DNA of 64,000 bases from Halomonas sp. GTDB taxonomy: Bacteria > Pseudomonadota > Gammaproteobacteria > Pseudomonadales > Halomonadaceae. Shown here piece by piece: positions 1 through 64,000 of this stretch. The stretch spans positions 62,001-126,000 of the forward strand of contig NZ_JAFWFN010000005.1 in NCBI RefSeq assembly GCF_017515565.1, read 5' to 3'. The notes beneath the pieces are model-generated. The model saw nothing but the letters and a program-made list of their open reading frames with translations, did not search any database and was not told the DNA's origin. Every line of letters starts with the position of its first letter. Position 1 is the stretch's first letter. Made by a program: the position numbers and the translations under genes.

Positions 1-1
1 T

Positions 2-460
2 TTCTATGATGGCCCGCTGGTGTTAGCCGGAGCAATCACCAACGGTGAACAAATAGCGGCTGCCCAGGCGCTGGGCGTGGATTTTGTATATATGGGCACC
101 CGCTTTATTGCCACCGAGGAAGCCAACGCCCAAGCGGCTTATAAGCAGATGGTGCTGGATGCGGGGGCAGGAGACATCGTCTATACCAACCTGTTTACCG
201 GCGTGCATGGTAACTATCTACGGCAAAGTATTGAGCAGGCAGGATTGAACCCTGATGCGCTGCCTGAAGGCGATAAAGCCTCAATGCGCTATGGCTCAGG
301 GGGTAGCAGTAAAGCAAAAGCATGGCGGGATATTTGGGGCGCGGGGCAAGGCGTAGGCGGTATTGCAACGCTTAATAGCGTGGCCGAAGAAGTAGCCACG
401 CTACGTGATGATTACCAAAAGGCCTTGGAGAAAACTCAATCTTATTTGCGGCGACTTTGA
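2..460 (+). CDS. Nitronate monooxygenase family protein, 3' part only
   Basis: The gene enters from the left edge; the open frame is readable from base 2 and ends in TGA at 458-460, giving 152 C-terminal residues. The stretch PLVLAGAITNGEQIAAAQAL followed by GVDFVYMGTRFIAT matches the FMN-phosphate-binding end of the NAD(P)H-dependent flavin oxidoreductase / 2-nitropropane dioxygenase fold, which oxidises alkyl nitronates to carbonyl compounds plus nitrite. The later GSGGSSKAKAWRDIWGAGQG segment is typical of the bacterial members. The last 19 bases overlap the tail of the convergent enoyl-CoA hydratase gene, so there is no room for a terminator between them. Substrate cannot be told from this part; family confidence is high. 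Confidence 0.85.
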   Translation, partial: FYDGPLVLAGAITNGEQIAAAQALGVDFVYMGTRFIATEEANAQAAYKQMVLDAGAGDIVYTNLFTGVHGNYLRQSIEQAGLNPDALPEGDKASMRYGSGGSSKAKAWRDIWGAGQGVGGIATLNSVAEEVATLRDDYQKALEKTQSYLRRL

Positions 461-1221
461 CGAAATGCGGCCAGCCGCTCCTGAAACTCTTCAGAGGCTT
501 TGCACTGGTCTTGAAGCTCGCCTTCTAGTTGCATCGTGTCACCGAGTGAGCGCTGCGCTGCTTCACGTAACGCCCGCTTGGTGGCGCTTAGCGCCTGAGC
601 TGACTGTTCAACCAGCGCTTTCGCGAGCGTGCGAGCTTCTTGTAACACCTGGTCATCTTCAACCGCTCGATTAGCCAAACCTAGTTCCAAACAGCGCTCT
701 GCTGAAATTGGCGTCGCCAAGGCGGCCATTTCGAAGGCCTGGGCATGGCCAAGCTTGCGCACTAGATGCCAACAGGCGCCGCCATCGGGAATCAGGCCAA
801 TATTAATAAAGGCAAGCTTCAGGTAGGCCGAGCGCCCCATTACCACCATATCGCTGGCGAGAACATAGGAAACACCAATGCCCGCTGCTGCACCGGACAC
901 TGCCGCAATGACCGGCTTATTCATTGCCATCAAACCGCGTAGAGCAGGTAAGAAGAGCATCTCCAGTCGTTCGCTAGCCGGTTGAGAAGATGCCTTTTCA
1001 AACTCCGCCAGGTCAGCACCGGCACAAAAAGAGCTGCCTTCGCCGCTAAGAATAACGCAACGTATCTGCTCATTGGCGGCTACCGCCGCCAGCGCTTTGT
1101 TGAGCGCTAGGGCGGTTTCTTCATTTAGGGCATTACGTACGTCTGGACGTGCAATAGCGACTTCTACTACACCGTTTTCAATAGCGCTAACAGTCACTAA
1201 TTGGCTGGGGTGATCTGACAT
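442..1221 (-). CDS. Enoyl-CoA hydratase/isomerase (crotonase family)
   Basis: A 259-residue crotonase-fold protein, the last gene of a leftward acyl-CoA operon. FCAGADL (about residues 65-71) and the SGAAAGIG loop (about 108-115) form the expected oxyanion hole that holds the thioester carbonyl. The later IGLIPDGG carries Asp where classical hydratases have the Glu of PEVGL; this is the pattern of PaaG-type isomerases and related hydratases, so double-bond isomerisation is as likely as hydration. The ATG at 1221 is preferred over the frame-internal start at 1239 because AAAGGAG lies a normal distance before it. It starts 33 bases after the acyl-CoA dehydrogenase gene and should be co-transcribed. 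Exact substrate unknown. Confidence 0.88.
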   Translation of the reverse strand: MSDHPSQLVTVSAIENGVVEVAIARPDVRNALNEETALALNKALAAVAANEQIRCVILSGEGSSFCAGADLAEFEKASSQPASERLEMLFLPALRGLMAMNKPVIAAVSGAAAGIGVSYVLASDMVVMGRSAYLKLAFINIGLIPDGGACWHLVRKLGHAQAFEMAALATPISAERCLELGLANRAVEDDQVLQEARTLAKALVEQSAQALSATKRALREAAQRSLGDTMQLEGELQDQCKASEEFQERLAAFRQSRRK

Positions 1222-1254
1222 GTATCGCTCCTTTATCAACTTTCTAAGGCCGCC

Positions 1255-2373
1255 TTAGGCGACGTCTAATAGATCGCTGACCGTTTCGAGGTGGTAGTCA
1301 CTGTCGCCTAGGTAGTGATCAAACATCACTAGGTGTTTAGCGTAGTGAGCCACATAGCACTCTTCTGTCATGCCCATGCCGCCGTGAAGTTGAATCGCCT
1401 GCTCGGCAATAAAGCGTGCTGACTCACCGCAGTAAGCTTTGGCTGCGGCAATTTTATAATCCCGTTCGCTGGCAGGCAGCGTCAGGCTAGTGGCGGCTAA
1501 AATGGCCATGGAGCGGGATTGCTCCAGATGCAGGTGCATATCAACCATGCGGTGCTGAAGCGCCTGGAATGATGATAGCGGTAAGCCAAACTGCTTGCGC
1601 TCTTTTAAATAGGCAAGCGTTTGGTCGCAAGCCTCTTCCATGGCGCCAATAGCCTGCGCGCATAGCGCAGCGCGACCAAGGGCCAACACGTCGGCCAGTG
1701 CATCGCTGACATCTTCGCTTAAGCAGTTTTCTGGCGGCAGCGTGACGTTATCTAGCGTTAGATCACCGGCGGGCTGATCGTCCATGGTGAAATAAAGATG
1801 AGAAGATGTGCCAGTGCTGTTTTGGGGCACCACAAATAGCGCTAATTTACCGCTGTTTAATCGGGCGATTACCAAAGTGGCTGCAGCGGCCGCTAGGTTG
1901 AGCACCACGTCCTTTCTGCCGTTAAGATGCCACTGACCGTCACGCTGAATGGCGTGGGTAGACACGTCAAACGCATCGTAGCGGGCGTCATGCTCCTGCC
2001 AGGCCAATGCCAGCTGATGCTCGCCTTCTAGCAGCGGGGTGAGCCAGCGTTTTTGCTGTTCGCCGTTGGCGGTAAGCGCTAGTAGCTGGCCTGGTAATAC
2101 GAGGCCAGCCAAGTAAGCTTCAGGCACCAAGCCTCGGCCGAGTGCCTGCATGATAATCATTAGATCGGTGCCGTCGGCGCCTAGGCCGCCAACGTTTTCG
2201 CTGAAGGGCATATGCAGCAGGCCCAGCTCAGCAAAGGTGTTCCAAAGCGCGGAACTTTCAGCGCTGGCGCTGCTGAGCATTGAACGGCGCTGTTCAGGGG
2301 ATACTTGGTCAGTCACCAAGCGGGTAAGCGTCTCTTCGAGCATGCGCTGCTCGTCGGTTAAAGCAAAATCCAT
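1255..2373 (-). CDS. Acyl-CoA dehydrogenase (short FadE-like type)
   Basis: A 372-residue flavoprotein of the acyl-CoA dehydrogenase family, oxidising an acyl-CoA to the 2-enoyl-CoA with electrons passed to electron-transfer flavoprotein. The N-terminal helical domain (DFALTDEQRMLEETLTRLV), the middle beta domain and the C-terminal helical domain with GRAALCAQAIGAMEEA and the terminal AIQLHGGMGMTEE are all recognisable. It begins 7 bases after the stop of a second acyl-CoA dehydrogenase. Such paired genes often form heteromeric alpha2beta2 enzymes in steroid, bile-acid or branched-acid degradation; that pairing is an inference here. GAGGT precedes the ATG. Substrate not determinable from sequence. 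Confidence 0.9.
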   Translation of the reverse strand: MDFALTDEQRMLEETLTRLVTDQVSPEQRRSMLSSASAESSALWNTFAELGLLHMPFSENVGGLGADGTDLMIIMQALGRGLVPEAYLAGLVLPGQLLALTANGEQQKRWLTPLLEGEHQLALAWQEHDARYDAFDVSTHAIQRDGQWHLNGRKDVVLNLAAAAATLVIARLNSGKLALFVVPQNSTGTSSHLYFTMDDQPAGDLTLDNVTLPPENCLSEDVSDALADVLALGRAALCAQAIGAMEEACDQTLAYLKERKQFGLPLSSFQALQHRMVDMHLHLEQSRSMAILAATSLTLPASERDYKIAAAKAYCGESARFIAEQAIQLHGGMGMTEECYVAHYAKHLVMFDHYLGDSDYHLETVSDLLDVA

Positions 2374-2380
2374 GGTGACC

Positions 2381-3574
2381 TCACATTTCTAAAATTGTTT
2401 TGGCGACAATACTTTTTTGTATTTCGTTGGAGCCGCCATAAATTGATAGCTTGCGACGGTTTAAATACTGGGCGCTTGCCGCAGCGCTTTGCGTGTAGGC
2501 ATCATCCAAGCTTTCATCGCCATGCAGGAATTCAGGAAAGAAGGGCAGAGCGGCTGGGCCAAGGGCGCGCCGAGTGAGTTCACTTAGCTCCTGACGAAGC
2601 TCCGAGCCGCGTACTTTCAGCAGCGAGCTTTCTGCGCCGGGCGCGCCCCCATCACGAGCAGCGGCAATCACGCGCAAATTGGTCACTTCCAACGCCATTA
2701 GCTCAAGCTCGGCTTTAACCACCCGTTGTCGAAAGCTGGGCAGCGCCAGCAGCGGTTTGCCGCGATGGTGGATGCGGTTGGCCAGTGACTTCAAATGCCG
2801 CAGTGCCTGCTTGGCATGCCCAAGTCCAGCAATACCGGTGCGCTCATGGGTAAGCAAAAACTTGGCGCAGGTCCAGCCCTGGCCTTCTTCACCAACGCGG
2901 TTTTCAATCGGTACACGGACATTGTCTAAAAAGATTTCGTTAACTTCGTGGGCACCATCGAGGGTAATAATCGGGCGCACGGTGATGCCCGGCGTCTGCA
3001 TATCAATCAGCAAAAAGCTAATGCCGGCCTGTTTCTTGGCATCGGGGTCGGTGCGTACCAGGCAGAACAGCATGTTGGCGTGCTGACCTAACGTGGTCCA
3101 GGTCTTCTGACCATTCACAATATAGTGATCGCCGTCCCGCACTGCGCGCGTGTTCAGGCCCGCCAAGTCAGAGCCAGCGCCGGGTTCGGAGTACCCTTGG
3201 CACCACCAGTCCTGGTTGCTCAAGATGCGCGGCAGGTAGTGCTGCTGCTGTTCAGTGCTGCCAAACTTCATGATGACGGGGGCCACCATGTTGACGCCAA
3301 AAGGAACCACCGTTGGCGCGCGGGCAGCGGCGCACTCTTCATCAAATATATGCCGTTGCACGGGACCCCAACCTGGGCCGCCGTGCTCCTTTGGCCAATT
3401 AGAGGCCAACCAACCCTGCTCGCTGAGAATGTTCTGCCAGCGAAGGTGGTCATCAGCGCTAAGGTGGCGACCTAGACGCACGCGTTCGCTGATATCGCTG
3501 GGTAACGCATGCGCTATAAAGCGCCGCACTTCTTCGCGAAACGCCTGCTCTTCGGGGCTAAAGGTGAGGTTCAT
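2381..3574 (-). CDS. Acyl-CoA dehydrogenase (paired subunit)
   Basis: A 397-residue acyl-CoA dehydrogenase. The start MNLTFSPEEQAFREEVRRFI at 3574 is chosen because it is the usual family N-terminus and sits one base after the stop of the upstream crotonase gene; the longer frame to 3805 is inside that gene. WCQGYSEPGAGSDLAGL (flavin and substrate loop), TWTTLGQHA and the C-terminal YGGSNEIQKSIVAKTILEM are conserved landmarks. Together with the neighbouring 372-residue paralogue it probably makes a two-subunit dehydrogenase or two separate steps of one beta-oxidation-like pathway. No odd features seen. Confidence 0.9.
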   Translation of the reverse strand: MNLTFSPEEQAFREEVRRFIAHALPSDISERVRLGRHLSADDHLRWQNILSEQGWLASNWPKEHGGPGWGPVQRHIFDEECAAARAPTVVPFGVNMVAPVIMKFGSTEQQQHYLPRILSNQDWWCQGYSEPGAGSDLAGLNTRAVRDGDHYIVNGQKTWTTLGQHANMLFCLVRTDPDAKKQAGISFLLIDMQTPGITVRPIITLDGAHEVNEIFLDNVRVPIENRVGEEGQGWTCAKFLLTHERTGIAGLGHAKQALRHLKSLANRIHHRGKPLLALPSFRQRVVKAELELMALEVTNLRVIAAARDGGAPGAESSLLKVRGSELRQELSELTRRALGPAALPFFPEFLHGDESLDDAYTQSAAASAQYLNRRKLSIYGGSNEIQKSIVAKTILEM

Positions 3575-3575
3575 G

Positions 3576-5045
3576 TTAGTCGTCCTTAGCAGTTGAATTA
3601 GCCGTTGAGCCAGCCTTTGAGACTGTTTCTGAGAGGGTGGCTTGACGATGAGGGCCGCCCAGGTGGCGTGGGTAGCCCAACGCTTCCACGGCCAGCAAAT
3701 CAATGTCGCTTTCGCGATAGCAGAAGCCCTGTTCTGAAATACCCACGCTCGCCCGTTCAATGGCTGCTTGCCTGTCGTTGGCTGGCGCCTGTTGCATGGC
3801 TGCATACATCATCTTCAGCAAGCTTTGCTGATGGCTAACCACGAGGGTTAGGCGAAGTGCTTTCAACGTAAGCGCAGCCTGTTGTTGGGTAAGCGGCCCT
3901 GCGCTTAAATCGACCAGCTCAACCATGCTGCCGTTATCAGCAACGATCAGGCTAAGCGCTGTGTCCTTGCCGCCGTTTTTACTGTTGCCACCATGAGTGT
4001 CAATGGCTTCCATCGTGATAACGGGACATTCGGTGGCAACGCTATTGGCGCTATTCGGAGCAACGAGGCATAGCTCAGTGGCACTGTTTGGCGCGCTGGT
4101 TAAGGTAATGCCTGCCCGATGGGCGGCTTTTTGCAGACGTTCAAATAGCGGATGTTGTCCGATCAACGCCACGTGGCTAAACGCATTGGCGTTCTCAACG
4201 TTAGGCACCAGGTGAGGGCTACGTGCGGCAAAAAAGAGATGAATAAGGCCAGCGCGCTGGGGCGAATCCATGCAGGCCAGAAACAGCTCCCGCTCGCGAC
4301 GCAAGCCGTCCTGAAGTGACGCTGCCGTCACGCAGGCCTCAATCGCTTCTACAATGCGAAAGGGTGAAAAAAGCGCTGAAGCGTCTTGATTCAACCGTTG
4401 CAGGGTAGAGGTGACCGCCTGTGGATTCGCTGCAGGGGCAGGAAGCTCTCCAGTGATGCGTGACGTTTGCTCGCCTGCGAGCACCTGCTGAGCGGCGGCT
4501 AAGCCTGCTTCTAGCGGCGTTTGGGCATCACTAATGGCATCGATAATCCCCGCTTCACGAGCTTCTTCAGCTTCTAAAAAACGCCCGGTGGTGATCATTT
4601 CCAAGGCTCGTTCGACGCCAGCCAAGCGTGGTAACCGTTGTGTGCCCCCGGCTCCTGGCAGTAAGCCAAGCTTAACCTCGGGTAGCCCAACGCGAGTGCC
4701 CTTCAGCGCCACGCGGTAGTGACAGCCCAACGCAACTTCTAAACCACCGCCTAGGGCTGTGCCGTGTAGAGAGGCAATTAACGGTTTAGAACAGGCTTCC
4801 AGTTGGGTAATAACGTCGGGCAGCAAAGGAGCCTGGGGAGGTTTGCCGAATTCTTTAATATCTGCACCAGCAATAAAGGTGCGGCCATCGGCTAACACTA
4901 CCAGCGCTTTGGCTTGCGAGTCAGCGATACCTTCTTCAAGTGCCTTAACTAAGCCACTGCGCACGGCGTGCCCCAATGCGTTAACCGGTGGGTTGGCGAT
5001 TTGAATAACGCCTACATCGCCGTGACGCTGGTAATGAACGGACAT
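3576..5045 (-). CDS. Crotonase / 3-hydroxyacyl-CoA dehydrogenase-like protein lacking the NAD motif
   Basis: A 489-residue protein resembling the bifunctional FadB/FadJ-type enoyl-CoA hydratase plus 3-hydroxyacyl-CoA dehydrogenase, but about 200 residues short of the usual length near 700. The N-terminal crotonase domain is intact: FIAGADIKEF, HGTALGGGLE and LPEVKLGLLPGAGG with the catalytic Glu pair. After about residue 290 the protein reaches SHVALIGQHPLFERL, where bifunctional enzymes have the GxGxxG nucleotide loop; here that loop and most of the Rossmann domain are missing. A C-terminal remnant (ESDIDLLAVEALGYPRHLGG) matches the last dehydrogenase helices. Hydratase activity is likely, dehydrogenase activity is not. 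First gene of the operon; the ATG at 5045 follows GGAG, while the longer frame starts with a TTG. Confidence 0.85.
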   Translation of the reverse strand: MSVHYQRHGDVGVIQIANPPVNALGHAVRSGLVKALEEGIADSQAKALVVLADGRTFIAGADIKEFGKPPQAPLLPDVITQLEACSKPLIASLHGTALGGGLEVALGCHYRVALKGTRVGLPEVKLGLLPGAGGTQRLPRLAGVERALEMITTGRFLEAEEAREAGIIDAISDAQTPLEAGLAAAQQVLAGEQTSRITGELPAPAANPQAVTSTLQRLNQDASALFSPFRIVEAIEACVTAASLQDGLRRERELFLACMDSPQRAGLIHLFFAARSPHLVPNVENANAFSHVALIGQHPLFERLQKAAHRAGITLTSAPNSATELCLVAPNSANSVATECPVITMEAIDTHGGNSKNGGKDTALSLIVADNGSMVELVDLSAGPLTQQQAALTLKALRLTLVVSHQQSLLKMMYAAMQQAPANDRQAAIERASVGISEQGFCYRESDIDLLAVEALGYPRHLGGPHRQATLSETVSKAGSTANSTAKDD

Positions 5046-5202
5046 GAATTGCTCCAATGTTTCGCATAGCGAGACTTATGGTTATTTATTGGAATTGAGA
5101 GTGACTGAATAATGGCGAAACAGTGCGGGTTAGTCAATATAGTAAAATTGTGTTCCGCAATGCAGAATTTAGCTGTTGTGAGATAACTGCTTTTATCGTT
5201 AG

Positions 5203-5232
5203 AAAAAATGCCGCCTAGAGGCGACATTTTTA
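5203..5232. terminator. Bidirectional hairpin terminator
   Basis: A stem with CGCC / GGCG at its tip, flanked by complementary A- and T-runs, sits just after the stop of the leftward TAXI receptor gene (5243). Read on the minus strand it ends in a T-run, so it should terminate the transporter transcript before the acyl-CoA operon promoter region at 5046-5200. Confidence 0.7.
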
Positions 5233-5242
5233 GAAGGGTTTT

Positions 5243-6387
5243 TTAAAATACGGGATTCATGCTGGCTTCTTCCAACGCCGCGCGACGCGCTGTCATCCAT
5301 CCCGCTATAAAGGCTTCTTCATCTTCCGGGGCATCTGCTTTGTAGCTTTCCCAGGTATCCATCAGTAGTGCTTGGCGCTCAACCAATGCGTTTTGATGCT
5401 CTTCCATTGCATCTGTCCAGACGCCAGTGTCTCGATAATAATCAACAACCGCATCGTGAAAAGGTACCACCCAGGTCATGTTTTGATTCTCCAGCGCATA
5501 GCCGCTAGCACCCGGGGCGTTGTCTTTATAGTCATCAAATGATTCAGTCAGCGTGGTGATTAACCCGCGCGCAGTTTCTGGGGCAAGGTCGGCATTGCTG
5601 ACCATAATGGGGTAAGGGTAGCTTGCGCTGGCGAGTGGGGCATCGGCATCAATACCAGCCCCTGCGGTAACGTCGTGGGGCTGAAAGTAGGGTGCGACGT
5701 CGAGCATGCGCTCCCAGCCGTCTTCATCTTCAGTGGGTAATGTAGGCCACTGTAATCCACGAGGGCTGGCAGAAAGACGTTGGGCAGCTGGCGTGACGGT
5801 GGTGGTGATAGCAGCATCGGCTCGACCGCTGATTATGCCATCAAAGGCTGCGTTGTAGCCGGGGAAGTCAACGCGTTCAACGTCATCCCACGTCAGTCCG
5901 GCAAATGCTAAATAAGCCTCTGCAGCTTTGTTGAGTGCATCGTCGCCTAGCAGGTAGGCCAGACGTTTACCCTCAAGGTCAGCGATTGAATCAATCTCAA
6001 CGTCACCTGCCACAGCCATACCTAAGCCAAAAGTGGCTATGGAAGTGGAAATAACGCGAATGGGCTGCGGGCCCCAGTCGGGGCCAGCAAACATCATAAC
6101 GCCTTCAGAACCGTAGTAGCTGGCAATGCCGCAGGCGCAAAGGTCAACCCGGCCTGTTTTTAAAGGCGTCATGCGCATTGTGTCGTTCTCGCCAGGAATA
6201 ACGCGAGATTGGGTGCCGTACTCTTCCTGCAGTAGCTGACTGATGGCCATGATTTGCGCGTGACCACTGGTTCCGGTGCCGTAGGCAGTCCAGTTAAGCG
6301 CATTAGGCATAGCAACCGCTTGGCCCGCGAAAAAATACCAATCGTCAGTCCGCTTAATTTAAATGCGAATTTTGTTTTTGTGTGCAT
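5243..6387 (-). pseudogene. TAXI-family TRAP solute receptor, frameshifted in its signal peptide
   Basis: Periplasmic solute-binding protein of a TAXI-type TRAP transporter. The mature part (about 355 residues from MPNALNWTAYGTGTSGHAQ, frame open to 6310) closely matches the paralogue at 8511-9671 along its whole length, including VDLCACGIASYYG and PYFQPHDVTAGAG. The expected export signal is present but in another frame: MHTKTKFAFKLSGLTIG starts at ATG 6387 behind AAGGAA, and FFAGQAVA continues it in the receptor frame. The two join if the T-run at 6330-6335 (minus strand) had seven instead of six T. As written the protein cannot be exported; a sequencing error, a recent mutation or phase variation are all possible. 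It lies 36 bases after the permease gene and was clearly its receptor. Confidence 0.8.
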
Positions 6388-6422
6388 AAAGTTCCTTGGG
6401 TAGTCGTTGCTCATATTAAGCG

Positions 6423-8420
6423 CTAGCCGTATGCGCGGTGATGATGGCGCTGGCTTAAGCGGGCTAGTAGCACGCCAGGAATTAGCGCTGCGACGGCCAT
6501 GCCAAGCAGTTCAAGCTGGCTTAGCGGCACCATGCCTCCGCCGGGCAGGGCCAGCAGCAGGCCCGCGATTAAGATCAGGCCGCGGATGATGGTCTCTTGT
6601 AGTACGCCATAGCCGAGACGGCCGATCCCAATCAGATAACCCTGCATCGCTGATGCAAATAGAATGATGCCAATCACCGCTTGGATAAACACGGCCACTA
6701 TCGTCAACGGCTCGCCCTGCATAATCAGCGCGGGATTAAGGACAAACAGGAAAGGGATAAAGTAAATCACGCTGCCTAAGCGCATGGCCTGTAGGCCGGT
6801 TGCCATTGGCCGGGCGCCGGCAACGGTCGCTGCGGCAAAGGCACCCAGTGCTACGGGTGGCGTAATAAAACTCAACATGCCCCAATAGAGGATGAACATG
6901 TGTACCGCCATGGGATCAAGGCCTCCGCCTTGAATGAGTGCAGGGGCTAGCGCCACCGCCAGGAAGATATAGGCCGCGGTAACCGTCATTCCAATACCTA
7001 GCACGAAGCTGGTTACGGCACCCATGATCAGCAGAAGTGGCACGCTGCCACCGGCGATATTGATAAAGTCGTTGGCAATAGTGCCGGAAAGGCCGGTCAT
7101 GGAAAGCGCGCCCACCAGCATGCCTACACCCGCCAAAATGGCAATTAGCTCAGCAAACAGCTTGGCGGCAGACGACAACGTATCGCCAACATCCTTCCAG
7201 CCCCAGCGGTTATGTTTAGAGAGCTGGTTGAGCACCAGTAGTAGCGCTGTCGCGTAAAAGGGGGCAACGGCTTCTCGTTGCATCACCAGTAACATCCACA
7301 CCAAGAGCGCAAAAACGAAGATAAAGTACCAGCCCTCTTTTAGGGTTTGCCACAGCGAGGGCAGCTCAACTACAGGTAAGCCTTTAATATCGTTACGCGC
7401 CGCGTAAGCATCGATCTGTATAAATAACCCCAAAAAATAGAGTACCGAAGGAATAACTGCAGCAAGAGCAATGGTGGAGTAAGGAATATCCAAAAACATC
7501 GCCATCACAAAAGCGGTGGCACCCATAACGGGTGGCATTAAGACACCGCCGGTAGAGGCGCAGGCTTCTACACCCCCAGCAAAAGAGCGGGTCATGCCAA
7601 TGCGTCGCATAGCCGGAATCGACAAAACACCGGTAGTCAGCACGTTGCTGATCACACTGCCGCTCATTGAGCCCATTAAGCCACTTGAGAAAATCGATAC
7701 TTTGGCAGGGCCACCGCGGACATGTCCTAATAGTGCAAAGGCCAGGTTAATAAAAAATTTACCGCCACCGCTTTTCTGCAGCACCACGCCAAATACCAGA
7801 AAGCCGATCACTAGGCCCGCAAATGCTTGCAGCGGTACGCCCATGATGCTTTCAGTGCTCATGGTGTGGTACATGGCGGTTTGTTCAAGGGTCGATGGAA
7901 ACGCTTGAATTGGGCCGGGGACAATATCGGCCACCAATGGGTAGAGTGAGAACAACCCGGCAATAATGGCGATAGGTAAGCCACCTGCACGTCGAGCTGC
8001 TTCAATAATCAGCAGCCAATAGGCGTAGCTGGCGTAGATAGCGAGGTCAGGTGCAGCAAACGCCCAACCGCGTTCTAAAATAGGTACCGCGTTATAAACA
8101 AAATAGCCGCCGACAGTGAGCGTTATGGCGCTAAGTAAGTAGTCGTACCAGGGAATAGGGCGATCTTGTAGGCTGCTGCGCATAGGCCATAGCAAAAAAA
8201 CCAGCGGCAGAAGCAAGGCAACGACAGCGTAATAGAACTGAGTCTCCAGGCCCGTCACAAAAGTAAGCCAGCCGATATTGAATAAGTAGTCCAGCGTCAT
8301 CAGCATTAAAACGACGGTGACGGTGGCTGGAATCCAGCGTATCGCCGACGGAAGCTGACGAATTTGGCTGATCTTTTCTTTCACTTGTTGAGTAGAGGCA
8401 GGCGCGGTATTTGTGGTCAT
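6423..8420 (-). CDS. TRAP transporter fused permease (4TM/12TM, TAXI type)
   Basis: A 665-residue, very hydrophobic inner-membrane protein with the small DctQ-like and large DctM-like subunits fused, the normal form in TAXI TRAP systems. It should drive sodium- or proton-coupled uptake of a carboxylate-like substrate handed over by the periplasmic receptor. The DctM hallmark region is seen in SGSVISNVLTTGVLSIPAM and EACASTGGVLMPPVMGATAF. It is flanked on both sides by receptor paralogues on the same strand, an arrangement that suggests receptor duplication around a single permease. The ATG at 8420 overlaps, as ATGA, a seven-codon upstream frame produced by a short tandem duplication (8412-8443); no strong ribosome site is visible. 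Substrate unknown. Confidence 0.9.
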   Translation of the reverse strand: MTTNTAPASTQQVKEKISQIRQLPSAIRWIPATVTVVLMLMTLDYLFNIGWLTFVTGLETQFYYAVVALLLPLVFLLWPMRSSLQDRPIPWYDYLLSAITLTVGGYFVYNAVPILERGWAFAAPDLAIYASYAYWLLIIEAARRAGGLPIAIIAGLFSLYPLVADIVPGPIQAFPSTLEQTAMYHTMSTESIMGVPLQAFAGLVIGFLVFGVVLQKSGGGKFFINLAFALLGHVRGGPAKVSIFSSGLMGSMSGSVISNVLTTGVLSIPAMRRIGMTRSFAGGVEACASTGGVLMPPVMGATAFVMAMFLDIPYSTIALAAVIPSVLYFLGLFIQIDAYAARNDIKGLPVVELPSLWQTLKEGWYFIFVFALLVWMLLVMQREAVAPFYATALLLVLNQLSKHNRWGWKDVGDTLSSAAKLFAELIAILAGVGMLVGALSMTGLSGTIANDFINIAGGSVPLLLIMGAVTSFVLGIGMTVTAAYIFLAVALAPALIQGGGLDPMAVHMFILYWGMLSFITPPVALGAFAAATVAGARPMATGLQAMRLGSVIYFIPFLFVLNPALIMQGEPLTIVAVFIQAVIGIILFASAMQGYLIGIGRLGYGVLQETIIRGLILIAGLLLALPGGGMVPLSQLELLGMAVAALIPGVLLARLSQRHHHRAYG

Positions 8421-8443
8421 GGCGAGGTATCTGTGGTCATGGC
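8412..8443. repeat. 20-bp-period tandem duplication over the permease start codon
   Basis: The 12-base word tgtggtcatggc occurs at 8412-8423 and again at 8432-8443. On the minus strand each copy contains an ATG. The upstream copy (8440) opens a short frame, MTTDTSP then TGA, whose stop overlaps the real start at 8420 as ATGA, so it may act as a translational coupler. Confidence 0.6.
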
Positions 8444-8482
8444 TGAGTGTCTATTGTTATGAAGAGGTTCATCCATCAGCAG

Positions 8483-8500
8483 GGGCGGCCAGGGCCGCCC
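8483..8500. terminator. Strong GC hairpin between receptor and permease genes
   Basis: gggcggcc at 8483-8490 and ggccgccc at 8493-8500 form a perfect 8-bp stem in the gap between the upstream receptor gene (ends 8511) and the permease gene. No T-run follows on the minus strand, so it is more likely an mRNA-stabilising or attenuating hairpin that keeps receptor expression above permease expression than a full terminator. Confidence 0.55.
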
Positions 8501-8510
8501 CCCAAGCCGG

Positions 8511-9671
8511 TTATTCGAAGATGGGTTCGAAGCCAGCATCGTTCAACGCAGTTGCGCGCGCTTCCATCCAGTCAGTAGTAAATGCCTCAGCATCACTGGG
8601 TGCATCTTGCATGAAGCTTTCCCACGCGTTTAAGAGAACGCTCTGACGCTCAACGAGCTGATCCTGATGCGCCTGCATTTCATCCGTCCACACATCGATA
8701 TCTTTGTAGTACTCCACGACTGCATCGTGAAATGGCATAACCCACTGCAGGTCTTGCTCCTCTAAGGCGTAGCCAAGTGCACCTGGGGCATTGTCTTTGT
8801 AGTCATCAAAATTTTCCTGCATTGCTTTGATCAGGCCGTAGGCGACGTTGTCATCTAGGTCTTGATTGGCGACCACAATCGGGTAAGGGTAGCTGGCACT
8901 TGGAACGGGATTGTCGGCGCTAATGCCACCCGCACCAGCGGTGACTTCATGGGGGCGGAAATAGGGTGCCACTGCCGCCATACGCTCCCAGCCTGCTTCA
9001 TCTTCTGGGTCGAGCACTGGCCAGCTAATACCTCTGGGGCTGCTGGCAAGCTGCTGAGCAGGCGGTGTTACTGTCGTGGTGAACGAGGCGTCAACATCGC
9101 CGGCGATGATGCCGTCAAAAGAGCGGCCATAGCCGGGGTAGTCAACTCGCTCAACGTCGTCCCAGGTTAGCCCACCAAAGGCAAGGTACGCCTCGGTGCC
9201 TTTGTTTAGCGCATCGTCACCACGAATATAGGCAACGCGTTTGCCTGCTAAGTCAGCAGGTGTTTCAACGTCTAGGTCACCGGCGACCGCAAGGGAAAGG
9301 CCAAAGGAAGCGGTGGATGTGGTAATGACGCGTAGCGGCTGAGGTCCCCAGTCGCGGTCGGCAAACATCATTACGCCTTCCGCACCGTAGTAGCTGGCGA
9401 TCCCGCAGGCGCACAAATCCACTCGTCCTTGCTTAAGCGGTGTCATGCGAGATACATCGTTGTCGCCAGGCAAAATACGCACGGATGAGCCGTATTTGTT
9501 TTGCAGCATGTTGCCGATGGCAACCGCTTGGGCATAGCCGCTTGAGTTAGTGCCGTAGGCGGTCCATGCCATGGTGCGTGGCAGTTCTAATTCACTGGCG
9601 TGGCTTACTGCAGCGCCTATCAGTGATAAAGGTAAAGCGGCAATCAGTAAGCGGTGAGCGAATGGGCGCAT
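8511..9671 (-). CDS. TAXI-family TRAP transporter solute receptor
   Basis: A 386-residue periplasmic binding protein with a clear signal peptide (MRPFAHRLLIAALPLSLIGA then AVSHA as likely cleavage region). The mature protein starts with the family pattern WTAYGTNSSGYAQAVAIGN and carries VDLCACGIASYYGAEGVMMF, SPADLAGKRVAY-like TPADLAGKRVAY and YPGYGRSFDGIIAGDVDASF. It delivers an unknown organic anion to the fused permease immediately downstream (6423-8420). It is the intact copy of the receptor pair; the other (5243-6387) has a broken signal peptide. First gene of the transporter unit, with a 200-base promoter region before it. Confidence 0.92.
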   Translation of the reverse strand: MRPFAHRLLIAALPLSLIGAAVSHASELELPRTMAWTAYGTNSSGYAQAVAIGNMLQNKYGSSVRILPGDNDVSRMTPLKQGRVDLCACGIASYYGAEGVMMFADRDWGPQPLRVITTSTASFGLSLAVAGDLDVETPADLAGKRVAYIRGDDALNKGTEAYLAFGGLTWDDVERVDYPGYGRSFDGIIAGDVDASFTTTVTPPAQQLASSPRGISWPVLDPEDEAGWERMAAVAPYFRPHEVTAGAGGISADNPVPSASYPYPIVVANQDLDDNVAYGLIKAMQENFDDYKDNAPGALGYALEEQDLQWVMPFHDAVVEYYKDIDVWTDEMQAHQDQLVERQSVLLNAWESFMQDAPSDAEAFTTDWMEARATALNDAGFEPIFE

Positions 9672-9830
9672 TTAAATGCTCCTTTATTGTGGTTGTAGTT
9701 ACATTTAGTTACTTTATGTTTTGCTATGCGGTATTGGGTTTTGCTAAGTGGTCGACTGATAGTAGGTAAGCCCATAGGGATATGTCAACGCTGTTCTAAC
9801 AAGCGAGCTTAAATAGCATGAGCTTTGCGC

Positions 9831-9858
9831 AAAAAAGCCAGGCATTTGCCTGGCTTTT
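9831..9858 (-). terminator. Rho-independent terminator of the SulP gene
   Basis: agccaggc / gcctggct with a short loop, followed on the minus strand by six T. It lies 23 bases after the stop of the leftward sulfate-permease gene. The stem is also flanked by T on the plus strand, so it may act in both directions. Confidence 0.85.
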
Positions 9859-9880
9859 CAAGGTATTACGTTAGGTGAAA

Positions 9881-11581
9881 TTAGCTAAATTCTCGCCAGG
9901 CAGCGTAGGTACTAAGGAAGACACGCCCAGTAAGCGCTTCAAGAAAGTCGCTTTTTTTAAGCTGGTCCATTACGGGCCCTTTTACTTCGGAGAGGTGAAG
10001 CTTTACATCGGAGTCTTTTAACCGTGCATTTATGGCATCTAAGCTTTCTAGGGCTGAGGCATCAATTAAATTGACCGCCGAACAAATGAGCACGACATGC
10101 TCAAGCTCTGGGCGGCTGGCGACTAAGTTGTAAACGGTATCTTCTAAATAGCGGGCATTGGCAAAATAGAGGCTTTCATCTATGCGTAAAAGCGCCGCAG
10201 TGCTAACCGTTTCTACATCATGGCGCTCTATGTTACGAAAATGCTCAGTATTGGGCACCCGACCCACCAGCGCGCTATGGGGGCGGCTTGTGCGATATAG
10301 GAAGAGGGCAATGGAGAGCGTGACACCACCAATAATCCCCGCCTCAATACCTTCAACTAATGTGAGCAGAATGGTGACGGCCATGGCGGCAAAATCGCTG
10401 CGTGAATAGCGCCACGTCTGGCGCAGCATGGGGATATCTACCAGTGTCAAAATAGACACGGTTATGGTGGCGGCCAAAGTGGCAATCGGCAGGTAATAGA
10501 GCCAACCGGTAAACGACAGCGTGACAAGCGCAATGCCCAAAGCGGCAAATGCTCCTGCCGCAGGCGTTTGGGCGCCAGCATCGTAGTTAATAACGGTGCG
10601 TGAAAGGCCGCCCGTTACCGGCATGCCGCTGCTAACGCCAGCGGCTAAATTAGCTGCGCCCAAGCCGATTAACTCTTGATTGGGTGAAATACGCTGGCGC
10701 CGTTTGGCGGCAAGCATTTGCCCCATGGATACCGACTCCACAAACCCAACTAAGCTAATCAATAGCGCTGGAATTAACAGCGCCCGCCATAGCGACGAAT
10801 CTCCCCAGGGAAAGCTCAGGGCGGGCAGGCCGCTAGGAATATTGCCCACTACGGCAACGCCCGCATCCGCTAATTGCCAGTGCCAAGCGGCCAGTGTGGT
10901 GGCAATGACAGCAAAAACAGGCCCCGCTTTGGCTATTAAATCAGCGAGCGAACTGGGTACACCCAGGGCGCAAAGTCCCGGTTTGCCAAAACGGCGTAAA
11001 GCAACCAGAAACACCAGAGTGCCACCTCCTATCGCAAAGGTATAAGGGTTAACGTTGGACAGGTTAGGTAGCAGGGTCATCAGGCGCTCGACCAATGTAA
11101 AACCGCTGCTAGATATCCCGAGCAAGCTACCCAGTTGGCTGGCAGCGATAAGAATACCTGAGGCGGTTAAAAAGCCTGAAATCACCGGGTGACTTAAAAA
11201 GTTGCTGAAAAAGCCCATTTTAAGCCCACCCATCACCAGCAGCAGCCCCCCTGAGAGCAAAGAGAGCACCAGTGCTGCTTGCAAGTAAGCATCGCTGCCC
11301 GGAGTGGCCACAGAGCTGAGCGCGGCGCCGGTCATTAACGCAATTATAGCCACCGGCCCCACGGCTAAGGTTCGGCTGGTACCTAACAGCGTGTAGACCA
11401 GCTGCGGCAAAATGCTGGCATATAAACCGACCACGGCAGGCAAGCCCGCTAGCAAGGCGTACGCCAGGGACTGCGGTATGACCATCACCGTAACGATTAG
11501 CCCCGCCAGGATATCGGCACCAAGCAGACGCCGATGGTAATGAGGAAGCCAGGTCAGAATAGGTAAATAGCGCTTTAACAT
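9881..11581 (-). CDS. SulP family anion permease with STAS domain
   Basis: A 566-residue inner-membrane transporter of the SulP (SLC26) family, moving sulfate, bicarbonate or a dicarboxylate. The N-terminal signature DILAGLIVTVMVIPQSLAYA followed by LAGLPAVVGLYASILPQ is diagnostic. About 10-12 hydrophobic segments follow, then GMPVTGGLSRTVINYDAGAQ. From about residue 445 a cytoplasmic STAS domain is visible (ESLYFANARYLEDTVYNLV, then VILI-like VVLICSAVNLIDASALESLD). Single-gene transcription unit with its own terminator. The substrate is uncertain; many marine SulP proteins carry bicarbonate or aspartate/fumarate rather than sulfate. Confidence 0.9.
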   Translation of the reverse strand: MLKRYLPILTWLPHYHRRLLGADILAGLIVTVMVIPQSLAYALLAGLPAVVGLYASILPQLVYTLLGTSRTLAVGPVAIIALMTGAALSSVATPGSDAYLQAALVLSLLSGGLLLVMGGLKMGFFSNFLSHPVISGFLTASGILIAASQLGSLLGISSSGFTLVERLMTLLPNLSNVNPYTFAIGGGTLVFLVALRRFGKPGLCALGVPSSLADLIAKAGPVFAVIATTLAAWHWQLADAGVAVVGNIPSGLPALSFPWGDSSLWRALLIPALLISLVGFVESVSMGQMLAAKRRQRISPNQELIGLGAANLAAGVSSGMPVTGGLSRTVINYDAGAQTPAAGAFAALGIALVTLSFTGWLYYLPIATLAATITVSILTLVDIPMLRQTWRYSRSDFAAMAVTILLTLVEGIEAGIIGGVTLSIALFLYRTSRPHSALVGRVPNTEHFRNIERHDVETVSTAALLRIDESLYFANARYLEDTVYNLVASRPELEHVVLICSAVNLIDASALESLDAINARLKDSDVKLHLSEVKGPVMDQLKKSDFLEALTGRVFLSTYAAWREFS

Positions 11582-11776
11582 AAGCTCCTAGGCATGCTCT
11601 TACTGTGTTCAACAGCTGCTGGCAGGGAAGGTCGTTGAAATATGGCTGATTAGTTTAACGCGTTATACCTTAATAATCGTTTTTTTGCTGTGGGCATAAT
11701 GTTACTAATCCGTCATCTCCCCCCAAAGTGCTACTTCTTTCATTAGCATTACCCGTTAAGCTGGCTTGGAAAAAAG

Positions 11777-11825
11777 CAATCCCAAAATGGCATCGTTTAG
11801 ACGATAGGGGTGGGATTGTTTTTTT
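11777..11825 (+). terminator. Terminator-like long hairpin in the sulP / chemoreceptor gap
   Basis: caatccca (11777-11784) pairs with tgggattg (11811-11818), an inner stem atcg / cgat caps it, and seven T follow. It has the form of an intrinsic terminator for rightward transcription but no gene precedes it: SulP points away and the chemoreceptor starts 50 bases downstream. It could end a small RNA made from 11600-11780 or attenuate the receptor mRNA. Confidence 0.5.
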
Positions 11826-11875
11826 CTCGCATTGCTTCGTTGCTCAATAACGTCAATTAAAAAAGAGTGTTTCTT

Positions 11876-13534
11876 ATGCGACTAATTTTTATCCTAGTAC
11901 CGTTGGGGTTGCTGGGCCTGTCCGTTTGGCTAGCGTCGCAGGCAAATATGCTGGCGTACCTCGCGGTCGCCTGCGCTGTATTTGCTGGCGCAGGCTTAAT
12001 GCTCAGCGCGTTGCTAAGCGTTTATTCTGCCGATCAGAACCGTTTAGCAATGCCAACGCGTGGTTTAAAACCGCTGCGAGACTACGCTTCTTTGCGGGCG
12101 ATGGCCTATAGGCTCATGAACCGCGCCAGCAGAACCGCCATTGCTTCGGCTGAGGTTTCTCACTACGCCGATTTGATGGATCAACGTCTATCCAAGCAAG
12201 AAGTAATGGCTAGGAATGCCTCTTCCAGCATGAGTGCGATTAACGCGGCCATTATGCAGGTCAGCGCCAGTGCTACCCAGGTGGCATCGCTTGCTGATAG
12301 TGCTCGACAGTCGAGCCACCTGAACCATAGCGAACTGGCTGACATTATTACTGATATGGCGGATGTCGCCGAGCGCTCCGATCAAGCGCTTGAGATGTTG
12401 ACGGCGCTTAACGATAAAATTGAGCGGGTGCGCAATGTCACTTCCATGATTGAAGGCATTGCTGAACAAACCCACTTGCTGTCACTTAATGCGTCTATTG
12501 AGGCAGCGCGGGCGGGTGAGCATGGCAAGGGGTTTGCCGTAGTGGCCGGGGAGGTGCGTAATTTAGCGCTAAAAACATCAACGGCTACCCAAAGCGTCGA
12601 TGAGCTTGTTAAAGACATGCACCAGAGCGGTCATAGCGTTGTCGCTACCATGGGGTCGTTAATGACCCGTATCCGCGAGCGCTCACAAGGAATGCAGCAA
12701 GTAGGTGGCAGCCTGGCGACAATTACCCAGGAGTTCGATGATGTACAGCGGGAAATTACCAGCGTTGCAGAAGCCATGGCCAGCACCAGAGAGCACAGCC
12801 AAACGGTTGCCGACAGCCTGCGCCAGTTAGAAGATGATGTAGATGAAGGCAACAGAAATATGCACGATCTAGCCACTCAAGCCCGTGCGTTAATGGATGC
12901 CGCAGAGGGTGTTGATGGTGAGCTAGCACAGCAGCGCTTAAAAGGACGGCACCAGCAGGTATTTAGCGCTGCGCGTCGCACCGCCGACCAAATAGGCAAG
13001 CTATTTGAAAAAGGGATCGCAAGTGGCCAGCTAGCACAGGCCGCGTTATTTCAGCCGGAGTATCGCCTCATCCCTGGCACCCAGCCGCCACTTTACCATA
13101 CGGGGTTTGACGACTTTACCGATCAACATTTGCACAGCCTACAAGAGCCGCTGCTTTCCCAAGTTGGCCTGAGTTACGCCATTGCTTGTGACCGTAAAGG
13201 CTATGTTCCAACCCACAACGCGGCGGTAAGTCGGGAGCCCACTGGCGATGTTGATCACGACTTAAAGTACTGTCGTAGTAAGCGTATTTTCGATGACCCA
13301 ACGGGCAGCCGCTGTGGGGCCCATGAAAATCCGCTGCTGTTACAAACCTACAAGCGCGACACTGGCGAAATTATGCATGATCTTTCAGTGCCGATTTATG
13401 TTAATGGCAAGCACTGGGGCGGCTTCCGCGTTGGCTATCGCCCGGTACATGACGAAGCTACCCAAACCGATACTCCTGTGCTGCCCCCCGCCAGCCAACC
13501 CGCGCTAATTGACCCTCGATTGGCGCGGGCGTGA
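11876..13534 (+). CDS. Methyl-accepting chemotaxis protein with C-terminal sensing domain
   Basis: A 552-residue chemoreceptor. Two closely spaced membrane helices (about residues 2-20 and 25-45) form a hairpin anchor with almost no periplasmic loop, so sensing must be cytoplasmic or in the membrane. The signalling tip is unmistakable: [20 protein letters not shown] followed by [19 protein letters not shown]. After the coiled coil, from about residue 395, a further domain contains [30 protein letters not shown] and [15 protein letters not shown]-like [18 protein letters not shown], a Cache/PAS-like pattern seen at the C-terminus of some receptors. Several Cys and His residues there could bind a metal or redox ligand. 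ATG at 11876 is preferred to the upstream GTG because AAGAG lies 8 bases before it. Confidence 0.88.
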
Positions 13535-14413
13535 TTGCCAGGAAGACCAGGAGTAGAGAGCAAGGCCTGTCCAGATCATCAAGAAGGTGGCCAGTTGGAT
13601 AAGGCCAAGCGGCTCACCGAAAACGGTTAATGCAATCAAGAACTGGATGCTCGGGTTGATGTACATTAAAAACCCGAGCGTGGCGAGTCGCAAGCGGCGT
13701 GCGGCTCCCGCAAAAGCCATCAGTGGCAGCGCGGTGAGTACCCCGCTAATGACCAGTAGAATCGACATCGGCACATCATGGATAAAGTGCGACTCCCCCT
13801 GCCAGCTAAGCCAGGTGAGGGCCATAAGTGCAAGGGGAAACAGCAGTAGCGTTTCCACAAACAGACCAGAAAGCCCGTCTAACGGCACCTGTTTACGAAA
13901 TAGCCCATAGCTACCGAAGCTTAGCGCTAGTAGCAGGCTAATCCAGGGAAGTTCTCCAAGCATTACAAACTGTATGCCAATAGCCAGGCTGGCTAACCCA
14001 AGTGCCACCAACTGCAGGCGTGCCATGACTTCGCGTAGCACCAGCATGCCGAGGGCCACGTTTACCAATGGGGTTAAAAAGTAGCCTAAACTGGCCTGAA
14101 GTACCTGCTTACTTTCCACAGCATAAATGTAAATTCCCCAGTTAAACGCAATCAGCAGCGCGCAAGCTAATACGCGTCCTAAGCGTTTAGGTTGTACCAG
14201 AGCTGCCACGACGGGGGCCCATCGGCGCAGTACACTAATGAGTCCAACCAAAAATAGGCATGACCACAAAATGCGGTGGATTAAAATTTCAAATGCAGGA
14301 ATGCCATCAAAAAGAGCAAAAAATAGCGGGAAGCAACCCCACATGGTGTAGGCGGTTAAGCCAAACATAACGCCTTTGACTGCTTCAGGGTCACGTGGAG
14401 CGGAGGGAAGCAT
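13505..14413 (-). CDS. rarD: RarD-type EamA transporter
   Basis: A 302-residue inner-membrane protein of the drug/metabolite transporter superfamily, RarD subgroup, with about ten predicted helices in two EamA repeats. The start region [20 protein letters not shown] and the segment [13 protein letters not shown] are the RarD signature, as is [20 protein letters not shown]. RarD proteins are linked to export of small molecules and to chloramphenicol sensitivity in Pseudomonas; the physiological substrate is unknown. The ATG at 14413 is preferred to the frame extension to 14554 because GAGG precedes it and homologues start here. Its 3' end overlaps the convergent chemoreceptor gene by 30 bases. 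Confidence 0.88.
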
Positions 14414-14484
14414 AGCAGCCTCATTAAGTAAAAATGCTAATCTAGCACACAATAAGCGAAGACACTGACGAAAGGAGAGGTGGC

Positions 14485-15300
14485 ATGAGTCAGCTGAGAA
14501 CGAGCCTGGTACAGTGTGATTTACGCTGGGAAAACCCTGAGGCAAATCACACACACCTTGAGAAGTTGCTGGGGGAGCTGGACAGTCGTGATACGGACCT
14601 TATCGTGTTGCCCGAGATGTTTGCTACGGGCTTCACCATGAACTCGCGGGAAATGGCCCAGCCAATGGATGAGAGCCAGAGCGTTGCCTGGCTTCAGAAC
14701 CAGGCCAAAGCGCGGGGCTGCGTGATGACCGGCAGCGTCGCTATTGTTGACCAGGGTGAGTACTACAACCGAATGATCTGGGCGACGCCGGAGGGCAGCC
14801 TTCGCTATTATGACAAGCGCCACCTATTCCGTATGGCAGGTGAGCACGAGCGTTATGATATGGGTAAACAACGTCAGCTAGTTGAGTTAAAGGGCTTCAA
14901 GCTACTGCTAAGCGTATGCTACGACCTACGCTTTCCCGTGTGGATGCGTCAGCAGCCAGCAGACCATGAGCATTTCGAGTATGATGCGCTGCTGTGTGTT
15001 GCCAACTGGCCTGCCCCGAGGCGCCAACCTTGGCGTACGCTGCTTCAAGCCCGCGCGGTTGAAAATCTTGCCTACGTGGTAGGTGTTAACCGAGTGGGTG
15101 AAGATGCTAAAGGACTCGCCTACAGTGGCGACTCCATGCTGGTCGATTTCAAAGGGGAACCGCTGATCGACCAACCCGAAAATGCTCCGTTTATTGAAAC
15201 GGGGACGCTAGATAAAACGGACCTAGATGCTTTTCGTGAAAAATTTCCTGCCTGGCAAGATGCCGACCGCTTTTCATTACTGCCAGGAGTGGGTCAATAA
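14485..15300 (+). CDS. Nitrilase-family omega-amidase (YafV-like)
   Basis: A 271-residue carbon-nitrogen hydrolase. The catalytic triad is visible as Glu44 in LIVLPEMFATGF, Lys111 in YYDKRHLFRMAGE and Cys145 in LSVCYDLRFPVW. The sequence context (LFRMAGEHERYDMG) fits the YafV/NIT2 branch, cytoplasmic omega-amidases that hydrolyse alpha-ketoglutaramate and alpha-ketosuccinamate formed by transaminases and in methionine salvage. GGAGAGG precedes the ATG. The stop overlaps the RsuA start by one base (TAATG), so the two are translationally coupled, though no functional link is evident. Length equals that of family members. Confidence 0.9.
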   Translation: MSQLRTSLVQCDLRWENPEANHTHLEKLLGELDSRDTDLIVLPEMFATGFTMNSREMAQPMDESQSVAWLQNQAKARGCVMTGSVAIVDQGEYYNRMIWATPEGSLRYYDKRHLFRMAGEHERYDMGKQRQLVELKGFKLLLSVCYDLRFPVWMRQQPADHEHFEYDALLCVANWPAPRRQPWRTLLQARAVENLAYVVGVNRVGEDAKGLAYSGDSMLVDFKGEPLIDQPENAPFIETGTLDKTDLDAFREKFPAWQDADRFSLLPGVGQ

Positions 15301-16004
15301 TGCGCCTTGATCGCTTCTTGAGTGAAACAACTCCATTAACCCGCAGCTTAGCCAAGCGGGCGCTGAAAAATGAAGAAGTTACCTTAAATGGTGAACTCAT
15401 CAAGCAATCAGCGACCCAGATAGATACTGCCCACGATGAAGTAAAACTCAACGGCGAAACGCTGGCGCTAGTCGGGCTGCGTTACCTGATGATGCATAAA
15501 CCGGTGGAAGTAGAGTGCACTGCTCGGCGAGGGCTCTATCCACGGGTGATTGACTTGATTGACCTGCCGAAAGTGGAACGGCTACAGCCGGTAGGGCGGT
15601 TAGATGTCGACACCACCGGCCTGTTACTGTTGACCGACGATGGGCAGTGGTCCCATCGGGTGACCTCTCCGCGCCATCGCTGTGCGAAGGTGTATATTGC
15701 TGATTTGGCTGAACCTTTTGAGGGTGAGTCGGCCCAGTGGGCGGTCAAACAGGTGGCTGAAGGGATTATGCTGGACGGTGAAGAGACACCCACTCAGCCG
15801 GCCACGCTGCGCTTTATTACGCCACATCAAGCCGAACTGACGATAACCGAAGGGCGCTATCACCAAGTAAAGCGTATGTTTGCCGCCTTAGGTAATCACG
15901 TGACCACGCTGCACCGGCGTTCGATTGGCGACGTGGTGCTGCCGGATGACTTAGCGCCAGGGGAATGGCGAGAGCTTACTCCCGAAGAGATTGCTAGTTT
16001 CTAG
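15300..16004 (+). CDS. rsuA: 16S rRNA pseudouridine(516) synthase RsuA
   Basis: A 234-residue protein with an N-terminal S4 RNA-binding domain (MRLDRFLSETTPLTRSLAKR, about residues 1-55) and a RsuA/RluB/E/F catalytic domain. Asp102 in GRLDVDTTGLLLLTDDG is the catalytic residue. C-terminal ITEGRYHQVKRMFAALGNHV is the conserved substrate loop of the family. It converts U516 of 16S rRNA to pseudouridine during 30S assembly. RsuA is favoured over RluE/RluF by length and by the S4 domain. It starts within the stop codon of the amidase gene and is followed by a good terminator. Confidence 0.88.
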   Translation: MRLDRFLSETTPLTRSLAKRALKNEEVTLNGELIKQSATQIDTAHDEVKLNGETLALVGLRYLMMHKPVEVECTARRGLYPRVIDLIDLPKVERLQPVGRLDVDTTGLLLLTDDGQWSHRVTSPRHRCAKVYIADLAEPFEGESAQWAVKQVAEGIMLDGEETPTQPATLRFITPHQAELTITEGRYHQVKRMFAALGNHVTTLHRRSIGDVVLPDDLAPGEWRELTPEEIASF

Positions 16005-16029
16005 CCCTATACGGACGCAAATTTCCCGG

Positions 16030-16065
16030 CGCCCCATTGGCATGGCTTTGCAGTGGGGCGTTTTT
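16030..16065 (+). terminator. Rho-independent terminator after rsuA
   Basis: cgcccca (16030-16036) pairs with tggggcg (16054-16060), followed by five T. It closes the amidase-rsuA unit and faces the end of the leftward yej operon. Confidence 0.88.
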
Positions 16066-16161
16066 GGACAATTAGTAATCTTATACCGTTATCTTGTGCT
16101 GAGCTATAAAGGTTGTTTATCTGTTAACAAGTAGTGTCAAAAATTGAGCGTTAAGCAGGTG

Positions 16162-17760
16162 CTAGCTTAGGTGAGCGGCTTCTATAAGCGCTTTGGTATA
16201 GGCGTGCTTAGGGCTAGCAAGCACTTCAAGGCAATTCCCTTGTTCAACCACGACACCATCTTTGAGCACCATGATCCGGTGTGCCATGGCGCGCACCACG
16301 GCGAGGTCGTGGCTGATAAACAGGTAGCTTAGTTGGCGGCGTGCCTGAAGTTCGCGAAGTAGCGTCACTAGCTGTTTCTGCACGGTACGGTCTAGCGCTG
16401 AGGTTGGCTCATCCAATACCAGCAACTCTGGTTCTAAAATGATGGCTCGCGCCACGGCAATGCGCTGTCGCTGTCCGCCGGAAAACTCGTGAGGGTAACG
16501 CGCAGCACAGCTTTCCGGTAGGCCCACTTCGCATAGCGTTCGGTGCACTCGCTCGGTAACTTCTGTGGTCGACAGAGTAGGGTAATGAAACCGCAAACCT
16601 TCGCTAACAATATCAAACACCGACATGCGCGGGGATAGTGCGCCGTAAGGGTCTTGAAACACCATCTGTAAGCGGTGGCGCTGGCGCCTTAGCGCATCGC
16701 CGGAGAGTTGGCTTAACGTGGCATCGCCCAATGAGACGTCACCTTGGCTAGTCACTAAACGCATGATCGCCGAGGCAAGAGTAGTCTTGCCAGAGCCAGA
16801 CTCCCCTACAATGCCCAGGGTTTCACCAGGGGCAATCGTTAAATCCGTCGCTTTTAGGGCTTCAAAAGCGGGTGGCTGGCGCTGAAAAAGCCCCGTTTTA
16901 GGCCGCTTAAAACTAACGCTTAGCTGGTGCGTGGTTAATAGCGGTGTGGTATTCGTAGGTGCTGCTGGTCGGCCTTCGGGTTCCGCGGCAATCAGCGCTT
17001 TGGTGTAGTCGCTTTGCGGATTGTTAAATACCTCGGTAACGCTACCGGCTTCCTGTAGCTTACCTTGATACATGACGCACACCCTGTCCGCGTGTCGGCG
17101 TACGAGATTCAAATCGTGGCTGATAAACAGCACACCCATGCCATGCTGGTCACGCAGTTCTTTGAGCAGGGCTAGAATTTCTTGCTGTACAGTAACGTCG
17201 AGGGCGGTAGTGGGTTCATCGGCTATTAACAGCGTGGGATTATTGGCAATCGCCATGGCAATCATCACCCGCTGGCGCTGGCCACCGGAAAGCTGATGGG
17301 GCCATGCATCAAGCAATTCTTCCGAGCGGGGTAGTTTAACCTGCTCTAGCAGCGATTTGGCACGCATGCGAGCTGCTTGGCCGCTAAGCCCCTGATGTAG
17401 CCGCAAGGTTTCACCGATCTGCTTTCCAACCCGGTGCAAGGGGTTAAGCGAGGTCATGGGCTCTTGAAAAATAAAGCCAACCCGATTTCCCCGCACCCCG
17501 TTCCAATCCCGGCTAGTCAGTTGATTTAAGTCGATGTCCTCTAGCCACCGCCCGCCATGAACAGTGGCGTTGCTGGGTAGTAAGTTAACGGCACCCAACG
17601 CAGAAACCGACTTACCCGAGCCCGATTCGCCCACAATGGCCAGCGTTTCACCCGCGTTCACAGTGAGTGAAAGAGAGTCGACAACCACGTTGCCATCGAA
17701 AGAAACCGAAAACTCGTTTAAGCATAGTAGTGGCTTAGCAGTGTTTACCTGATTAGGCAT
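16162..17760 (-). CDS. yejF: Peptide/microcin C-type ABC transporter ATP-binding protein YejF
   Basis: A 532-residue protein with two fused ABC ATPase domains. Walker A occurs twice as GESGSGKS (about residue 54) and GESGSGKT (about 320); the signature motifs are LSGGQRQRVMIAMAIA and FSGGQRQRIAVARAII, with Walker B LLIADEPTTALD and LLVLDEPTSALD. It energises import of oligopeptides through YejB/YejE; in E. coli the Yej system takes up microcin C and influences resistance to antimicrobial peptides. It is the last gene of the yejABEF operon and overlaps the yejE tail by 8 bases. Confidence 0.93.
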   Translation of the reverse strand: MPNQVNTAKPLLCLNEFSVSFDGNVVVDSLSLTVNAGETLAIVGESGSGKSVSALGAVNLLPSNATVHGGRWLEDIDLNQLTSRDWNGVRGNRVGFIFQEPMTSLNPLHRVGKQIGETLRLHQGLSGQAARMRAKSLLEQVKLPRSEELLDAWPHQLSGGQRQRVMIAMAIANNPTLLIADEPTTALDVTVQQEILALLKELRDQHGMGVLFISHDLNLVRRHADRVCVMYQGKLQEAGSVTEVFNNPQSDYTKALIAAEPEGRPAAPTNTTPLLTTHQLSVSFKRPKTGLFQRQPPAFEALKATDLTIAPGETLGIVGESGSGKTTLASAIMRLVTSQGDVSLGDATLSQLSGDALRRQRHRLQMVFQDPYGALSPRMSVFDIVSEGLRFHYPTLSTTEVTERVHRTLCEVGLPESCAARYPHEFSGGQRQRIAVARAIILEPELLVLDEPTSALDRTVQKQLVTLLRELQARRQLSYLFISHDLAVVRAMAHRIMVLKDGVVVEQGNCLEVLASPKHAYTKALIEAAHLS

Positions 17761-18826
17761 GCTGGGTTTCCTGGGTGGGTGACTGATGCTGTTTCACATG
17801 GCGTGGGTCGAAGGCATCCCTTAGGCCTTCGCCAATGAATACCAGCAACGAGAGCATAAAGGCTAACGTCATAAAGGCAGTAATGCCCAGCCAAGGGGCG
17901 TGGAGGTTGTTCTTACCTTGTGCTGCCAGCTCCCCGAGGGAAGGTGCACCAGGCGGCAGGCCGAACCCCAAAAAGTCGAGTGCAGTGAGTGTCCCGATAG
18001 CGCCAGTGAACAAGAAGGGAATAAAGGTAAGGGTAGCCACCATCGCGTTAGGCAGCACATGCCGCCACATAATTAGCCGAGAGGGCAGGCCCATTGCCTT
18101 TGCGGCGCGCACGTACTCTAGGTTTCGGGCGCGCAAAAACTCAGCGCGTACGATGTCCACCAGCCCCAGCCAAGAAAACATCAGCATAATGCCCAGTAAC
18201 CACCAAAAACCGGGCTGCACAAAGCTTGCAAGAATAATCAGTAAAAAGAGCACCGGCAGCCCCGACCATATTTCTGTCATGCGTTGCCCAATTAAATCCA
18301 CTTTGCCGCCGAAGTAACCCTGAATGCCGCCCACCAACACACCCAGTACCAGTGAGCCTGCGGTGAGCACTAAGGCAAATGCCACCGATAACCGAAAGCC
18401 GTAAATAACCCGTGCTAACACATCGCGCCCCTGGTCGTCGGTTCCCAGCCAGTGGCGGCCATCGGGGGGTGCAGGGGAGGGCTGAGTCATCTGCATATCC
18501 AACGTTTGGTAGGAGAACGGGATAAGGGGCCATAGTGCCCAGCCGTTTTCGCTAATTTGCTGCTGAATGAAGGGATCCAGGTAGTCGGTTCGGGTGGGTA
18601 AAAAACCGCCAAATTCTGTCTCTGGATAGGCGACGAGCAGCGGTATATACCATTGGCCGTCGTACTGCATCACGATAGGTTTATCGTTGGCAATGAGTTC
18701 TGCGAACAGACTGAGAATAAACAGAACGCCAAATAACCATAGCGAAACGCGAGCACGCCTGTTGGCTTTGAAGGCCGCTAAACGGCGTAAGGTGATAGGC
18801 GATAGCCGAGAGGAGATAAAGCCCAT
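17753..18826 (-). CDS. yejE: ABC transporter permease YejE
   Basis: A 357-residue inner-membrane permease, one half of the Yej channel. It has an N-terminal membrane helix (LWLFGVLFILSLFAELIAN), a periplasmic stretch with HWLGTDDQGRDVLARVIYGF, which is typical of DppC/OppC-type permeases, and a binding-protein-dependent transport domain with the EAA loop RAAKAMGLPSRLIMWRHVLP. The ATG at 18826 (MGFISSRLSPITLRRLAAF) is two bases after the yejB stop and behind GGGAG; the longer frame to 18871 lies inside yejB. Confidence 0.92.
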   Translation of the reverse strand: MGFISSRLSPITLRRLAAFKANRRARVSLWLFGVLFILSLFAELIANDKPIVMQYDGQWYIPLLVAYPETEFGGFLPTRTDYLDPFIQQQISENGWALWPLIPFSYQTLDMQMTQPSPAPPDGRHWLGTDDQGRDVLARVIYGFRLSVAFALVLTAGSLVLGVLVGGIQGYFGGKVDLIGQRMTEIWSGLPVLFLLIILASFVQPGFWWLLGIMLMFSWLGLVDIVRAEFLRARNLEYVRAAKAMGLPSRLIMWRHVLPNAMVATLTFIPFLFTGAIGTLTALDFLGFGLPPGAPSLGELAAQGKNNLHAPWLGITAFMTLAFMLSLLVFIGEGLRDAFDPRHVKQHQSPTQETQHA

Positions 18827-18828
18827 CT

Positions 18829-19902
18829 TCACGACTCCCTTGAGGCAAAGTCGATGCGCGGGTCGACCCACACATAGGTTAAATCGGATATTAGCTTCAG
18901 TATCAGGCCGATGACGGTATACAGAAACAGCGTGCCAAAGATAACGGGGTAGTCCCGTTGCATAACGGCCTCAAAGCCCAATAAGCCCAGCCCATCCAGC
19001 GAGAAAATAACCTCAATGAGCAGTGCGCCGGTAAAGAAAATACCGATCATGGCGGCCGGCAGGCCAGCAATAATAATCAGCATCGCGTTACGGAATACGT
19101 GGCCGTAAAGAATGCGGTGCTCATCAGCGCCTTTGGCGCGGGCGGTGAGTACGTACTGCTTATGAATTTCGTCCAAGAAGCTGTTTTTGGTTAGCATCGT
19201 TAGTGTCGCGAAGCTACCAATGGCGGCAGCCGTAACGGGAAGCGTTATGTGCCAAAAATAGTCTTTTACTTTGCCCCAGGGTGATAGGTCGGCAAAATCG
19301 GGCGAGGTTAAGCCACGCAGGGGGAACCAGTCCAGATAGGTGCCCCCTGCGAATAGCACAATCAGCAATATAGCGAATAAAAAACCCGGGATGGCGTATC
19401 CCACGACCACAAGCCCTGAGGTCCACACATCAAAGCGCGAACCATGCCGAAGGGCTTTACGAATACCCAGCGGGATCGAAATTAAGTAAACCAGTAAAGT
19501 CGTCCAAAGCCCTAGCGAGATGGACACCGGCAGCCGCTCAATCATTAGCTCAATGACGGGTCGGTCGCGAAAGAAGCTGGTGCCGAAGTCGAAGGTAAGG
19601 TAGTCCACCATCATGCCGATGAAACGTTCATGGGCGGGCTTATCAAAGCCAAACTGCTGCTCTAGCTGTTCTATAAAACGTGGATCGATACCCCGCGCAC
19701 CTCGGGAATCATCGCTTACTTGGACATCGGCACCACCCATGTCCAAGCGCGTGCTGGCCATGGCATCGGCACCCTCAAAGCGTGCCAGCATCTGGTCGAT
19801 GGGGCCGCCGGGGGCTGCTTGGACGATCATAAAGTTGAGCAACATGATGCCGAATAGGGTCGGTATCATCAGCAGCAAACGACGCAGGGTATAGCGTGCC
19901 AC
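18829..19902 (-). CDS. yejB: ABC transporter permease YejB
   Basis: A 357-residue DppB/OppB-type permease that pairs with YejE. It opens with [20 protein letters not shown], the usual first helix of the family, has the periplasmic insert with [19 protein letters not shown], and carries the EAA loop [20 protein letters not shown] that docks the YejF ATPase. It starts 20 bases after yejA; AAGGAG lies immediately before the ATG. Length agrees with E. coli YejB (364). Confidence 0.92.
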
Positions 19903-19922
19903 GGAGTACTCCTTAAACAGGT

Positions 19923-21827
19923 TCAGCGGCGTCGGTGACGGCGCTGCAATTCTGCCTCACGGTCGGTATCCACCCACCAGGCATCTAAATCCATGGCATA
20001 TTCAGGGAAGGGCTCTGGATAACCAAATTTATCCCACACGGCAATACGGGTTTCTCCCGAGTGGTAATGGGGGATCACGTAAAACCCCCAGCGAAGTACT
20101 CGGTCAAGGGCGTGGGCAACGGTGTCGAGTGATTCACGATCTTCGGCCCGAATGAGCTGTTCAACCAGTGCATCAACAGCGGGGTGCGCTAATGCCATAC
20201 GGTTACGGCTCTGGGGTGCTTCAGCGGCGGCACTTGTCCAATAATCGCGCTGTTCGTTACCAGGGTTGTTTGACTGTGGAAAGTGGCTGATCACCATGTC
20301 GTAATCATAGCTGCGTTGACGGTTAAGGAACTGATTAATATCCACTATACGCAGCGAGGTTTGTACACCGAGGCGTGCCATATTACGTAGCATGGGCTGC
20401 ACCACCCGCTCTAAACCAGAATCATAAAGCAGCACTTCTAAGCTTAACGGGCGACCGGTGTCACTATTAACGAGAACGCCATCATCGACGTCATACCCCG
20501 CTTCACGTAACAAGTCCAAGGCTAGCCTCAAACGCTCACGTAGCTCAGTGGGGTGGGCAACAGGCAGCGGGTCGGTAAAAAGTCTCTCAGACTGGTGAGA
20601 GGCGCGTAGCTCGTTTCTAAATGGCTCTAACAGTGCCAGTTCTTCCTCTGAGGGTGGCCCGACGGCCTCCATTTCAGAGTTTTGGAAGAAGCTCTCGGTG
20701 CGCTGGTAGGTGTCGTAAAAAATATTGGTATTGAGCCACGGAAAATCGAAGGTCAGGCTCAACGCTTCACGCACGCGAGGATCTTGGAATTTCTCTTTAC
20801 GCAGGTTGAACACAAACGCCTGCATCATCGAAGGATTTACATCGGGCACGGTAATGCGTTTCACCAATCCATCGCGATAAGCGGGGAAATCATAGCCGAT
20901 GGCCCAGGTGGCCGCCCGCGCATCAACGCGAAAATCCGTCAAACCTGCTTTAAAAGCTTCCCAGGCAATATCACGATCTCGGTAGTACTCATACACAATT
21001 TGGCCAATGTTGTAGCGGCCGACATTAACCGGTAGGTCTTTACCCCAGTAGTTTTCGTCTCGCTGAAACACGATGCGACGACCAGGGTCTACATTACTAA
21101 TACGGTAAGGGCCAGAGCCGGGGTGGGCAGCAAGGGTAGGTGCAGTGAAATCCCGCGGCTCCCAGTAGTGGCGGGGCAAAATGGGTAGTTGCGCTACAAT
21201 TAACGGCAGTTCACGTGATTCGGTATCGTTAAACTCAAAGCGCACCTGGTGCTCGCTTTGGGCGATGACGCGTTCTACCCCCGCGTAATAGCTGGCATAG
21301 AAAGGGTTGCCTTCATCGCGTAATAGGTTGAACGAGAACACCACATCATAGGCGGTAACCGGCTCGCCATCTTGAAAACGTGCTTCAGAGCGAAGATCAA
21401 ACTCAATCCACTCCCGGTTAGGATCTAAGCGAACGCCTTTTGCCAATAACCCATACAGGCTAAAGGGTTCGCCAGGGTTACTGGCCATCAACGTATCGTA
21501 GATGTTTGAAATGCCCGTGGCTGGGGTGCCGCGGATAATAAAGGGGTTAGTCGAATCAAAGCTGCCGCCCACGGCGGTATGGGTGATAGTGCCGCCTTTG
21601 GGAGCTGACGGATTGACATGAGGAAAGTAAGCGAAGTTCGCTGGCAACTCGGGGCTGTCGTAAAGAGATAGCCCGTGCTTGGTTTTAATAGGGGTAGAGG
21701 AGTGCTCATTTACCACAAGTGGCGGTGTGCCGTTATCAGCCTCACTTTCCGAGGCAAGGAGTGGCATGCTTAGCATAAAGCAACTGGCTAGCATTATTGC
21801 TTTGGCAAACAATACACTGCGTGACAT
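19923..21827 (-). CDS. yejA: Extracellular solute-binding protein YejA (family 5)
   Basis: A 634-residue periplasmic peptide-binding protein for the Yej importer. A signal peptide spans about residues 1-26 ([20 protein letters not shown]). The fold is SBP family 5: [20 protein letters not shown] near the N-terminus, [20 protein letters not shown], and [20 protein letters not shown] are standard landmarks. The ATG at 21827 is preferred because AAGG is nine bases before it; the frame-upstream ATG at 21836 has the same AAGG almost touching it. It lies 40 bases after the lytic transglycosylase gene and may share its transcript. Confidence 0.92.
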
Positions 21828-21867
21828 GAATAACATCCTTTGTGAACACAGCCATTGGATACCAGCT

Positions 21868-23130
21868 TTAACGCCCTGAGAGGCTAAGCAGTTGCCCTGG
21901 CTGAATTGATTCAGGTCGGGTTAGTGCATTCCATCTGATTAGATCCTGCTGATTAAGATTATAGCGTGCCGCAATGGCTGATAGGCTGTCTCCATTTTCA
22001 ACGCGGTGTACATCCGGCGTGGCGGTTGTGGCAAGCGCGCCGCTGCTTGGTTGCGAAAGCTGAGCTAATACCTGTGCATCGACTTCTTCAGGCACTAATA
22101 ACGTTTGTGCACTATGCAGATCGATACTGCCATTCAGCAGACCAGGGTTTAGCTCGGCCAGCGCGGATTGGCTGACATCTAATAACCGCGACGCTTGAGC
22201 AAGGCTGACCGGCTGCTCTAACTGCACCTTGGCAAAGGCGGGATCGGAGTGAATTTCCGGCAGGCTTATGCCATAAAATTCAGGGTCATTGATAATAGTG
22301 GCGATGGCTTTAAGCTTGGGTACGTACTGCATGGTTTCATTGGGGAGCGCAAGATCCCAGTACTCGCCTGTTAACCCTTGGCCCTGTGCTTGCCGTTGAG
22401 CGCGATTCACAGTGCCTGCGCCCGCATTATAGGCCGCCAGCGATAACATCAAATCACCTCGGTACCACTCATCGGCCTGCATTTCTATGTAATCCAGTGC
22501 TGCTTCGGTGGAAGTAACGACATCTAACCGGCCGTCGTAGTTGCCGTTGCGCACTAAACCGAGCGCATCGCCTGTGCGCGGCATAAACTGCCATAGCCCG
22601 GCAGCACCTCGGTGGCTACGTGCACTCGGGTCAAAGGAACTCTCGACAAAAGGAATAAGGGCAATTTCACCCGGCAAGCCACGCTCTTTAACCTGCTGAT
22701 TGATCCATGCAAGCCAGGGCGTAGCACGCTCAGTGATGGCCACGATATTTTGCGGGCTTGCCTGATAATACTCAATCCATTTATCTACTCTGGCTTGAGC
22801 CTCGGAAGATAGCTGCTTTTCTTGCCATTGAAAGTTTGCGCGTAAGGAACTCCAAGCATCCTTTGGTTCTAATGCCAGGGCATCCCAGAAATGGGTATGA
22901 AAAGTGGAAGGCTGCGGCGTGGCCTGGGCAGTTGCAGACTGCACAGTGGTATTCGGGGTGGCTGTCGCCGGCGATGCAGTGGAAGATTCGCCCGGCGTAG
23001 CGGACCTGTAAGTGCTCGTGTAATCGGGAGCAGAGGCCTGTGAATTTGCTGCCGCTGCCATAAAAAAGCCCATTATTACGGTGCTACCCGCGCTCAATAG
23101 CAGGCGCTGGCGAATCGTTCGATAAGTCAT
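21868..23130 (-). CDS. mltD: Membrane-bound lytic transglycosylase D-like, with LysM
   Basis: A 420-residue exported murein hydrolase that cleaves glycan strands to 1,6-anhydro ends. The signal region is hydrophobic (LLLSAGSTVIMGFFMAAAAN) without a lipobox Cys, unlike E. coli MltD. A low-complexity Ala/Thr/Ser linker (about 33-80) leads to the SLT domain with catalytic Glu163 in LIPFVESSFDPSARS, GLWQFMPRTGDALGL and SLAAYNAGAGTVNRA. One clear LysM repeat ends the protein (VENGDSLSAIAARYNLNQQD); a second, degenerate one lies around 300-345. It sits between gloB and yafS-side genes as in E. coli, with the yej operon following. Confidence 0.9.
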   Translation of the reverse strand: MTYRTIRQRLLLSAGSTVIMGFFMAAAANSQASAPDYTSTYRSATPGESSTASPATATPNTTVQSATAQATPQPSTFHTHFWDALALEPKDAWSSLRANFQWQEKQLSSEAQARVDKWIEYYQASPQNIVAITERATPWLAWINQQVKERGLPGEIALIPFVESSFDPSARSHRGAAGLWQFMPRTGDALGLVRNGNYDGRLDVVTSTEAALDYIEMQADEWYRGDLMLSLAAYNAGAGTVNRAQRQAQGQGLTGEYWDLALPNETMQYVPKLKAIATIINDPEFYGISLPEIHSDPAFAKVQLEQPVSLAQASRLLDVSQSALAELNPGLLNGSIDLHSAQTLLVPEEVDAQVLAQLSQPSSGALATTATPDVHRVENGDSLSAIAARYNLNQQDLIRWNALTRPESIQPGQLLSLSGR

Positions 23131-23159
23131 AGTCGGTACGTTTCTTTACGATAGTGTTC

Positions 23160-23927
23160 TTAAAAACGGTTCTTCCACTCGCGAAGAGTGGTGAATGTGG
23201 CGAGATCGTCATCATTAGAACCCTGTGTTCCTGCCGCTTGGCGAACGCTGTCGGTGCTCACACGCAGGTAGGGATTGATTTTCAGCTCGCGTCCTATCGT
23301 GCTGGGTAAGGTGGGCCGGTCGAGTGCCCGCGCCTTTTCACACTCCTGCAAGGCGTATTTAACGTCTTTATTGTCAGGGTCTGCAGCACGCGCAAACGTG
23401 AGATTTGCTTGTGTATATTCATGGGCTGCAAAGACCAGTGTATCCTCAGGGAGTTCCGTAATCTTTTTCAGCGATGAGAACATTTGCTCAGGGGAACCTT
23501 CAAAAAGACGGCCGCATCCCGCACAAAACAGTATGTCGCCGCAAAATAGCAGAGCAGGAATGCCCGGTGTAAAATAGCTGATGTGATCCAGGGTGTGACC
23601 CGGTGTCGTAATTACCTCAAACAGCCGCCCCATGACCCTTACTTCGTCGCCCTCACCTACTGTTTCATCAATGCCTTCGATGGATGAGTTAGCAGGGCCG
23701 ATAACACGGGGCGCGTAGCGTTTAATAAGTTCATTCAGCCCACCGGTATGATCGTGGTGATGGTGGGTAATTAATATGGTGTCTAGTTTTAGAGAGTCTC
23801 GCTCAAGAATCTCAATAACCGGCGCCGCTTCACCAGGATCCACTACGCAAACGCTTTGGCTGGTATCTTGCCTCAATAGCCAAATATAGTTATCGCTAAG
23901 GGCGGGAATCGGTGTCACGCTCATCAT
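23160..23927 (-). CDS. gloB: Hydroxyacylglutathione hydrolase (glyoxalase II)
   Basis: A 255-residue metallo-beta-lactamase-fold hydrolase that splits S-lactoylglutathione to lactate and glutathione, the second step of methylglyoxal detoxification. The metal motif ITHHHHDHTGG (His55-His60) is perfect, and TPGHTLDHISYF, LFCGDILFCAGCGRLFEG and FAAHEYTQANLTFA give the remaining ligands and glutathione contacts. The C-terminal LPSTIGRELKINPYLR is the usual glyoxalase II tail. Two adjacent ATG codons (23927, 23924) are equally possible starts. It is divergent from the yafS gene, as in E. coli. Confidence 0.95.
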   Translation of the reverse strand: MMSVTPIPALSDNYIWLLRQDTSQSVCVVDPGEAAPVIEILERDSLKLDTILITHHHHDHTGGLNELIKRYAPRVIGPANSSIEGIDETVGEGDEVRVMGRLFEVITTPGHTLDHISYFTPGIPALLFCGDILFCAGCGRLFEGSPEQMFSSLKKITELPEDTLVFAAHEYTQANLTFARAADPDNKDVKYALQECEKARALDRPTLPSTIGRELKINPYLRVSTDSVRQAAGTQGSNDDDLATFTTLREWKNRF

Positions 23928-24107
23928 GGGCGAGATCCTTTGAAGTTCGAATAACGAATAAGTAGTAACAAATTGGTGCTAGTAATCTGCACACTAACGG
24001 CACATAACTATTGTGTGCTGAGCAAATGTTAGACGGTTTATTTGGCGCGCGCAGGAACTGGCGCCAATGTCGCTAAAAGATAGCTACTGTGGAGGGAAGC
24101 GCTGTTC

Positions 24108-24908
24108 ATGTCAAATTCGTCAATGGCACCGATGCTCGCTAAGCGGATGGCTCAAAGTCAGGCGTACTGGCACACCGAAGCTGGCCGTTCACTATGGGAT
24201 GTGCAGCGCGCTTGCTTAGGCCCGGTTGTTGAGGGGCGCAAGGGGGGGCATAGCTTAGAGATGAGTATGGGGCCGGCATTAATGACCATGTCAGCGATTC
24301 CCCACATGATGCGATGGGCGCCTACCCGTGCTTTGGCAGAGTCGCCCTCCACTCTGGTATGCCCGCCAGGCCAACTGGCGCTGCCAGACCGCTGTTTAGA
24401 TGCCGTGGTGGTGCATCACTGGCTGGAGCATCTTCCTGATGCCCACTACACCCTTCAAGAAGCAGCGCGAGTGACGGCTGATAACGGTGTATTAGTACTG
24501 TTTGGCTTTAACCCTGTTAGCGTCAGCGGAGTAGCGCAGCGCTGGCGTAAAAAGCAGCCCCAGTTTCCGTGGAATGGGCAGTGGCGCACCGCTAATCGGC
24601 TGCGAGACTGGCTGGCGTTTGTCGACTTTGAGGTGGAGCGCGTAGACTATTGCTGCTTTCGAGGCCTAGTAAACGCTAAGTGCGGCGAACATTGGGAGGC
24701 TTGGGGACGAAGACATAATCTTCCTCTTGGTGAAAGCTACATGATTCAAGCGCAGCGGCGCCAGCGCCATGCGCCTATCGAGCGAGTGAAGTTTGGCCTA
24801 AGCGCCCCGGTTTCATCCTCCACGTTAGGTGCGACACGAACCGGCGCTTCGGCACACTACCAGTCATCAGATCAACGTCGTCAAAAAAAGGATAGAGAGC
24901 GTGAGTAA
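24108..24908 (+). CDS. yafS: SAM-dependent methyltransferase-like protein YafS
   Basis: A 266-residue cytoplasmic protein of the methyltransferase type 11 fold. The post-I region [20 protein letters not shown] and the following ALQEAARV-like [20 protein letters not shown] match motifs II-III of the family; the glycine-rich motif I is poorly kept ([14 protein letters not shown]), so activity and substrate are uncertain. Identification as YafS rests mainly on position between gloB and rnhA, the same order as in E. coli. The gene overlaps the rnhA start by 8 bases. Confidence 0.8.
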
Positions 24909-25380
24909 GCAAGTAGCCGAGGAGCTGCCTCAGGTGACGGTTTATACCGACGGGGCGTGCCGAGGAAATCCAGGCCCAGGTGGTTGGGGGGTGGTGCTCT
25001 CTAGTGGTCAGCATGAGAAGACGCTTAAAGGCTACGAAGCCGAGACGACAAATAATCGTATGGAGTTAATGGCCGCTATTATGGCGCTGCGTACGCTTAA
25101 CAAATCCTGTGAAGTAGCACTTTGGACGGATTCTCAATACGTACGTCAGGGCATTACTCAGTGGATACATAACTGGATTAAGCGAGGCTGGAAAACCGCC
25201 GCTAAGCAACCGGTAAAAAACGCTGAACTTTGGAAAACCCTTCACGAAGAAACTCAGCGGCACAAGGTGGAGTGGCACTGGGTGAAAGGGCATAGCGGCC
25301 ATCCCGGTAACGAGCGCGCAGACGCCTTGGCCAACGAAGCAATTGATGAGCACCAAAGGAGAGCCGCATGCGCCAAGTAA
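24901..25380 (+). CDS. rnhA: Ribonuclease HI
   Basis: A 159-residue RNase HI, which removes RNA from RNA-DNA hybrids during replication and R-loop turnover. All catalytic acids are visible: Asp17 in [12 protein letters not shown], Glu55 in NNRMELMAA, Asp77 in [11 protein letters not shown] and the Asp of GNERADALA, with the His loop KGHSGHPGN. The GTG at 24901 is chosen because AAGGA precedes it and the resulting length matches E. coli (155); the open frame extends upstream into yafS. Its end overlaps dnaQ by 13 bases. Confidence 0.95.
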
Positions 25381-26105
25381 TCTTAGATACCGAAACAACG
25401 GGCATTGATCCAAAAGATGGCCATCGTTTGGTGGAAATTGGTGCTGTTGAAATGATCAACCGGCGTTTTACTGGTCGCACTTACCATCAATACATCAATC
25501 CCGAACGGCATATTGATGCTGAAGTCGTCGCCGTTCACGGCATTGATGACGCCAAAGTGGCTAATGAGCCAGTATTTGCAGAGATCGCCGAGGCTTTCTG
25601 GGCGTTTATCGATGGGGCCGAGTTGGTTATTCATAACGCGCCCTTCGATGTTGGGTTTATCGACCATGAATTGACGATGCTCAGTCAGCGTCACAAAGCG
25701 CCAGCGCTGGGCCCCGTTCGGGAACATTGCCGCATTTTGGATACGCTGGTGATGGCGCGCGAGAAGCATCCTGGCCAGCGCAATAACCTGGATGCGCTGT
25801 GTAAGCGATACGATATCGACAACGGCCACCGGGTGCTCCACGGTGCGCTGTTAGATGCCGAAATTCTCGCCGAAGTGTATTTGGCCATGACTGGCGGCCA
25901 AACAGCGCTCACCCTGGATGCTGATGCCTCATCAAACAAACAGCAACAGCAGCAGGCAAATGAAGGTCTGTCGGTTAAGCGGCTTTCGCTTACCCCTGGT
26001 CAGCTTCGGGTGATTCGCCCTAGCGCTGACGAGCAGGCAGCACATCAGGCTAAGTGTGAAACCCATCACCTGCGCTGGTTTGAGGAAACCCAAGCCGATG
26101 CTTAA
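25368..26105 (+). CDS. dnaQ: DNA polymerase III epsilon subunit (proofreading exonuclease)
   Basis: A 245-residue 3'-5' exonuclease of the DnaQ family. The DEDDh residues are in ILDTETTG (Asp7, Glu9), HNAPFDVGF and [15 protein letters not shown] Gln-rich linker (SSNKQQQQQ, about 190-197) leads to the C-terminal tail that binds DnaE. GGAGAG lies upstream of the ATG inside rnhA. It is in the usual rnhA-dnaQ order, but on the same strand; in E. coli the two are divergent. Confidence 0.94.
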
Positions 26106-26871
26106 ACGTGAAATACCCCACCATGCCCGTGAAGGCCGCGTGATTCGTGTATCCCGCAGCCGCATTGCTCCAGCGCTGCTCGACGGTGAGCTAACCCCGC
26201 TTCAGCCCCTTCAGCCTTGGAGTGAGCAGATGCAGCCGCTGTGCTATTGGCACGATGAGCCGGTTGCGCTGCTGGTTGAGCGTACGCCGGGCGAAGACTG
26301 GATTGATGGGCGACAATGGCTAGGACAGTTGGCAGCTTCATGGTTCAGCTTGCTTTCTACCGCGTTACAGGTGGGTGCTTGGCTTGAAAACCATCGGTTT
26401 TGCGGGCGCTGTGGCGAGAAAGCCACCAAGCTTGAAGCTGAGTTTGCTATGCACTGTCACGCCTGTGGGCACCGCAACTATCCGCGTATTTCGCCATGTA
26501 TTATCACCTTGGTGACCAGCGGCGAAGCAATGTTGCTGGCGCGTAGCCCACGCTTTCCCCCTGGGCGTTATTCAACCCTTGCGGGGTTTATTGAGCCTGG
26601 CGAATCTGCTGAAGAGGCTGTGCATCGGGAGATATTTGAAGAGGTTGGTGTTCACGTAGATAAGCTCCGCTACCACCAGAGCCAGGCGTGGCCGTTTCCG
26701 CATTCATTGATGTTTGGCTTTTTTGCTGAAGCGACCACGCGGCGAATTCGCATTGATGGCGTGGAAATTAGCGATGCCGCGTGGTTCTCGCCGCGTCAGC
26801 TACCTGCGCTGCCGCCGCCTTACTCTATTTCCCGTGAGCTCGTTGAAACTCACTTGGCCCGTTGGCGTTAA
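26098..26871 (+). CDS. nudC: NAD(H) pyrophosphatase / RNA NAD-decapping NudC
   Basis: A 257-residue Nudix hydrolase, the same length as E. coli NudC. A four-Cys zinc site is visible (CGRCGEKA ... CHACGHRNYP, about residues 101-125) followed by the Nudix box GFIEPGESAEEAVHREIFEE and the downstream SQAWPFPHSLMFGF that defines the NADH pyrophosphatase subgroup (SQPWPFPxS). It hydrolyses NADH and removes NAD caps from RNA 5' ends. The ATG at 26098 overlaps the end of dnaQ by 8 bases; the frame-open extension to 26056 is inside dnaQ. Confidence 0.93.
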   Translation: MLKREIPHHAREGRVIRVSRSRIAPALLDGELTPLQPLQPWSEQMQPLCYWHDEPVALLVERTPGEDWIDGRQWLGQLAASWFSLLSTALQVGAWLENHRFCGRCGEKATKLEAEFAMHCHACGHRNYPRISPCIITLVTSGEAMLLARSPRFPPGRYSTLAGFIEPGESAEEAVHREIFEEVGVHVDKLRYHQSQAWPFPHSLMFGFFAEATTRRIRIDGVEISDAAWFSPRQLPALPPPYSISRELVETHLARWR

Positions 26872-26925
26872 TCGCTTTGGCCGATTAACGCCCACCGAAG
26901 ACGATGTTTTAAGGCGGTTTGCTGA

Positions 26926-27237
26926 TTATTTGCCGGGGAACAGTGTTGTTAGCTTAGTGGCGAGCATGACGTTACCGGTCGCTTTCAGCTTGCCGGTCAT
27001 GAAAGCCGTCATACCGTTAACATCGCCACTCATGATGCCTTTAAGGGTATCGGTGCTCATGGTTAGGCTGACGGAAGGATCATCGTGCTCACCTTCTTGG
27101 GCATCTAAGGTGCCGTCTTGAATATTCAAATAGTGGCTTCCCGCATCAGTGAAATGAAACTGAAACACTTCGTTCATGCCTTTGGCGGCTTCTGGGTTGA
27201 AGCGGGCTTGCAGCTTTTCAAGGGTATTTGATGACAT
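26926..27237 (-). CDS. SCP2 sterol-binding domain protein
   Basis: A 103-residue single-domain protein of the SCP2 lipid-binding fold. The pattern FHFTDAGSHYLNIQDGTLDA followed by DPSVSLTMSTDTLKGIMSGD and AFMTGKLKATGNVMLATKL is that of small bacterial SCP2 proteins. These bind acyl chains or related hydrophobic ligands; the bacterial role is poorly defined. It stands alone, convergent with nudC and divergent from sohB. AGGAAT precedes the ATG. Confidence 0.88.
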   Translation of the reverse strand: MSSNTLEKLQARFNPEAAKGMNEVFQFHFTDAGSHYLNIQDGTLDAQEGEHDDPSVSLTMSTDTLKGIMSGDVNGMTAFMTGKLKATGNVMLATKLTTLFPGK

Positions 27238-27433
27238 AGTAAAATTCCTAATGGCTTATGTGAGAGTTACGGGTTGCTGTCCAAGATTGTTGGTGAATCA
27301 GCACGTTGACCATGAGATTATTTCAAACAATTGTTTTAATCAAGCGCCGTAGGCCGAGCGCAATGAGTTCTTAGGTCTAAGGGTGAGCACGGTAAAGCTT
27401 TTAAGCGTTTAAACACAGTATTGGGAGCAGCAT

Positions 27434-28480
27434 ATGAGTGAGTGGGTAGTAGAGATAGGAACCTTCCTGGTTCAGGCTGTCATTGTGATGGCGCTAATTG
27501 GGTTCGTCCTAGTGCTGATTATGCGCAGCAAAGAATCGGACGATGGCAGCCTCAAGCTTCACATTGAGTCGTTAAATGATCAGCGTCGTTCCCGGGGGCG
27601 TCGCTTACGTGTTACCACCACAGAACATGGGGCGCGTAAAAAGCTCATCAAAGCGTTTCGCCAAGAGGAGAAAGCGCGACATAAAGCGGCGAAAAGCGGT
27701 AAAAGCGAGCAAAAGCATTCACTGAAAGTGTGGGTTCTGGATTTTCATGGGGACTTGAAAGCGTCGCAAACTGAGCAGTTTGCCCAAGAAGTTTCAGCGA
27801 TTATCGAGGTCGCTACGGCAGCAGATGAGGTGATTGTGCGCCTTGAATCTGCAGGTGGTTTGGTTCACGGCTATGGGCTGGCGGCGGCTCAATTAGACAG
27901 GCTCCGCGTGGCGGGTCTAACGACAACCGTTTGCATCGATAAAGTGGCTGCTAGTGGTGGCTATATGATGGCCTGTACCGCTAATCATATTAAGGCAGCC
28001 CCCTTTGCAGTCATTGGCTCCATTGGTGTTGTCGCACAGGTGCCTAATATTCACCGGCTGCTTAAACGCCACGATATTGACGTAGAGCTGCTGACCGCTG
28101 GTAAATATAAGCGCACCTTGACCGTACTGGGAGAAAATACCCAAGAGGGGCGCGAGAAGTTTATTGATGACTTAGAAAACACCCACCAACTGTTTAAAAA
28201 CTTCGTCTCCCAGCATCGTCCTGCTATGGACATCGACAAACTGGCGACGGGTGAGATCTGGTACGGGAGTGAGGCCCTTGAGCAGCAGCTAGTGGACAGC
28301 GTTGGTACTAGCGAGGCTTACCTTGTTGAGCGTATGGCCGAAGCAGAGGTTTATCACGTTAAGCTTGAGCCACCAAAAACCATTAGTCGTAAAATTGGCT
28401 TGGCGGTTTCAGCCGGGGTAGAGCAAGCCGCCGTCAAAGCGCTAGGGCTAATTGATGCGGCGGGATGGCAGCGTCGATAG
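27434..28480 (+). CDS. sohB: Inner-membrane peptidase SohB (S49)
   Basis: A 348-residue membrane protease. One N-terminal helix (about residues 8-29, FLVQAVIVMALIGFVLVLIM) anchors a basic linker and a S49 domain. The nucleophile region ASGGYMMACTANHIKAAPFA and VIGSIGVVAQVPNI, plus the Lys in LTAGKYKRTLTVLGENT, fit the Ser/Lys dyad of SohB/SppA. The N-terminal SohB domain (SLNDQRRSRGRRLRVTT) is present. GGAG lies seven bases before the ATG. Monocistronic by context. Confidence 0.93.
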   Translation: MSEWVVEIGTFLVQAVIVMALIGFVLVLIMRSKESDDGSLKLHIESLNDQRRSRGRRLRVTTTEHGARKKLIKAFRQEEKARHKAAKSGKSEQKHSLKVWVLDFHGDLKASQTEQFAQEVSAIIEVATAADEVIVRLESAGGLVHGYGLAAAQLDRLRVAGLTTTVCIDKVAASGGYMMACTANHIKAAPFAVIGSIGVVAQVPNIHRLLKRHDIDVELLTAGKYKRTLTVLGENTQEGREKFIDDLENTHQLFKNFVSQHRPAMDIDKLATGEIWYGSEALEQQLVDSVGTSEAYLVERMAEAEVYHVKLEPPKTISRKIGLAVSAGVEQAAVKALGLIDAAGWQRR

Positions 28481-28529
28481 GAAGAGTCCACCTAAGTCTG
28501 CTTCAACCACGGCTTAAGACGCCATAGGG

Positions 28530-28850
28530 TTACGCTGCGTAGTGGTGCGCCAAGGTGTCAATGATGGCCTTGGCGCTATCACTTTTAAGTGAATAATAAA
28601 TGGTTTGGGACTCCCTGCGGGTGTTAACCAACTGGTCGCGACGCAAGATTGCAAGGTGTTGTGAGAGTGCCGACTGGCTAAGAGCAAGTTGCTGGTTAAT
28701 TTGGGTTACCGAAAGCTCTGTTTCGGCTAACAGGCAAAGGATTTGCAGACGCTTTTCATTGGCAAGGGCTTTAAGCAAATTAGTACCTGCCTCAATGGCA
28801 TGGCCGTTATGCTCTAAGAGGCGTGAGGCGGCGCTTGGGGAAGCAGACAT
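28530..28850 (-). CDS. ArsR-family winged-helix regulator
   Basis: A 106-residue DNA-binding protein. The ArsR signature is clear: ALANEKRLQILCLLAETELS, VTQINQQLALSQSALSQHLA and ILRRDQLVNTRRESQTIYYS. No Cys pair of the metal-sensing type is seen in the recognition helix, so the signal is unlikely to be arsenic-type metal binding at that site. The ATG at 28850 follows AAGGAGA at ideal distance, so the longer frame to 28904 is rejected. It is transcribed away from prpE; the target is unknown. Confidence 0.88.
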   Translation of the reverse strand: MSASPSAASRLLEHNGHAIEAGTNLLKALANEKRLQILCLLAETELSVTQINQQLALSQSALSQHLAILRRDQLVNTRRESQTIYYSLKSDSAKAIIDTLAHHYAA

Positions 28851-29099
28851 GAGTTTCTCCTTGCCTACACTGATTACACAGCGTTGTAATGGTTTTATAG
28901 GCATTATCGCGTCTGGAGCATATCGCGAGAATTATTTATTCAATGATCAGTAATTTAGCGGGTTTTGTCCAAAAGCTGGTTTAACGGTTAATCAATGGTA
29001 ATGGCTTCTTTATTTGTCGACAATCTGTGTGGGGTTATACGGCTTTAGTCGCGATTTATCCCATAGTATGAGGGTGGTCAAGCGATTAACTTTATAAAG

Positions 29100-29128
29100 T
29101 GTCAACAATCAGATCCATTTCGTTGACA
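29100..29128. promoter_or_regulatory. Inverted repeat before prpE
   Basis: tgtcaac (29100-29106) and gttgaca (29122-29128) are a perfect 7-bp inverted repeat with 15 bases between, ending 19 bases before the prpE ATG. It has the form of an operator for a dimeric regulator; no candidate regulator is proven. Confidence 0.4.
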
Positions 29129-29147
29129 AAATCCAGGCAAGGCCATT

Positions 29148-31064
29148 ATGACTCTCTATCAGAACACCTTCCAGCAATCGGTGGAGCACCCTGAAACCTT
29201 CTGGGCTGAACAGGCTAAAAGGCTTCCATGGTACACGCCTCCCACTCACACGCTCTCCTATGATGATCAGCAGCATGCCCGCTGGTTTGGCGATGGCGAA
29301 TTGAATATTTGCTATGCCGCCATCGACTATCATGTGGAGCAAGGGCGGGGTAGCCAGCCGGCTATTTATTGGGATTCCCCCGTTACCCAGTCAAAAGAAA
29401 CAATTACCTACCAGGAACTACGTGACCGCGTGGCTCATTTCGCAGGCGGTCTTGCAACCCTCGGGGTGTCTAAGGGCGACCGAGTGGTGATCTACATGCC
29501 GATGGTGCCTGAAGCACTGATTGCCATGTATGCCTGTGCTCGGCTGGGTGCGGTGCACTCGGTGGTGTTTGGTGGTTTTGCGCCCCATGAGTTAGCCGTT
29601 CGAATTGAAGACGCAGAGCCAAAGGTGGTTATTGCGGCCTCTTGCGGGATTGAAATTGATAAGGTGCTGCCTTACAAACCTATTATTGATCAGGCCATCG
29701 CCCAGAGTAGCTTTAAGCCTGAGGCGTGTGTGGTCTTCCAGCGTGATGCTCTTCAGGCTGACTTAGCGGAGGGGGATCATGACTGGCAAGCGCTAGTAGC
29801 AGACGCTCCTTTTGCTGAGTGTGTGCCTGTTAAGGCAACCGACCCTTTGTATGTGCTCTATACCTCAGGTACGACGGGCAAGCCCAAAGGCGTGGTGCGT
29901 GATACTGGCGGCTATGCGGTGGCGCTGGCCTACTCCATGGAAGCGATTTATGCGCTGGAGCCGGGCGATGTAATGTTCACCGCCTCGGATGTCGGGTGGG
30001 TAGTTGGGCACTCCTATATTGTGTATGCGCCGCTGCTGAGAGGCTGCACGACTATTATTTATGAAGGGAAGCCAGTAAAAACGCCGGATGCGGGTAGCTT
30101 CTGGCGATTAATCGAAGAGTATAAGGTAAAGAGTTTCTTCACCGCGCCAACGGCCTTTCGGGCGATTAAAAAAGAGGATCCAGACGCTAAGCTGCTGGAA
30201 AATTACGATATCAGTAGCCTTGAGCATCTATATGTTGCTGGCGAGCGGCTAGATCCACCGACTTTCCATTGGCTAGACGATTTGTTAGATGTGCCGGTGA
30301 TAGACCACTGGTGGCAAACCGAAACAGGCTGGCCAATTGCCGCTAACTTACCGGGTATCGAGGCTACACCTACCAAAGCAGGTTCTGCGACGTACCCTGT
30401 GCCCGGGTTTAATGTGCAAATCTTAGATCGCGATGGTGAAACCGCAGCGCCCATGCAGCAGGGAAGTGTGGTGATCAAGCAACCGCTTCCGCCAGGCTGC
30501 TTAACCGGTATTTGGCGCGACCCACAGCGGTTCCATAGCGCCTATATGGCGGCATTCCCTGGCTATTACTTAACCGGTGATGGCGGCTATTTTGATGAAG
30601 ATGGCTATCTGTTCATCATGGGCAGAACCGACGATGTTATTAACGTCGCCGGGCATCGACTCTCGACGGGTGAAATGGAAGAGGTGGTCGGTGGGCACCC
30701 AGCCGTTGCAGAGTGCGCGGTGATTGGTATCCACGATGATTTGAAAGGACAGCTTCCTATTGGCTTGGTGATTACCAAAGATGGCTTTGAGGGCGATGAA
30801 GCGCAACTCGAGGTCGATCTAATTAACTTGGTGCGTGAGCGTATCGGACCGATTGCGTGCTTTAAGCAAGTGCTGGTGGTTAGCCGTTTGCCTAAGACGC
30901 GTTCCGGAAAAATACTGCGTAAGCTGCTACGCAATATTGCCGATGGTAAGTCGTTTGGCATACCTTCTACGATTGATGACCCAACCAGCCTAAATGATGT
31001 GCACACCGCCATGTGTGAACGTTCAGTAGGTGCTGCTGAACAGGCTAAATCGCTGGACTCTTAA
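29148..31064 (+). CDS. prpE: Propionate-CoA ligase PrpE
   Basis: A 638-residue acyl-CoA synthetase of the ANL superfamily that activates propionate with ATP and CoA in the cytoplasm. The adenylation core has YTSGTTGKPKGVVRDTGGYA, DHWWQTETGWPI and YLTGDGGYFDEDGYLFIMGR; the catalytic Lys is in LPKTRSGKILRKLLR. The VVRDTGGY sequence and the N-terminal acetyl-CoA-synthetase domain with SVEHPETFWAEQAKR point to PrpE rather than Acs. No methylcitrate-cycle genes are next to it in this window. A 7-bp inverted repeat lies just upstream. Confidence 0.92.
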   Translation: MTLYQNTFQQSVEHPETFWAEQAKRLPWYTPPTHTLSYDDQQHARWFGDGELNICYAAIDYHVEQGRGSQPAIYWDSPVTQSKETITYQELRDRVAHFAGGLATLGVSKGDRVVIYMPMVPEALIAMYACARLGAVHSVVFGGFAPHELAVRIEDAEPKVVIAASCGIEIDKVLPYKPIIDQAIAQSSFKPEACVVFQRDALQADLAEGDHDWQALVADAPFAECVPVKATDPLYVLYTSGTTGKPKGVVRDTGGYAVALAYSMEAIYALEPGDVMFTASDVGWVVGHSYIVYAPLLRGCTTIIYEGKPVKTPDAGSFWRLIEEYKVKSFFTAPTAFRAIKKEDPDAKLLENYDISSLEHLYVAGERLDPPTFHWLDDLLDVPVIDHWWQTETGWPIAANLPGIEATPTKAGSATYPVPGFNVQILDRDGETAAPMQQGSVVIKQPLPPGCLTGIWRDPQRFHSAYMAAFPGYYLTGDGGYFDEDGYLFIMGRTDDVINVAGHRLSTGEMEEVVGGHPAVAECAVIGIHDDLKGQLPIGLVITKDGFEGDEAQLEVDLINLVRERIGPIACFKQVLVVSRLPKTRSGKILRKLLRNIADGKSFGIPSTIDDPTSLNDVHTAMCERSVGAAEQAKSLDS

Positions 31065-31095
31065 TGTCGTAAAAACTGTTGTACGACTACTGCCA

Positions 31096-31125
31096 AAGCC
31101 GCTCGGTTCGTCGGGCGGCTTTTTT
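31096..31125 (+). terminator. Rho-independent terminator after prpE
   Basis: agccgc pairs with gcggct around a short loop and is followed by six T; it begins about 32 bases after the prpE stop. Confidence 0.85.
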
Positions 31126-31143
31126 ATTGCCCAGCGTAAAGCG

Positions 31144-31149
31144 TATAAT
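31144..31149 (+). promoter_or_regulatory. -10 element of the yhhQ promoter
   Basis: A perfect TATAAT hexamer 30 bases before the riboswitch-like element. The matching -35 region falls in the preceding T-run and is weak. Confidence 0.55.
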
Positions 31150-31178
31150 GCGCGCCCGATAGCGTTAAAACGCTTTTT

Positions 31179-31215
31179 TGAGGGTTCCCTAACCCCTCAT
31201 GTGATTAAAAAAAGG
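31179..31215 (+). promoter_or_regulatory. Putative preQ1-I riboswitch controlling yhhQ translation
   Basis: A 6-bp hairpin, tgaggg (31179-31184) with ccctca (31194-31199), encloses the loop TTCCCTAAC; an A-rich tail follows and ends in AAAAAAAGG (31207-31215). This is the compact H-type pseudoknot layout of preQ1-I aptamers: C residues of the loop can pair with the terminal GG. That GG belongs to the Shine-Dalgarno sequence, nine bases before the ATG of yhhQ, so ligand binding would hide it. The regulated gene is a queuosine-precursor transporter, which is the expected biology. A short hairpin with T-run (31161-31178) precedes it. Confidence 0.75.
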
Positions 31216-31224
31216 CCATCCTGA

Positions 31225-31893
31225 ATGTTTGCATTAACCGATACACAATACCGCCGTTGCCTGGTGGTGATGATCGCTTTTCATATTGGCATTATTGCTG
31301 CAAGTAACTACTTGGTTCAGCTGCCGTTTACGCTATTTGGTTTTCATACCACCTGGGGGGCTTTCAGCTTCCCGTTTATCTTTCTGGCAACGGATTTAAC
31401 CGTACGGCTATTTGGTAAAAGGCCAGCACGTTCAATAGTTCTGCGTGTTATGTTTCCCGCGTTGGTGGTCTCTTATGTGGTATCGGTCGTTTTTCCACGG
31501 GGCAGCTTTGCTGGAATAGAAGCCTTGGGCGAGTGGAACTTGTTTGTGGCACGTATCGCGCTGGCTAGCTTCCTTGCCTATGTGATAGGGCAGTTACTAG
31601 ACGTGCAGGTGTTTGATCGTTTACGCCAATGGGCGTGGTGGGTCGCGCCCGTATGCTCGACGGTATTAGGCAACTTAGCCGATACCTTCGCGTTTTTCTT
31701 TGCGGCATTTTACAACAGCCCAGACCCGTTTATGGCTAATCATTGGGTAGAGATTGCGGTGGTCGATTACGTGATTAAGCTAGGTATCAGCCTACTCTTT
31801 TTCCTGCCACTTTACGGCTTATTGTTAGCCTGGCTCACCCGTCACTTAGTGGTGTGGACAGGCCAAACAGATGCGCCCCCTCGAACTGCATAA
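31225..31893 (+). CDS. yhhQ: Queuosine precursor transporter YhhQ
   Basis: A 222-residue inner-membrane protein of the COG1738/ECF-like vitamin transporter family, with about six helices. Landmarks are NYLVQLPFTLFGFHTTWGAF, SFPFIFLATDLTVRLFGKRP and GNLADTFAFFFAAF. E. coli YhhQ imports preQ0 and preQ1, precursors of the tRNA nucleoside queuosine. The upstream leader looks like a preQ1-I riboswitch that would shut off translation when preQ1 is plentiful. It is followed after 16 bases by an alpha/beta hydrolase gene. Confidence 0.92.
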   Translation: MFALTDTQYRRCLVVMIAFHIGIIAASNYLVQLPFTLFGFHTTWGAFSFPFIFLATDLTVRLFGKRPARSIVLRVMFPALVVSYVVSVVFPRGSFAGIEALGEWNLFVARIALASFLAYVIGQLLDVQVFDRLRQWAWWVAPVCSTVLGNLADTFAFFFAAFYNSPDPFMANHWVEIAVVDYVIKLGISLLFFLPLYGLLLAWLTRHLVVWTGQTDAPPRTA

Positions 31894-31909
31894 TGACTAA
31901 GGAGCCCGC

Positions 31910-32716
31910 ATGACCGAACTTGCCGCCGTTGAACTTCATGTCATTGACCTGCCTGCCGAGCAAGGAAGCCATGACCAGCTTCCGTTAGTGGTTATCCATG
32001 GCCTGTTGGGCAGTGCTGATAACTGGCGTTCTCATCTCAAGGTTTGGCAGCAAACTCGCCGTGTGATTGCAGTTGATCTGCGTAACCATGGCCGTTCACC
32101 CCATGTAGAGGGCATGAGCTATAAAGCCATGGGCCAAGATGTGCTGGCAGTATTGGACAAGCTTTCGATTGAGCGTGCGCATGTTCTTGGGCACTCCATG
32201 GGCGGCAAAGTCGCTATAACGCTAGCCCGTGTTGCACCAGAGCGCTGCGCGTCATTGGTGGTGGCTGATATCGCACCGGTAGCTTATCAGCATGGTCATG
32301 ATGATGTATTTGCTGCCCTTGAGCGTGTAAAAACAGGGAAACCTACTAACCGTCGTGAAGCGGATACGTTGCTTGCCGAACACGTTGATTCACGTCCTAT
32401 CAGGCTGTTTCTTGCCACTAACCTAGTGCGCAACGATGAAGGAAGTATGAGTGTTCGTGTTGGTTTAGATGAGATTCAGCGGGGCTATGAAGCCATTATT
32501 GGTGTGCCAGACGGAGAGGGTGCTTTTGATGGGCCAACGCTGGTGCTGCGTGGCGCTGATTCTCATTACGTCAGAGATGATATGCTGCCAGCACTGCGGG
32601 AAATGCTACCGAAGGCAAGAGTGGTAACCCTCAAAGAGGCGGGTCATTGGCTACATGCTGATCAGCCTGAAGCATTTCAGCAAGCGGTTGAGGCTTTTAT
32701 TGCGGCGCAGTTTTAG
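31910..32716 (+). CDS. Alpha/beta hydrolase YbfF-like esterase
   Basis: A 268-residue alpha/beta-hydrolase. The oxyanion region VVIHGLLGSADNWRS, the nucleophile elbow LGHSMGGKVAI and the terminal His in EAGHWLHADQPEAF are all present. The segment DLRNHGRSPH is typical of the YbfF subgroup, which hydrolyses short acyl esters including acyl-CoA and palmitoyl esters in vitro. AAGGAG precedes the ATG. Its 3' end overlaps the convergent exonuclease gene by 20 bases. Confidence 0.9.
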   Translation: MTELAAVELHVIDLPAEQGSHDQLPLVVIHGLLGSADNWRSHLKVWQQTRRVIAVDLRNHGRSPHVEGMSYKAMGQDVLAVLDKLSIERAHVLGHSMGGKVAITLARVAPERCASLVVADIAPVAYQHGHDDVFAALERVKTGKPTNRREADTLLAEHVDSRPIRLFLATNLVRNDEGSMSVRVGLDEIQRGYEAIIGVPDGEGAFDGPTLVLRGADSHYVRDDMLPALREMLPKARVVTLKEAGHWLHADQPEAFQQAVEAFIAAQF

Positions 32717-34121
32717 GCATTGAGACCAGCTGGTTCTCAAGTGGCGTGATTTTTAGACGGTGCTGCTCTGGGTTGCGTAGGAATCGATTTAGGATACGGT
32801 AAGTGTCGGCATCAAACTGTGGGGCTGAACCGATAAGCTTTTTAGCCGCGTTTAACGTACCTGCGCTACCTAGGTAGCACCAGTGATCTACCACATGATA
32901 CGCAGTGCTCCGCGTGTTTTGGCCTTTTTCACGGATCACAATTCGGCCAGGCCATGGCCAAGTGCCAACCCGGAGTTTTTCCATTGCTTCTTGCGCACGC
33001 TGGGTGTGCTCTTCAAGTTCTTCTTTACCGCAGCAAGCACCTTTGCATTTGCCTAATTGGTTGGCAAAACAGCGCCCCTTACCTTTTTCTAAGCCAAGCA
33101 CCTGTGGGCACAGTTGGTGGGTTTCACTCAAGGAGCGCAGTGTGTCTTTAGCTTCTTTGGCGCTGCGAAAAAGCCCATAAAAGCTCCCTGACTGGGGCTG
33201 CCTCAATGCGCTGCCATTAATCAAGGTGGGAGCGTGTTGCTCGGCTGGCCAGTGCCAGGTGTTTAATTTTCCTTGGCGCCTAAGTTGTCGGTTCATTATG
33301 GGCATCAGTTGCTTAACCAGCTGAGCCTCTCGCAGTTGGGCGCCCATGTCGCCTGCTGTCTCTTCCCACTCAATATGCTGTATTTGTTGGGCTAGGCGCA
33401 TCTCTTTGTCATCTTGGTAATCGCGCTGAAAATGACCCAGCACGCGGCTACGTAAATTGATGCTTTTTCCCACATAAAGGGGTAGTTGGTTATGACCGTA
33501 AAAGAGATAGACGCCAGGCGTTGAGGGTAACCCTGCAAGCTGTGTGCTATCTAAATGGGCGGGTAAGCTGCGGTGGCGCTGTTCATCGCCAAGTGCAGCC
33601 TGCCAGGTAGCGTTGTCATGGTGGCGTTGCCACGCTTGCCACAGCTGCCATAGCGCTAACGCGTCGTCTTCTGCGCGATGGTGGCGGTCTACCGCTATTT
33701 CATATCGTTCCACAAGTGCTGCGAGATTGTGCTGAGCTGCTTGAGGGGCAAGGCGTCTTGAAACGCGTAATGTGCAGATTAACGCAGCGCGGAAGTCGAT
33801 GCCTGAACGCTTAAATTCATTACGCAAAAAGCTGTAATCAAAGCGTGCATTGTGTGCCACTAAACGCCCACTTCCCAGCCATTGGCGAAACTCAGCCGCT
33901 ACCTGTTGAAACGAGGGGGCGTGAGTGAGCATGCCGTCCTTAATTCCTGTCAGTTGGCTGATGCGCGCAGGGATTTTGCATCCAGGGTTAATCAAGCTGC
34001 TCCAGCGCTCAATGATGCTGCCGTCAACTACCTTCAGCGCGGCCACTTCTGTGATGCGGTCACGGGTGGCTCGCGTGCCGGTGGTCTCAACATCAATGAA
34101 AATTAATGGTGCTTCGCTCAT
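32697..34121 (-). CDS. DnaQ-like exonuclease fused to a Cho/UvrC-type GIY-YIG nuclease
   Basis: A 474-residue fusion. Residues 1-170 form a DEDDh exonuclease (FIDVETTG near residue 9, LVAHNARFDYSFLRNEF, HHRAEDDALALWQLW). From about 195 a GIY-YIG domain follows: GVYLFYGHNQLPLYVGKSIN and RSRVLGHF. The remainder resembles E. coli Cho with the Cys-containing segment GRCFANQLGKCKGACCGKE, likely a metal site. This fusion is common in gammaproteobacteria and is thought to act in nucleotide excision repair, making a secondary 3' incision and trimming. ATG 34121 follows GGAGCGAT. Confidence 0.9.
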   Translation of the reverse strand: MSEAPLIFIDVETTGTRATRDRITEVAALKVVDGSIIERWSSLINPGCKIPARISQLTGIKDGMLTHAPSFQQVAAEFRQWLGSGRLVAHNARFDYSFLRNEFKRSGIDFRAALICTLRVSRRLAPQAAQHNLAALVERYEIAVDRHHRAEDDALALWQLWQAWQRHHDNATWQAALGDEQRHRSLPAHLDSTQLAGLPSTPGVYLFYGHNQLPLYVGKSINLRSRVLGHFQRDYQDDKEMRLAQQIQHIEWEETAGDMGAQLREAQLVKQLMPIMNRQLRRQGKLNTWHWPAEQHAPTLINGSALRQPQSGSFYGLFRSAKEAKDTLRSLSETHQLCPQVLGLEKGKGRCFANQLGKCKGACCGKEELEEHTQRAQEAMEKLRVGTWPWPGRIVIREKGQNTRSTAYHVVDHWCYLGSAGTLNAAKKLIGSAPQFDADTYRILNRFLRNPEQHRLKITPLENQLVSMPKTAPQ

Positions 34122-34155
34122 ATCGCTCCAGCACAAATAAATTCAGCTTACTAAG

Positions 34156-35304
34156 TTACATCGAATGGGGGTCGATCGCTAAGCGCGATACGGGCAGTGC
34201 TGCGTCGATAAGCTCAGCTTGCAGCAAAAAACTTTCGAACGCCGCATAGCGTCGCGTATCGAGGGCAGCTGGGCTCAAAGTCATCCGTCTCAGCAAATCT
34301 TCCCAGGCAGCGGCGTTAATGGTGTTATCAACGACCGGGTAGGTTGTGGCTAAGAGCGACCAGGCAGCATCTGGGTTTTCGATAATCCAATAACTGGCTT
34401 CTTCAAGCGCGATTAAAAAGCGAGACCACGTGGGGGCGCGGCGAGTAGCTGTGTCGCTATTAGCCAATATGATGAGCCCGTCATGACGGGGTATTTTTAA
34501 ATCGTGGTACTGGATGACATGGGTTGCAATGCCTTCTGTTGCAAGCTGAGGGGGTAAATAGTGAAAGAAACCATCCGCGATGGCATCCACTCTTCCTTCT
34601 CGTAGTGCCGCAGTGGTGGCAAAACGCACGCTCTCTGGTCGCATGAAATCATCTATTTGCTGGACTGAGCGGGGCAGTAATTTTTGTAGTACCGCATCAC
34701 GACCTTCACGGGTAGAAAAGCCATAGTGCAATTCCGCAAGATGCATGTGGGGATCTTCGCCCTTGTTTGGGGCCCCGGACACAATAACCGCGGTAAGTGG
34801 CGTTTCAAAAAGGGTGCCAATACGGATAATCGGCGCACCGTCGTGGGCATGTAAATGCAGTAAGGGTTGTCGAGTTAGCGCAAGATCGACGTCGCCAGAA
34901 GCTAACAGCTTAATCGCGATGGTAGGGTCTGCGGGGGTTTGTAGTTCAATCTCAAGCCCCTGTGCTGCAAAAAGGCCTCGCTCTTGGGCGATAATTAGGG
35001 CTGCATGTTGAGGACTCAAGTACCAGTCCAGCATGAGCGTAAGCTGCTTTAAAGGGGGAGGGTCTAGCGGCGGCGGCGGGGTCAGCGCCATTGTTGGAAC
35101 CTCCTCTTCGGCGCTTTCCTCAGCAATAGTCTGCCATAACGCTTCTGGGACCTTTACCTCGCTTTCAAGGTGCAGCACTTCAACTTCTTCGACGCTTGCT
35201 TTATTTGCGTAAGCAACTGAATCTGAAAATAATAACAACAGTGCTAATGCCAGCGGTGTGAATGCCAGCGCGACTAACCATCGGTGAGGCAAATGTTGCA
35301 ACAT
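34156..35304 (-). CDS. NMT1/THI5-like ABC substrate-binding protein
   Basis: A 382-residue exported protein. A signal anchor (WLVALAFTPLALALLLLFSD) and an acidic, Pro-rich linker precede a periplasmic-binding domain: LTLMLDWYLSPQHAALIIAQ, ERGLFAAQGLEIELQTPADP, IKLLASGDVDLALTRQP. This is the SsuA/THI5-like fold used for thiamine-pyrimidine, taurine or sulfonate uptake. No permease or ATPase gene is adjacent, so partner and substrate are unknown; a stand-alone sensor role is possible. The ATG at 35304 (after GGAG) is chosen over the TTG at 35310. Confidence 0.82.
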   Translation of the reverse strand: MLQHLPHRWLVALAFTPLALALLLLFSDSVAYANKASVEEVEVLHLESEVKVPEALWQTIAEESAEEEVPTMALTPPPPLDPPPLKQLTLMLDWYLSPQHAALIIAQERGLFAAQGLEIELQTPADPTIAIKLLASGDVDLALTRQPLLHLHAHDGAPIIRIGTLFETPLTAVIVSGAPNKGEDPHMHLAELHYGFSTREGRDAVLQKLLPRSVQQIDDFMRPESVRFATTAALREGRVDAIADGFFHYLPPQLATEGIATHVIQYHDLKIPRHDGLIILANSDTATRRAPTWSRFLIALEEASYWIIENPDAAWSLLATTYPVVDNTINAAAWEDLLRRMTLSPAALDTRRYAAFESFLLQAELIDAALPVSRLAIDPHSM

Positions 35305-35455
35305 AAACAATAACTCCAGACATCGTGACGGCGGAGTGTAGCCGTGAGGTTAAGCATCTGACCAGCCCCATCGCGAATCAACCCAGTAATATGTCACAGT
35401 AAATTCAACGGTGGCATGCAATAATAGACCGGCATTGATGTAGAGACGGAGACAC

Positions 35456-37162
35456 ATGGACGCAATTTATACGTTCTTTTTAGTTGGTGGTTCGCTCATG
35501 GCGCTTAGCATTTTAGCGAGCCGCCTTTCATCAATGGTTGGCCTCCCGTTACTGCTTATCTTCCTTGGGCTTGGCATGCTGGCCGGTGAGGAGGGCGTGT
35601 TAGGCGTTGTATTCGACGATTATTCAATGGCCTTTACGATTGGCCACTTGGCCCTGGCCATGATTTTGTTAGACGGCGGTTTACGCACCCGCCTGAAAAC
35701 ATTCCGTGTAGGCTTCAGGCCCGCGCTCTCTCTCGCAACGTTCGGCGTTTTTATTACTAGCGCCATTGTTGGTTTGATTGCCATGTGGGTATTTGATCTA
35801 ACGCTTATTCAAGGGCTATTGGTGGGGGCGATTGTTGGCTCCACCGATGCGGCAGCCGTTTTCTCAATGCTCAGCGGCCGTGGTGTCAACTTGAATGAGC
35901 GGGTGGGTGCAACCCTTGAAATTGAGTCGGGCACTAACGACCCGATGGCAATTTTCCTAACGCTGATGCTGGTTGAGTTACTGGTCGGCGATATTGGCGG
36001 TTCGCTCGATACGCTATTTTTCTTTATTTCCCAGTTCGGTATTGGTTTGTTAATCGGCATAGGAGGGGGCTGGTTAAGCGCTAAGCTTTTGCGATGGCTA
36101 GACCTTGCTCCAGGGCTTTACGCAATGTTAGCGCTGGCGCTTGGGTTTAGCGTATTTGGTTTAACCAGCGTGCTAGGTGGAAGCGGTTTCTTAGCTATTT
36201 ATTTAGCCGGTTTGATGATTGGCAACCAGCCAGGCCGCCATCTCAACTTTATTTTGCCTGTGCACGATGGCTTGGCATGGTTAAGCCAAATAGGCCTTTT
36301 CCTGGTGCTGGGGCTGTTGGTTACCCCAAGCGAGCTCTGGGAAGTAGCATTGCCTGCTAGTTTAGTCGCATTGGCGCTAATTTTTATTGCTCGCCCTTTG
36401 GCCGTGCTGATTACGATCAAGCCCTTTTTCAAGTTTCGTTGGCGAGAAACCTGGTTTATTGCTTGGGTAGGATTGAGAGGGGCTGTTCCTATCGTACTGG
36501 CCATTTTTCCGGTGATTGGCGGCGTCGAAAACGCCTCGCTCTACTTTAATGTGGCATTTGCAGTGGTGTTAATGTCACTGCTCATTCAGGGCGGCTCACT
36601 CACTCTAATGGCACGGTGGTTAAAGGTAGAAGTGCCCGTAGGCGCTACTCCCAACCGCCGTGGGCCACTTGGCATACTGCCGGAAAATGATTTTGAAATG
36701 TTTGTCTATGTGGTCGAAAACCAAGACCTAGAAGATGTGCCTATTAGACTTTTACGCTTTCCGTCCGGCGCTCTGATTTCTGCTCTGTTTCGTGATCATG
36801 CCATGCTTCACCCCAAAGGTAGCACACGACTGAAGCTCAATGACGTGATTTGTGTTATCGGGCGTTCAGAAGACCTGGTAGCGCTGAATCGGCTGTTTAA
36901 TGGCGATGCTAAGCTTAAGCAAGAGCGCGCTTTCTTCGGTACCTTTACCCTGGATGGCAGCGCGCAGATGCAGGATGTCGCTCAGGCTTACGGCTTAACG
37001 TTAAGCCCAGGTGAGCAGGATATGACGTTGGCTGAATTTGTCTCGCTGCGGGTGGGTGGACATCCCGTCGTAGGTGATGACGTAGACTGGCATGGCATTC
37101 ACTGGGTCGTCAGTGCTATGGAAGGCGGAAGCATTACCCGGGTCGGCTTAAGGTTGTACTAA
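35456..37162 (+). CDS. nhaP2: Potassium/proton antiporter NhaP2 (CvrA)
   Basis: A 568-residue CPA1-family antiporter with about 12 helices (residues 1-390) and a cytoplasmic TrkA_C/RCK-type and CorC-like regulatory tail. MILLDGGLRTRLKTFRVGFR, GAIVGSTDAAAVFSMLSGRG and LEIESGTNDPMAIFLTLMLV carry the ion-site acids; GLRGAVPIVLAIFPVIGGVE is the family signature. It exchanges cytoplasmic K+ for protons and protects against osmotic and alkaline stress, fitting a halophile. Length is close to E. coli CvrA (578). GGAG precedes the ATG. Confidence 0.93.
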   Translation: MDAIYTFFLVGGSLMALSILASRLSSMVGLPLLLIFLGLGMLAGEEGVLGVVFDDYSMAFTIGHLALAMILLDGGLRTRLKTFRVGFRPALSLATFGVFITSAIVGLIAMWVFDLTLIQGLLVGAIVGSTDAAAVFSMLSGRGVNLNERVGATLEIESGTNDPMAIFLTLMLVELLVGDIGGSLDTLFFFISQFGIGLLIGIGGGWLSAKLLRWLDLAPGLYAMLALALGFSVFGLTSVLGGSGFLAIYLAGLMIGNQPGRHLNFILPVHDGLAWLSQIGLFLVLGLLVTPSELWEVALPASLVALALIFIARPLAVLITIKPFFKFRWRETWFIAWVGLRGAVPIVLAIFPVIGGVENASLYFNVAFAVVLMSLLIQGGSLTLMARWLKVEVPVGATPNRRGPLGILPENDFEMFVYVVENQDLEDVPIRLLRFPSGALISALFRDHAMLHPKGSTRLKLNDVICVIGRSEDLVALNRLFNGDAKLKQERAFFGTFTLDGSAQMQDVAQAYGLTLSPGEQDMTLAEFVSLRVGGHPVVGDDVDWHGIHWVVSAMEGGSITRVGLRLY

Positions 37163-37177
37163 TTCACCCTAAAGGCA

Positions 37178-37205
37178 TTGACTTCCAAGGAAATACTGTT
37201 ATTAT
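37178..37205 (+). promoter_or_regulatory. Promoter of tRNA-Ser
   Basis: TTGACT (37178-37183), a 16-base spacer and TATTAT (37200-37205) end 15 bases before the tRNA 5' end. Confidence 0.6.
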
Positions 37206-37220
37206 ACGCACCCATAAGCC

Positions 37221-37311
37221 GGAGGGATGGCAGAGCGGTTGAATGCACCGGTCTTGAAAACCGGCATAGGTGAATAGCCTATCCAGGGTTCGAATCCCTG
37301 TCCCTCCGCCA
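37221..37311 (+). tRNA. tRNA-Ser (anticodon UGA), prophage attachment site
   Basis: The acceptor stem GGAGGGA pairs with TCCCTCC, a G discriminator and encoded CCA follow. The anticodon loop CTTGAAA within cggt-loop-accg gives anticodon TGA, serine. The long variable arm (ataggtgaatagcctat) confirms a class II tRNA, and GGTTCGAATCC is the T-arm. The prophage integrase gene lies 43 bases downstream and points at it, so the tRNA 3' half is the likely attL core and is kept functional. Confidence 0.97.
37270..37311. other. Probable attL region (3' end of tRNA-Ser)
   Basis: Integration of tRNA-targeting tyrosine-recombinase phages reconstitutes the tRNA 3' end, and the core normally covers part of the anticodon-to-T-arm region. 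The right-hand att copy is outside the window, so the exact core length cannot be set. Confidence 0.6.
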
Positions 37312-37321
37312 ACTTGATTAT

Positions 37322-37348
37322 AAAGCCCCGTTTTTACGGGGCTTTTTT
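37322..37348. terminator. Terminator between tRNA-Ser and int
   Basis: aaagccccg and cggggcttt flank a T-rich loop, followed by a T-run on the plus strand. It can end the tRNA transcript and, with the A-rich opposite flank, the convergent int transcript. Confidence 0.85.
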
Positions 37349-37353
37349 CGTTT

Positions 37354-38496
37354 CTAGGCTCTGCGCTTCCTCCCTAGCAAGCCCTCTATTAACTGCACCG
37401 GTCTTTCACTGTGTCCAGATTGTGTCTGGGAATGTTCGACCACTTCTGACGGTGTGCTTCGCCTCAGCCCATTGCCTAGCCGGTTAACCGCGTCGCGGGC
37501 GCGGTGGGGCGCGAGGTGTGCATACTTCTCTGTCATCTTCACAGTGGAGTGCCCCAGCACTTCTTTTACATCTAGCAGGGGAACGCCTTCACTAACCATC
37601 CAGCTCGCGCATGTGTGCCGAAGGTCATGGATGCGGAAGTTCTTAATCAGCGCTTTTTTGCACGCGCTCTTAAATCCTTCACGCAAGCACCCAAGTCGTT
37701 CGCCGTTCGATTTTGCAAATACCCATTCGCTGTGTGGGCAGATATTGGCAACCCATATCCAGCGTCGCTTTAATGCTGCTAGTGCCGCATCGTTCAGCGG
37801 TATCGAGCGCCGCTTTGCGCTCTTGGTGTCTTCACCTTCTAGGTGAAGTAGGGCATTATCGAAGTCGACCCGTGACCAGCTCATCCTCAGCAGCTCGTTC
37901 ATTCGAGCGCCGGTGTTCAGGCCCAAAAGAATGAAGTCTGCAAGTCGCTCTCCGTTTCTCTGCGTTTTTGCTTTTGCTACTAGCCGATCTGCTTCTGCAT
38001 GAGTGATCCATCTCACGAGTCCCTCTGGCTCCTTGAGCTTCCTGCCGCGAACAGGATTGCTCATGGGCCACTCTAATTGCTCAATGGCGTGATTGATCAT
38101 CGCGCTGAGAATCGATAGTTCCCGGTTAATGGTCGCAGGCTTAACGCCGTCTGCTTGCCGAACTGCTATAAATTCCCGCACGTCCTTTCCCGCCATCTCT
38201 TCCATCACTACATCTGGCCCAAAGTGATCATACAGTCGGCCTGCTCGCCGCTGTATATCCTCAAATGTGCGCTTTTGCTGGCTGGCGCTCAGGAACTCGG
38301 CGGCGACCTCGGCAAAGGTATGCTCGGGCGATTTGCCCCAGGCGTTTTGCTGATACAGCTCTGACCGCCACTTTGCTTCCAGCGCCTTCGCTTCCCGATA
38401 GTCTACCGTCCCAGTAGAGCGTCTAACCGGCGTACCGCCTCCCGGCGGGGTGATTTTAGTCCACCAGAACGGTGAACCCTTACGTTTGTGGGGCAT
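37354..38496 (-). CDS. int: Prophage integrase (tyrosine recombinase)
   Basis: A 380-residue site-specific recombinase. The catalytic set is complete: Arg198 in NTGARMNELLRMSW, His290 and Arg293 in RIHDLRHTCASWM, His316 in VLGHSTVKMTEKYAHL and nucleophile Tyr325; Lys225 in GEDTKSAKRRSIPL is the likely beta-hairpin Lys. The N-terminal half holds the arm-binding start (PFWWTKITPPGGGTPVRRST) and the SAM-like core-binding domain. It ends 43 bases from tRNA-Ser and is the last gene of the leftward operon. Its start overlaps the preceding HTH gene by 94 bases. Confidence 0.95.
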   Translation of the reverse strand: MPHKRKGSPFWWTKITPPGGGTPVRRSTGTVDYREAKALEAKWRSELYQQNAWGKSPEHTFAEVAAEFLSASQQKRTFEDIQRRAGRLYDHFGPDVVMEEMAGKDVREFIAVRQADGVKPATINRELSILSAMINHAIEQLEWPMSNPVRGRKLKEPEGLVRWITHAEADRLVAKAKTQRNGERLADFILLGLNTGARMNELLRMSWSRVDFDNALLHLEGEDTKSAKRRSIPLNDAALAALKRRWIWVANICPHSEWVFAKSNGERLGCLREGFKSACKKALIKNFRIHDLRHTCASWMVSEGVPLLDVKEVLGHSTVKMTEKYAHLAPHRARDAVNRLGNGLRRSTPSEVVEHSQTQSGHSERPVQLIEGLLGRKRRA

Positions 38497-38711
38497 GGTG
38501 TTTCTCCTTTCACCACGCCGGGCGCTAGTTCAGTTTGCTGCCCAGCGCAGTCGGCGTCCAGTTTTTGCCGCAACCGCTCTGCGTGAATCATCCGGCGCTT
38601 ACCCAGCATCACTACGGGCAGGGTGCCGTCGTCCATCCAGCGGTACACGGTGGCCACCGACACGCTCAGCGCTTTGGATGCCTCTTTTGGGGTGTAGGTA
38701 AGCACCGACAT
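38403..38711 (-). CDS. Excisionase-like helix-turn-helix protein
   Basis: A 102-residue protein whose N-terminus is a MerR/excisionase-type winged helix: LTYTPKEASKALSVSVATVY then RWMDDGTLPVVMLGKRRMIH. Such proteins bind att arms as Xis or act as small regulators. The position directly before int, with a 94-base overlap into it, supports an excision or integration-control role. The ATG at 38711 follows AGGAGA; the extension to 38747 is within the upstream gene. The C-terminal part (after about residue 60) has no recognisable fold. Confidence 0.8.
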   Translation of the reverse strand: MSVLTYTPKEASKALSVSVATVYRWMDDGTLPVVMLGKRRMIHAERLRQKLDADCAGQQTELAPGVVKGETPCPTNVRVHRSGGLKSPRREAVRRLDALLGR

Positions 38712-38712
38712 A

Positions 38713-39225
38713 TCAATCTCCTGTATACCGCTGGCCGCCAGGGCCAAAGCCTTTGCCGTTACGCCATTCTTGTTCCTGCCGCGCCGTGCTTTCGTCTATC
38801 GCTTGCTGGCGCTGCTGCTCGATGAGCGTTTGCACGCCTGGGTTGTTCGCAACCTGCCGCAGCTGGTTTAGTTCGGCTTGCTGGCGGTTGATAATGCCGG
38901 TGGCCACGGTGGCGAGTTCCCACATTTCTGCCACCGCTTCACCATCTATCATCACCTTTCCCAGCCCGTAACAATGTCCGCATGGATTGGCTTTATTGCC
39001 CTTAATGTGGTCGTGACCGGTACCCATACACACGGTGCAGTCATCGGGGGCAATTGAGCGCCAGTTCTGCCGCCAGTCCGTTTCGGTCGTAATGCTGCTA
39101 ATGTCTTTATCGAGATCGTGATAAAACACCAGCATTTGTCCCTCCAAGGCGCCGCCGCCCATTTGCTCGCCAGTTTGTGTGAAGCGCCCACCGCTAGTGC
39201 GGTGAGTGTGGGTGGGCTGGGTCAT
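38713..39225 (-). CDS. Phage protein with DnaJ-like CxxCxG zinc motif
   Basis: A 170-residue early phage protein of unknown function. Two half-sites, CTVCMGTGH and CGHCYGLGK (about residues 72-98), form a single DnaJ-type zinc finger of the CxxCxGxG form. A Gln/Glu-rich helical tail follows (QRQQAIDESTARQEQEW). The ATG at 39225 is chosen because GGAG of the preceding codons lies just before it and it overlaps the stop of the small upstream frame as ATGA. The stop touches the xis-like start. Confidence 0.7.
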   Translation of the reverse strand: MTQPTHTHRTSGGRFTQTGEQMGGGALEGQMLVFYHDLDKDISSITTETDWRQNWRSIAPDDCTVCMGTGHDHIKGNKANPCGHCYGLGKVMIDGEAVAEMWELATVATGIINRQQAELNQLRQVANNPGVQTLIEQQRQQAIDESTARQEQEWRNGKGFGPGGQRYTGD

Positions 39226-39302
39226 AGCTCCATACCCTCCTGAATCAAAACTCGTGCCTCTGGCCATTTCACTATGTCGAAGCCAATTTGCTGGTAGCTC
39301 AC
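39222..39302 (-). CDS. Small phage ORF, 26 residues
   Basis: A short frame filling the only gap in the leftward operon. It starts with GTG overlapping the stop of the upstream gene (GTGA), has GGAG seven bases before, and ends in TGA overlapping the next ATG (ATGA). The product VSYQQIGFDIVKWPEARVLI plus QEGMEL looks protein-like. Function unknown; supported by coupling and ribosome site only. Confidence 0.55.
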   Translation of the reverse strand: MSYQQIGFDIVKWPEARVLIQEGMEL

Positions 39303-39592
39303 TGAACATCTCCAGCCATTTTGTGTGCGTCACCAATGTGCTTAAACGGTTTTGCTAATGGCGAACATTTCGCTAGCTCGATGTAGCGGTTGCGCTCTTC
39401 CAGCTCCAGGCGTTCTCGAACGGCATCACTAACACTGCCGCGCTTCTGATTGGCTACAAGCTGCATTCCACGCTTGCCTGCCAAGTAGCGGCTATACACG
39501 GTGCCTTTCGGTAGCTGGTAACGTTGAGCTAGTCTCACCAGTTGTATTTGCTCACCGGTGTTGGGGTCTGTAGTCATAATGGGTTCATGCAT
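39299..39592 (-). CDS. Small phage protein, HTH-like
   Basis: A 97-residue protein. VRLAQRYQLPKGTVYSRYLA (about residues 18-37) has helix-turn-helix spacing and may bind DNA; the rest is charged and helical (SVSDAVRERLELEERNRYIE). It overlaps the end of rdgC by 8 bases and lies in the tightly packed leftward operon. No known family recognised. Confidence 0.65.
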   Translation of the reverse strand: MHEPIMTTDPNTGEQIQLVRLAQRYQLPKGTVYSRYLAGKRGMQLVANQKRGSVSDAVRERLELEERNRYIELAKCSPLAKPFKHIGDAHKMAGDVQ

Positions 39593-40529
39593 TGCCGTTG
39601 CCCTCGCTATTGCGCTTGGCTTCGCCGCCTAGCCATTCAATGATTCGTTCCACGCTGTCGCGCAGACTGCCTGCCATGAGCACGAAGTCGGTTTCCAGGC
39701 GGGCTAGGGCGTCGTCGCCATCGTCGGTGGCGTCGGCTTCTTCGATGAGGGCGTCACCGAAGCGAATGGATTTAAGCGCGAGATCGTCATGCAGGGTGAA
39801 GGAGAGTTGGCCTTCAATGTTTAGCGCTAACTGAGTAGCCTGGCGCCCGCTTTCAAGCAGCTGCTGCATTTCATCGCTGTCGAGGTCTACTTGACGCCCA
39901 CGCAGTACGCCATCATCGCCCTTGGCTTTCAGCACCACGCTATCGCCTATTTGCAGGTCGGCAGGGCGGCTGACTGTGTTGCCTAGCCATGTGGTCATGG
40001 CTCTTACGGGCAACGTTTGGGTAGCTAACGGCGTTACTTTTAGGCTACCCAAAGTTTCGCGTAGCAGATCCAGCACGTCTTCAGCGCGTGAGCGGCTGCT
40101 AGTGTTTACGCCGATCAGGTTGCGCTCAGTGTCCCACCAGAGGTCTATTTTCTGGCTGCGCACGAAGGCGCGGGGCAGTAGCTCTTCGGTGACCTGTTCC
40201 TTGAGCGCGGTTTTCTCTTTCCGCGTTACCTTGCGGGCCTCGGTGGCTTCGATCTCGGCTACCTTGTCGACCACTTCCTCAGCCACGACGGAGGCGGGTA
40301 GCAGTCGCTCTTGCCGGAGGGCGCTTATCAGGCGGTGGCCATCGTTCTGCAGAGTGTGTAGCAGTTGGCCACCACCCAGGCGACCTGCTGGCGCTGACCA
40401 GCCAATACGGCGGGCGTCGGCATTACCCAGCGGCTTACTGGCATGCTCGGCTAATAGCTCTGCTGTTTGCTCAGGGCTGAGTAGCTGCATGCCATGAAGG
40501 CGGTAGAGGTGTAGGTGTTTGAACCACAT
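39585..40529 (-). CDS. rdgC: Phage-encoded RdgC recombination-associated protein
   Basis: A 314-residue RdgC homologue, a ring-forming nonspecific DNA-binding protein that limits RecA loading. MWFKHLHLYRL at the start, RIGWSAPAGRLGGGQLLHTL, RQERLLPASVVAEEVVDKVA and the segment IDLWWDTERNLIGVNTSSRS are typical; length equals chromosomal RdgC (about 303). Being inside the PL operon it is phage cargo, perhaps to steer recombination of replicating phage DNA or to compete with host RecA during induction. Coupled by TAATG to a 28-codon frame upstream. Confidence 0.9.
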   Translation of the reverse strand: MWFKHLHLYRLHGMQLLSPEQTAELLAEHASKPLGNADARRIGWSAPAGRLGGGQLLHTLQNDGHRLISALRQERLLPASVVAEEVVDKVAEIEATEARKVTRKEKTALKEQVTEELLPRAFVRSQKIDLWWDTERNLIGVNTSSRSRAEDVLDLLRETLGSLKVTPLATQTLPVRAMTTWLGNTVSRPADLQIGDSVVLKAKGDDGVLRGRQVDLDSDEMQQLLESGRQATQLALNIEGQLSFTLHDDLALKSIRFGDALIEEADATDDGDDALARLETDFVLMAGSLRDSVERIIEWLGGEAKRNSEGNGNA

Positions 40530-40615
40530 TAGGCGTCTCCCTGCTTGGGCTTCTCGCCGCCCTTAGCGGGCGCTGGCTGTTTTAAAATTCGGTCGAATTG
40601 CTCATCAAAGGTCAT
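40529..40615 (-). CDS. Possible 28-residue phage ORF before rdgC
   Basis: ATG at 40615 opens MTFDEQFDRILKQPAPAKGG and ends EKPKQGDA with a TAA overlapping the rdgC ATG (TAATG). It fills the gap in an otherwise gapless operon. No strong ribosome site is visible, so it may only serve to couple translation into rdgC. Confidence 0.45.
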   Translation of the reverse strand: MTFDEQFDRILKQPAPAKGGEKPKQGDA

Positions 40616-40622
40616 GCTTGGC

Positions 40623-40937
40623 TCACATACCGCCGACCATTGCGCGTTGCGCTTCTTCGGTGGGGTAGTTGGGATTGTGGTAGCACCATTCGGATTTAAT
40701 CCGGTGCGGGAAGTGGTAGCCGTCGCAGTAGCACGTCAGGTGCCGCCACCCGCGGTTATCGGCCCAGCTGTCGATCCGGAGCGAGTCAATGCTGCCGCAG
40801 CTTCTGCAACGAATAGGGCGCAGGTAATCGCTCGGGTGCTTGGCCTTCACTTGGCGTGCACCGCATGCCCGGCACCTGCAGTGGCGGCGGCGGTTGCCGA
40901 CGGTCACGACTTGGCCGAACTTGTTGCGGACTATCAC
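40623..40937 (-). CDS. Phage zinc-ribbon protein
   Basis: A 104-residue basic protein with two CxxC pairs, CRCRACGARQ (about residues 20-29) and IRCRSCGSID (about 43-51), spaced as a zinc ribbon, plus further Cys/His (CYCDGYHFPHRIK) that could hold a second metal. Likely nucleic-acid binding; function unknown. It overlaps the upstream gene by four bases. Confidence 0.7.
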   Translation of the reverse strand: MIVRNKFGQVVTVGNRRRHCRCRACGARQVKAKHPSDYLRPIRCRSCGSIDSLRIDSWADNRGWRHLTCYCDGYHFPHRIKSEWCYHNPNYPTEEAQRAMVGGM

Positions 40938-41548
40938 GCGGCAGCCTGCTTAGCAGCGTCGTACTGCTGGATAGCCCACACGATGGCGTAGCAGCACCAG
41001 AGGTAGTGGCCTTTCCACTGCTTGAAATCCACTTCCCAGAAATCCTGAAACATCTCTTTGTCGTTGAAGCGGAATTCCAGAGCCGCAGTAATAGCGGTGT
41101 GTTCGTTGTCCGCTTCGCTCAGCACTTCGCTCTCTACCTCTTCCCAGGCTTCTTGCTTTGCGTTTTCGTCCCAGTCCACGGTGGCATCTTCGAACCATTC
41201 TTTAATCTCAAGCCGAAACTTGCTGGGCACCCACTCCCTGGTAATTTCGTCTGGCGCCACATGCGGCCCCGCCTGTAGCTTCTCTGCCCAGTAGCTTGGG
41301 TTGATGCCTAACTCATCGAACCTGAAGAACTTGAACATGTCCTCAATGCGCTGGAAGACGTAGCACCCCATATCACCGCTGATGCACAGGAAGCCCGGCC
41401 ATGTGGTGATGTTGAAATAGCGGTCACTGCTCTGAGGGCGGGCGCAGCGCAGGTGACGGTGTAGGCCGTCCTCGTGAATGATCGTTAACTGGTGCTCGCC
41501 AATGGTTTCTTGGAATCGATCAAGGGGCGTTTTCTGTAAGGCGGTCAT
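40934..41548 (-). CDS. Phage early protein, unknown function
   Basis: A 204-residue acidic, aromatic-rich protein (PGFLCISGDMGCYVFQRIED, MFKFFRFDELGINPSYWAEK). I recall similar proteins from siphovirus early regions but cannot name a family. Translation most likely starts at ATG 41548, eight bases after GAGG; GTG and ATG codons at 41557 and 41554 are too close to that site. Confidence 0.7.
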   Translation of the reverse strand: MTALQKTPLDRFQETIGEHQLTIIHEDGLHRHLRCARPQSSDRYFNITTWPGFLCISGDMGCYVFQRIEDMFKFFRFDELGINPSYWAEKLQAGPHVAPDEITREWVPSKFRLEIKEWFEDATVDWDENAKQEAWEEVESEVLSEADNEHTAITAALEFRFNDKEMFQDFWEVDFKQWKGHYLWCCYAIVWAIQQYDAAKQAAA

Positions 41549-41558
41549 CGTCATCACC

Positions 41559-41882
41559 TCAAAACTGAACCAGTTGATGGACAGGCACGGTCTCGGGCAT
41601 GGCGAGCTGTGCCGGAGCGGAGTAGTGGGGCTGAATGGCTGGCGCTGCGGGCTTCATGCTGGGGCACTGTTCTTCCGCAATGCCTTTGTAATCCGGCTGG
41701 CCGGTGCGCTCTGAAAGGTGGACGCCTCTGGCCTCTTCGGCTGCCCAGATTGCCGCGTCGGTGCAGTAGCTAGTGAGCCACTCGGCTTCCTCTTGGGCTT
41801 CGCCTTTGGAGAGGTAGCCCATCACCAGCACCGCCATGACGAGAAACGCTGCGCATAGGGTCTTGATAGCTTGGGGGCTCAT
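41559..41882 (-). CDS. Small phage membrane protein
   Basis: A 107-residue protein with one N-terminal helix (about residues 6-24, IKTLCAAFLVMAVLVMGYLS) and a soluble Pro/Ala-rich tail. It could be an anchored periplasmic or cytoplasmic protein; no family recognised. It overlaps the upstream gene by four bases (ATGA-type coupling) in the PL operon. Confidence 0.6.
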   Translation of the reverse strand: MSPQAIKTLCAAFLVMAVLVMGYLSKGEAQEEAEWLTSYCTDAAIWAAEEARGVHLSERTGQPDYKGIAEEQCPSMKPAAPAIQPHYSAPAQLAMPETVPVHQLVQF

Positions 41883-42154
41883 TGGGCACCTCCTTTGTTT
41901 TGGTAGGCGCGCAATTCACCCACCATTTGCTCCAAGCCGTTCAAGGCGCGCTCAGGCGTGGTGAGGGGCGGCAGCGAGGTGGAAAATAGCGTCTCTTCGT
42001 CGTCGTCATGCGCATCTTTCACCGACACGCCGCCGGGGGCGATGACCATGACGGCACAGCGCTGCTGCAGCACTTGCATATCCAGCACCATGTCGGCGAG
42101 GTCATGAACGCGGTTTCTCACTAGCTGTGCGGTGGTTTTTTCTACGATGCTCAT
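41879..42154 (-). CDS. Small phage protein, unknown
   Basis: A 91-residue acidic protein (VRNRVHDLADMVLDMQVLQQ; ALNGLEQMVGELRAYQNKGG), mostly helical, with no recognised domain. Coupled by four-base overlaps to both neighbours, which supports it as a real gene. Confidence 0.6.
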   Translation of the reverse strand: MSIVEKTTAQLVRNRVHDLADMVLDMQVLQQRCAVMVIAPGGVSVKDAHDDDEETLFSTSLPPLTTPERALNGLEQMVGELRAYQNKGGAQ

Positions 42155-42537
42155 GCGTACACACTCCCCGTATCGCGGCGTGCCACGGTGCGGCTGGCAC
42201 TGACCTGCTGGCGCGTTCGTACAGGTGGCCGGTGACGCATGGCTTCGGTTTCGGGATTGAGGCCGCTGACCATGAGCGCGACCAGTAGCGGGGCAATCCA
42301 GCCGCGGCGCATGGCTTCAGCTACGGCGCCAGCGGCTTTGTAAACGTGGAGCTTGTGATACGCTTTTTTAAGGCTGCCGTGCACGGTTTCCGGTGAGCGA
42401 CCGGTGGCCTTGGCAATCTCTTTGTAGGTGTTGCCAGCCGCCAGTAGCATGAGATCCACCGCTTGTGTGCGGGTGAGACCTAAGCTGCCTCGCTCTGGGT
42501 TTATTTCTGCCTTCCAGTTGCCTTGTGTGATTTGCAT
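42151..42537 (-). CDS. LuxR-type HTH protein, first gene of the PL operon
   Basis: A 128-residue protein. LTRTQAVDLMLLAAGNTYKE then IAKATGRSPETVHGSLKKAY (about residues 20-60) is a GerE/LuxR DNA-binding helix-turn-helix without a receiver or autoinducer domain. Being the first gene after PL, it occupies the position of lambda N; a regulatory role in early expression is an inference. The basic C-terminal tail (RHRPPVRTRQQVSASRTVAR) might bind RNA or DNA. Confidence 0.7.
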   Translation of the reverse strand: MQITQGNWKAEINPERGSLGLTRTQAVDLMLLAAGNTYKEIAKATGRSPETVHGSLKKAYHKLHVYKAAGAVAEAMRRGWIAPLLVALMVSGLNPETEAMRHRPPVRTRQQVSASRTVARRDTGSVYA

Positions 42538-42570
42538 TTCATTAGCCCTTGCCTGTATTTCGATGCTCTA

Positions 42571-42599
42571 AATATAGGCAAACACATAATATAGGTCAA
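42571..42599 (-). promoter_or_regulatory. Leftward early promoter PL
   Basis: On the minus strand TTGACC (42599-42594), a 17-base spacer and TATATT (42576-42571) form a strong sigma-70 promoter 34 bases before the first leftward gene. Both hexamers are overlapped by CI-type operators, so it should be silent in the lysogen. Confidence 0.75.
42574..42587. promoter_or_regulatory. Operator OL (a), over the PL -10
   Basis: ATAGG CAAA CACAT, matching the ATAGGnnnnCCYAT pattern at all but one position of the right half. It covers part of the -10 and spacer of PL. Confidence 0.6.
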
Positions 42600-42612
42600 T
42601 AGGTATTCCTAT
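42599..42612. promoter_or_regulatory. Operator OL (b), beside the PL -35
   Basis: ATAGG TATT CCTAT, a perfect 5-bp palindrome with a 4-bp spacer, touching the -35 of PL. Its centre is 25 bp from the other OL site, similar to the spacing of the three sites at the cI/cro region. Confidence 0.7.
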
Positions 42613-42629
42613 ATTTTGAATATAAGCAC

Positions 42630-42651
42630 AAAAAACCGCCTCGATGGGCGG
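42630..42651 (-). terminator. Terminator of the cI / Rex-like operon
   Basis: ccgcc (42636-42640) pairs with ggcgg (42647-42651); on the minus strand a run of six T follows. It stands between the end of the lysogeny operon (42676) and PL, insulating PL from read-through. Confidence 0.85.
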
Positions 42652-42675
42652 CGTTTCACGATGAGAAAGAGAGGA

Positions 42676-43344
42676 CTACTGCTCTAGGGTATTTGAAGCC
42701 TCTGACTTTTTCATGCCTGTTAGGAGAGCTACTTGCTGGTCAGGTGGCTTATCTGCGTTGGCTTGATTTCCGCTAGGTGGGCGATGAATTCGGTATGAAA
42801 GGTAATAAAGCCCTAACATTGTTACAACAAATAGATGAGCAGAGGCTACTGAGTACAGCGCCACAAATAGTGCCCGGAGCCAGTAGGCCGCTTGGGCTGA
42901 AACCATTTCTGAAACGCCACTACTGATCAGGTTGGCGAAACCGCCTGTAAAATAAAGACAAATTGATAATAAGGCCAAGTGGCCAAAAAGAAAGCAAAGA
43001 AAGGCCCGTCTTTTCAAGCTGACGGGCTTTTTCTCGCCTCTGCGTGTTTCATTCAAGATTGCAGGTGAGCCATCAAGCGGTTGCTCTAATGTTTCGCTTG
43101 GAAATGTCGCTACCGCAGCTAATGCAGCAATATAAAAACCGGTCAGCATCTGCAAAAGGCCGGTGATCAAGCTCACGTAACCTTTGTCACCGAAAACAGG
43201 CGCATGTGGTCCAAGGGCAATTAGCACTCCAGCGACGCTCAATCCAAGAATCAAGGGAATTACAAAATCAATTTGATATTTAACCTTATTTTTGATTCTT
43301 AGGTATCTGAACGGCGTTAGAAGTTGTTTTATTTGAGTACGCAT
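42676..43344 (-). CDS. Four-helix membrane protein, RexB-like position
   Basis: A 222-residue membrane protein with helices around residues 28-45, 57-80, 112-132 and 155-185 (FVIPLILGLSVAGVLIALG; FLCFLFGHLALLSICLYFTG; LFVALYSVASAHLFVVTMLG). It is the third gene of the cI operon, directly after a 316-residue soluble protein, the same order and topology as lambda cI-rexA-rexB, where RexB is a four-helix ion channel. No sequence similarity to RexB is claimed. Base composition is lower in GC than the flanking phage genes, suggesting separate acquisition. Expressed in the lysogen if driven by PRM. Confidence 0.75.
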   Translation of the reverse strand: MRTQIKQLLTPFRYLRIKNKVKYQIDFVIPLILGLSVAGVLIALGPHAPVFGDKGYVSLITGLLQMLTGFYIAALAAVATFPSETLEQPLDGSPAILNETRRGEKKPVSLKRRAFLCFLFGHLALLSICLYFTGGFANLISSGVSEMVSAQAAYWLRALFVALYSVASAHLFVVTMLGLYYLSYRIHRPPSGNQANADKPPDQQVALLTGMKKSEASNTLEQ

Positions 43345-43363
43345 GGCCTCTCAACTATTCCAG

Positions 43364-44314
43364 CTACTGGTTGAGTAGCGAGAGCATTTTTCCTGCAAAT
43401 GTTTGGTTAACCTCTGGCGCGCACTGATCAAGATTTACATCTACAGAAATTAGCTCATCCTTTAACACCAAAACATCTCGAAGATCTTCTTCTGAAGTAC
43501 CCATTATAACTGACTTCTGACGGCCCTCTTTCTTTTTATACCTAACACGCAACTCATCATAGCCGTTGTTCTTACCCCAAAGCCTTAGACCCAATAACTC
43601 GCCATCACCGATGTTCCATTTGGAATGACCTGGGCTTAGGCGAACTTTCATCACCTGAGACTCTTCATAAAAATAGCCTTCTTCATCGAGAGACTCAGCA
43701 TTTTGGACTCTTTTAATGAGTTCCACGCCTGCTAGCTGTCCTTTCTCTAGCTCGTCGACAAAAGATTTCGATGGGGTCCCTAGCAGCTCAGTCGAAGGAC
43801 GATAGGGCTTCAAGGCGCCTGCTGATTCGTCATGGTACTCAAAGAGACCCTCAGCGGCATCTTTGATCTGTTTTTTCAAGAAAGGGTCTACGTTGCTGCG
43901 ACCAAGTCCAGGGACAACCTCAAGCAAAAATGGGTAAGTGTCTGGCTTTCCCTCTATAGGGGTAAGACCGATAACGGCATGCGCTGAAACTGCAACTCCT
44001 TCGCCTTGGAGTTTGGGTTCATGCCTTAGCTCTCCAGTTTGCAAGTCAGCAAAGACAGGGTCTGTCGCGTCTTGATCAGCGTATTGAAACAGCAAGACTA
44101 GGGCTTCAGGGTGCCCTTTTTGGCGATTCTGGGAGTAGTCCGTGATCCTATAAGCTGAACGCTCGTTATTTCTAAGCTGAAAGGCCTCACCATCATTAAT
44201 AATTCTTTCTAAATGTGGAATGATATCTTTGAGCAATATAGTTGGCGCGTCAGCTGGATCAGATTTCAACACTAGCTCATGAAATTGTACCCAGCGCTCC
44301 CTGATATGCAGCAT
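43364..44314 (-). CDS. Soluble lysogeny protein, RexA-like position
   Basis: A 316-residue soluble protein of unknown family encoded between cI and a four-helix membrane protein. Segments include LLKDIIPHLERIINDGEAFQ, YPFLLEVVPGLGRSNVDPFL and ELRVRYKKKEGRQKSVIMGT, a mixed alpha/beta character with a Lys/Arg-rich patch near residue 270. Size and context match lambda RexA (279), the cytoplasmic sensor of the Rex exclusion system. ATG 44314 is used because GAGG lies at normal distance; the ATG at 44320 touches it. GC is lower than in surrounding genes. Function as an exclusion factor is an inference. Confidence 0.75.
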   Translation of the reverse strand: MLHIRERWVQFHELVLKSDPADAPTILLKDIIPHLERIINDGEAFQLRNNERSAYRITDYSQNRQKGHPEALVLLFQYADQDATDPVFADLQTGELRHEPKLQGEGVAVSAHAVIGLTPIEGKPDTYPFLLEVVPGLGRSNVDPFLKKQIKDAAEGLFEYHDESAGALKPYRPSTELLGTPSKSFVDELEKGQLAGVELIKRVQNAESLDEEGYFYEESQVMKVRLSPGHSKWNIGDGELLGLRLWGKNNGYDELRVRYKKKEGRQKSVIMGTSEEDLRDVLVLKDELISVDVNLDQCAPEVNQTFAGKMLSLLNQ

Positions 44315-44345
44315 ACCCATCCCTCATAAATTTTTGATTTTTATA

Positions 44346-45014
44346 CTAAAGCTTAGTCTTAGCCTCCACCGCCACGCCCAGTATCCGGCAATTTCCGTTG
44401 ATCGGTATGAGGGGATACGCAGGGTTGAGTGGTTTTAAATATTTCTGTCCACTTTCAACGATATATTTCTTAAACGTAGCTTCGTTGCTTTCGTCTAGCT
44501 GGGCTACCACCAGTTTTCCTGGCGTCGCTTCAATGCCGGTATCCACCAGTACCAGCGTTCCCTCTGGAATGCTGGGCCTTACGCCTGCTGGTGCGGTCAT
44601 TGAGTCGCCAGCCACTTCCAACCAAAAGGCTGGCCCTTTGGCACTGTAGTCTGTGGTTTCGTGCTGTTCTTCCATGCCTGCAGGATATGGCACTACACAC
44701 TCTGCAAACTTGCCTGCCTGAACGCTAGAAATCACAGGGTAGCGATAGTAGCGCAGCGGTGTGGGTGCTATAGACACGTTGTTATTAGTGGCAGAGCTTA
44801 CTGCGCCTGCAACCATTTCGCCTTTGCCAGTAGCAAGCCATAAGGCGCTCACTCCTAGCTCATGAGCAATCTGGGTAGAGAATGATGTTGACTTAGATTT
44901 GCCGCGCTCTAAATCCGAGATGCTAGTTTGTTGCACGCCAATTTTTTTGGCGAGCTCTGCTTGATTAAGGCCAGCCAACTTCCTGGCTTTTTTAAGGCGG
45001 TCTTTGAATTCCAT
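44346..45014 (-). CDS. CI-type repressor (XRE HTH + S24 peptidase)
   Basis: A 222-residue phage repressor. Residues 1-65 form the HTH (LAGLNQAELAKKIGVQQTSI, SDLERGKSKS); the C-terminal half is a LexA/CI-like S24 self-cleaving domain with the cleavage pair Ala100-Gly101 in SSVQAGKF, Ser138 in EVAGDSMTAP and the Lys of EATFKKYIV as general base. RecA-stimulated cleavage would induce the prophage. It should bind the ATAGGnnnnCCYAT operators at PL and PR. The predicted PRM start falls at or next to the ATG and no ribosome site is present, so its mRNA is probably leaderless, as for lambda cI. Confidence 0.92.
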   Translation of the reverse strand: MEFKDRLKKARKLAGLNQAELAKKIGVQQTSISDLERGKSKSTSFSTQIAHELGVSALWLATGKGEMVAGAVSSATNNNVSIAPTPLRYYRYPVISSVQAGKFAECVVPYPAGMEEQHETTDYSAKGPAFWLEVAGDSMTAPAGVRPSIPEGTLVLVDTGIEATPGKLVVAQLDESNEATFKKYIVESGQKYLKPLNPAYPLIPINGNCRILGVAVEAKTKL

Positions 45015-45020
45015 AATCAA

Positions 45021-45049
45021 TTTATATAGGCGAACCCATATGCTTGCAA
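45021..45049 (-). promoter_or_regulatory. PRM, promoter of the repressor operon
   Basis: On the minus strand TTGCAA (45049-45044), 17 bases, then TATAAA (45026-45021). The start point would be around 45014, the A of the repressor ATG. The -35 hexamer is a palindrome shared with PR. Confidence 0.65.
45026..45039. promoter_or_regulatory. Operator at PRM
   Basis: ATAGG CGAA CCCAT, matching ATAGGnnnnCCYAT. It overlaps the PRM spacer and the edge of its -10, the place where binding would shut off repressor synthesis (OR3-like). Confidence 0.7.
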
Positions 45050-45072
45050 ACGGGTATTCCTATACTTATTAT
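45044..45072 (+). promoter_or_regulatory. PR, rightward early promoter
   Basis: TTGCAA (45044-45049), a 17-base spacer and TATTAT (45067-45072) precede cro. Operators lie in the spacer (45050-45063) and just downstream of the -10 (45073-45086). Confidence 0.75.
45050..45063. promoter_or_regulatory. Operator in the PR spacer
   Basis: ACGGG TATT CCTAT, a diverged left half with a perfect right half, centred 24 bp from the PRM site. Binding would block PR (OR2-like). Confidence 0.65.
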
Positions 45073-45086
45073 ATGGGAATGCCTAT
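45073..45086. promoter_or_regulatory. Operator downstream of the PR -10
   Basis: ATGGG AATG CCTAT, the inverted form of the same palindrome, centred 23 bp from the middle site. Covers the PR start region (OR1-like). Confidence 0.7.
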
Positions 45087-45102
45087 TAAGGAGCACGCAA
45101 AG

Positions 45103-45339
45103 ATGAGTCAAACCTCTACCTTCCAAAGACTGGTGGGTTTCTTCGGCAATCAAATAAAAACAGCAGAACTGCTGAAAGTTGACCAAGCAACTGTTTCAGG
45201 GTGGGTGCGTGGAAAGCATGGCATGTCTCCTGCTGTTGCGCTGCGAGCGGAAAAGTTAACGAACGGCAAGTTTACTGCCGCCCAGCTGTGCCCTTCGGTT
45301 TTTGTTCAGCCGCCTGCTGAAAAGGTGGCGTCTCAATGA
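45103..45339 (+). CDS. Cro-like protein
   Basis: A 78-residue HTH protein, first gene of PR. LVGFFGNQIKTAELLKVDQA then TVSGWVRGKHGMSPAVALRA (about residues 8-47) is the YdaS/Cro-type fold. It is divergent from the repressor and should act at the same operators to favour lytic growth. ATG 45103 follows AAGGAG at nine bases; the ATG at 45079 lies within an operator and lacks a ribosome site. Confidence 0.85.
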   Translation: MSQTSTFQRLVGFFGNQIKTAELLKVDQATVSGWVRGKHGMSPAVALRAEKLTNGKFTAAQLCPSVFVQPPAEKVASQ

Positions 45340-45421
45340 TTCCAGTATATGAGCCAGCCCATATCAGGACAGCCCACACTGCTGGTCTGTTTGTGTGTAC
45401 AGGTGTTTGGGAGGTGAGGGT

Positions 45422-45793
45422 ATGAGCAACCAGAGCCAGTTCAGCACGGCAGAGCTTCAGCGCCGCCTGGACTCACTCAAGCAGGGGCTTGGGCACATCG
45501 GGCCACCGCTCGAGGAAATGGAACAGTGGGAAGTTGAAAAAGCCTTGGGCGGGTTGATCGAAGGTATCCAGGAGAAATATCACAAGGCGGCTGGCCTGGA
45601 ATGGAGCGCCAAGGCGCTTAGAGAAGAGGCTGATCAAATGGCCGAAACGCTGGCGCTCTATCGCCAGCGCTTGGGGTTACCGCTTACGCAAGTTCCCAAA
45701 AAAGGGGCTAAGAGAGGCGAGCCTCAATATCAAACCACTCAGGAAGATAAGGCGTCCTCATCCGTATCACCTCACGCGCGTCGGGAGGGATAG
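45422..45793 (+). CDS. Early phage protein, coiled coil
   Basis: A 123-residue helical protein (STAELQRRLDSLKQGLGHIG; SAKALREEADQMAETLALYR) of unknown function, second gene of the PR operon, in the place of lambda cII but without a helix-turn-helix. GGAGGTGAGG precedes ATG 45422. The C-terminal 28 residues are low in complexity and overlap the possible antisense gene at 45708-46106. Confidence 0.6.
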   Translation: MSNQSQFSTAELQRRLDSLKQGLGHIGPPLEEMEQWEVEKALGGLIEGIQEKYHKAAGLEWSAKALREEADQMAETLALYRQRLGLPLTQVPKKGAKRGEPQYQTTQEDKASSSVSPHARREG

Positions 45794-46106
45794 CCACATG
45801 CTCAAACTCTCCGGCCAACAAGATCAGCAAATCGTCGACGTTCATTCCCTGGGTTTCGCTTGGATGCCAATGGTGGACCTCAGCGGCACGCGCTTGGAAC
45901 AACTCAACACCTTCAAGGGCCAGCCCCAAGCTGCAATAGCGGCGGCTCAAGTGGTGCTCAAGAAATATGAGCATGAATTGCTTAAGCACTTCGCGCGTAA
46001 CCTCCAGTTGATCGTCGACCAAACATTCATTTGGGTCGATATGGCGTCTCTTAAATTCTTCACGCTCATGGGCATCCCAAAGGGCATCGTATTCGTTTTC
46101 AGCCAC
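45708..46106 (-). CDS. Possible antisense gene, acidic protein
   Basis: A 132-residue frame on the minus strand inside the rightward operon. It has GTG with AAGGAA seven to eight bases before, and a convincing soluble composition (DALWDAHEREEFKRRHIDPN; PPDAREVIRMRTPYLPEWFD). It is read in exact codon register against the plus-strand frame 45798-46193, so one of the two is probably a shadow. Protein character favours this one; operon packing favours the other. No family recognised. Confidence 0.45.
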   Translation of the reverse strand: MAENEYDALWDAHEREEFKRRHIDPNECLVDDQLEVTREVLKQFMLIFLEHHLSRRYCSLGLALEGVELFQARAAEVHHWHPSETQGMNVDDLLILLAGEFEHVAIPPDAREVIRMRTPYLPEWFDIEARLS

Positions 46107-46193
46107 GTCGTTTTCCTTCTATTAGTGGATGGTGTTGCAACTGCCACCTTAGCGGGCTTCGGCGTGGCTTTCTATTTAGAGGGTGCCGCATGA
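45798..46193 (+). CDS. Possible early phage gene (opposite strand alternative)
   Basis: A 131-residue frame that starts four bases after the preceding stop behind GGGAGGGA and ends with an ATGA overlap on the replication gene, as expected in this operon. The product has a hydrophobic C-terminus (VFVFSHVVFLLLVDGVATAT, LAGFGVAFYLEGAA) that could be a membrane helix. Much of its sequence is the codon-register complement of the minus-strand frame 45708-46106, so its reality is uncertain. Confidence 0.4.
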   Translation: MLKLSGQQDQQIVDVHSLGFAWMPMVDLSGTRLEQLNTFKGQPQAAIAAAQVVLKKYEHELLKHFARNLQLIVDQTFIWVDMASLKFFTLMGIPKGIVFVFSHVVFLLLVDGVATATLAGFGVAFYLEGAA

Positions 46194-47191
46194 GCGATGA
46201 ACGCGCCTTCCGTGGTGTTTGGATACCCGCCGAGATTTGGCTGAATCGTGAGCTATCGCTTCAAGAGAAGGTGATGCTGATTGAGATCGACAGCCTGCAG
46301 CACCCGCAAAAGGGCTGTTTCAAATCCAACAAAAAGCTTGCTGAGTTCTTTAGCCTGTCGCCTAACCGTGTTTCTGAGGTGATTAGTTCTCTCAAGAAAA
46401 AGGGCTGGGTGACGGTGAAGCAGGTGCGCCAGGGCAAGCAGATTGTTGAGCGCCGCATCTATATGAATCGCCCGTTGGATACCGCGCCTATGGGTACTCG
46501 GAAAACCGAACAGGGGTATTCGGAAAACAGTGAGAACCCTACTCGGAATCCCGAAGGGGGGTATTCGGAAAGCCGTGAGAACCCTAGTCGAGATCCCGAA
46601 GAGGGGTATTCGGAAAACCGTGAAGAGAGGGGTTCAGGTTTAGGGGTTCAGTTAGAGGGGTCCAGTAAGAGGGTTGCGCCTGGGGCTAGCCCAGCCGCGA
46701 CCGGAGGTGAATTCCTTGGTGCTGACAAATCACAGGCGGAACTGGCTAGCGCGCAGGAATCCGCCGACGATTTGCTGGCGCGAATCCCTAGCGATATGCC
46801 TGGAACTCGGGACCCGCAAGCCAAGACGTTCAAGCCGTGGGCGAACTATGCCTGTGCCTACCGAGCGCGTTATAGCACATGGCCCGTGTGGAACCAGAAG
46901 GTGGCCGCGAATATGAGCCAACTGGTCGACCGGGTAGGCGCTGAGCGCGCCCCAGGAGTGGCCGCGCATTACGTGAAACTGAACAGCCAGTTTTACACCT
47001 CCCGTATGCACCCCGTGGGCCTGCTGCTGCAGGACTGCGAATCCATCGCAACGCAATTCGTCACTGGTCAGCAGGTTACCCAAACCAAAGCGCGCCAGCT
47101 GGACAGCACCCAATCAAACCTGAGTAACGCTGAGGAGGCCAAACGCATCATGGCCGCTCGCCGCCAACAGCAGGAGTCTTCGACATGCTAA
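46190..47191 (+). CDS. O-like phage replication initiator
   Basis: A 333-residue protein. The N-terminus is a winged-helix domain: LSLQEKVMLIEIDSLQHPQK, KSNKKLAEFFSLSPNRVSEV, ISSLKKKGWVTVKQVRQGKQ. The middle (about residues 100-155) is encoded by 45-bp tandem repeats (GYSENSENPTRNPEG and variants). The C-terminal domain (KTFKPWANYACAYRARYSTW; RVGAERAPGVAAHYVKLNSQ) resembles other phage initiators. Lambda O likewise binds iterons located inside its own gene, so this gene probably carries the phage origin. Followed by a helicase-loader candidate. Confidence 0.8.
   Translation: MSDERAFRGVWIPAEIWLNRELSLQEKVMLIEIDSLQHPQKGCFKSNKKLAEFFSLSPNRVSEVISSLKKKGWVTVKQVRQGKQIVERRIYMNRPLDTAPMGTRKTEQGYSENSENPTRNPEGGYSESRENPSRDPEEGYSENREERGSGLGVQLEGSSKRVAPGASPAATGGEFLGADKSQAELASAQESADDLLARIPSDMPGTRDPQAKTFKPWANYACAYRARYSTWPVWNQKVAANMSQLVDRVGAERAPGVAAHYVKLNSQFYTSRMHPVGLLLQDCESIATQFVTGQQVTQTKARQLDSTQSNLSNAEEAKRIMAARRQQQESSTC
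46492..46627. repeat. 45-bp tandem repeats in the replication gene (iteron candidate, possible origin)
   Basis: GGGGTATTCGGAAA occurs at 46513, 46558 and 46603 with an exact 45-base period, and a related GGGTACTCGGAAAACCGAA lies at 46492. Units end in TGAGAACCCTA and ATCCCGAA. The copies differ at several bases, some changing amino acids, so DNA-level conservation is plausible. Confidence 0.75.
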
Positions 47192-47913
47192 CTGCCCATG
47201 AGTCTGAACAAGTGGTTGAGCTGGTGTACGCCACTGCCGAGGTGCTGGGGCATGAGCTACGCCCCGCGGCCGCCGTGCTAATGGCCGATGATCTGGCTAG
47301 CTACCCGTTCGAAGAGATCCGCCGTGCGCTGGCGCGCTGCCGGGCAGAGCTTCACGGAAAGTTAACCTTAGCGGCGATTATCGACCGTTTGCCGAGTGCC
47401 AATGCGCACCTGTTGCCGAACGAGGCCTGGGCGCTGGCGCTGCGTAGCCTGGACGAACAGGAAACTGTGGTGTGGACGCCTCAGATTGCCCGGGCGCTTG
47501 GTGTGGCTAAACCGGTGCTGTCCGGAGGTGATCAGATTGGTGGCCGTATGGCGTTCCTGGCGGCGTATGAGCGTGAGCTGGAAGCGGCGAAGGCAGAAGG
47601 GTGCCAGCCCGAATGGCAGGTATCGCTCGGGCATGATCAGCAGCGCCGCGAAATCGTGCTAGGGGATGCTGTCAGTGCTGGCAAATTACCCGCGCCAAAG
47701 TTGAAGCACCTGCTGCCGCCACCCGATAAGCCGCTGACCGAATCAGGTAAGCGCCAGCGTAAACGCATGGTGAGTCAGCTTCGCGAGATCATCAACAAGC
47801 CAGCGGATGCCCACGCCCAAGCCCGCCGCGAAGCGCGTGATCAGGAAGAAGCCCGCCGCCGTGAACTGCTGGCACAAGCAGACGCACCGCTGGCCGCGAT
47901 GGGAGGGCGTTGA
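47185..47913 (+). CDS. Phage replication protein, helicase-loader position
   Basis: A 242-residue protein overlapping the O-like gene by 7 bases, the place of lambda P. The N-terminal half (EEIRRALARCRAELHGKLTL, AAIIDRLPSANAHLLPNEAW) resembles the P/DnaT-like accessory proteins of phages; the C-terminal half is a charged coiled coil ending in RREARDQEEARRRELLAQAD. Function inferred from position; the family is not certain. Confidence 0.65.
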   Translation: MLTAHESEQVVELVYATAEVLGHELRPAAAVLMADDLASYPFEEIRRALARCRAELHGKLTLAAIIDRLPSANAHLLPNEAWALALRSLDEQETVVWTPQIARALGVAKPVLSGGDQIGGRMAFLAAYERELEAAKAEGCQPEWQVSLGHDQQRREIVLGDAVSAGKLPAPKLKHLLPPPDKPLTESGKRQRKRMVSQLREIINKPADAHAQARREARDQEEARRRELLAQADAPLAAMGGR

Positions 47914-47915
47914 TC

Positions 47916-48074
47916 ATGCTGAGCCGTGTTTACCACCGCCCGAAATGCCCGCTGTGCCAGTACCGCAAAAGCGCGGCTGACTTTCGAGACCCAGGTACGG
48001 GTGAGCAGCTACCAGCGTGCAAGCACTGTATGCGCAAATCCCAACGGGGTGGAGGTCAACGATGGATGGCATGA
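47916..48074 (+). CDS. Small zinc-finger phage protein
   Basis: A 52-residue frame: two CxxC pairs, KCPLCQYRKS and PACKHCMRKS, indicate one zinc finger. It starts two bases after the previous stop and its own stop overlaps the next gene. No strong ribosome site directly before; GGAGGG lies 12-13 bases upstream. Probably real because it fills the operon gap. Confidence 0.6.
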   Translation: MLSRVYHRPKCPLCQYRKSAADFRDPGTGEQLPACKHCMRKSQRGGGQRWMA

Positions 48075-48190
48075 GCTGGTTTCTGTTGGGTGTGCTTACG
48101 GGCGTGTTCATCACCATTGCCTGTGCTGCAGCAGCTTTTTGCAAGAGTGTTGAGGGGCTTAACGAACAAGGGGAGCATGACGATGGGTGA
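48062..48190 (+). CDS. Small phage membrane protein, 42 residues
   Basis: ATG 48062 follows GGAGG at 6 bases. One helix (WFLLGVLTGVFITIACAAAA) takes up most of the protein. It overlaps both neighbours. Possible inner-membrane micropeptide; function unknown. Confidence 0.6.
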   Translation: MDGMSWFLLGVLTGVFITIACAAAAFCKSVEGLNEQGEHDDG

Positions 48191-48494
48191 AGCATTGAAA
48201 GGTGGTCAGCAGGCCCGACGCGCAGCGTTATTGTGCCAAAACGTGCGTTTCGGTTTCTATCTCGATTGCCGCCGCCGTCAGGCAAAAGCGCTTGAACATT
48301 GGCAGCTTCCCGATGGAACCCATACCCCCGAGGACTGCGCTGATTTTATCCGTCACTCGTGTGGCATTCAAAGCCGTGCCGAGCTTGATCATAACGATAA
48401 GGCGTGGGCCATGCTGGAGCGGATCGTGGCCGATTATCAACGTTGGGAGCGCCAGCAAAGAATGCTCGACCAGATAGCGGGGGGTATGGCGTGA
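48183..48494 (+). CDS. Early phage protein, unknown function
   Basis: A 103-residue protein (RAALLCQNVRFGFYLDCRRR; TPEDCADFIRHSCGIQSRAE). ATG 48183 lies seven bases after GGGAG; the ATG at 48177 touches that site. Its stop overlaps the GTG of the nuclease gene (GTGA). Similar short proteins accompany VRR-NUC genes in other phages, but I cannot name the family. Confidence 0.65.
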   Translation: MGEALKGGQQARRAALLCQNVRFGFYLDCRRRQAKALEHWQLPDGTHTPEDCADFIRHSCGIQSRAELDHNDKAWAMLERIVADYQRWERQQRMLDQIAGGMA

Positions 48495-49000
48495 CGTTAC
48501 GAATCCAGAAGCCTCGTCGTCCTCGAGCACTAACCAAAAGCGGCGCGCCCCGGGCAAAGCCGGTTGATTGGGAAGGGCAGGAGCAAGCCGTGCTTATCCG
48601 CTGGCTGTATGGCGAGAAGATGCGCGGCCATCCAGTAGGTGAGTTGTTTGATGCCACTTTTCATGTACCCAACGGTGGCCACCGCAATAATAAAACCGCA
48701 AGCGACCTAAAGCGCCAGGGGGTGAAGGCAGGCGTTAGCGATCTGCCTGTTCGGCAAGCCCGCGGCGGGTGGTTCGGCTTGTACCTGGAGTTTAAAGCGA
48801 CACCACCCCGTGATGCTGCGCTGGCGCCCAGCCAATTTGATTGGTTAGAAGGCAGCGAATACGAAGGCTACTGCGCAGTGCTGGCGCGTGGGCTAGATGA
48901 GGCGAAAGCGGTGTTGAGGGAGTACGCCAGTTGGCCACGTACGCAAATCGTGGGTGAACGGCTGGCGCTTGAGAGTGGTAGTGAATGGAGGAAGGGGTGA
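48491..49000 (+). CDS. VRR-NUC domain nuclease
   Basis: A 169-residue PD-(D/E)XK nuclease of the VRR-NUC type. FHVPNGGHRNNKTASDLKRQ, then GVKAGVSDLPV (acidic Asp) and GLYLEFKA (E-x-K) give the active site; APSQFDWLEGSEYEGYCAVL is the conserved C-terminal element. Such phage enzymes are thought to cut branched DNA, replacing Holliday-junction resolvases like RusA. It starts with GTG overlapping the previous stop. Confidence 0.88.
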   Translation: MTLRIQKPRRPRALTKSGAPRAKPVDWEGQEQAVLIRWLYGEKMRGHPVGELFDATFHVPNGGHRNNKTASDLKRQGVKAGVSDLPVRQARGGWFGLYLEFKATPPRDAALAPSQFDWLEGSEYEGYCAVLARGLDEAKAVLREYASWPRTQIVGERLALESGSEWRKG

Positions 49001-49572
49001 TGGGCATGGCAGTTAAGAAAGAGGGACGCATGATGCGCGATATGTTTGAGCGAATGCCAATGGCTAGGCTGCGTGAGATCGCAAGAGAATCACATGAAGA
49101 CCATGATCCGGAGGCGGCACGGGTATTTGTAAATCGTGTACTTGATATGGAAGTGGAGCGCCGCACGTGGTTTGCCCATGAAAACCTTGGGTACCAGCCG
49201 TTTAGTTCTACCGCCAAGCTAGGTGAATCCCCGGGAGGTGGCACTGCTAAAGCTGACCCTTTAGCCATGGCTTATGATCGTGGTATTCGCATCCACTCCG
49301 CCCACGAAGAAGCACGACAGTTCTTGGAATATGCGAGGCTTCGCCCTCGTAACTTGCTGGCGGCGCTGATCCAGGCCGCGAAGACTGATCGGCGGGTGAA
49401 TGGGCCATGGGGGAAGAACTACGATCAGATAGCTGCACGCATAGGGTATTACGCCCAAATGCTGGGATGGCCACCAGGTATTGATGTATCGATTGAGTAT
49501 AAAAAAGGACAAGCAATTCAAGATGCCGGAAAGCAGGCCCGCATAATGCTCATATTACTTGCAAAGCTTTGA
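49000..49572 (+). CDS. Last early gene, possible late regulator
   Basis: A 190-residue protein of unknown family (MARLREIARESHEDHDPEAA; GPWGKNYDQIAARIGYYAQM). It is the last gene before the late promoter region, the place of lambda Q, so it is a positional candidate for the late antiterminator. No known Q-family motif or zinc cluster is visible. ATG 49000 follows GGAGG and overlaps the nuclease stop as TGATG. Confidence 0.6.
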   Translation: MGMAVKKEGRMMRDMFERMPMARLREIARESHEDHDPEAARVFVNRVLDMEVERRTWFAHENLGYQPFSSTAKLGESPGGGTAKADPLAMAYDRGIRIHSAHEEARQFLEYARLRPRNLLAALIQAAKTDRRVNGPWGKNYDQIAARIGYYAQMLGWPPGIDVSIEYKKGQAIQDAGKQARIMLILLAKL

Positions 49573-49584
49573 ATGTTTTTGGTT

Positions 49585-50517
49585 TTAGCCATCTTTAGAG
49601 GAGGTGGCTATTGCCATATTTTGTCTGTGTGGTTTGGGTAGGTAAATGTCGTGACCACAAGCGCACACTCTCCTCTTAAAAAAGCTTTCAAACATACCTA
49701 CGTCAAACCTCCTTAATATTCTTATTTTTTTTGTATATATTATAACTGACTTATCGTAACCAACTTGCCCATCAGAATTTTCGGTACCATTATTCAAAAA
49801 GGGGAAAAATGCATCAGAGTAGTCTGTTGTGATGTGAAGTTGTTGGAATTCCTTACAAAGCGAACCACTCATTATAGGTAGTATTGAAATAGCTCGCTCA
49901 CTTGTTGCTTGTGCCGGGTCTGGTAGCTCAAGAACAAAACCAATAAAGACCTTGCCATTGTCATCGCAAGTCATTATTGCACCTTCATCATCAAGCATCG
50001 CATCCAGTAAGAGTTCGTCAACTGGATTGCGGTCTAAACTCGCTCTTTCAACCCATTGTGTATATTTCCAGCCTGTATATTGTAGCAACAGCCACAAAGC
50101 CTCAGCAGTTTTTACAAAGCTGTTTATAAAACGGTTTTTAAATCTTTTTTCGAGTTGCCTGTCAATCCAAGTTGCTTCAATGGCATATGATGACCAATAT
50201 ATAGGAAGTTGTAATATAAATAATAAACTGAACGATAGGCAGAGCGCTAAAAAGCCCGACCTTGTTAGTGAGTCAATTTCATCTTGAAAAGCATTTGGTA
50301 CTAAGTTTAGGGTGTAATTAAAAAATGTGGAATCGCTAAACTTATCTTGGAGGTGGTAAGAGATTATAAAAAAGATAAGACCCCACAATGCACTTTTCAA
50401 ATATAAGTGCTGACCATTAGCTCTCGCTATTCTACCCCTGGTAAGCGTATAATTTGAAATGAAGGTGTAGCCAGCAATAAGTATTAGTACAACTAATAAA
50501 AACCTACTGCTAGCCAC
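49585..50517 (-). CDS. Membrane-anchored cargo protein (moron candidate)
   Basis: A 310-residue protein on the opposite strand to all neighbours. Three N-terminal helices (about residues 5-20, 42-57, 88-112; FLLVVLILIAGYTFISNY, ALWGLIFFIISYHL, LALCLSFSLLFILQLPIYW) are followed by a soluble domain with EGAIMTCDDNGKVFIGFVLE and MSGSLCKEFQQLHITTDYSD. The latter recalls a widespread membrane-anchored family of unknown function (DUF6338-like; tentative). A C-terminal CACGHDIYLPKPH may bind metal. The region is AT-rich. GTG start after AGGTG. Expressed with the 63-residue gene upstream. Confidence 0.75.
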   Translation of the reverse strand: MASSRFLLVVLILIAGYTFISNYTLTRGRIARANGQHLYLKSALWGLIFFIISYHLQDKFSDSTFFNYTLNLVPNAFQDEIDSLTRSGFLALCLSFSLLFILQLPIYWSSYAIEATWIDRQLEKRFKNRFINSFVKTAEALWLLLQYTGWKYTQWVERASLDRNPVDELLLDAMLDDEGAIMTCDDNGKVFIGFVLELPDPAQATSERAISILPIMSGSLCKEFQQLHITTDYSDAFFPFLNNGTENSDGQVGYDKSVIIYTKKIRILRRFDVGMFESFFKRRVCACGHDIYLPKPHRQNMAIATSSKDG

Positions 50518-50541
50518 TTAGCACACCTTTTTAAATAATTA

Positions 50542-50733
50542 TTAAGAAAAATCTAAGCTATCAATCTTTGTTCGATTGATTTTTCCAACAACATTCGTAA
50601 CTTTTCGGGAAGACATCAAAGCCTTGGCATCTACAGAAGCAACCCCTGCGCCTCTTACTTTTACGCTGGTCACATTGCCCTGTTTTTTCTGCTCACGGAA
50701 GTTTAGGAGTTTTTCTTTTAGCTTATTAGTCAT
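50542..50733 (-). CDS. Small basic cargo protein, 63 residues
   Basis: MTNKLKEKLLNFREQKKQGN and VRGAGVASVDAKALMSSRKV show a basic, partly helical protein without known family. GGGAGGGTGAA precedes the ATG and a sigma-70 promoter lies 50 bases upstream. It is followed after 24 bases by the membrane protein gene; the pair is a separate leftward unit. Could be an immunity, antitoxin-like or DNA-binding partner; none is shown by sequence. Confidence 0.7.
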   Translation of the reverse strand: MTNKLKEKLLNFREQKKQGNVTSVKVRGAGVASVDAKALMSSRKVTNVVGKINRTKIDSLDFS

Positions 50734-50789
50734 TTCACCCTCCCTTATCCACAGCTTTTTAACAGACTTATCAACAGTTATGAGTGCTT

Positions 50790-50819
50790 ATTATAAAGAA
50801 ACTTTGCTGAGCATGTAAG
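50790..50819 (-). promoter_or_regulatory. Promoter of the leftward cargo unit
   Basis: On the minus strand CTTACA (50819-50814), 18 bases, then a perfect TATAAT (50795-50790). It would start transcription about 50 bases before the 63-residue gene, independent of phage early and late promoters. Confidence 0.65.
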
Positions 50820-50929
50820 TCTCTAGTCTTTTAAATCTATTGGGTAAGGGACGAACATGCAAATACAGATACAAATAAATATTAGCCTATACCGTATGTA
50901 GTATTTTGATATTGGATATGGTCTATATG

Positions 50930-50959
50930 TTGACATTCCCTCTATGGTTGATCTACAAT
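50930..50959 (+). promoter_or_regulatory. Late promoter (PR'-like)
   Basis: A consensus TTGACA (50930-50935), 18-base spacer and TACAAT (50954-50959). Only a terminator lies between it and the endolysin gene, the arrangement of Q-controlled lambdoid late promoters. Confidence 0.75.
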
Positions 50960-51004
50960 TTGTTTAAGCTGTAATAACCTTAGCTAACTAATAAATATAC
51001 ATTA

Positions 51005-51034
51005 AGCCCTGCCGTTCACCCGGCGGGGCTTTTT
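51005..51034 (+). terminator. Late leader terminator (tR'-like)
   Basis: agccctgccg (51005-51014) pairs with cggcggggct (51021-51030) including one G-U, loop ttcacc, then TTTT. It lies about 40 bases after the predicted late start, so late expression needs antitermination or read-through. Confidence 0.8.
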
Positions 51035-51112
51035 GCTTTCTGTCGTTCCCATTGCATGCGCCTGGTGCGCCTTGCCCCGCCGTAAAGGGGCTTTCTTTCA
51101 TCAAGTGACTCT

Positions 51113-51667
51113 ATGCCTGTTATCACTCCTGACCAAGCGGGCGGCGTCAACGTGTGCGCCTTTCTCGACATGCTGGCGTTTGCTGAGGTCGGCAAGCCCA
51201 TGCTGAGCGACCCGCGTACCGATAACGGGTATCGGGTCATCGTTGGTTCATTGCCCGGCAAGTTGATCCTGATGGATGGCTACATCGACCACCCGCGCAA
51301 GCTGGTAAAAATTCGAAAGGGCCTTAGCTCTACAGCAGCGGGGCGTTATCAGCAGCTAAGCCGCTACTGGAACCATTACCGAGATCAGTTGAGCCTGCCG
51401 GACTTTGGCCCATTGAGCCAAGACCGCTGCGCAATCCAGCAGATACGCGAGCAGAAGGCACTACCGCTCATTCAAGAGGGCCGCATTGCTGAGGCTATTC
51501 ACCGCTGCCGGAATATCTGGGCGTCTTTGCCTGGGGCTGGTTATGGCCAACACGAATACTCGCTAGAGCGCCTGCTCTACGAATACAAGTGCGCCAAGGG
51601 TGTGCTGTGTGACGACGATAAAACGTGGTACGAGCGGGCACTGCTGAAGCGCCGCCACTCAGATTGA
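51113..51667 (+). CDS. Endolysin, lambda R-type transglycosylase (GH104)
   Basis: A 184-residue cytoplasmic murein transglycosylase without signal peptide, so it depends on the holin. FLDMLAFAEVGKPMLSDPRT places the catalytic Glu near residue 26, DNGYRVIVGS and the conserved SSTAAGRYQQLSRYWNHYRD match lambda R (158 residues). The extra ~25 C-terminal residues (YKCAKGVLCDDDKTWYERAL) are not in lambda R. First gene of the lysis cassette. Confidence 0.92.
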   Translation: MPVITPDQAGGVNVCAFLDMLAFAEVGKPMLSDPRTDNGYRVIVGSLPGKLILMDGYIDHPRKLVKIRKGLSSTAAGRYQQLSRYWNHYRDQLSLPDFGPLSQDRCAIQQIREQKALPLIQEGRIAEAIHRCRNIWASLPGAGYGQHEYSLERLLYEYKCAKGVLCDDDKTWYERALLKRRHSD

Positions 51668-51695
51668 ACATCACAGACCGCCGAGGTGGTCACTC

Positions 51696-52058
51696 ATGAG
51701 CCCGAGACGAAAAGAGAATTGCCCAATGCCCAACCGCGACCCGAGCAACTGGAAGTGGCTGGTGGACATGATGCCATGGCTACAGCTGACTGCCGCCACG
51801 TTCACTGTCGGCTTTATCACTGTGCTGCACAACGGTGGCCCTTGGACAAAAGCGCTGATGAGCGCAACGGTGGGCACGATTCTATCGCTCTCGCAGTATC
51901 CAGTGTTCTTGTGGCTAGCTGATTACTATGGATTACCGGATGCGGTGGCTATCGCCCCCTGCGTGTTCCTATCGATTATGGGCGTTGAGTGGGTTCGTAA
52001 CAAAGCAGACGCTCTCTATGAGGTGCTTCTGGCCTTCGTTAAGAAGTGGCTCAAATGA
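51696..52058 (+). CDS. Holin, possible dual start
   Basis: A 120-residue protein with three hydrophobic helices (about residues 32-48, 57-72, 83-101: LQLTAATFTVGFITVLHNGG; ALMSATVGTILSLSQYPVFL; AVAIAPCVFLSIMGVEW) and a charged C-terminus, typical of class I holins. Two in-frame starts have ribosome sites: 51696 (GAGG upstream) and 51726 (AGAGAA). The longer form adds MSPRRKENCP with three basic residues, the kind of N-terminus that makes an antiholin. It is followed by Rz through an ATGA overlap. Confidence 0.88.
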   Translation: MSPRRKENCPMPNRDPSNWKWLVDMMPWLQLTAATFTVGFITVLHNGGPWTKALMSATVGTILSLSQYPVFLWLADYYGLPDAVAIAPCVFLSIMGVEWVRNKADALYEVLLAFVKKWLK

Positions 52059-52471
52059 TGGCCGCGCTCAAGGGCAGGGCGATTACGTTGGCGGTGGGTG
52101 CCCTAACACTGGCAAGCGCCTACCTCTATTGGCAGTACGTCACCACCCAGCGGGATGCTTACCAAGCCGAAGCCGAGCGGCAGCGTGACCGCGCTGAGGT
52201 CCTGCAGGAACACCAGGTGTGGCAGCGCCAGCAGATAAAAGCGCTTAACGCGGCCATGGCTGAACGCGACCGTACATTGACGATCATCGCGGACGACATT
52301 CGCGCCAGCACAGTGGCGCTTCAACAGTTAGGAGAAACCGATGCTAAAGCGCGCGACTGGCTGGATAGCGATCTGCCTACTGGTATTGTTGACTGGGTGC
52401 GCCAGCTCCAACGGCCCAGTATCGGCGATGGTGTGCGAGTGCCCAACGGTGCCGAGCCACCTAACGAGTGA
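52055..52471 (+). CDS. Rz-like inner-membrane spanin subunit
   Basis: A 138-residue protein with an N-terminal signal anchor (ITLAVGALTLASAYLYWQYV) and a periplasmic coiled coil (QAEAERQRDRAEVLQEHQVW; QQIKALNAAMAERDRTLTII), the form of i-spanins. With the nested Rz1 lipoprotein it would fuse the inner and outer membranes at the last step of lysis. ATG 52055 overlaps the holin stop as ATGATG. Confidence 0.9.
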   Translation: MMAALKGRAITLAVGALTLASAYLYWQYVTTQRDAYQAEAERQRDRAEVLQEHQVWQRQQIKALNAAMAERDRTLTIIADDIRASTVALQQLGETDAKARDWLDSDLPTGIVDWVRQLQRPSIGDGVRVPNGAEPPNE

Positions 52472-52613
52472 GCTTTCGGCACCAGCGCTAATCCTCAATA
52501 GCAACCGAGGGCCTTTGTTGCTGTTGGCTGAGTATGAATCGCTACGCCGTCGATTCAATGCTGATCGTGCGGCGGTGGTCGAGATACTGGCGGATGGTAC
52601 AGGAGAGGATTAG
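52341..52613 (+). CDS. Rz1-like outer-membrane lipoprotein spanin
   Basis: A 90-residue lipoprotein starting inside Rz in another frame. The signal ends in a lipobox, CLLVLLTGCASS, with Cys at about residue 20; the mature part is Pro/Leu rich (CECPTVPSHLTSELSAPALI). The gene begins within Rz and runs 142 bases beyond it, an overlapped spanin architecture. AGGAGAAACCG precedes the ATG. Confidence 0.9.
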   Translation: MLKRATGWIAICLLVLLTGCASSNGPVSAMVCECPTVPSHLTSELSAPALILNSNRGPLLLLAEYESLRRRFNADRAAVVEILADGTGED

Positions 52614-52667
52614 TACCACTGTGGATAATGTGGGTTTACCCTTGAGCCACAGGAGTTAGACGCAATG

Positions 52668-53291
52668 TTATTCCTCCCCATCATTGTTGAGGTCGAGTAA
52701 GGCTTTATTTCTCCTCATGTCTGTTGTGGATGAACCAAGAAGATAGATAAGAAACAGAACTAATGGTGTCGCAGTTGCAAACGCCGGCGTAATTACGGGG
52801 GTGGAATATCTGAAGCCTAGGTTCACTACCACTAGAATTATCGCCCCTGCACCCCAGGATAACGTCAGCGTGACGCCCATTCTCACGACTGCTTTGATGT
52901 AAGACTCCTTTGGAGAAGCAAATATTCTACCTATGCCTGATACCTTGCTTCGGAAGACGCCATTTCTGAACTCAATATCTCTACGTGATTTATGGAATGC
53001 TTCGAGGTTGTAGGGGAAGTCTTTCTTTGCAAGCAGGAAGGTAACTGCCTCTGCAGGCATCGGCCACCCAAACTTAGAGAAGATAGAATTCTCAAGATGG
53101 GCTCTCTCGGTGCTGTTTTTATCGTTCTTCTCTTTCAGGTTGTGGGCTTTAGTAATGATGTCATCAAACTGCTCTTTTTTGTTTTTCCACCTCACCCCGT
53201 AGCTTATTCGCTGTTTTAGGTGATGGGTGAGTGTGCTTATGAGCACGGTAGATAAAGAAGCGGCTATACCGCTAACAAGTGCATTCATCAT
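52668..53291 (-). CDS. Membrane protein on opposite strand (cargo candidate)
   Basis: A 207-residue protein with helices near residues 4-22 and a pair at about 138-158 and 165-185 (GVTLTLSWGAGAIILVVVN; PAFATATPLVLFLIYLLGSS). Between them is a basic soluble segment (KAHNLKEKNDKNSTERAHLE; NGVFRSKVSGIGRIFASPKE). It interrupts the rightward late operon between lysis and packaging genes, is lower in GC than its surroundings, and has AAGGAG before its ATG. A lysogenic-conversion or exclusion role is plausible; family not recognised. Confidence 0.72.
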   Translation of the reverse strand: MMNALVSGIAASLSTVLISTLTHHLKQRISYGVRWKNKKEQFDDIITKAHNLKEKNDKNSTERAHLENSIFSKFGWPMPAEAVTFLLAKKDFPYNLEAFHKSRRDIEFRNGVFRSKVSGIGRIFASPKESYIKAVVRMGVTLTLSWGAGAIILVVVNLGFRYSTPVITPAFATATPLVLFLIYLLGSSTTDMRRNKALLDLNNDGEE

Positions 53292-53354
53292 TTACTCCTT
53301 AGGTTTCCATTACTTATCTCGGCAGTTTGTCGCATTACTTTAGATGGAGGTGAT

Positions 53355-53640
53355 ATGGCTTGTGCTCCACCACGCTCATGCCGCGCCCCCATGTGCACCG
53401 GCAAAACCAAACACAAGCACGGCTACTGCGATAAGCACGCAGACCCAGTGGTTGCCTAAAAGAAGTCGCCCACAGCTAAGCAAGATTGTGGCGGCAGGCA
53501 GTGGCGTCGCAAGCGTCAGCGCATCCCGCAACGCGATAAAGGCTTGTACCAGCCCTGCTTAAACCGGGGCTTTTTTCACGCCTGCATTTGAGGTTGATCA
53601 CATCGTCAATATCGCCTCAGGCGGCACGCCGGGGGCGTAG
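53355..53640 (+). pseudogene. Decayed HNH endonuclease gene
   Basis: GGAGG precedes ATG 53355, which opens MACAPPRSCRAPMCTGKTKH with the N-terminal Cys cluster of phage HNH proteins, then a TAA at 53457. In the same frame the text continues RRKRQRIPQRDKGLYQPCLN, the first HNH strand. At the T6 run near 53571-53576 the frame must shift by one base to reach EVDHIVNIASGGTPG, the catalytic His-Asn segment, which then ends at TAG 53638 without the final HNH helix. So there is a nonsense codon, a frameshift and a lost end. In HK97-like phages the intact gene next to terminase is needed for DNA packaging. Confidence 0.8.
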
Positions 53641-53988
53641 CGCGAAAGCCTGAGGGGCAGGGGGCAATTCCTCCAGCCTTTCGCCATCGAACGCCGCGTC
53701 ATCTATTAAATTTTCTACCCGCGTGATCGGAACAGCAGGCCGCGCAAGGAAACAGCAATCAAACAGGGATCGCGGGACCCGCTTGGCAACACTTTGGTAC
53801 AAAAAAACGCGGGTCCTTCTGGCGCTCAAACGGCGCGCCACGGGGGCGCAGAGCCCCGGAATTCGACAAATTTTCGGCATTTCATGGTCGTCAGCAGCAC
53901 CTCGCATAAACCCGCATGGTTGTCGTGTTTTAAGGTGCCGACGCTGCCGAAATCAATAGGGGTACGGTGCCGATAGGATGATAAGCGT
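53641..53988. other. Non-coding gap before terS, probable cos region
   Basis: 348 bases with no gene I can support; open frames here have poor composition. It contains GGACCCGC (53775-53782) and its inverted copy GCGGGTCC (53809-53816) around an A-run, itself next to the palindrome GCGGGACCCGC. The position directly upstream of terS is where lambda-like phages carry cos. Confidence 0.45.
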
Positions 53989-54486
53989 GTGGCAGAGATC
54001 AATCGCCTTGAAGAGGCCTACAACTGGAACATCACCAGACTGGCGGATGCGTTTGGTCTTCACCGCGATACGGTGCGCAAACGCCTAAAGGAGTCTGGTG
54101 TGGTGCCTGCTGGCGCCCGCAATGGCGCGAACGTCTATGCACTGAAAGATGCTGGCCCTGCGCTGTTCAGCGAGTCACGCCCTGGCACCGCGGCTGACCC
54201 TAATGACTACCACCCAACAGAGCGCAAAGACTGGTTTCAGTCCGAAGTTCTTCGCGTAAAGCTTGAAAAAGAAATGCGCCTGCTGGTGCCGGTTGAAGAA
54301 GCCCATCGGGAAATGTCGCGCCTTGCTAAAGCCGTGGCGAGCGGCCTGGATTCATTAGCCGACCTATTAGAGCGTGACGCAGGCCTGACGCCAGAAACCA
54401 TTGAGCTTGTCGAGAAATCCACCGACGCGCTCCGTGAAATGATGTACCAATCCATAATTGACGATGACGAGACGCTTGATGAGTAG
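53989..54486 (+). CDS. Terminase small subunit (DUF1441)
   Basis: A 165-residue DNA-recognition subunit. The N-terminal winged helix is seen in YNWNITRLADAFGLHRDTVR and KRLKESGVVPAGARNGANVY; a helical oligomerisation part follows (RVKLEKEMRLLVPVEEAHRE) and an acidic tail (IIDDDETLDE) that probably contacts the large subunit. The GTG start at 53989 follows AGGATG. It corresponds to lambda Nu1 and should bind cos. Confidence 0.9.
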   Translation: MAEINRLEEAYNWNITRLADAFGLHRDTVRKRLKESGVVPAGARNGANVYALKDAGPALFSESRPGTAADPNDYHPTERKDWFQSEVLRVKLEKEMRLLVPVEEAHREMSRLAKAVASGLDSLADLLERDAGLTPETIELVEKSTDALREMMYQSIIDDDETLDE

Positions 54487-56551
54487 TTTAGCTAGCGCTG
54501 CTGCCATTCGTCGTGATGTTGCCGAATTGATACGCCCGCCGCGCCGTATACGCGCAAGCCAAGCCGCTGCTGAGCGCATGAAGGTGGTGGGTGGTGATGG
54601 CACGGTTAAGGACTGGTCGCCCGAGGCCACGCCCTACATGGTCGAGCCGCTAGACTGCATGGGCAGCCGTTTATACGACGCCGTGATATTCGCAGGCCCA
54701 GCGCGAACGGGCAAAACTAATGCGCTAGTGGATGGCTATGTTGCCTACAAGATCGACTGCGACCCCGGCGATGGCCTAATTGTGCAGATCTCGGAAGAGA
54801 AAGCCCGCGAGTTCAGCAAGAAGCGCATCGACCGCATGTTGCAGCACTCGCCCGCATTAGCGAAGCGCCTTAGCCCGCGTGGCCACGACAATAACGTTCA
54901 CGATAAAACCTTTCGCGCCGGCAACTATCTCGGTATCAAATGGCCGTCCAAGAACGTGCTCGCCAGCTCTGATTACCAGTTCGTACTGATTACCGACTTT
55001 GACCGGCTTGCCGAGAACATCGATGGCGAGGGTGACGCCTTCACGCTCGCAGGAAAGCGCACGCAGACATTCGGCTCCACCGGCATGACGCTAGCCGAAT
55101 CTAGCCCAGGCCGTGAGATCACTGACCCCGACTGGATACGCCCTGCGGACTCACCGCACATGGCGCCGCCCACCACGGGCATTCTGGATCTGTTCAACCA
55201 AGGCGACCGCCGCTTGTGGTACTGGCAGTGCCCAGAGCCAGCGTGCAGGCGCTGGTTCACGCCAACGATGGACAACTTCAACCAGGGGTCGAAATGCGCG
55301 TTCTGCCCGCATTGCGGCACCGAGATCGAGCCCAAGGCAAAACGCCAGCTCAACCTTGATGGTCGCTGGGTGCCCGAAGGCATGGAGCTGACGCTTGAAG
55401 GCGAGCTGATCGGCACGCGACGCCAAACCCGCATTGCATCGTTTTGGATGGAAGGCCCAAGCGCCGCGTTCCAAAGCTGGACGAGTCTGGCGGAAAAACT
55501 CAAGCGCGCTGAAGAAACGTATGAGCAAACCGGCAGCCAAGAAACGCTCAAAACCGTTATCAACACCGACTGGGGCAGGCCATACCAATACCGGCGTGCT
55601 GCCACGCAACGCTCAAGCCAGCGGCTATTAGACCGCGCTGAGCAAGTGGAGCGCCGCACTGTTCCTCACGGCGTGCGCTTTCTTACCGCTGCAGTGGATG
55701 TGCAAGGCGGCAAGGATCGCCGGTTTGTAGTGCAGGTGCATGGCTGGGGCCCAAACCGTGAAACATGGGTGGTTGACCGCTTCAATATCAAAGAAGATCG
55801 GGGCCCCAATAACGACGAGCCACCGCGCCCCATTAACCCCGCCACGCAGCCAGAGGACTGGGATCTACTGACCCGCGATGTACTGCAGCGCACCTATCGG
55901 CTAGCGGATGGCAGCGACCGGCGCATGCCGATTACCGCCATGGCCGTGGATACCGGTGGCGAAGGCGAGGGCGAAGAGTCCGTTACTAGCCAGGCCTATG
56001 AATGGTACCGGCGTTTAGCGCGTGATGGCCTGCAAAGCCGCGCCTACCTAGTAAAAGGTGCCAGCAGCCGCACGCCCAGCCGTGTTCGCAAAACGCTACC
56101 CGACAACACAGGCCGCAAGAACAGAAAAAGCAGCGCCAAGGGCGACGTGCCGCTTTACATGCTAGGCACCGACACCCTGAAAGACACCGTGGCTGCAATG
56201 ATGGACCGCGACAACCCAGGCGCAGGCTACCTGCACACGCCCGCATGGCTAGGCCGCTGGTGGTACGAAGAGCTGACCTACGAGGTGCGAGACCCGGCAA
56301 GCGGCAAATGGTCACGCCCAGGCAAGCGCCCCAATGAGGCGTTTGACCTCTGCGTGTACAACCTCACAGTGTTTATTTTGCTCAAGGGCGAAAAGATCAA
56401 CTGGGACGCACCGCCGCCCTGGGCAGAACAGTGGGACGCCAACATGCTGGTATTCGCACCGAGCGCAGACAGCGCCACTGTGACCGAGCAGATGCGCAGT
56501 AAAGCGCCGCCAAAGAAACGCCGCCGGCGCGTCGTCAAGCCGCGCGGATAG
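54479..56551 (+). CDS. Terminase large subunit (GpA family)
   Basis: A 690-residue packaging motor. The ATPase Walker A is AGPARTGKT (residues 72-80), with FVLITDFDRLAENIDGEGDA as the likely Walker B region; a Cys-rich CPEPACRRWF ... CAFCPHCGTE forms the GpA zinc element; the nuclease half has FLTAAVDVQGGKDRRFVVQV and MAVDTGGEGEGEE. Lambda gpA homologue (641). The start at 54479 overlaps the terS stop. Confidence 0.94.
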   Translation: MSSLASAAAIRRDVAELIRPPRRIRASQAAAERMKVVGGDGTVKDWSPEATPYMVEPLDCMGSRLYDAVIFAGPARTGKTNALVDGYVAYKIDCDPGDGLIVQISEEKAREFSKKRIDRMLQHSPALAKRLSPRGHDNNVHDKTFRAGNYLGIKWPSKNVLASSDYQFVLITDFDRLAENIDGEGDAFTLAGKRTQTFGSTGMTLAESSPGREITDPDWIRPADSPHMAPPTTGILDLFNQGDRRLWYWQCPEPACRRWFTPTMDNFNQGSKCAFCPHCGTEIEPKAKRQLNLDGRWVPEGMELTLEGELIGTRRQTRIASFWMEGPSAAFQSWTSLAEKLKRAEETYEQTGSQETLKTVINTDWGRPYQYRRAATQRSSQRLLDRAEQVERRTVPHGVRFLTAAVDVQGGKDRRFVVQVHGWGPNRETWVVDRFNIKEDRGPNNDEPPRPINPATQPEDWDLLTRDVLQRTYRLADGSDRRMPITAMAVDTGGEGEGEESVTSQAYEWYRRLARDGLQSRAYLVKGASSRTPSRVRKTLPDNTGRKNRKSSAKGDVPLYMLGTDTLKDTVAAMMDRDNPGAGYLHTPAWLGRWWYEELTYEVRDPASGKWSRPGKRPNEAFDLCVYNLTVFILLKGEKINWDAPPPWAEQWDANMLVFAPSADSATVTEQMRSKAPPKKRRRRVVKPRG

Positions 56552-56570
56552 TATCTGACGAGACACACCA

Positions 56571-56611
56571 AGCCCGCCACCGTGCGGGCTTTTTCATGCC
56601 CGTTCGCCGGG
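56571..56611 (+). terminator. Intercistronic hairpins before gpW
   Basis: agcccgc / gcgggct (56571-56590) followed by five T, then ATGCCCGTTCGCCGGG (56596-56611), a second small stem. The latter 16-base word recurs at 62336-62351. Likely tunes late mRNA rather than ending it. Confidence 0.6.
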
Positions 56612-56634
56612 TGCAGATTAACAGGAGCCACCTC

Positions 56635-56862
56635 ATGGCCTACACCGCCGACAACCTTGCCCAGGTGCGCCAGGCCATTCTCGATTTGGCGTCTGGGCAG
56701 CGCGTCACCCGCATTACCCATAACGGGCGCACCGTTGACTACGGCCAAGCCGACATCGACAAGCTGCGCAGCCTAGAACGCTACATCGCTGCGGATGTTA
56801 GCGCGCAAAACCGCCAGCGCCGCTCTCGCACTCGGCAAGTAATCACCTCGAAGGGGCTATAA
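56635..56862 (+). CDS. Head-tail joining protein gpW
   Basis: A 75-residue homologue of lambda gpW (68), which binds the portal vertex and completes the head. MAYTADNLAQVRQAILDLAS and GQRVTRITHNGRTVDYGQAD are the family signature; a basic tail follows (QNRQRRSRTRQVITSKG). ATG 56635 lies eight bases after AGGAG. Confidence 0.92.
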   Translation: MAYTADNLAQVRQAILDLASGQRVTRITHNGRTVDYGQADIDKLRSLERYIAADVSAQNRQRRSRTRQVITSKGL

Positions 56863-56864
56863 GC

Positions 56865-58346
56865 ATGCTCAAAACGATCAAGCGCATGGCCTCAATGCTA
56901 GGGGTTAAAGCCCAATACGATGGCGCGAGCACCAAGCGCCGCATGGCGGGCAAAGGCAATACGATTACCGGCCCAAACGGCCCTATCGAGCGCAGCCTAC
57001 CCATGCTGCAGGCGCGCAGCCACAACGCCATACGCAACAACGCCTACGCCCGTAAAGCCAAAGAGGCCTACGTCGCTAATTTGGTCGGCACCGGCATTAA
57101 GCCGCAGTGGGGCAACGATGAAATCCAACAGCTGTGGGATCGATGGGTAAACGAATGCGACGCCGATGGCGTTGATAATTTCTACGGCCTGCAGGCTCTG
57201 GCTGCTGGCGCGCAGTTTGAAGCAGGCGAGGCGCTTGGGCGCATTCGGTACCGCCGCGTGAGCGATGGCCTTGCCGTGCCCATGCAGCTGCAGGTGATTG
57301 AAGCCGAACACCTCGACCCTGCCTACAGCCGCGCCTTTGATGGCCGCTTGATTCGCATGGGCATTGAGTTTGACGGTATCGGCCAGCGCCGCGCCTATCA
57401 CCTCTGGCGGCACCACCCGCATGAAAAGCTCACCAGCGAGATGAACACCCGCGTTGCGGTGCCCGCTAGCAACATCATCCACATGTACCGCCGCACGCGC
57501 CCAGGGCAGTTACGTGGCGTGCCAGAGCTAACAAGCGTCATCGTGCGGCTGTACGAAATAGACGAAATGCAGGACGCCACGCTCGCCCGCCAAAAGCTCG
57601 CCAACCTGTTCGGCGCGTTCGTGAAACGCAAAACGGATCACGAGCCTGAAGACGACGGCCCGTTTTTTGGCACCCAGGTCACCATGCCGGGCGAAGGCGG
57701 CGAGGAGATGTCCGAGCTAACGCCCGGCGGCATCCATTACCTGGAAGATGACGAGGACGTAACGTTTTCCGACCCACCCGACATAGGCGCGAATTACAAC
57801 GAATGGCTGCGCACCGAGCTGCTCGCCGTAGCCGCTGGCGCAGGCATTACCTATGAGCAGCTAACGGGTGACCTGAAAGGCGTCAACTACTCAAGCATTC
57901 GCGCTGGCCTGCTGGAATTCCGCCGGCGGGCAGAAGCACTGCAAGCACACTTGTTGGTGCATCAATGGTGCCGCCGCATCGCCGCGCAATGGCTCGATGT
58001 GGCCGTGACCAGTGGCGCGTTGAATATCCCCGATTACTGGCAGCGCCGCGCTGGCTACCTCGCCATTGACTGGATAGCTCCCAAGTGGGCCTGGGTAGAC
58101 CCGCTGAAAGAAGTGACCGCCGACCTAATGGAAGTACGCGCCGGGTTCAAGCCGCGCTCAGAAGCCGCTGGCGAACGTGGCTGGTCGCTCGATCAACTCG
58201 ATGCCGAGATCCAAAAAGGCAACGCCAGTGCCGACAAGCACAAGCTGGTGCTGGATTCTGACCCCCGAATCACCGCTAAAAACGGCTCCCTGCAGGCAGC
58301 GCTTGAAGCGCTGGTGGCCGCCACCGAAGAAGAGGAAAACAGCTAA
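56865..58346 (+). CDS. Portal protein (lambda gpB family)
   Basis: A 493-residue portal of the dodecameric DNA channel. Landmarks: ARSHNAIRNNAYARKAKEAY, VGTGIKPQWGN, ASNIIHMYRRTRPGQLRGVP and GDLKGVNYSSIRAGLLEFRR. The start follows gpW by two bases behind AAGGGG. The C-terminal part ends before the next gene with TAATG overlap. Length is within the family range (about 500-530). Confidence 0.93.
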   Translation: MLKTIKRMASMLGVKAQYDGASTKRRMAGKGNTITGPNGPIERSLPMLQARSHNAIRNNAYARKAKEAYVANLVGTGIKPQWGNDEIQQLWDRWVNECDADGVDNFYGLQALAAGAQFEAGEALGRIRYRRVSDGLAVPMQLQVIEAEHLDPAYSRAFDGRLIRMGIEFDGIGQRRAYHLWRHHPHEKLTSEMNTRVAVPASNIIHMYRRTRPGQLRGVPELTSVIVRLYEIDEMQDATLARQKLANLFGAFVKRKTDHEPEDDGPFFGTQVTMPGEGGEEMSELTPGGIHYLEDDEDVTFSDPPDIGANYNEWLRTELLAVAAGAGITYEQLTGDLKGVNYSSIRAGLLEFRRRAEALQAHLLVHQWCRRIAAQWLDVAVTSGALNIPDYWQRRAGYLAIDWIAPKWAWVDPLKEVTADLMEVRAGFKPRSEAAGERGWSLDQLDAEIQKGNASADKHKLVLDSDPRITAKNGSLQAALEALVAATEEEENS

Positions 58347-59491
58347 TGACATGGTTTAAAGCACAAGCTTTGGCGGATAACCCGCGTAAAGCCCTGGTAT
58401 CGATTGATAAACCGATTGGCAGTGACTGGGCACCTGATTGGATTGCTGATTTTACCGGCGAGCAACCGGCCCGCGATTTTATCGCCGCCATCGATGCCCT
58501 TGGTGAACTGGACGAAATCACCGTGGAGCTAAACAGCCCCGGGGGTGACGTGGCTAGCGGCGTGCGGATCTACAACTACCTGCGCGACCACAGCGCCAAG
58601 GTTCATACCCGTGTGACCGGCACCGCCGCCAGCATTGCCACCATCATTATGATGGCCGGTGATACGCGCTCCATGGCCATCGGCTCGACAATGATGACCC
58701 ACCGAGCCAGCGGTTTGATGATGGGCTTTTTCAACGCCCAAGAGATGACCGATACCGCCCGCAACCTAGCGTCAATCGACGCCTCCATGGTCGACATCTA
58801 CGTCAACGCCACCGGAAAGACCAAGGACGAGATCAACGCCTTGCTTGACCAGGGCGATACCTTTCTAGGTGCCGACGAATCCATCGAGTGGGGCTTTGCT
58901 ACCGAAGCCGACGCCCAGCTAAAAGCCGTCGCCTGCGCTGATCCTAAGCTGTTTATGCGGCAGCTTGAGCAGCATAGCGAGATTGCCGCACTGAAAGCGC
59001 GTATAGCGAGCGGCGACAGCGCGACCATGAGCGCCGCCGATGCCCTAGCACTGGCGTTCGATATGACGCCTGAAGAAGCCGAGGCCCAAGCCGCCGATCT
59101 GGGTGACCAGATTATCGCGCTAAGGCAGCAGGCACCCTCAGCGCTCGCAAAAATTGAAGACATTCCACAAGCGCTGCTTGATGAGATTAAGGCAGCGGGG
59201 CCGGGGAAAATTCAGATCGATAACTCGGCTCAAGAGGCGGTAGCCGCAGAGCGCACCCGCATTACCGCCATCGTCAAAGCCTGCCAAACCACTGGCCAAG
59301 CGCAGCTGATGGAAAAGCTGATTGCTAACGGCATGGATGACCAACAGGCCAGCGAATACATATACGACGTAGCCGCCGCCAGCGGCAATAAAACCAGCAT
59401 CCATAGCAGCCATTCGCCCGAAGGTGGGCACCGAGCGGCTATAGATCACAACAAGATCTATGCCCGCATCAACCGCAAGGCGCAGGCGTAA
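58346..59491 (+). CDS. Prohead protease / scaffold (ClpP-like, gpC)
   Basis: A 381-residue S49/ClpP-type capsid maturation protease. TVELNSPGGDVASGVRIYNY, Ser96 in VTGTAASIATII and His119 in TMMTHRASGLM are the catalytic region. Residues after about 220 are helical and charged, as in gpC whose C-terminus doubles as scaffold Nu3; a separate internal start for a scaffold is possible but not shown. Overlaps portal by one base. Confidence 0.92.
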   Translation: MTWFKAQALADNPRKALVSIDKPIGSDWAPDWIADFTGEQPARDFIAAIDALGELDEITVELNSPGGDVASGVRIYNYLRDHSAKVHTRVTGTAASIATIIMMAGDTRSMAIGSTMMTHRASGLMMGFFNAQEMTDTARNLASIDASMVDIYVNATGKTKDEINALLDQGDTFLGADESIEWGFATEADAQLKAVACADPKLFMRQLEQHSEIAALKARIASGDSATMSAADALALAFDMTPEEAEAQAADLGDQIIALRQQAPSALAKIEDIPQALLDEIKAAGPGKIQIDNSAQEAVAAERTRITAIVKACQTTGQAQLMEKLIANGMDDQQASEYIYDVAAASGNKTSIHSSHSPEGGHRAAIDHNKIYARINRKAQA

Positions 59492-59545
59492 GCCTCGCCG
59501 CTTTCCGCGCCCCGCAACTACCTAGCCATAGAAGGAGGCTGACCC

Positions 59546-59911
59546 ATGGGCAGCAAAACATTTACCGAAGGCCGTCACACTGGCGAGCACATCGTATCCG
59601 AAGCCAACGGCGCACGCTCGCGTGAGCAAGGCACCTTGGCGGCTGGAAACCTAGCAGCGGGCACCGTGCTGGCGCTCAACGCCGCGGGCAACTACGTGCA
59701 GCTAGCGCCTGCCGCCGCAGACGGCACCGAAACCACCAAGGCCGTGCTTTACGCAAGCGTAGATGCCAGCGAAGCGCCCAAGCCCTGCGTGGTCCATGTT
59801 CGCGCCTGCGAGGTGCATGGCGAAGCGTTGACCTGGCCGGATGCCGCCACCGAAGAGCAGATCACGGCAGGCACCAACGATCTGATTGGCCTAGGCGTCA
59901 TCATCCGCTAA
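59546..59911 (+). CDS. Head decoration protein gpD
   Basis: A 121-residue homologue of lambda gpD (110), the trimeric cement of the expanded capsid. FTEGRHTGEHIVSEANGARS then REQGTLAAGNLAAGTVLALN match the family; IGLGVIIR closes it. AAGGAGG precedes the ATG. Confidence 0.93.
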   Translation: MGSKTFTEGRHTGEHIVSEANGARSREQGTLAAGNLAAGTVLALNAAGNYVQLAPAAADGTETTKAVLYASVDASEAPKPCVVHVRACEVHGEALTWPDAATEEQITAGTNDLIGLGVIIR

Positions 59912-59990
59912 GCCGCGCTTAGCTTGCCTGTATCGAGTGCCCATCCGGGCAACCTGCATCCGTTACCCAATTTACTGAGAGAGGCCAACC

Positions 59991-60983
59991 ATGGGCATCT
60001 TTGATAACGATATTTTTACTCTGGCGTCACTAACCGCCGCCATCAACGACGTGGAATACCAGCCGCGCCGCCTCGCGGAAATGGGCATCTTCCAGGCAGA
60101 AGGCTCCCGCACCACCTCGATGGTGATTGAGAAATCAGGCCACCAGCTGGGCTTGGTGCCCGCTAAAGAGCGCGGTGCACCCGGTACCGTGGTGGGCGTT
60201 AAAAAGCGCACCGGCATTACCTTTACGGCACATCACCTGCCGACCACTGCCACTGTTCTGGCTGACGAAGTGCAGAACGTGCGCGCTTTCGGCACGGAAG
60301 ACCAAGAGCAGGCGGTTCAGTCCGTGGTCAACGCACGCTTAGCCAAGATGGCGCAGCGCATTGACGTTACCCACGAATACCACCGCATTGGCGCGATCAA
60401 AGGCCAGATTATGGACGCGGACGGCACCACCGTGCTGGCAGACCTCTATAGCGCGTTTGGTATCACGCAAAAAACCATCGCGTTTGCGCTGAACACTGAT
60501 ACGACCGACGTTCAGATGAAGTGCCTGGACGTGCTAGAAGAGATCGAGAAAGGCTTGGGCGATCTGTTTTTCTCAGGCGCTACCGTGCTATGCGGCGCGA
60601 GCTTCTGGCGCAAGCTAGTGGCTCACCCCAAAGTGCGCGAAGCCTACATGTACCAGCAGTCTGAGCGCCTGCGTGCCGATGGCCGCGAGTCGTTCACGTT
60701 CGGCGGCCTGATGTTTGAGCGCTACCGTGGCCACGTTGGTGGCAAGGCGTTTATCCCAGAGACCGAAGCCTACGCTTTCCCAATGGGCACCGATGAGCTG
60801 TTTATCACCCGCTTCGCACCCGCTGACTACATGGATGCCGCCAACACGCTGGGCTTGCCGCTGTACAGCTCCAGCGAGCCGCTGTCACACAACAAGGGCG
60901 TCGAGCTTGAAGCGCAGTCTAACCCGCTGCACCTCTGCACCCGCCCGCAGTCGGTCATTAAGCTGAAAGAAGCGGCTTCGTAA
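59991..60983 (+). CDS. Major capsid protein (gpE)
   Basis: A 330-residue HK97-fold shell protein of the lambda gpE family (341). DIFTLASLTAAINDVEYQPR, AHHLPTTATVLADEVQNVRA, GMFLRTDAFGVVHQ-type positions are replaced by LMFERYRGHVGGKAFIPETE, and the end HNKGVELEAQSNPLHLCTRP is typical. GAGAGG precedes the ATG. Expected to be the most abundant virion protein. Confidence 0.93.
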   Translation: MGIFDNDIFTLASLTAAINDVEYQPRRLAEMGIFQAEGSRTTSMVIEKSGHQLGLVPAKERGAPGTVVGVKKRTGITFTAHHLPTTATVLADEVQNVRAFGTEDQEQAVQSVVNARLAKMAQRIDVTHEYHRIGAIKGQIMDADGTTVLADLYSAFGITQKTIAFALNTDTTDVQMKCLDVLEEIEKGLGDLFFSGATVLCGASFWRKLVAHPKVREAYMYQQSERLRADGRESFTFGGLMFERYRGHVGGKAFIPETEAYAFPMGTDELFITRFAPADYMDAANTLGLPLYSSSEPLSHNKGVELEAQSNPLHLCTRPQSVIKLKEAAS

Positions 60984-61309
60984 TGAGCCGCTTTGGCAAC
61001 CTGACTAACCGCCTCAATGAGGCGGTTATGACGCACCTCACCGACAGCGACACCGCCACCTACACCCCTCACAACGGCACGCCCGTCACCGTAAGCGTAA
61101 TACTCGACCGCGATGTAGAGCGAACGGTTGCGGGTATGCAGGGCGTGGTGATGGAATCCCGCACCGAGCTAACTGGCTACACCAGCGAGCTGGGCGAGGG
61201 TGGGCGGGGCGATGTGGTTACCGTTAACGGCACCGGCTGGCGGCTAGGCCAGAAGGCCAGCGATGACGGCTACCTAGTGACGTGGATCGTGACGCAGGAG
61301 CGCACATGA
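60983..61309 (+). CDS. Head-tail connector (gpFII-like)
   Basis: A 108-residue protein in the place of lambda FII, forming the neck surface to which the tail attaches. SVILDRDVERTVAGMQGVVM and GWRLGQKASDDGYLVTWIVT fit the FII-like fold (often annotated as ATP-binding sugar transporter-like). Its ATG overlaps the capsid stop (TAATG). Confidence 0.82.
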   Translation: MSRFGNLTNRLNEAVMTHLTDSDTATYTPHNGTPVTVSVILDRDVERTVAGMQGVVMESRTELTGYTSELGEGGRGDVVTVNGTGWRLGQKASDDGYLVTWIVTQERT

Positions 61310-61878
61310 GCCAAACCACCCCCATCAAAATCACGGTTGATAAAGCAGCTATTAGGCGCATTGAGCAAGACCTGATGCACATCAAGAATGGCGCGCCGCG
61401 CGCCATGAGCAGCGCTATCAACCACACGCTAGGCGTCACCCGCACCGAAGCCAGCAAAGAGATCCGCAAGCAGGTCAAGCTCAAAGCGGGCTACGTGCGC
61501 GACAAGCTGACCATCAAACGGGCGACGGTTGCCAAGCCCCAAGGCGCGATTCGCACGCCAGCACGCGGCACGCTGCTGACGCGCTATCCGCATCGTCAGT
61601 ACAAGAAGGGCGATATTGGGGTGCAGGTGAAGCCGACTGGCGGCAAGAAGCGGATGCCTGGGGCGTTCTTTATCCGCTTTGGCAATGGCGTACAGGGTAT
61701 TGCCATTCGCACGCAATATGGTCCCGGCCTTGGCCGCAGTGAAGGGCTGAAAGTGCTGTATGGCCCATCAACCAGTCAGGTATTCACCGATGTTAAAGAC
61801 GACCTGCAGGCGCCCAGCGGCAACCGCTTAATGCAGCGTATGGGCTATGAGGCAGAGCGACTACTAAAACGGCAGTGA
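61306..61878 (+). CDS. Minor tail protein Z-like
   Basis: A 190-residue basic protein of the prophage minor tail protein Z family: SSAINHTLGVTRTEASKEIR, LKAGYVRDKLTIKRATVAKP and IRTQYGPGLGRSEGLKVLYG. In lambda, Z is needed for tail completion. ATG 61306 overlaps the connector stop as ATGA; the longer frame lies inside that gene. Confidence 0.85.
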   Translation: MSQTTPIKITVDKAAIRRIEQDLMHIKNGAPRAMSSAINHTLGVTRTEASKEIRKQVKLKAGYVRDKLTIKRATVAKPQGAIRTPARGTLLTRYPHRQYKKGDIGVQVKPTGGKKRMPGAFFIRFGNGVQGIAIRTQYGPGLGRSEGLKVLYGPSTSQVFTDVKDDLQAPSGNRLMQRMGYEAERLLKRQ

Positions 61879-61879
61879 T

Positions 61880-62290
61880 ATGACCCCGATAAGAGAGCAA
61901 ATCATCGCAGCGCTGGCAGCGCGGCTTAACGCTGAGCGTGCCAATAGCATCATCGACACGTTGCCAGCCCGCAGCATTTGGGACGGCAGCGACGGCAACG
62001 TTGAGCGAAGCCGTTACGGCGGGGTAAGCGTCACCACCGAAGTGACGGTGGAAACCGTGCACCAGGCTGACCGCGACCACCGCCAATGGAGTACCCAAGG
62101 CAACGCCATTCTGGCCGAGCTAATTACCACCGCAACGGGCAGCGACCGCACGCTAGGTGGGCTGGCTGAGGACGTGGCCTACGCCGGCGGCACGATTTAT
62201 TACCCCGAAGAAGGCAGCGACATTATCGGCGTCGACCTGGTGCTTGCCGTGCGTTGGTCGCACCGTATCGGTGACCCCTACAGCCAATAG
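61880..62290 (+). CDS. Tail terminator U-like
   Basis: A 136-residue protein in the place of lambda gpU, which caps the tail tube and sets its end. REQIIAALAARLNAERANSI and GIDLVLAVRW-like GVDLVLAVRWSHRIGDPYSQ fit minor tail protein U proteins. One-base gap after Z. Confidence 0.75.
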   Translation: MTPIREQIIAALAARLNAERANSIIDTLPARSIWDGSDGNVERSRYGGVSVTTEVTVETVHQADRDHRQWSTQGNAILAELITTATGSDRTLGGLAEDVAYAGGTIYYPEEGSDIIGVDLVLAVRWSHRIGDPYSQ

Positions 62291-62335
62291 CTATCTGCAT
62301 TTTGATATTGCTCAGCCACCTCGCTGGGCTTTTTT

Positions 62336-62351
62336 ATGCCCGTTCGCCGGG
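62336..62351 (+). repeat. Second copy of the 16-base intercistronic word
   Basis: ATGCCCGTTCGCCGGG, identical to 56596-56611 and likewise preceded by a T-run and followed by a ribosome site and start codon (GTG 62382). Forms a GCCCG / CGGGC stem. Confidence 0.65.
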
Positions 62352-62381
62352 CTTTTGATCACATAGAACAGGAGAACGCCC

Positions 62382-63371
62382 GTGGCGATCACCGAAAACC
62401 CTAAATTGGAATACGAGTCCGGCCAATCCTTTAACGATTGGGAGCACATGAGCGACACCGGCGATAGCGTAGTGTTTGAAGCCACGTTTGCGCCATGGAG
62501 CGCCCGCGCTGGCTTTGATGCTGAGGTTCGCCCATGGGGTTTGGCAACCGGTGGGCAGGTGCGTGCTGGTAGCGGTAACGACAACGTGACGGTATCCGCA
62601 CTCAGTGCCTACATGCCTACGGCGGCGGGTGCTCAGTCAGATGGGCTGGTTAATGTGGCCAGCGGTGATGTAGCGGTTGAGCGCGCCACCACAGCCACCC
62701 ACCTGATCACTAGCGTTACCGTTGATGCTAGCGGCGGGCTAGTTGCAGTGGCGGGCACAGAAGGTAGCGCGTTTACGGAAGAGCGCGGGGAAGCGGGTGG
62801 CCCTCCGTTCATCCCGGTGGATAGCATTGAGATCGGCCAAGTGCGGCTCAATGGCGCGGATGCTGGCCCGGTCTCAGACACTGAGATTATGCAGGTGGTG
62901 GGGCTCCACCAGGAGCGCTACGACAGCCCGGTATTCCAAATCGATCCGGCGGTGGGCGAGGTGCATTTTGCCGCTGAGCTACCCAAGATTCACACAGGCA
63001 GCCTACCCAAGCGCGTTAGCCTGCGTGGCTATACGCCTATTTTTGCAGAAATCCCGCGTGCCAGCGCCTGGGTGCCTGCTGAAACCTCGCACTCGGTTAA
63101 CAGCACCGAGATTTACAACGGCACGCTGGGTAGCGTATCCAAGTCGCTTGGCCAGGCATCGTTCACTTACTACGGCGAAGGCAACGCTAACGACCCGCTA
63201 GTGAAGCTGAAAAACGAGCGCCTCTGGTTCCGTTGGTACCAAGACCGCAACCGCAGCCCGCACTCGCTAACGCAGGGTATCTTGGGCATTGGGCGCACTT
63301 ACCCGGCGGGCGATCACGTCAACATCGCGTGCACTGTTTCCGCTGAACAAGAAACCGCCGATTTCGAGTAA
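62382..63371 (+). CDS. Major tail tube protein (gpV-like)
   Basis: A 329-residue protein following the tail terminator gene, where lambda has gpV (246). It is rich in Ala, Gly, Thr and Val with beta character (GQVRAGSGNDNVTVSALSAY; YNGTLGSVSKSLGQASFTYY). Longer than gpV; the lambda Ig-like C-terminal domain is not evident. GTG start with AGGAG eight bases before. Function from position and composition. Confidence 0.75.
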   Translation: MAITENPKLEYESGQSFNDWEHMSDTGDSVVFEATFAPWSARAGFDAEVRPWGLATGGQVRAGSGNDNVTVSALSAYMPTAAGAQSDGLVNVASGDVAVERATTATHLITSVTVDASGGLVAVAGTEGSAFTEERGEAGGPPFIPVDSIEIGQVRLNGADAGPVSDTEIMQVVGLHQERYDSPVFQIDPAVGEVHFAAELPKIHTGSLPKRVSLRGYTPIFAEIPRASAWVPAETSHSVNSTEIYNGTLGSVSKSLGQASFTYYGEGNANDPLVKLKNERLWFRWYQDRNRSPHSLTQGILGIGRTYPAGDHVNIACTVSAEQETADFE

Positions 63372-63381
63372 CCGATAATTT

Positions 63382-63411
63382 GACAGCCCCGGCAGTTGTG
63401 CTCGGGCTGTC
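63382..63411 (+). other. Hairpin before the tail chaperone gene
   Basis: gacagccc (63382-63389) pairs with gggctgtc (63404-63411), loop 14, and no T-run; the ribosome site of the next gene begins 4 bases later. May stabilise tube mRNA or modulate chaperone translation. Confidence 0.5.
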
Positions 63412-63424
63412 ATAGGAGAACGCT

Positions 63425-63901
63425 ATGGAATTTGATGCCAACCGCTTCACCAGCACCGCGTTTAAGCGCCGCGAAGAAGATGTGCCGGTGAAAGATTTGC
63501 GCGACTGGTTCAAAGGCGCGAAAAAAGACGAAGGGCCGGTGTGGCGGGTACGTGGCTTAACCGGTGAAGAGCTGGCCCGCGTTAATGAAGCCCAGGCACG
63601 CAACCGCAATAAAAACGCCGTGATTGATGCGCTTAGCTCTGATAAGTCAGAAAAGATGACGGACGCCATCAAAGAGCTAATCGGCACCGGCAGCAGTGTG
63701 CCCGACGACCTAGCGCGCCGCATTGAAATGCTGACCATCGGCAGCGTTGCGCCTGAGTGCACGCACCAAGTGGCCGTCAAATTGGCTGAGGCGTTTCCGG
63801 TAGAGTTTTATGAGCTGACGACCAAAATCACCCAATTAACGGGGCTAGGCAGCGAGCCGGGAAAGCCCAAGCGCTCTTCAAACGCGCAGACATCCAGCTA
63901 G
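63425..63901 (+). CDS. Tail assembly chaperone gpG-like
   Basis: A 158-residue protein in the place of lambda G (140). DANRFTSTAFKRREEDVPVK and WRVRGLTGEELARVNEAQAR are typical of tail assembly chaperones. It is made by normal translation ending at TAG 63899. Near the end lies a lambda-identical slippery site that yields a longer GT product. GGAG precedes the ATG. Confidence 0.85.
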   Translation: MEFDANRFTSTAFKRREEDVPVKDLRDWFKGAKKDEGPVWRVRGLTGEELARVNEAQARNRNKNAVIDALSSDKSEKMTDAIKELIGTGSSVPDDLARRIEMLTIGSVAPECTHQVAVKLAEAFPVEFYELTTKITQLTGLGSEPGKPKRSSNAQTSS

Positions 63902-64000
63902 CCCTTCAACTCTGCGACCTGAAGGGCGAATTTTTGTTTCGTGTACGCCCTGATCTATTCCCCCTCGCTATGCTGACCGAGCTTGAGTGCGACCTATGGG
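63425..64000 (+). CDS. gpGT fusion by programmed -1 frameshift (continues past window)
   Basis: The slip at G GGA AAG (63859-63865) moves ribosomes to the -1 frame, which reads AQALFKRADIQLALQLCDLK, GEFLFRVRPDLFPLAMLTEL and stays open to the window end. In lambda the same heptamer gives about 4 percent GT fusion, and the G:GT ratio is essential for tail assembly. The T part is incomplete here. Confidence 0.85.
63859..63865 (+). promoter_or_regulatory. -1 ribosomal frameshift site GGGAAAG
   Basis: In the G frame the codons are CCG GGA AAG, so the heptamer has the X XXY YYZ phase and equals the lambda G-GT slippery sequence. It is 34 bases before the G stop codon. Confidence 0.88.

Follow-up and report, generated by a model that had tools for sequence, protein, structure and literature searches.

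Our data suggest that two adjacent genes, here called A and B, in a 64,000-nucleotide stretch of Halomonas sp. DNA (the window; part of contig C73 in a 3.76-Mb assembly) quite probably encode a phage-exclusion (abortive-infection) pair of RexAB type that belongs to the RexABpp/PDC-M53 family and is expressed in the lysogen from the repressor operon. The direct basis for this reading is the gene order, an operon-like layout, homology, conserved pairing of A and B, and a membrane topology derived from sequence. The tested relative to which we link the pair is RexABpp of Pseudomonas putida, by way of a locus termed L206. The features of the region are as follows.

42151..42537, minus strand: LuxR/sigma-region-4-like HTH protein, first leftward gene past the OL-like cluster (PHROG 3282 'sigma factor', 4.2e-24)
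42571..42599, minus strand: PL-like promoter-like sequence TTGACC-17-TATATT, which would drive the leftward genes (10/12 matches)
42574..42613, no strand assigned: OL-like operator cluster with two ATAGGMAWWCCCATA sites (motif search)
42635..42652, minus strand: intrinsic-terminator-like hairpin and T run, beginning 23 bp past B (hairpin scan)
42676..43344, minus strand: gene B, RexBpp-like four-helix membrane protein, PDC-M53B, 222 aa (PADLOC; BLASTP to L206 B)
43364..44314, minus strand: gene A, RexApp-like soluble protein, PDC-M53A, 316 aa (PADLOC; BLASTP to L206 A)
44346..45014, minus strand: CI-like repressor with HTH_3 and Peptidase_S24 domains, heading the putative operon (ORF list, Pfam)
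45026..45086, no strand assigned: OR-like operator cluster, three sites (motif search)
45052..45339, plus strand: divergent Cro/YdaS-like regulator, start codon uncertain (Pfam YdaS_toxin 1.3e-9; P22_Cro 2.8e-5, below its cut-off)

The repressor (Pfam S24, 1.5e-23; HTH_3, 7.2e-13), A and B form one minus-strand run with gaps of 31 bp between repressor and A and 19 bp between A and B. A hairpin, GCCGCCCATCGAGGCGGT followed by TTTTTG, stands after B, so that the arrangement proposed by an earlier sequence-only reading, two co-oriented genes downstream of the repressor and before a terminator, is borne out. A terminator scan returned 5 sites against 3.7 expected in shuffled sequence, and the weight therefore rests on the position of the hairpin and its T run. 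The repressor starts at an ATG at 45014 (the ORF list extends it to a TTG at 45020). An alternative ATG at 44320 would give A 318 aa; we favor the start at 44314 because GAGGG ends 6 nt 5' of it and because the A protein of a sister prophage, L002, is likewise 316 aa long. The reading had also described A as soluble, B as a four-helix membrane protein, and both genes as richer in AT than their neighbors, all of which agrees with our measurements: the highest 19-residue hydropathy in A is 1.06, with no membrane segment; B has four hydropathy peaks and four long helices in its model; and GC content is 0.461 in A and 0.453 in B versus 0.501 in the repressor and 0.54 in the window, where 3% of 1.6-kb windows are equally AT-rich. 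Compared with L002, their closest relative, A has a dN/dS of 0.032 and B of 0.084 (first 190 residues), and these low values indicate that both are maintained as proteins. Elsewhere in the window, the leftward genes of the same prophage region include an RdgC gene (39585-40529, minus strand; PF04381, E = 1.5e-86), and the most AT-rich stretch holds a 310-aa ORF (49585-50517, minus strand) with N-terminal hydrophobic segments by eye and no Pfam or PADLOC match at E ≤ 0.01, a possible cargo gene.

The interval from the repressor to the divergent Cro-like gene contains three copies of a 15-bp operator-like motif (45026-45040, 45049-45063 and 45072-45086), and two more copies lie just past the terminator (42574-42588 and 42598-42613, the second readable on both strands). 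With at most two mismatches, all matches in the 64 kb fall at these two clusters, the pattern having been drawn from the OR-like and OL-like sites themselves; with up to three mismatches, the 9 matches are not above chance (6.7 expected; at least as many in 24 of 100 shuffles). The promoter-like sequence overlaps the OL-like cluster and comes from a scan that found 3 sites versus 3.5 expected in shuffles. In L002, the pair again lies between operator clusters and ahead of a terminator, with a different operator sequence. Its own operator family has three sites ahead of the repressor and two past B and gives 10 strand-wise matches versus 1.15 expected (0 of 200 shuffles reach 10) for a pattern likewise drawn from its own sites; the clusters lie at 5226-5289 and 7706-7746 of that locus. 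L002 A is 94% identical to window A and L002 B 86% identical to window B over its first 190 residues. In the repressor, residues 1-80, its HTH half, are only 52.5% identical and the remainder 94.4%. The pair thus keeps its position while immunity specificity changes, a pattern that would fit an exchange of immunity specificity by recombination with the exclusion pair held constant. ORFs that by eye resemble the LuxR/sigma-region-4-like gene come after the pair in both L002 and L206.

Profile searches placed both proteins in one family. A matches the PADLOC PDC-M53 models PDLC04696 (1.5e-31) and PDLC04694 (1.3e-21), and B matches PDLC04699 (7e-44); window A and B thus correspond to the A and B models of PDC-M53, itself a candidate system in the PADLOC library, and a literature search for that name found none. 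PHROGs 16499 and 8257 also match the pair, neither with an assigned function. NCBIfam gave no match for either protein; Pfam gave none for A and three sub-threshold matches for B (E = 0.07 to 0.17). PDB sequences gave none for A, with a best E of 1.2 when the A family profile was used. Across PHROGs, PADLOC, NCBIfam, Pfam and PDB sequences, no homolog with an unrelated enzymatic role was found that would speak against exclusion. A PDB sequence search with B did return DASS symporters (E = 0.0053 and 0.006 over residues 107-196, plus a weak third); we rejected this match, which was gone with the B family profile (best E = 0.38, no symporter) and which we accordingly read as shared membrane composition.

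RexABpp, a name that a literature search found in one paper, is encoded by PP_5643/PP_5644 of P. putida prophage P1, and deletion of either gene sensitizes P. putida to the 7B and 9A phages (PMC12894663). Seven suppressors of RexApp toxicity are changes in RexBpp, at W25, F35, L55, T103, S145, G153 and Y181 (PMC12894663). L206 B has six of these seven residues in place at offset 0, with T at 102 and D at 103; of 858 further ORFs with lengths of 185-320 aa, none matched more than three of the seven at offset 0, and three reached four when offsets of up to 5 were allowed. L206 A (330 aa) with six His would have a mass of 37.47 kDa versus the 37.5 reported for RexApp, and it is preceded by an S24 repressor, a gene with a HIRAN domain and another small open frame, where P1 has 'two additional genes' between repressor and rexApp (PMC12894663). 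From the residues, the mass and the gene order, we infer that L206 is RexABpp. Its contig number is presumably the one under which IMG lists P. putida KT2440.

L206 A and B are strong members of PDC-M53 (E = 8.4e-157 and 2.8e-72), which would make RexABpp a PDC-M53 system; the main text of PMC12894663 mentions neither PADLOC nor PDC. BLASTP aligned window A to L206 A (E = 3e-16; 25% identity over 262 columns) and window B to L206 B (E = 2e-20; 30% over 189 columns), and the PDC-M53A models that window A matches also match RexApp. These comparisons support homology of the window pair, through L206, to a tested exclusion system. The sequence-only reading of a Rex-like exclusion module gains accordingly, exclusion by RexABpp having been shown by gene deletion in P. 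putida (PMC12894663). The two pairs share both PADLOC families, the A-B order, a position downstream of an S24 repressor, four hydrophobic peaks in B and the conserved Y181 position. They differ in that window A directly follows the repressor whereas P1 has two genes between, that window B is 222 aa with a longer C-terminal tail versus 188 aa, and that window A is acidic (pI 5.1) while RexApp is basic (9.2).

The hydropathy peaks of B lie at residues 27-45, 63-81, 114-132 and 159-177, and its structure model (pLDDT 91.1, pTM 0.81) adds short helices to the four long ones. Loops 1 and 3 contain few charged residues; seven K/R occur at the N-terminus and another seven in the central loop, the latter together with five D/E, and this distribution predicts that both termini and the central loop are cytoplasmic. 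B retains the GF[YF]IAALAA motif and the conserved C-terminal GLYYL...H of PDC-M53B. Replacement of RexBpp Y181 by H inactivates the protein (PMC12894663), and all 97 aligned B proteins, window B included, have Y or F at the equivalent position.

For A (model pLDDT 93.2, pTM 0.85), family alignment shows four near-invariant residues, R7 (87 of 95 rows), H112 (95 of 96), E132 (87 of 96) and D210 (88 of 96), which could be structural or catalytic. Basic residues occupy the columns of R258 (52 of 95), K260 (68 of 96) and their neighbor R256 (78 of 96). HHalign of the A family against a five-sequence RexA alignment pairs R258 and K260 with RexA R219 and K221, at a P of 0.012 and a probability of 3.6% that is not significant alone; single RexA sequences gave P values of 0.015 to 0.41. 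The smallest P among 60 decoys (60 of 108 A11 proteins, with lengths of 150-450, each used as a single sequence and so not matched in depth to the RexA alignment) was 0.047. In lambda RexA, the double mutation R219A/K221A abolishes DNA binding (PMC11077077). The order of helices and strands in modeled residues 172-290 looks like a ferredoxin-like C-terminal domain comparable with the RexA dimerization domain. With Foldseek, neither A nor B had a PDB match at E ≤ 1e-3, and RexA was absent among the 50 matches listed for A. Against viral models, the top four matches of A were uncharacterized phage proteins (E from 8.8e-12 to 4.5e-9), followed in fifth place by a protein of a phage named 'Recombination associated protein' (E = 1.3e-3, probability 0.95, TM 0.27), which we take to be the usual name of RdgC. 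RdgC is a structural relative of RexA (PMC11077077). The fold search against RexA/RexB that the first reading had proposed as a check thus gave no PDB match at this threshold and, for A, an RdgC-type viral model. A relationship of A to lambda RexA/RdgC is suggestive, the R258/K260 alignment and the RdgC-type fold match being leads rather than proof. The pI of window A, set against 9.2 for RexApp and 8.6 for lambda RexA, speaks against strong DNA binding by this protein, in which such binding may be weaker or absent.

The pair resembles lambda RexAB, annotated in the arrangement OR-cI-rexA-rexB-OL, in the cI-A-B order between operator clusters (the operators here being recognized by sequence only) and in joining a soluble to a four-helix protein; lambda RexA and RexB have 279 and 144 aa versus 316 and 222 here, and profile similarity to lambda RexAB is only weak. 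We rejected membership in the lambda family, since A and B matched neither the Pfam RexA/RexB models (PF15969/PF15968) at E ≤ 10 nor those of PADLOC, while lambda RexA and RexB scored 1e-97 and 8.5e-92 on their own Pfam models and also scored on their own PADLOC models. The earlier description of the pair as sequence-unrelated to RexAB therefore holds for HMMs, with a remote relation of A to RexA/RdgC hinted at. Pairs of a DUF4747 protein and a membrane-type partner (Sbash gp30/31 type, PMC6426596) are similarly organized. At six of six fetched DUF4747 loci (L196-L201), a gene with about four hydropathy peaks lies immediately downstream, and these loci are possibly a further Rex-like set. A showed no significant profile similarity to DUF4747 (HHalign probability against DUF4747 plus RexA, 1.2%). 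The B family scored 48% against DUF4747/RexB-type partners together and 5.9% and 7.3% against separate alignments, an alignment dependence for which we do not rely on this similarity. The comparison sources were PF15969, found in 1 of 369 class genomes, and PF15931, found in 6 of 398 phylum genomes. Tentatively, RexAB, DUF4747 and PDC-M53/RexABpp pairs might be branches of one large mobile superfamily, combining an RdgC-fold DNA sensor with a four-helix membrane executioner, that was acquired by viruses unrelated to each other, tailed phages as well as Vinavirales, and by plasmids, and was inserted again and again into the CI operon between the operators.

We collected relatives from species genomes (79), viral contigs (80 of 152 kept) and a Pseudomonas-focused scan (80 of 81 kept). 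A lies just upstream of B on the same strand for 234 of 243 B genes, yielding 153 non-redundant pairs, as it does for 165 of 173 in an earlier count, with pairing profiles built partly from the same loci; three of the eight B genes without A in that count start no more than 171 bases from the end of their locus. Among the named carriers are Shigella phage SfII, Salmonella phage F1055, Moraxella phage Mcat23, two Vinavirales Vibrio phages, and plasmids of Acinetobacter and Sulfitobacter; of named carriers given to PADLOC, 7 of 7 A and 3 of 3 B proteins match PDC-M53. A literature search on SfII exclusion gave nothing relevant among the matches listed. The Vinavirales (Tectiliviricetes) phages infect Vibrio cyclitrophicus (loci L010 and L011), and their possession of the pair indicates that it crosses viral realms. 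B is present in 5 of 151 genomes of the host family, host included, and in 7 of 398 genomes of the genus of genome G153, the source of Pseudomonas locus L073; four of these seven had already come up in the scan for loci, and another is weak and has internal stops.

Among the 153 pairs, an upstream ORF was called in 144 and lies on the same strand in 108. That adjacent gene matches S24 in 18 of the 108 and PHROG repressor family 4 in 22, the test covering the adjacent gene alone so that repressors further off, as in RexABpp, go uncounted; others encode antiterminator Q (4), ResIII (6) and type ISP restriction enzymes (4). The pair thus lies directly beside a repressor in part of the family, most adjacent upstream genes matching no repressor model, and co-expression with a repressor is not universal.

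By homology, A would be a two-domain sensor, probably a dimer, that binds DNA regardless of its sequence, as RexApp binds DNA non-specifically and self-associates (PMC12894663). An invading phage would activate A, probably through a replication or DNA-protein intermediate, and A would then switch on B, a predicted inner-membrane protein of four helices whose two termini and basic central loop would all face the cytoplasm. B may oligomerize and breach the membrane so that growth stops before the invader matures; RexBpp harms the membrane and stops growth (PMC12894663). RexBpp caused no depolarization by DiSC3(5) and leakage in only a subpopulation, which disfavors a simple channel model, and two-hybrid assays gave no A-B contact and rexApp in trans no complementation (PMC12894663). 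If this mechanism applies in the host, contact between A and B, pore formation, DNA binding by window A and exclusion in the lysogen would all be expected.

The position of the pair between the OR-like and OL-like clusters would also suit a role mainly in tuning the lysis-lysogeny switch, which lambda RexA biases (PMC11077077), with exclusion as a by-product. We consider this unlikely: PMC12894663 reports that RexABpp has no effect on its repressor promoter, the adjacent upstream gene mostly matches no repressor model, and the SfII, plasmid and Vinavirales copies sit elsewhere. Reversed roles are quite unlikely as well. In mycobacteriophage Butters, gp30/gp31 is the same kind of gene pair (PMC7542560), called Rex-like in the discussion of PMC12894663, and on that model cytoplasmic A would be the toxic antiviral agent that membrane protein B silences until infection; overproduced RexApp is toxic only with RexBpp present, and the toxicity suppressors hit B (PMC12894663). 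We rejected this reversal as the default reading. An unrelated two-gene membrane defense such as Kiwa (four-helix KwaA plus soluble KwaB), similar in size and topology, or a toxin-antitoxin addiction pair, is highly improbable and was rejected, as A and B matched no such model in PADLOC, NCBIfam or Pfam and instead show homology to RexABpp.

On the RexAB-type exclusion reading, the window pair is probably one more example of an already known type of phage defense. It ties the PADLOC candidate family PDC-M53, with its 153 non-redundant pairs, to a system with published activity, and it offers a likely function for pairs annotated 'hypothetical protein', such as gp50/gp49 of Shigella phage SfII. 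The window and L002, with the same pair and different immunity specificities, provide a natural comparison with which to study why an exclusion pair is retained within the immunity region of lambda-like phages.
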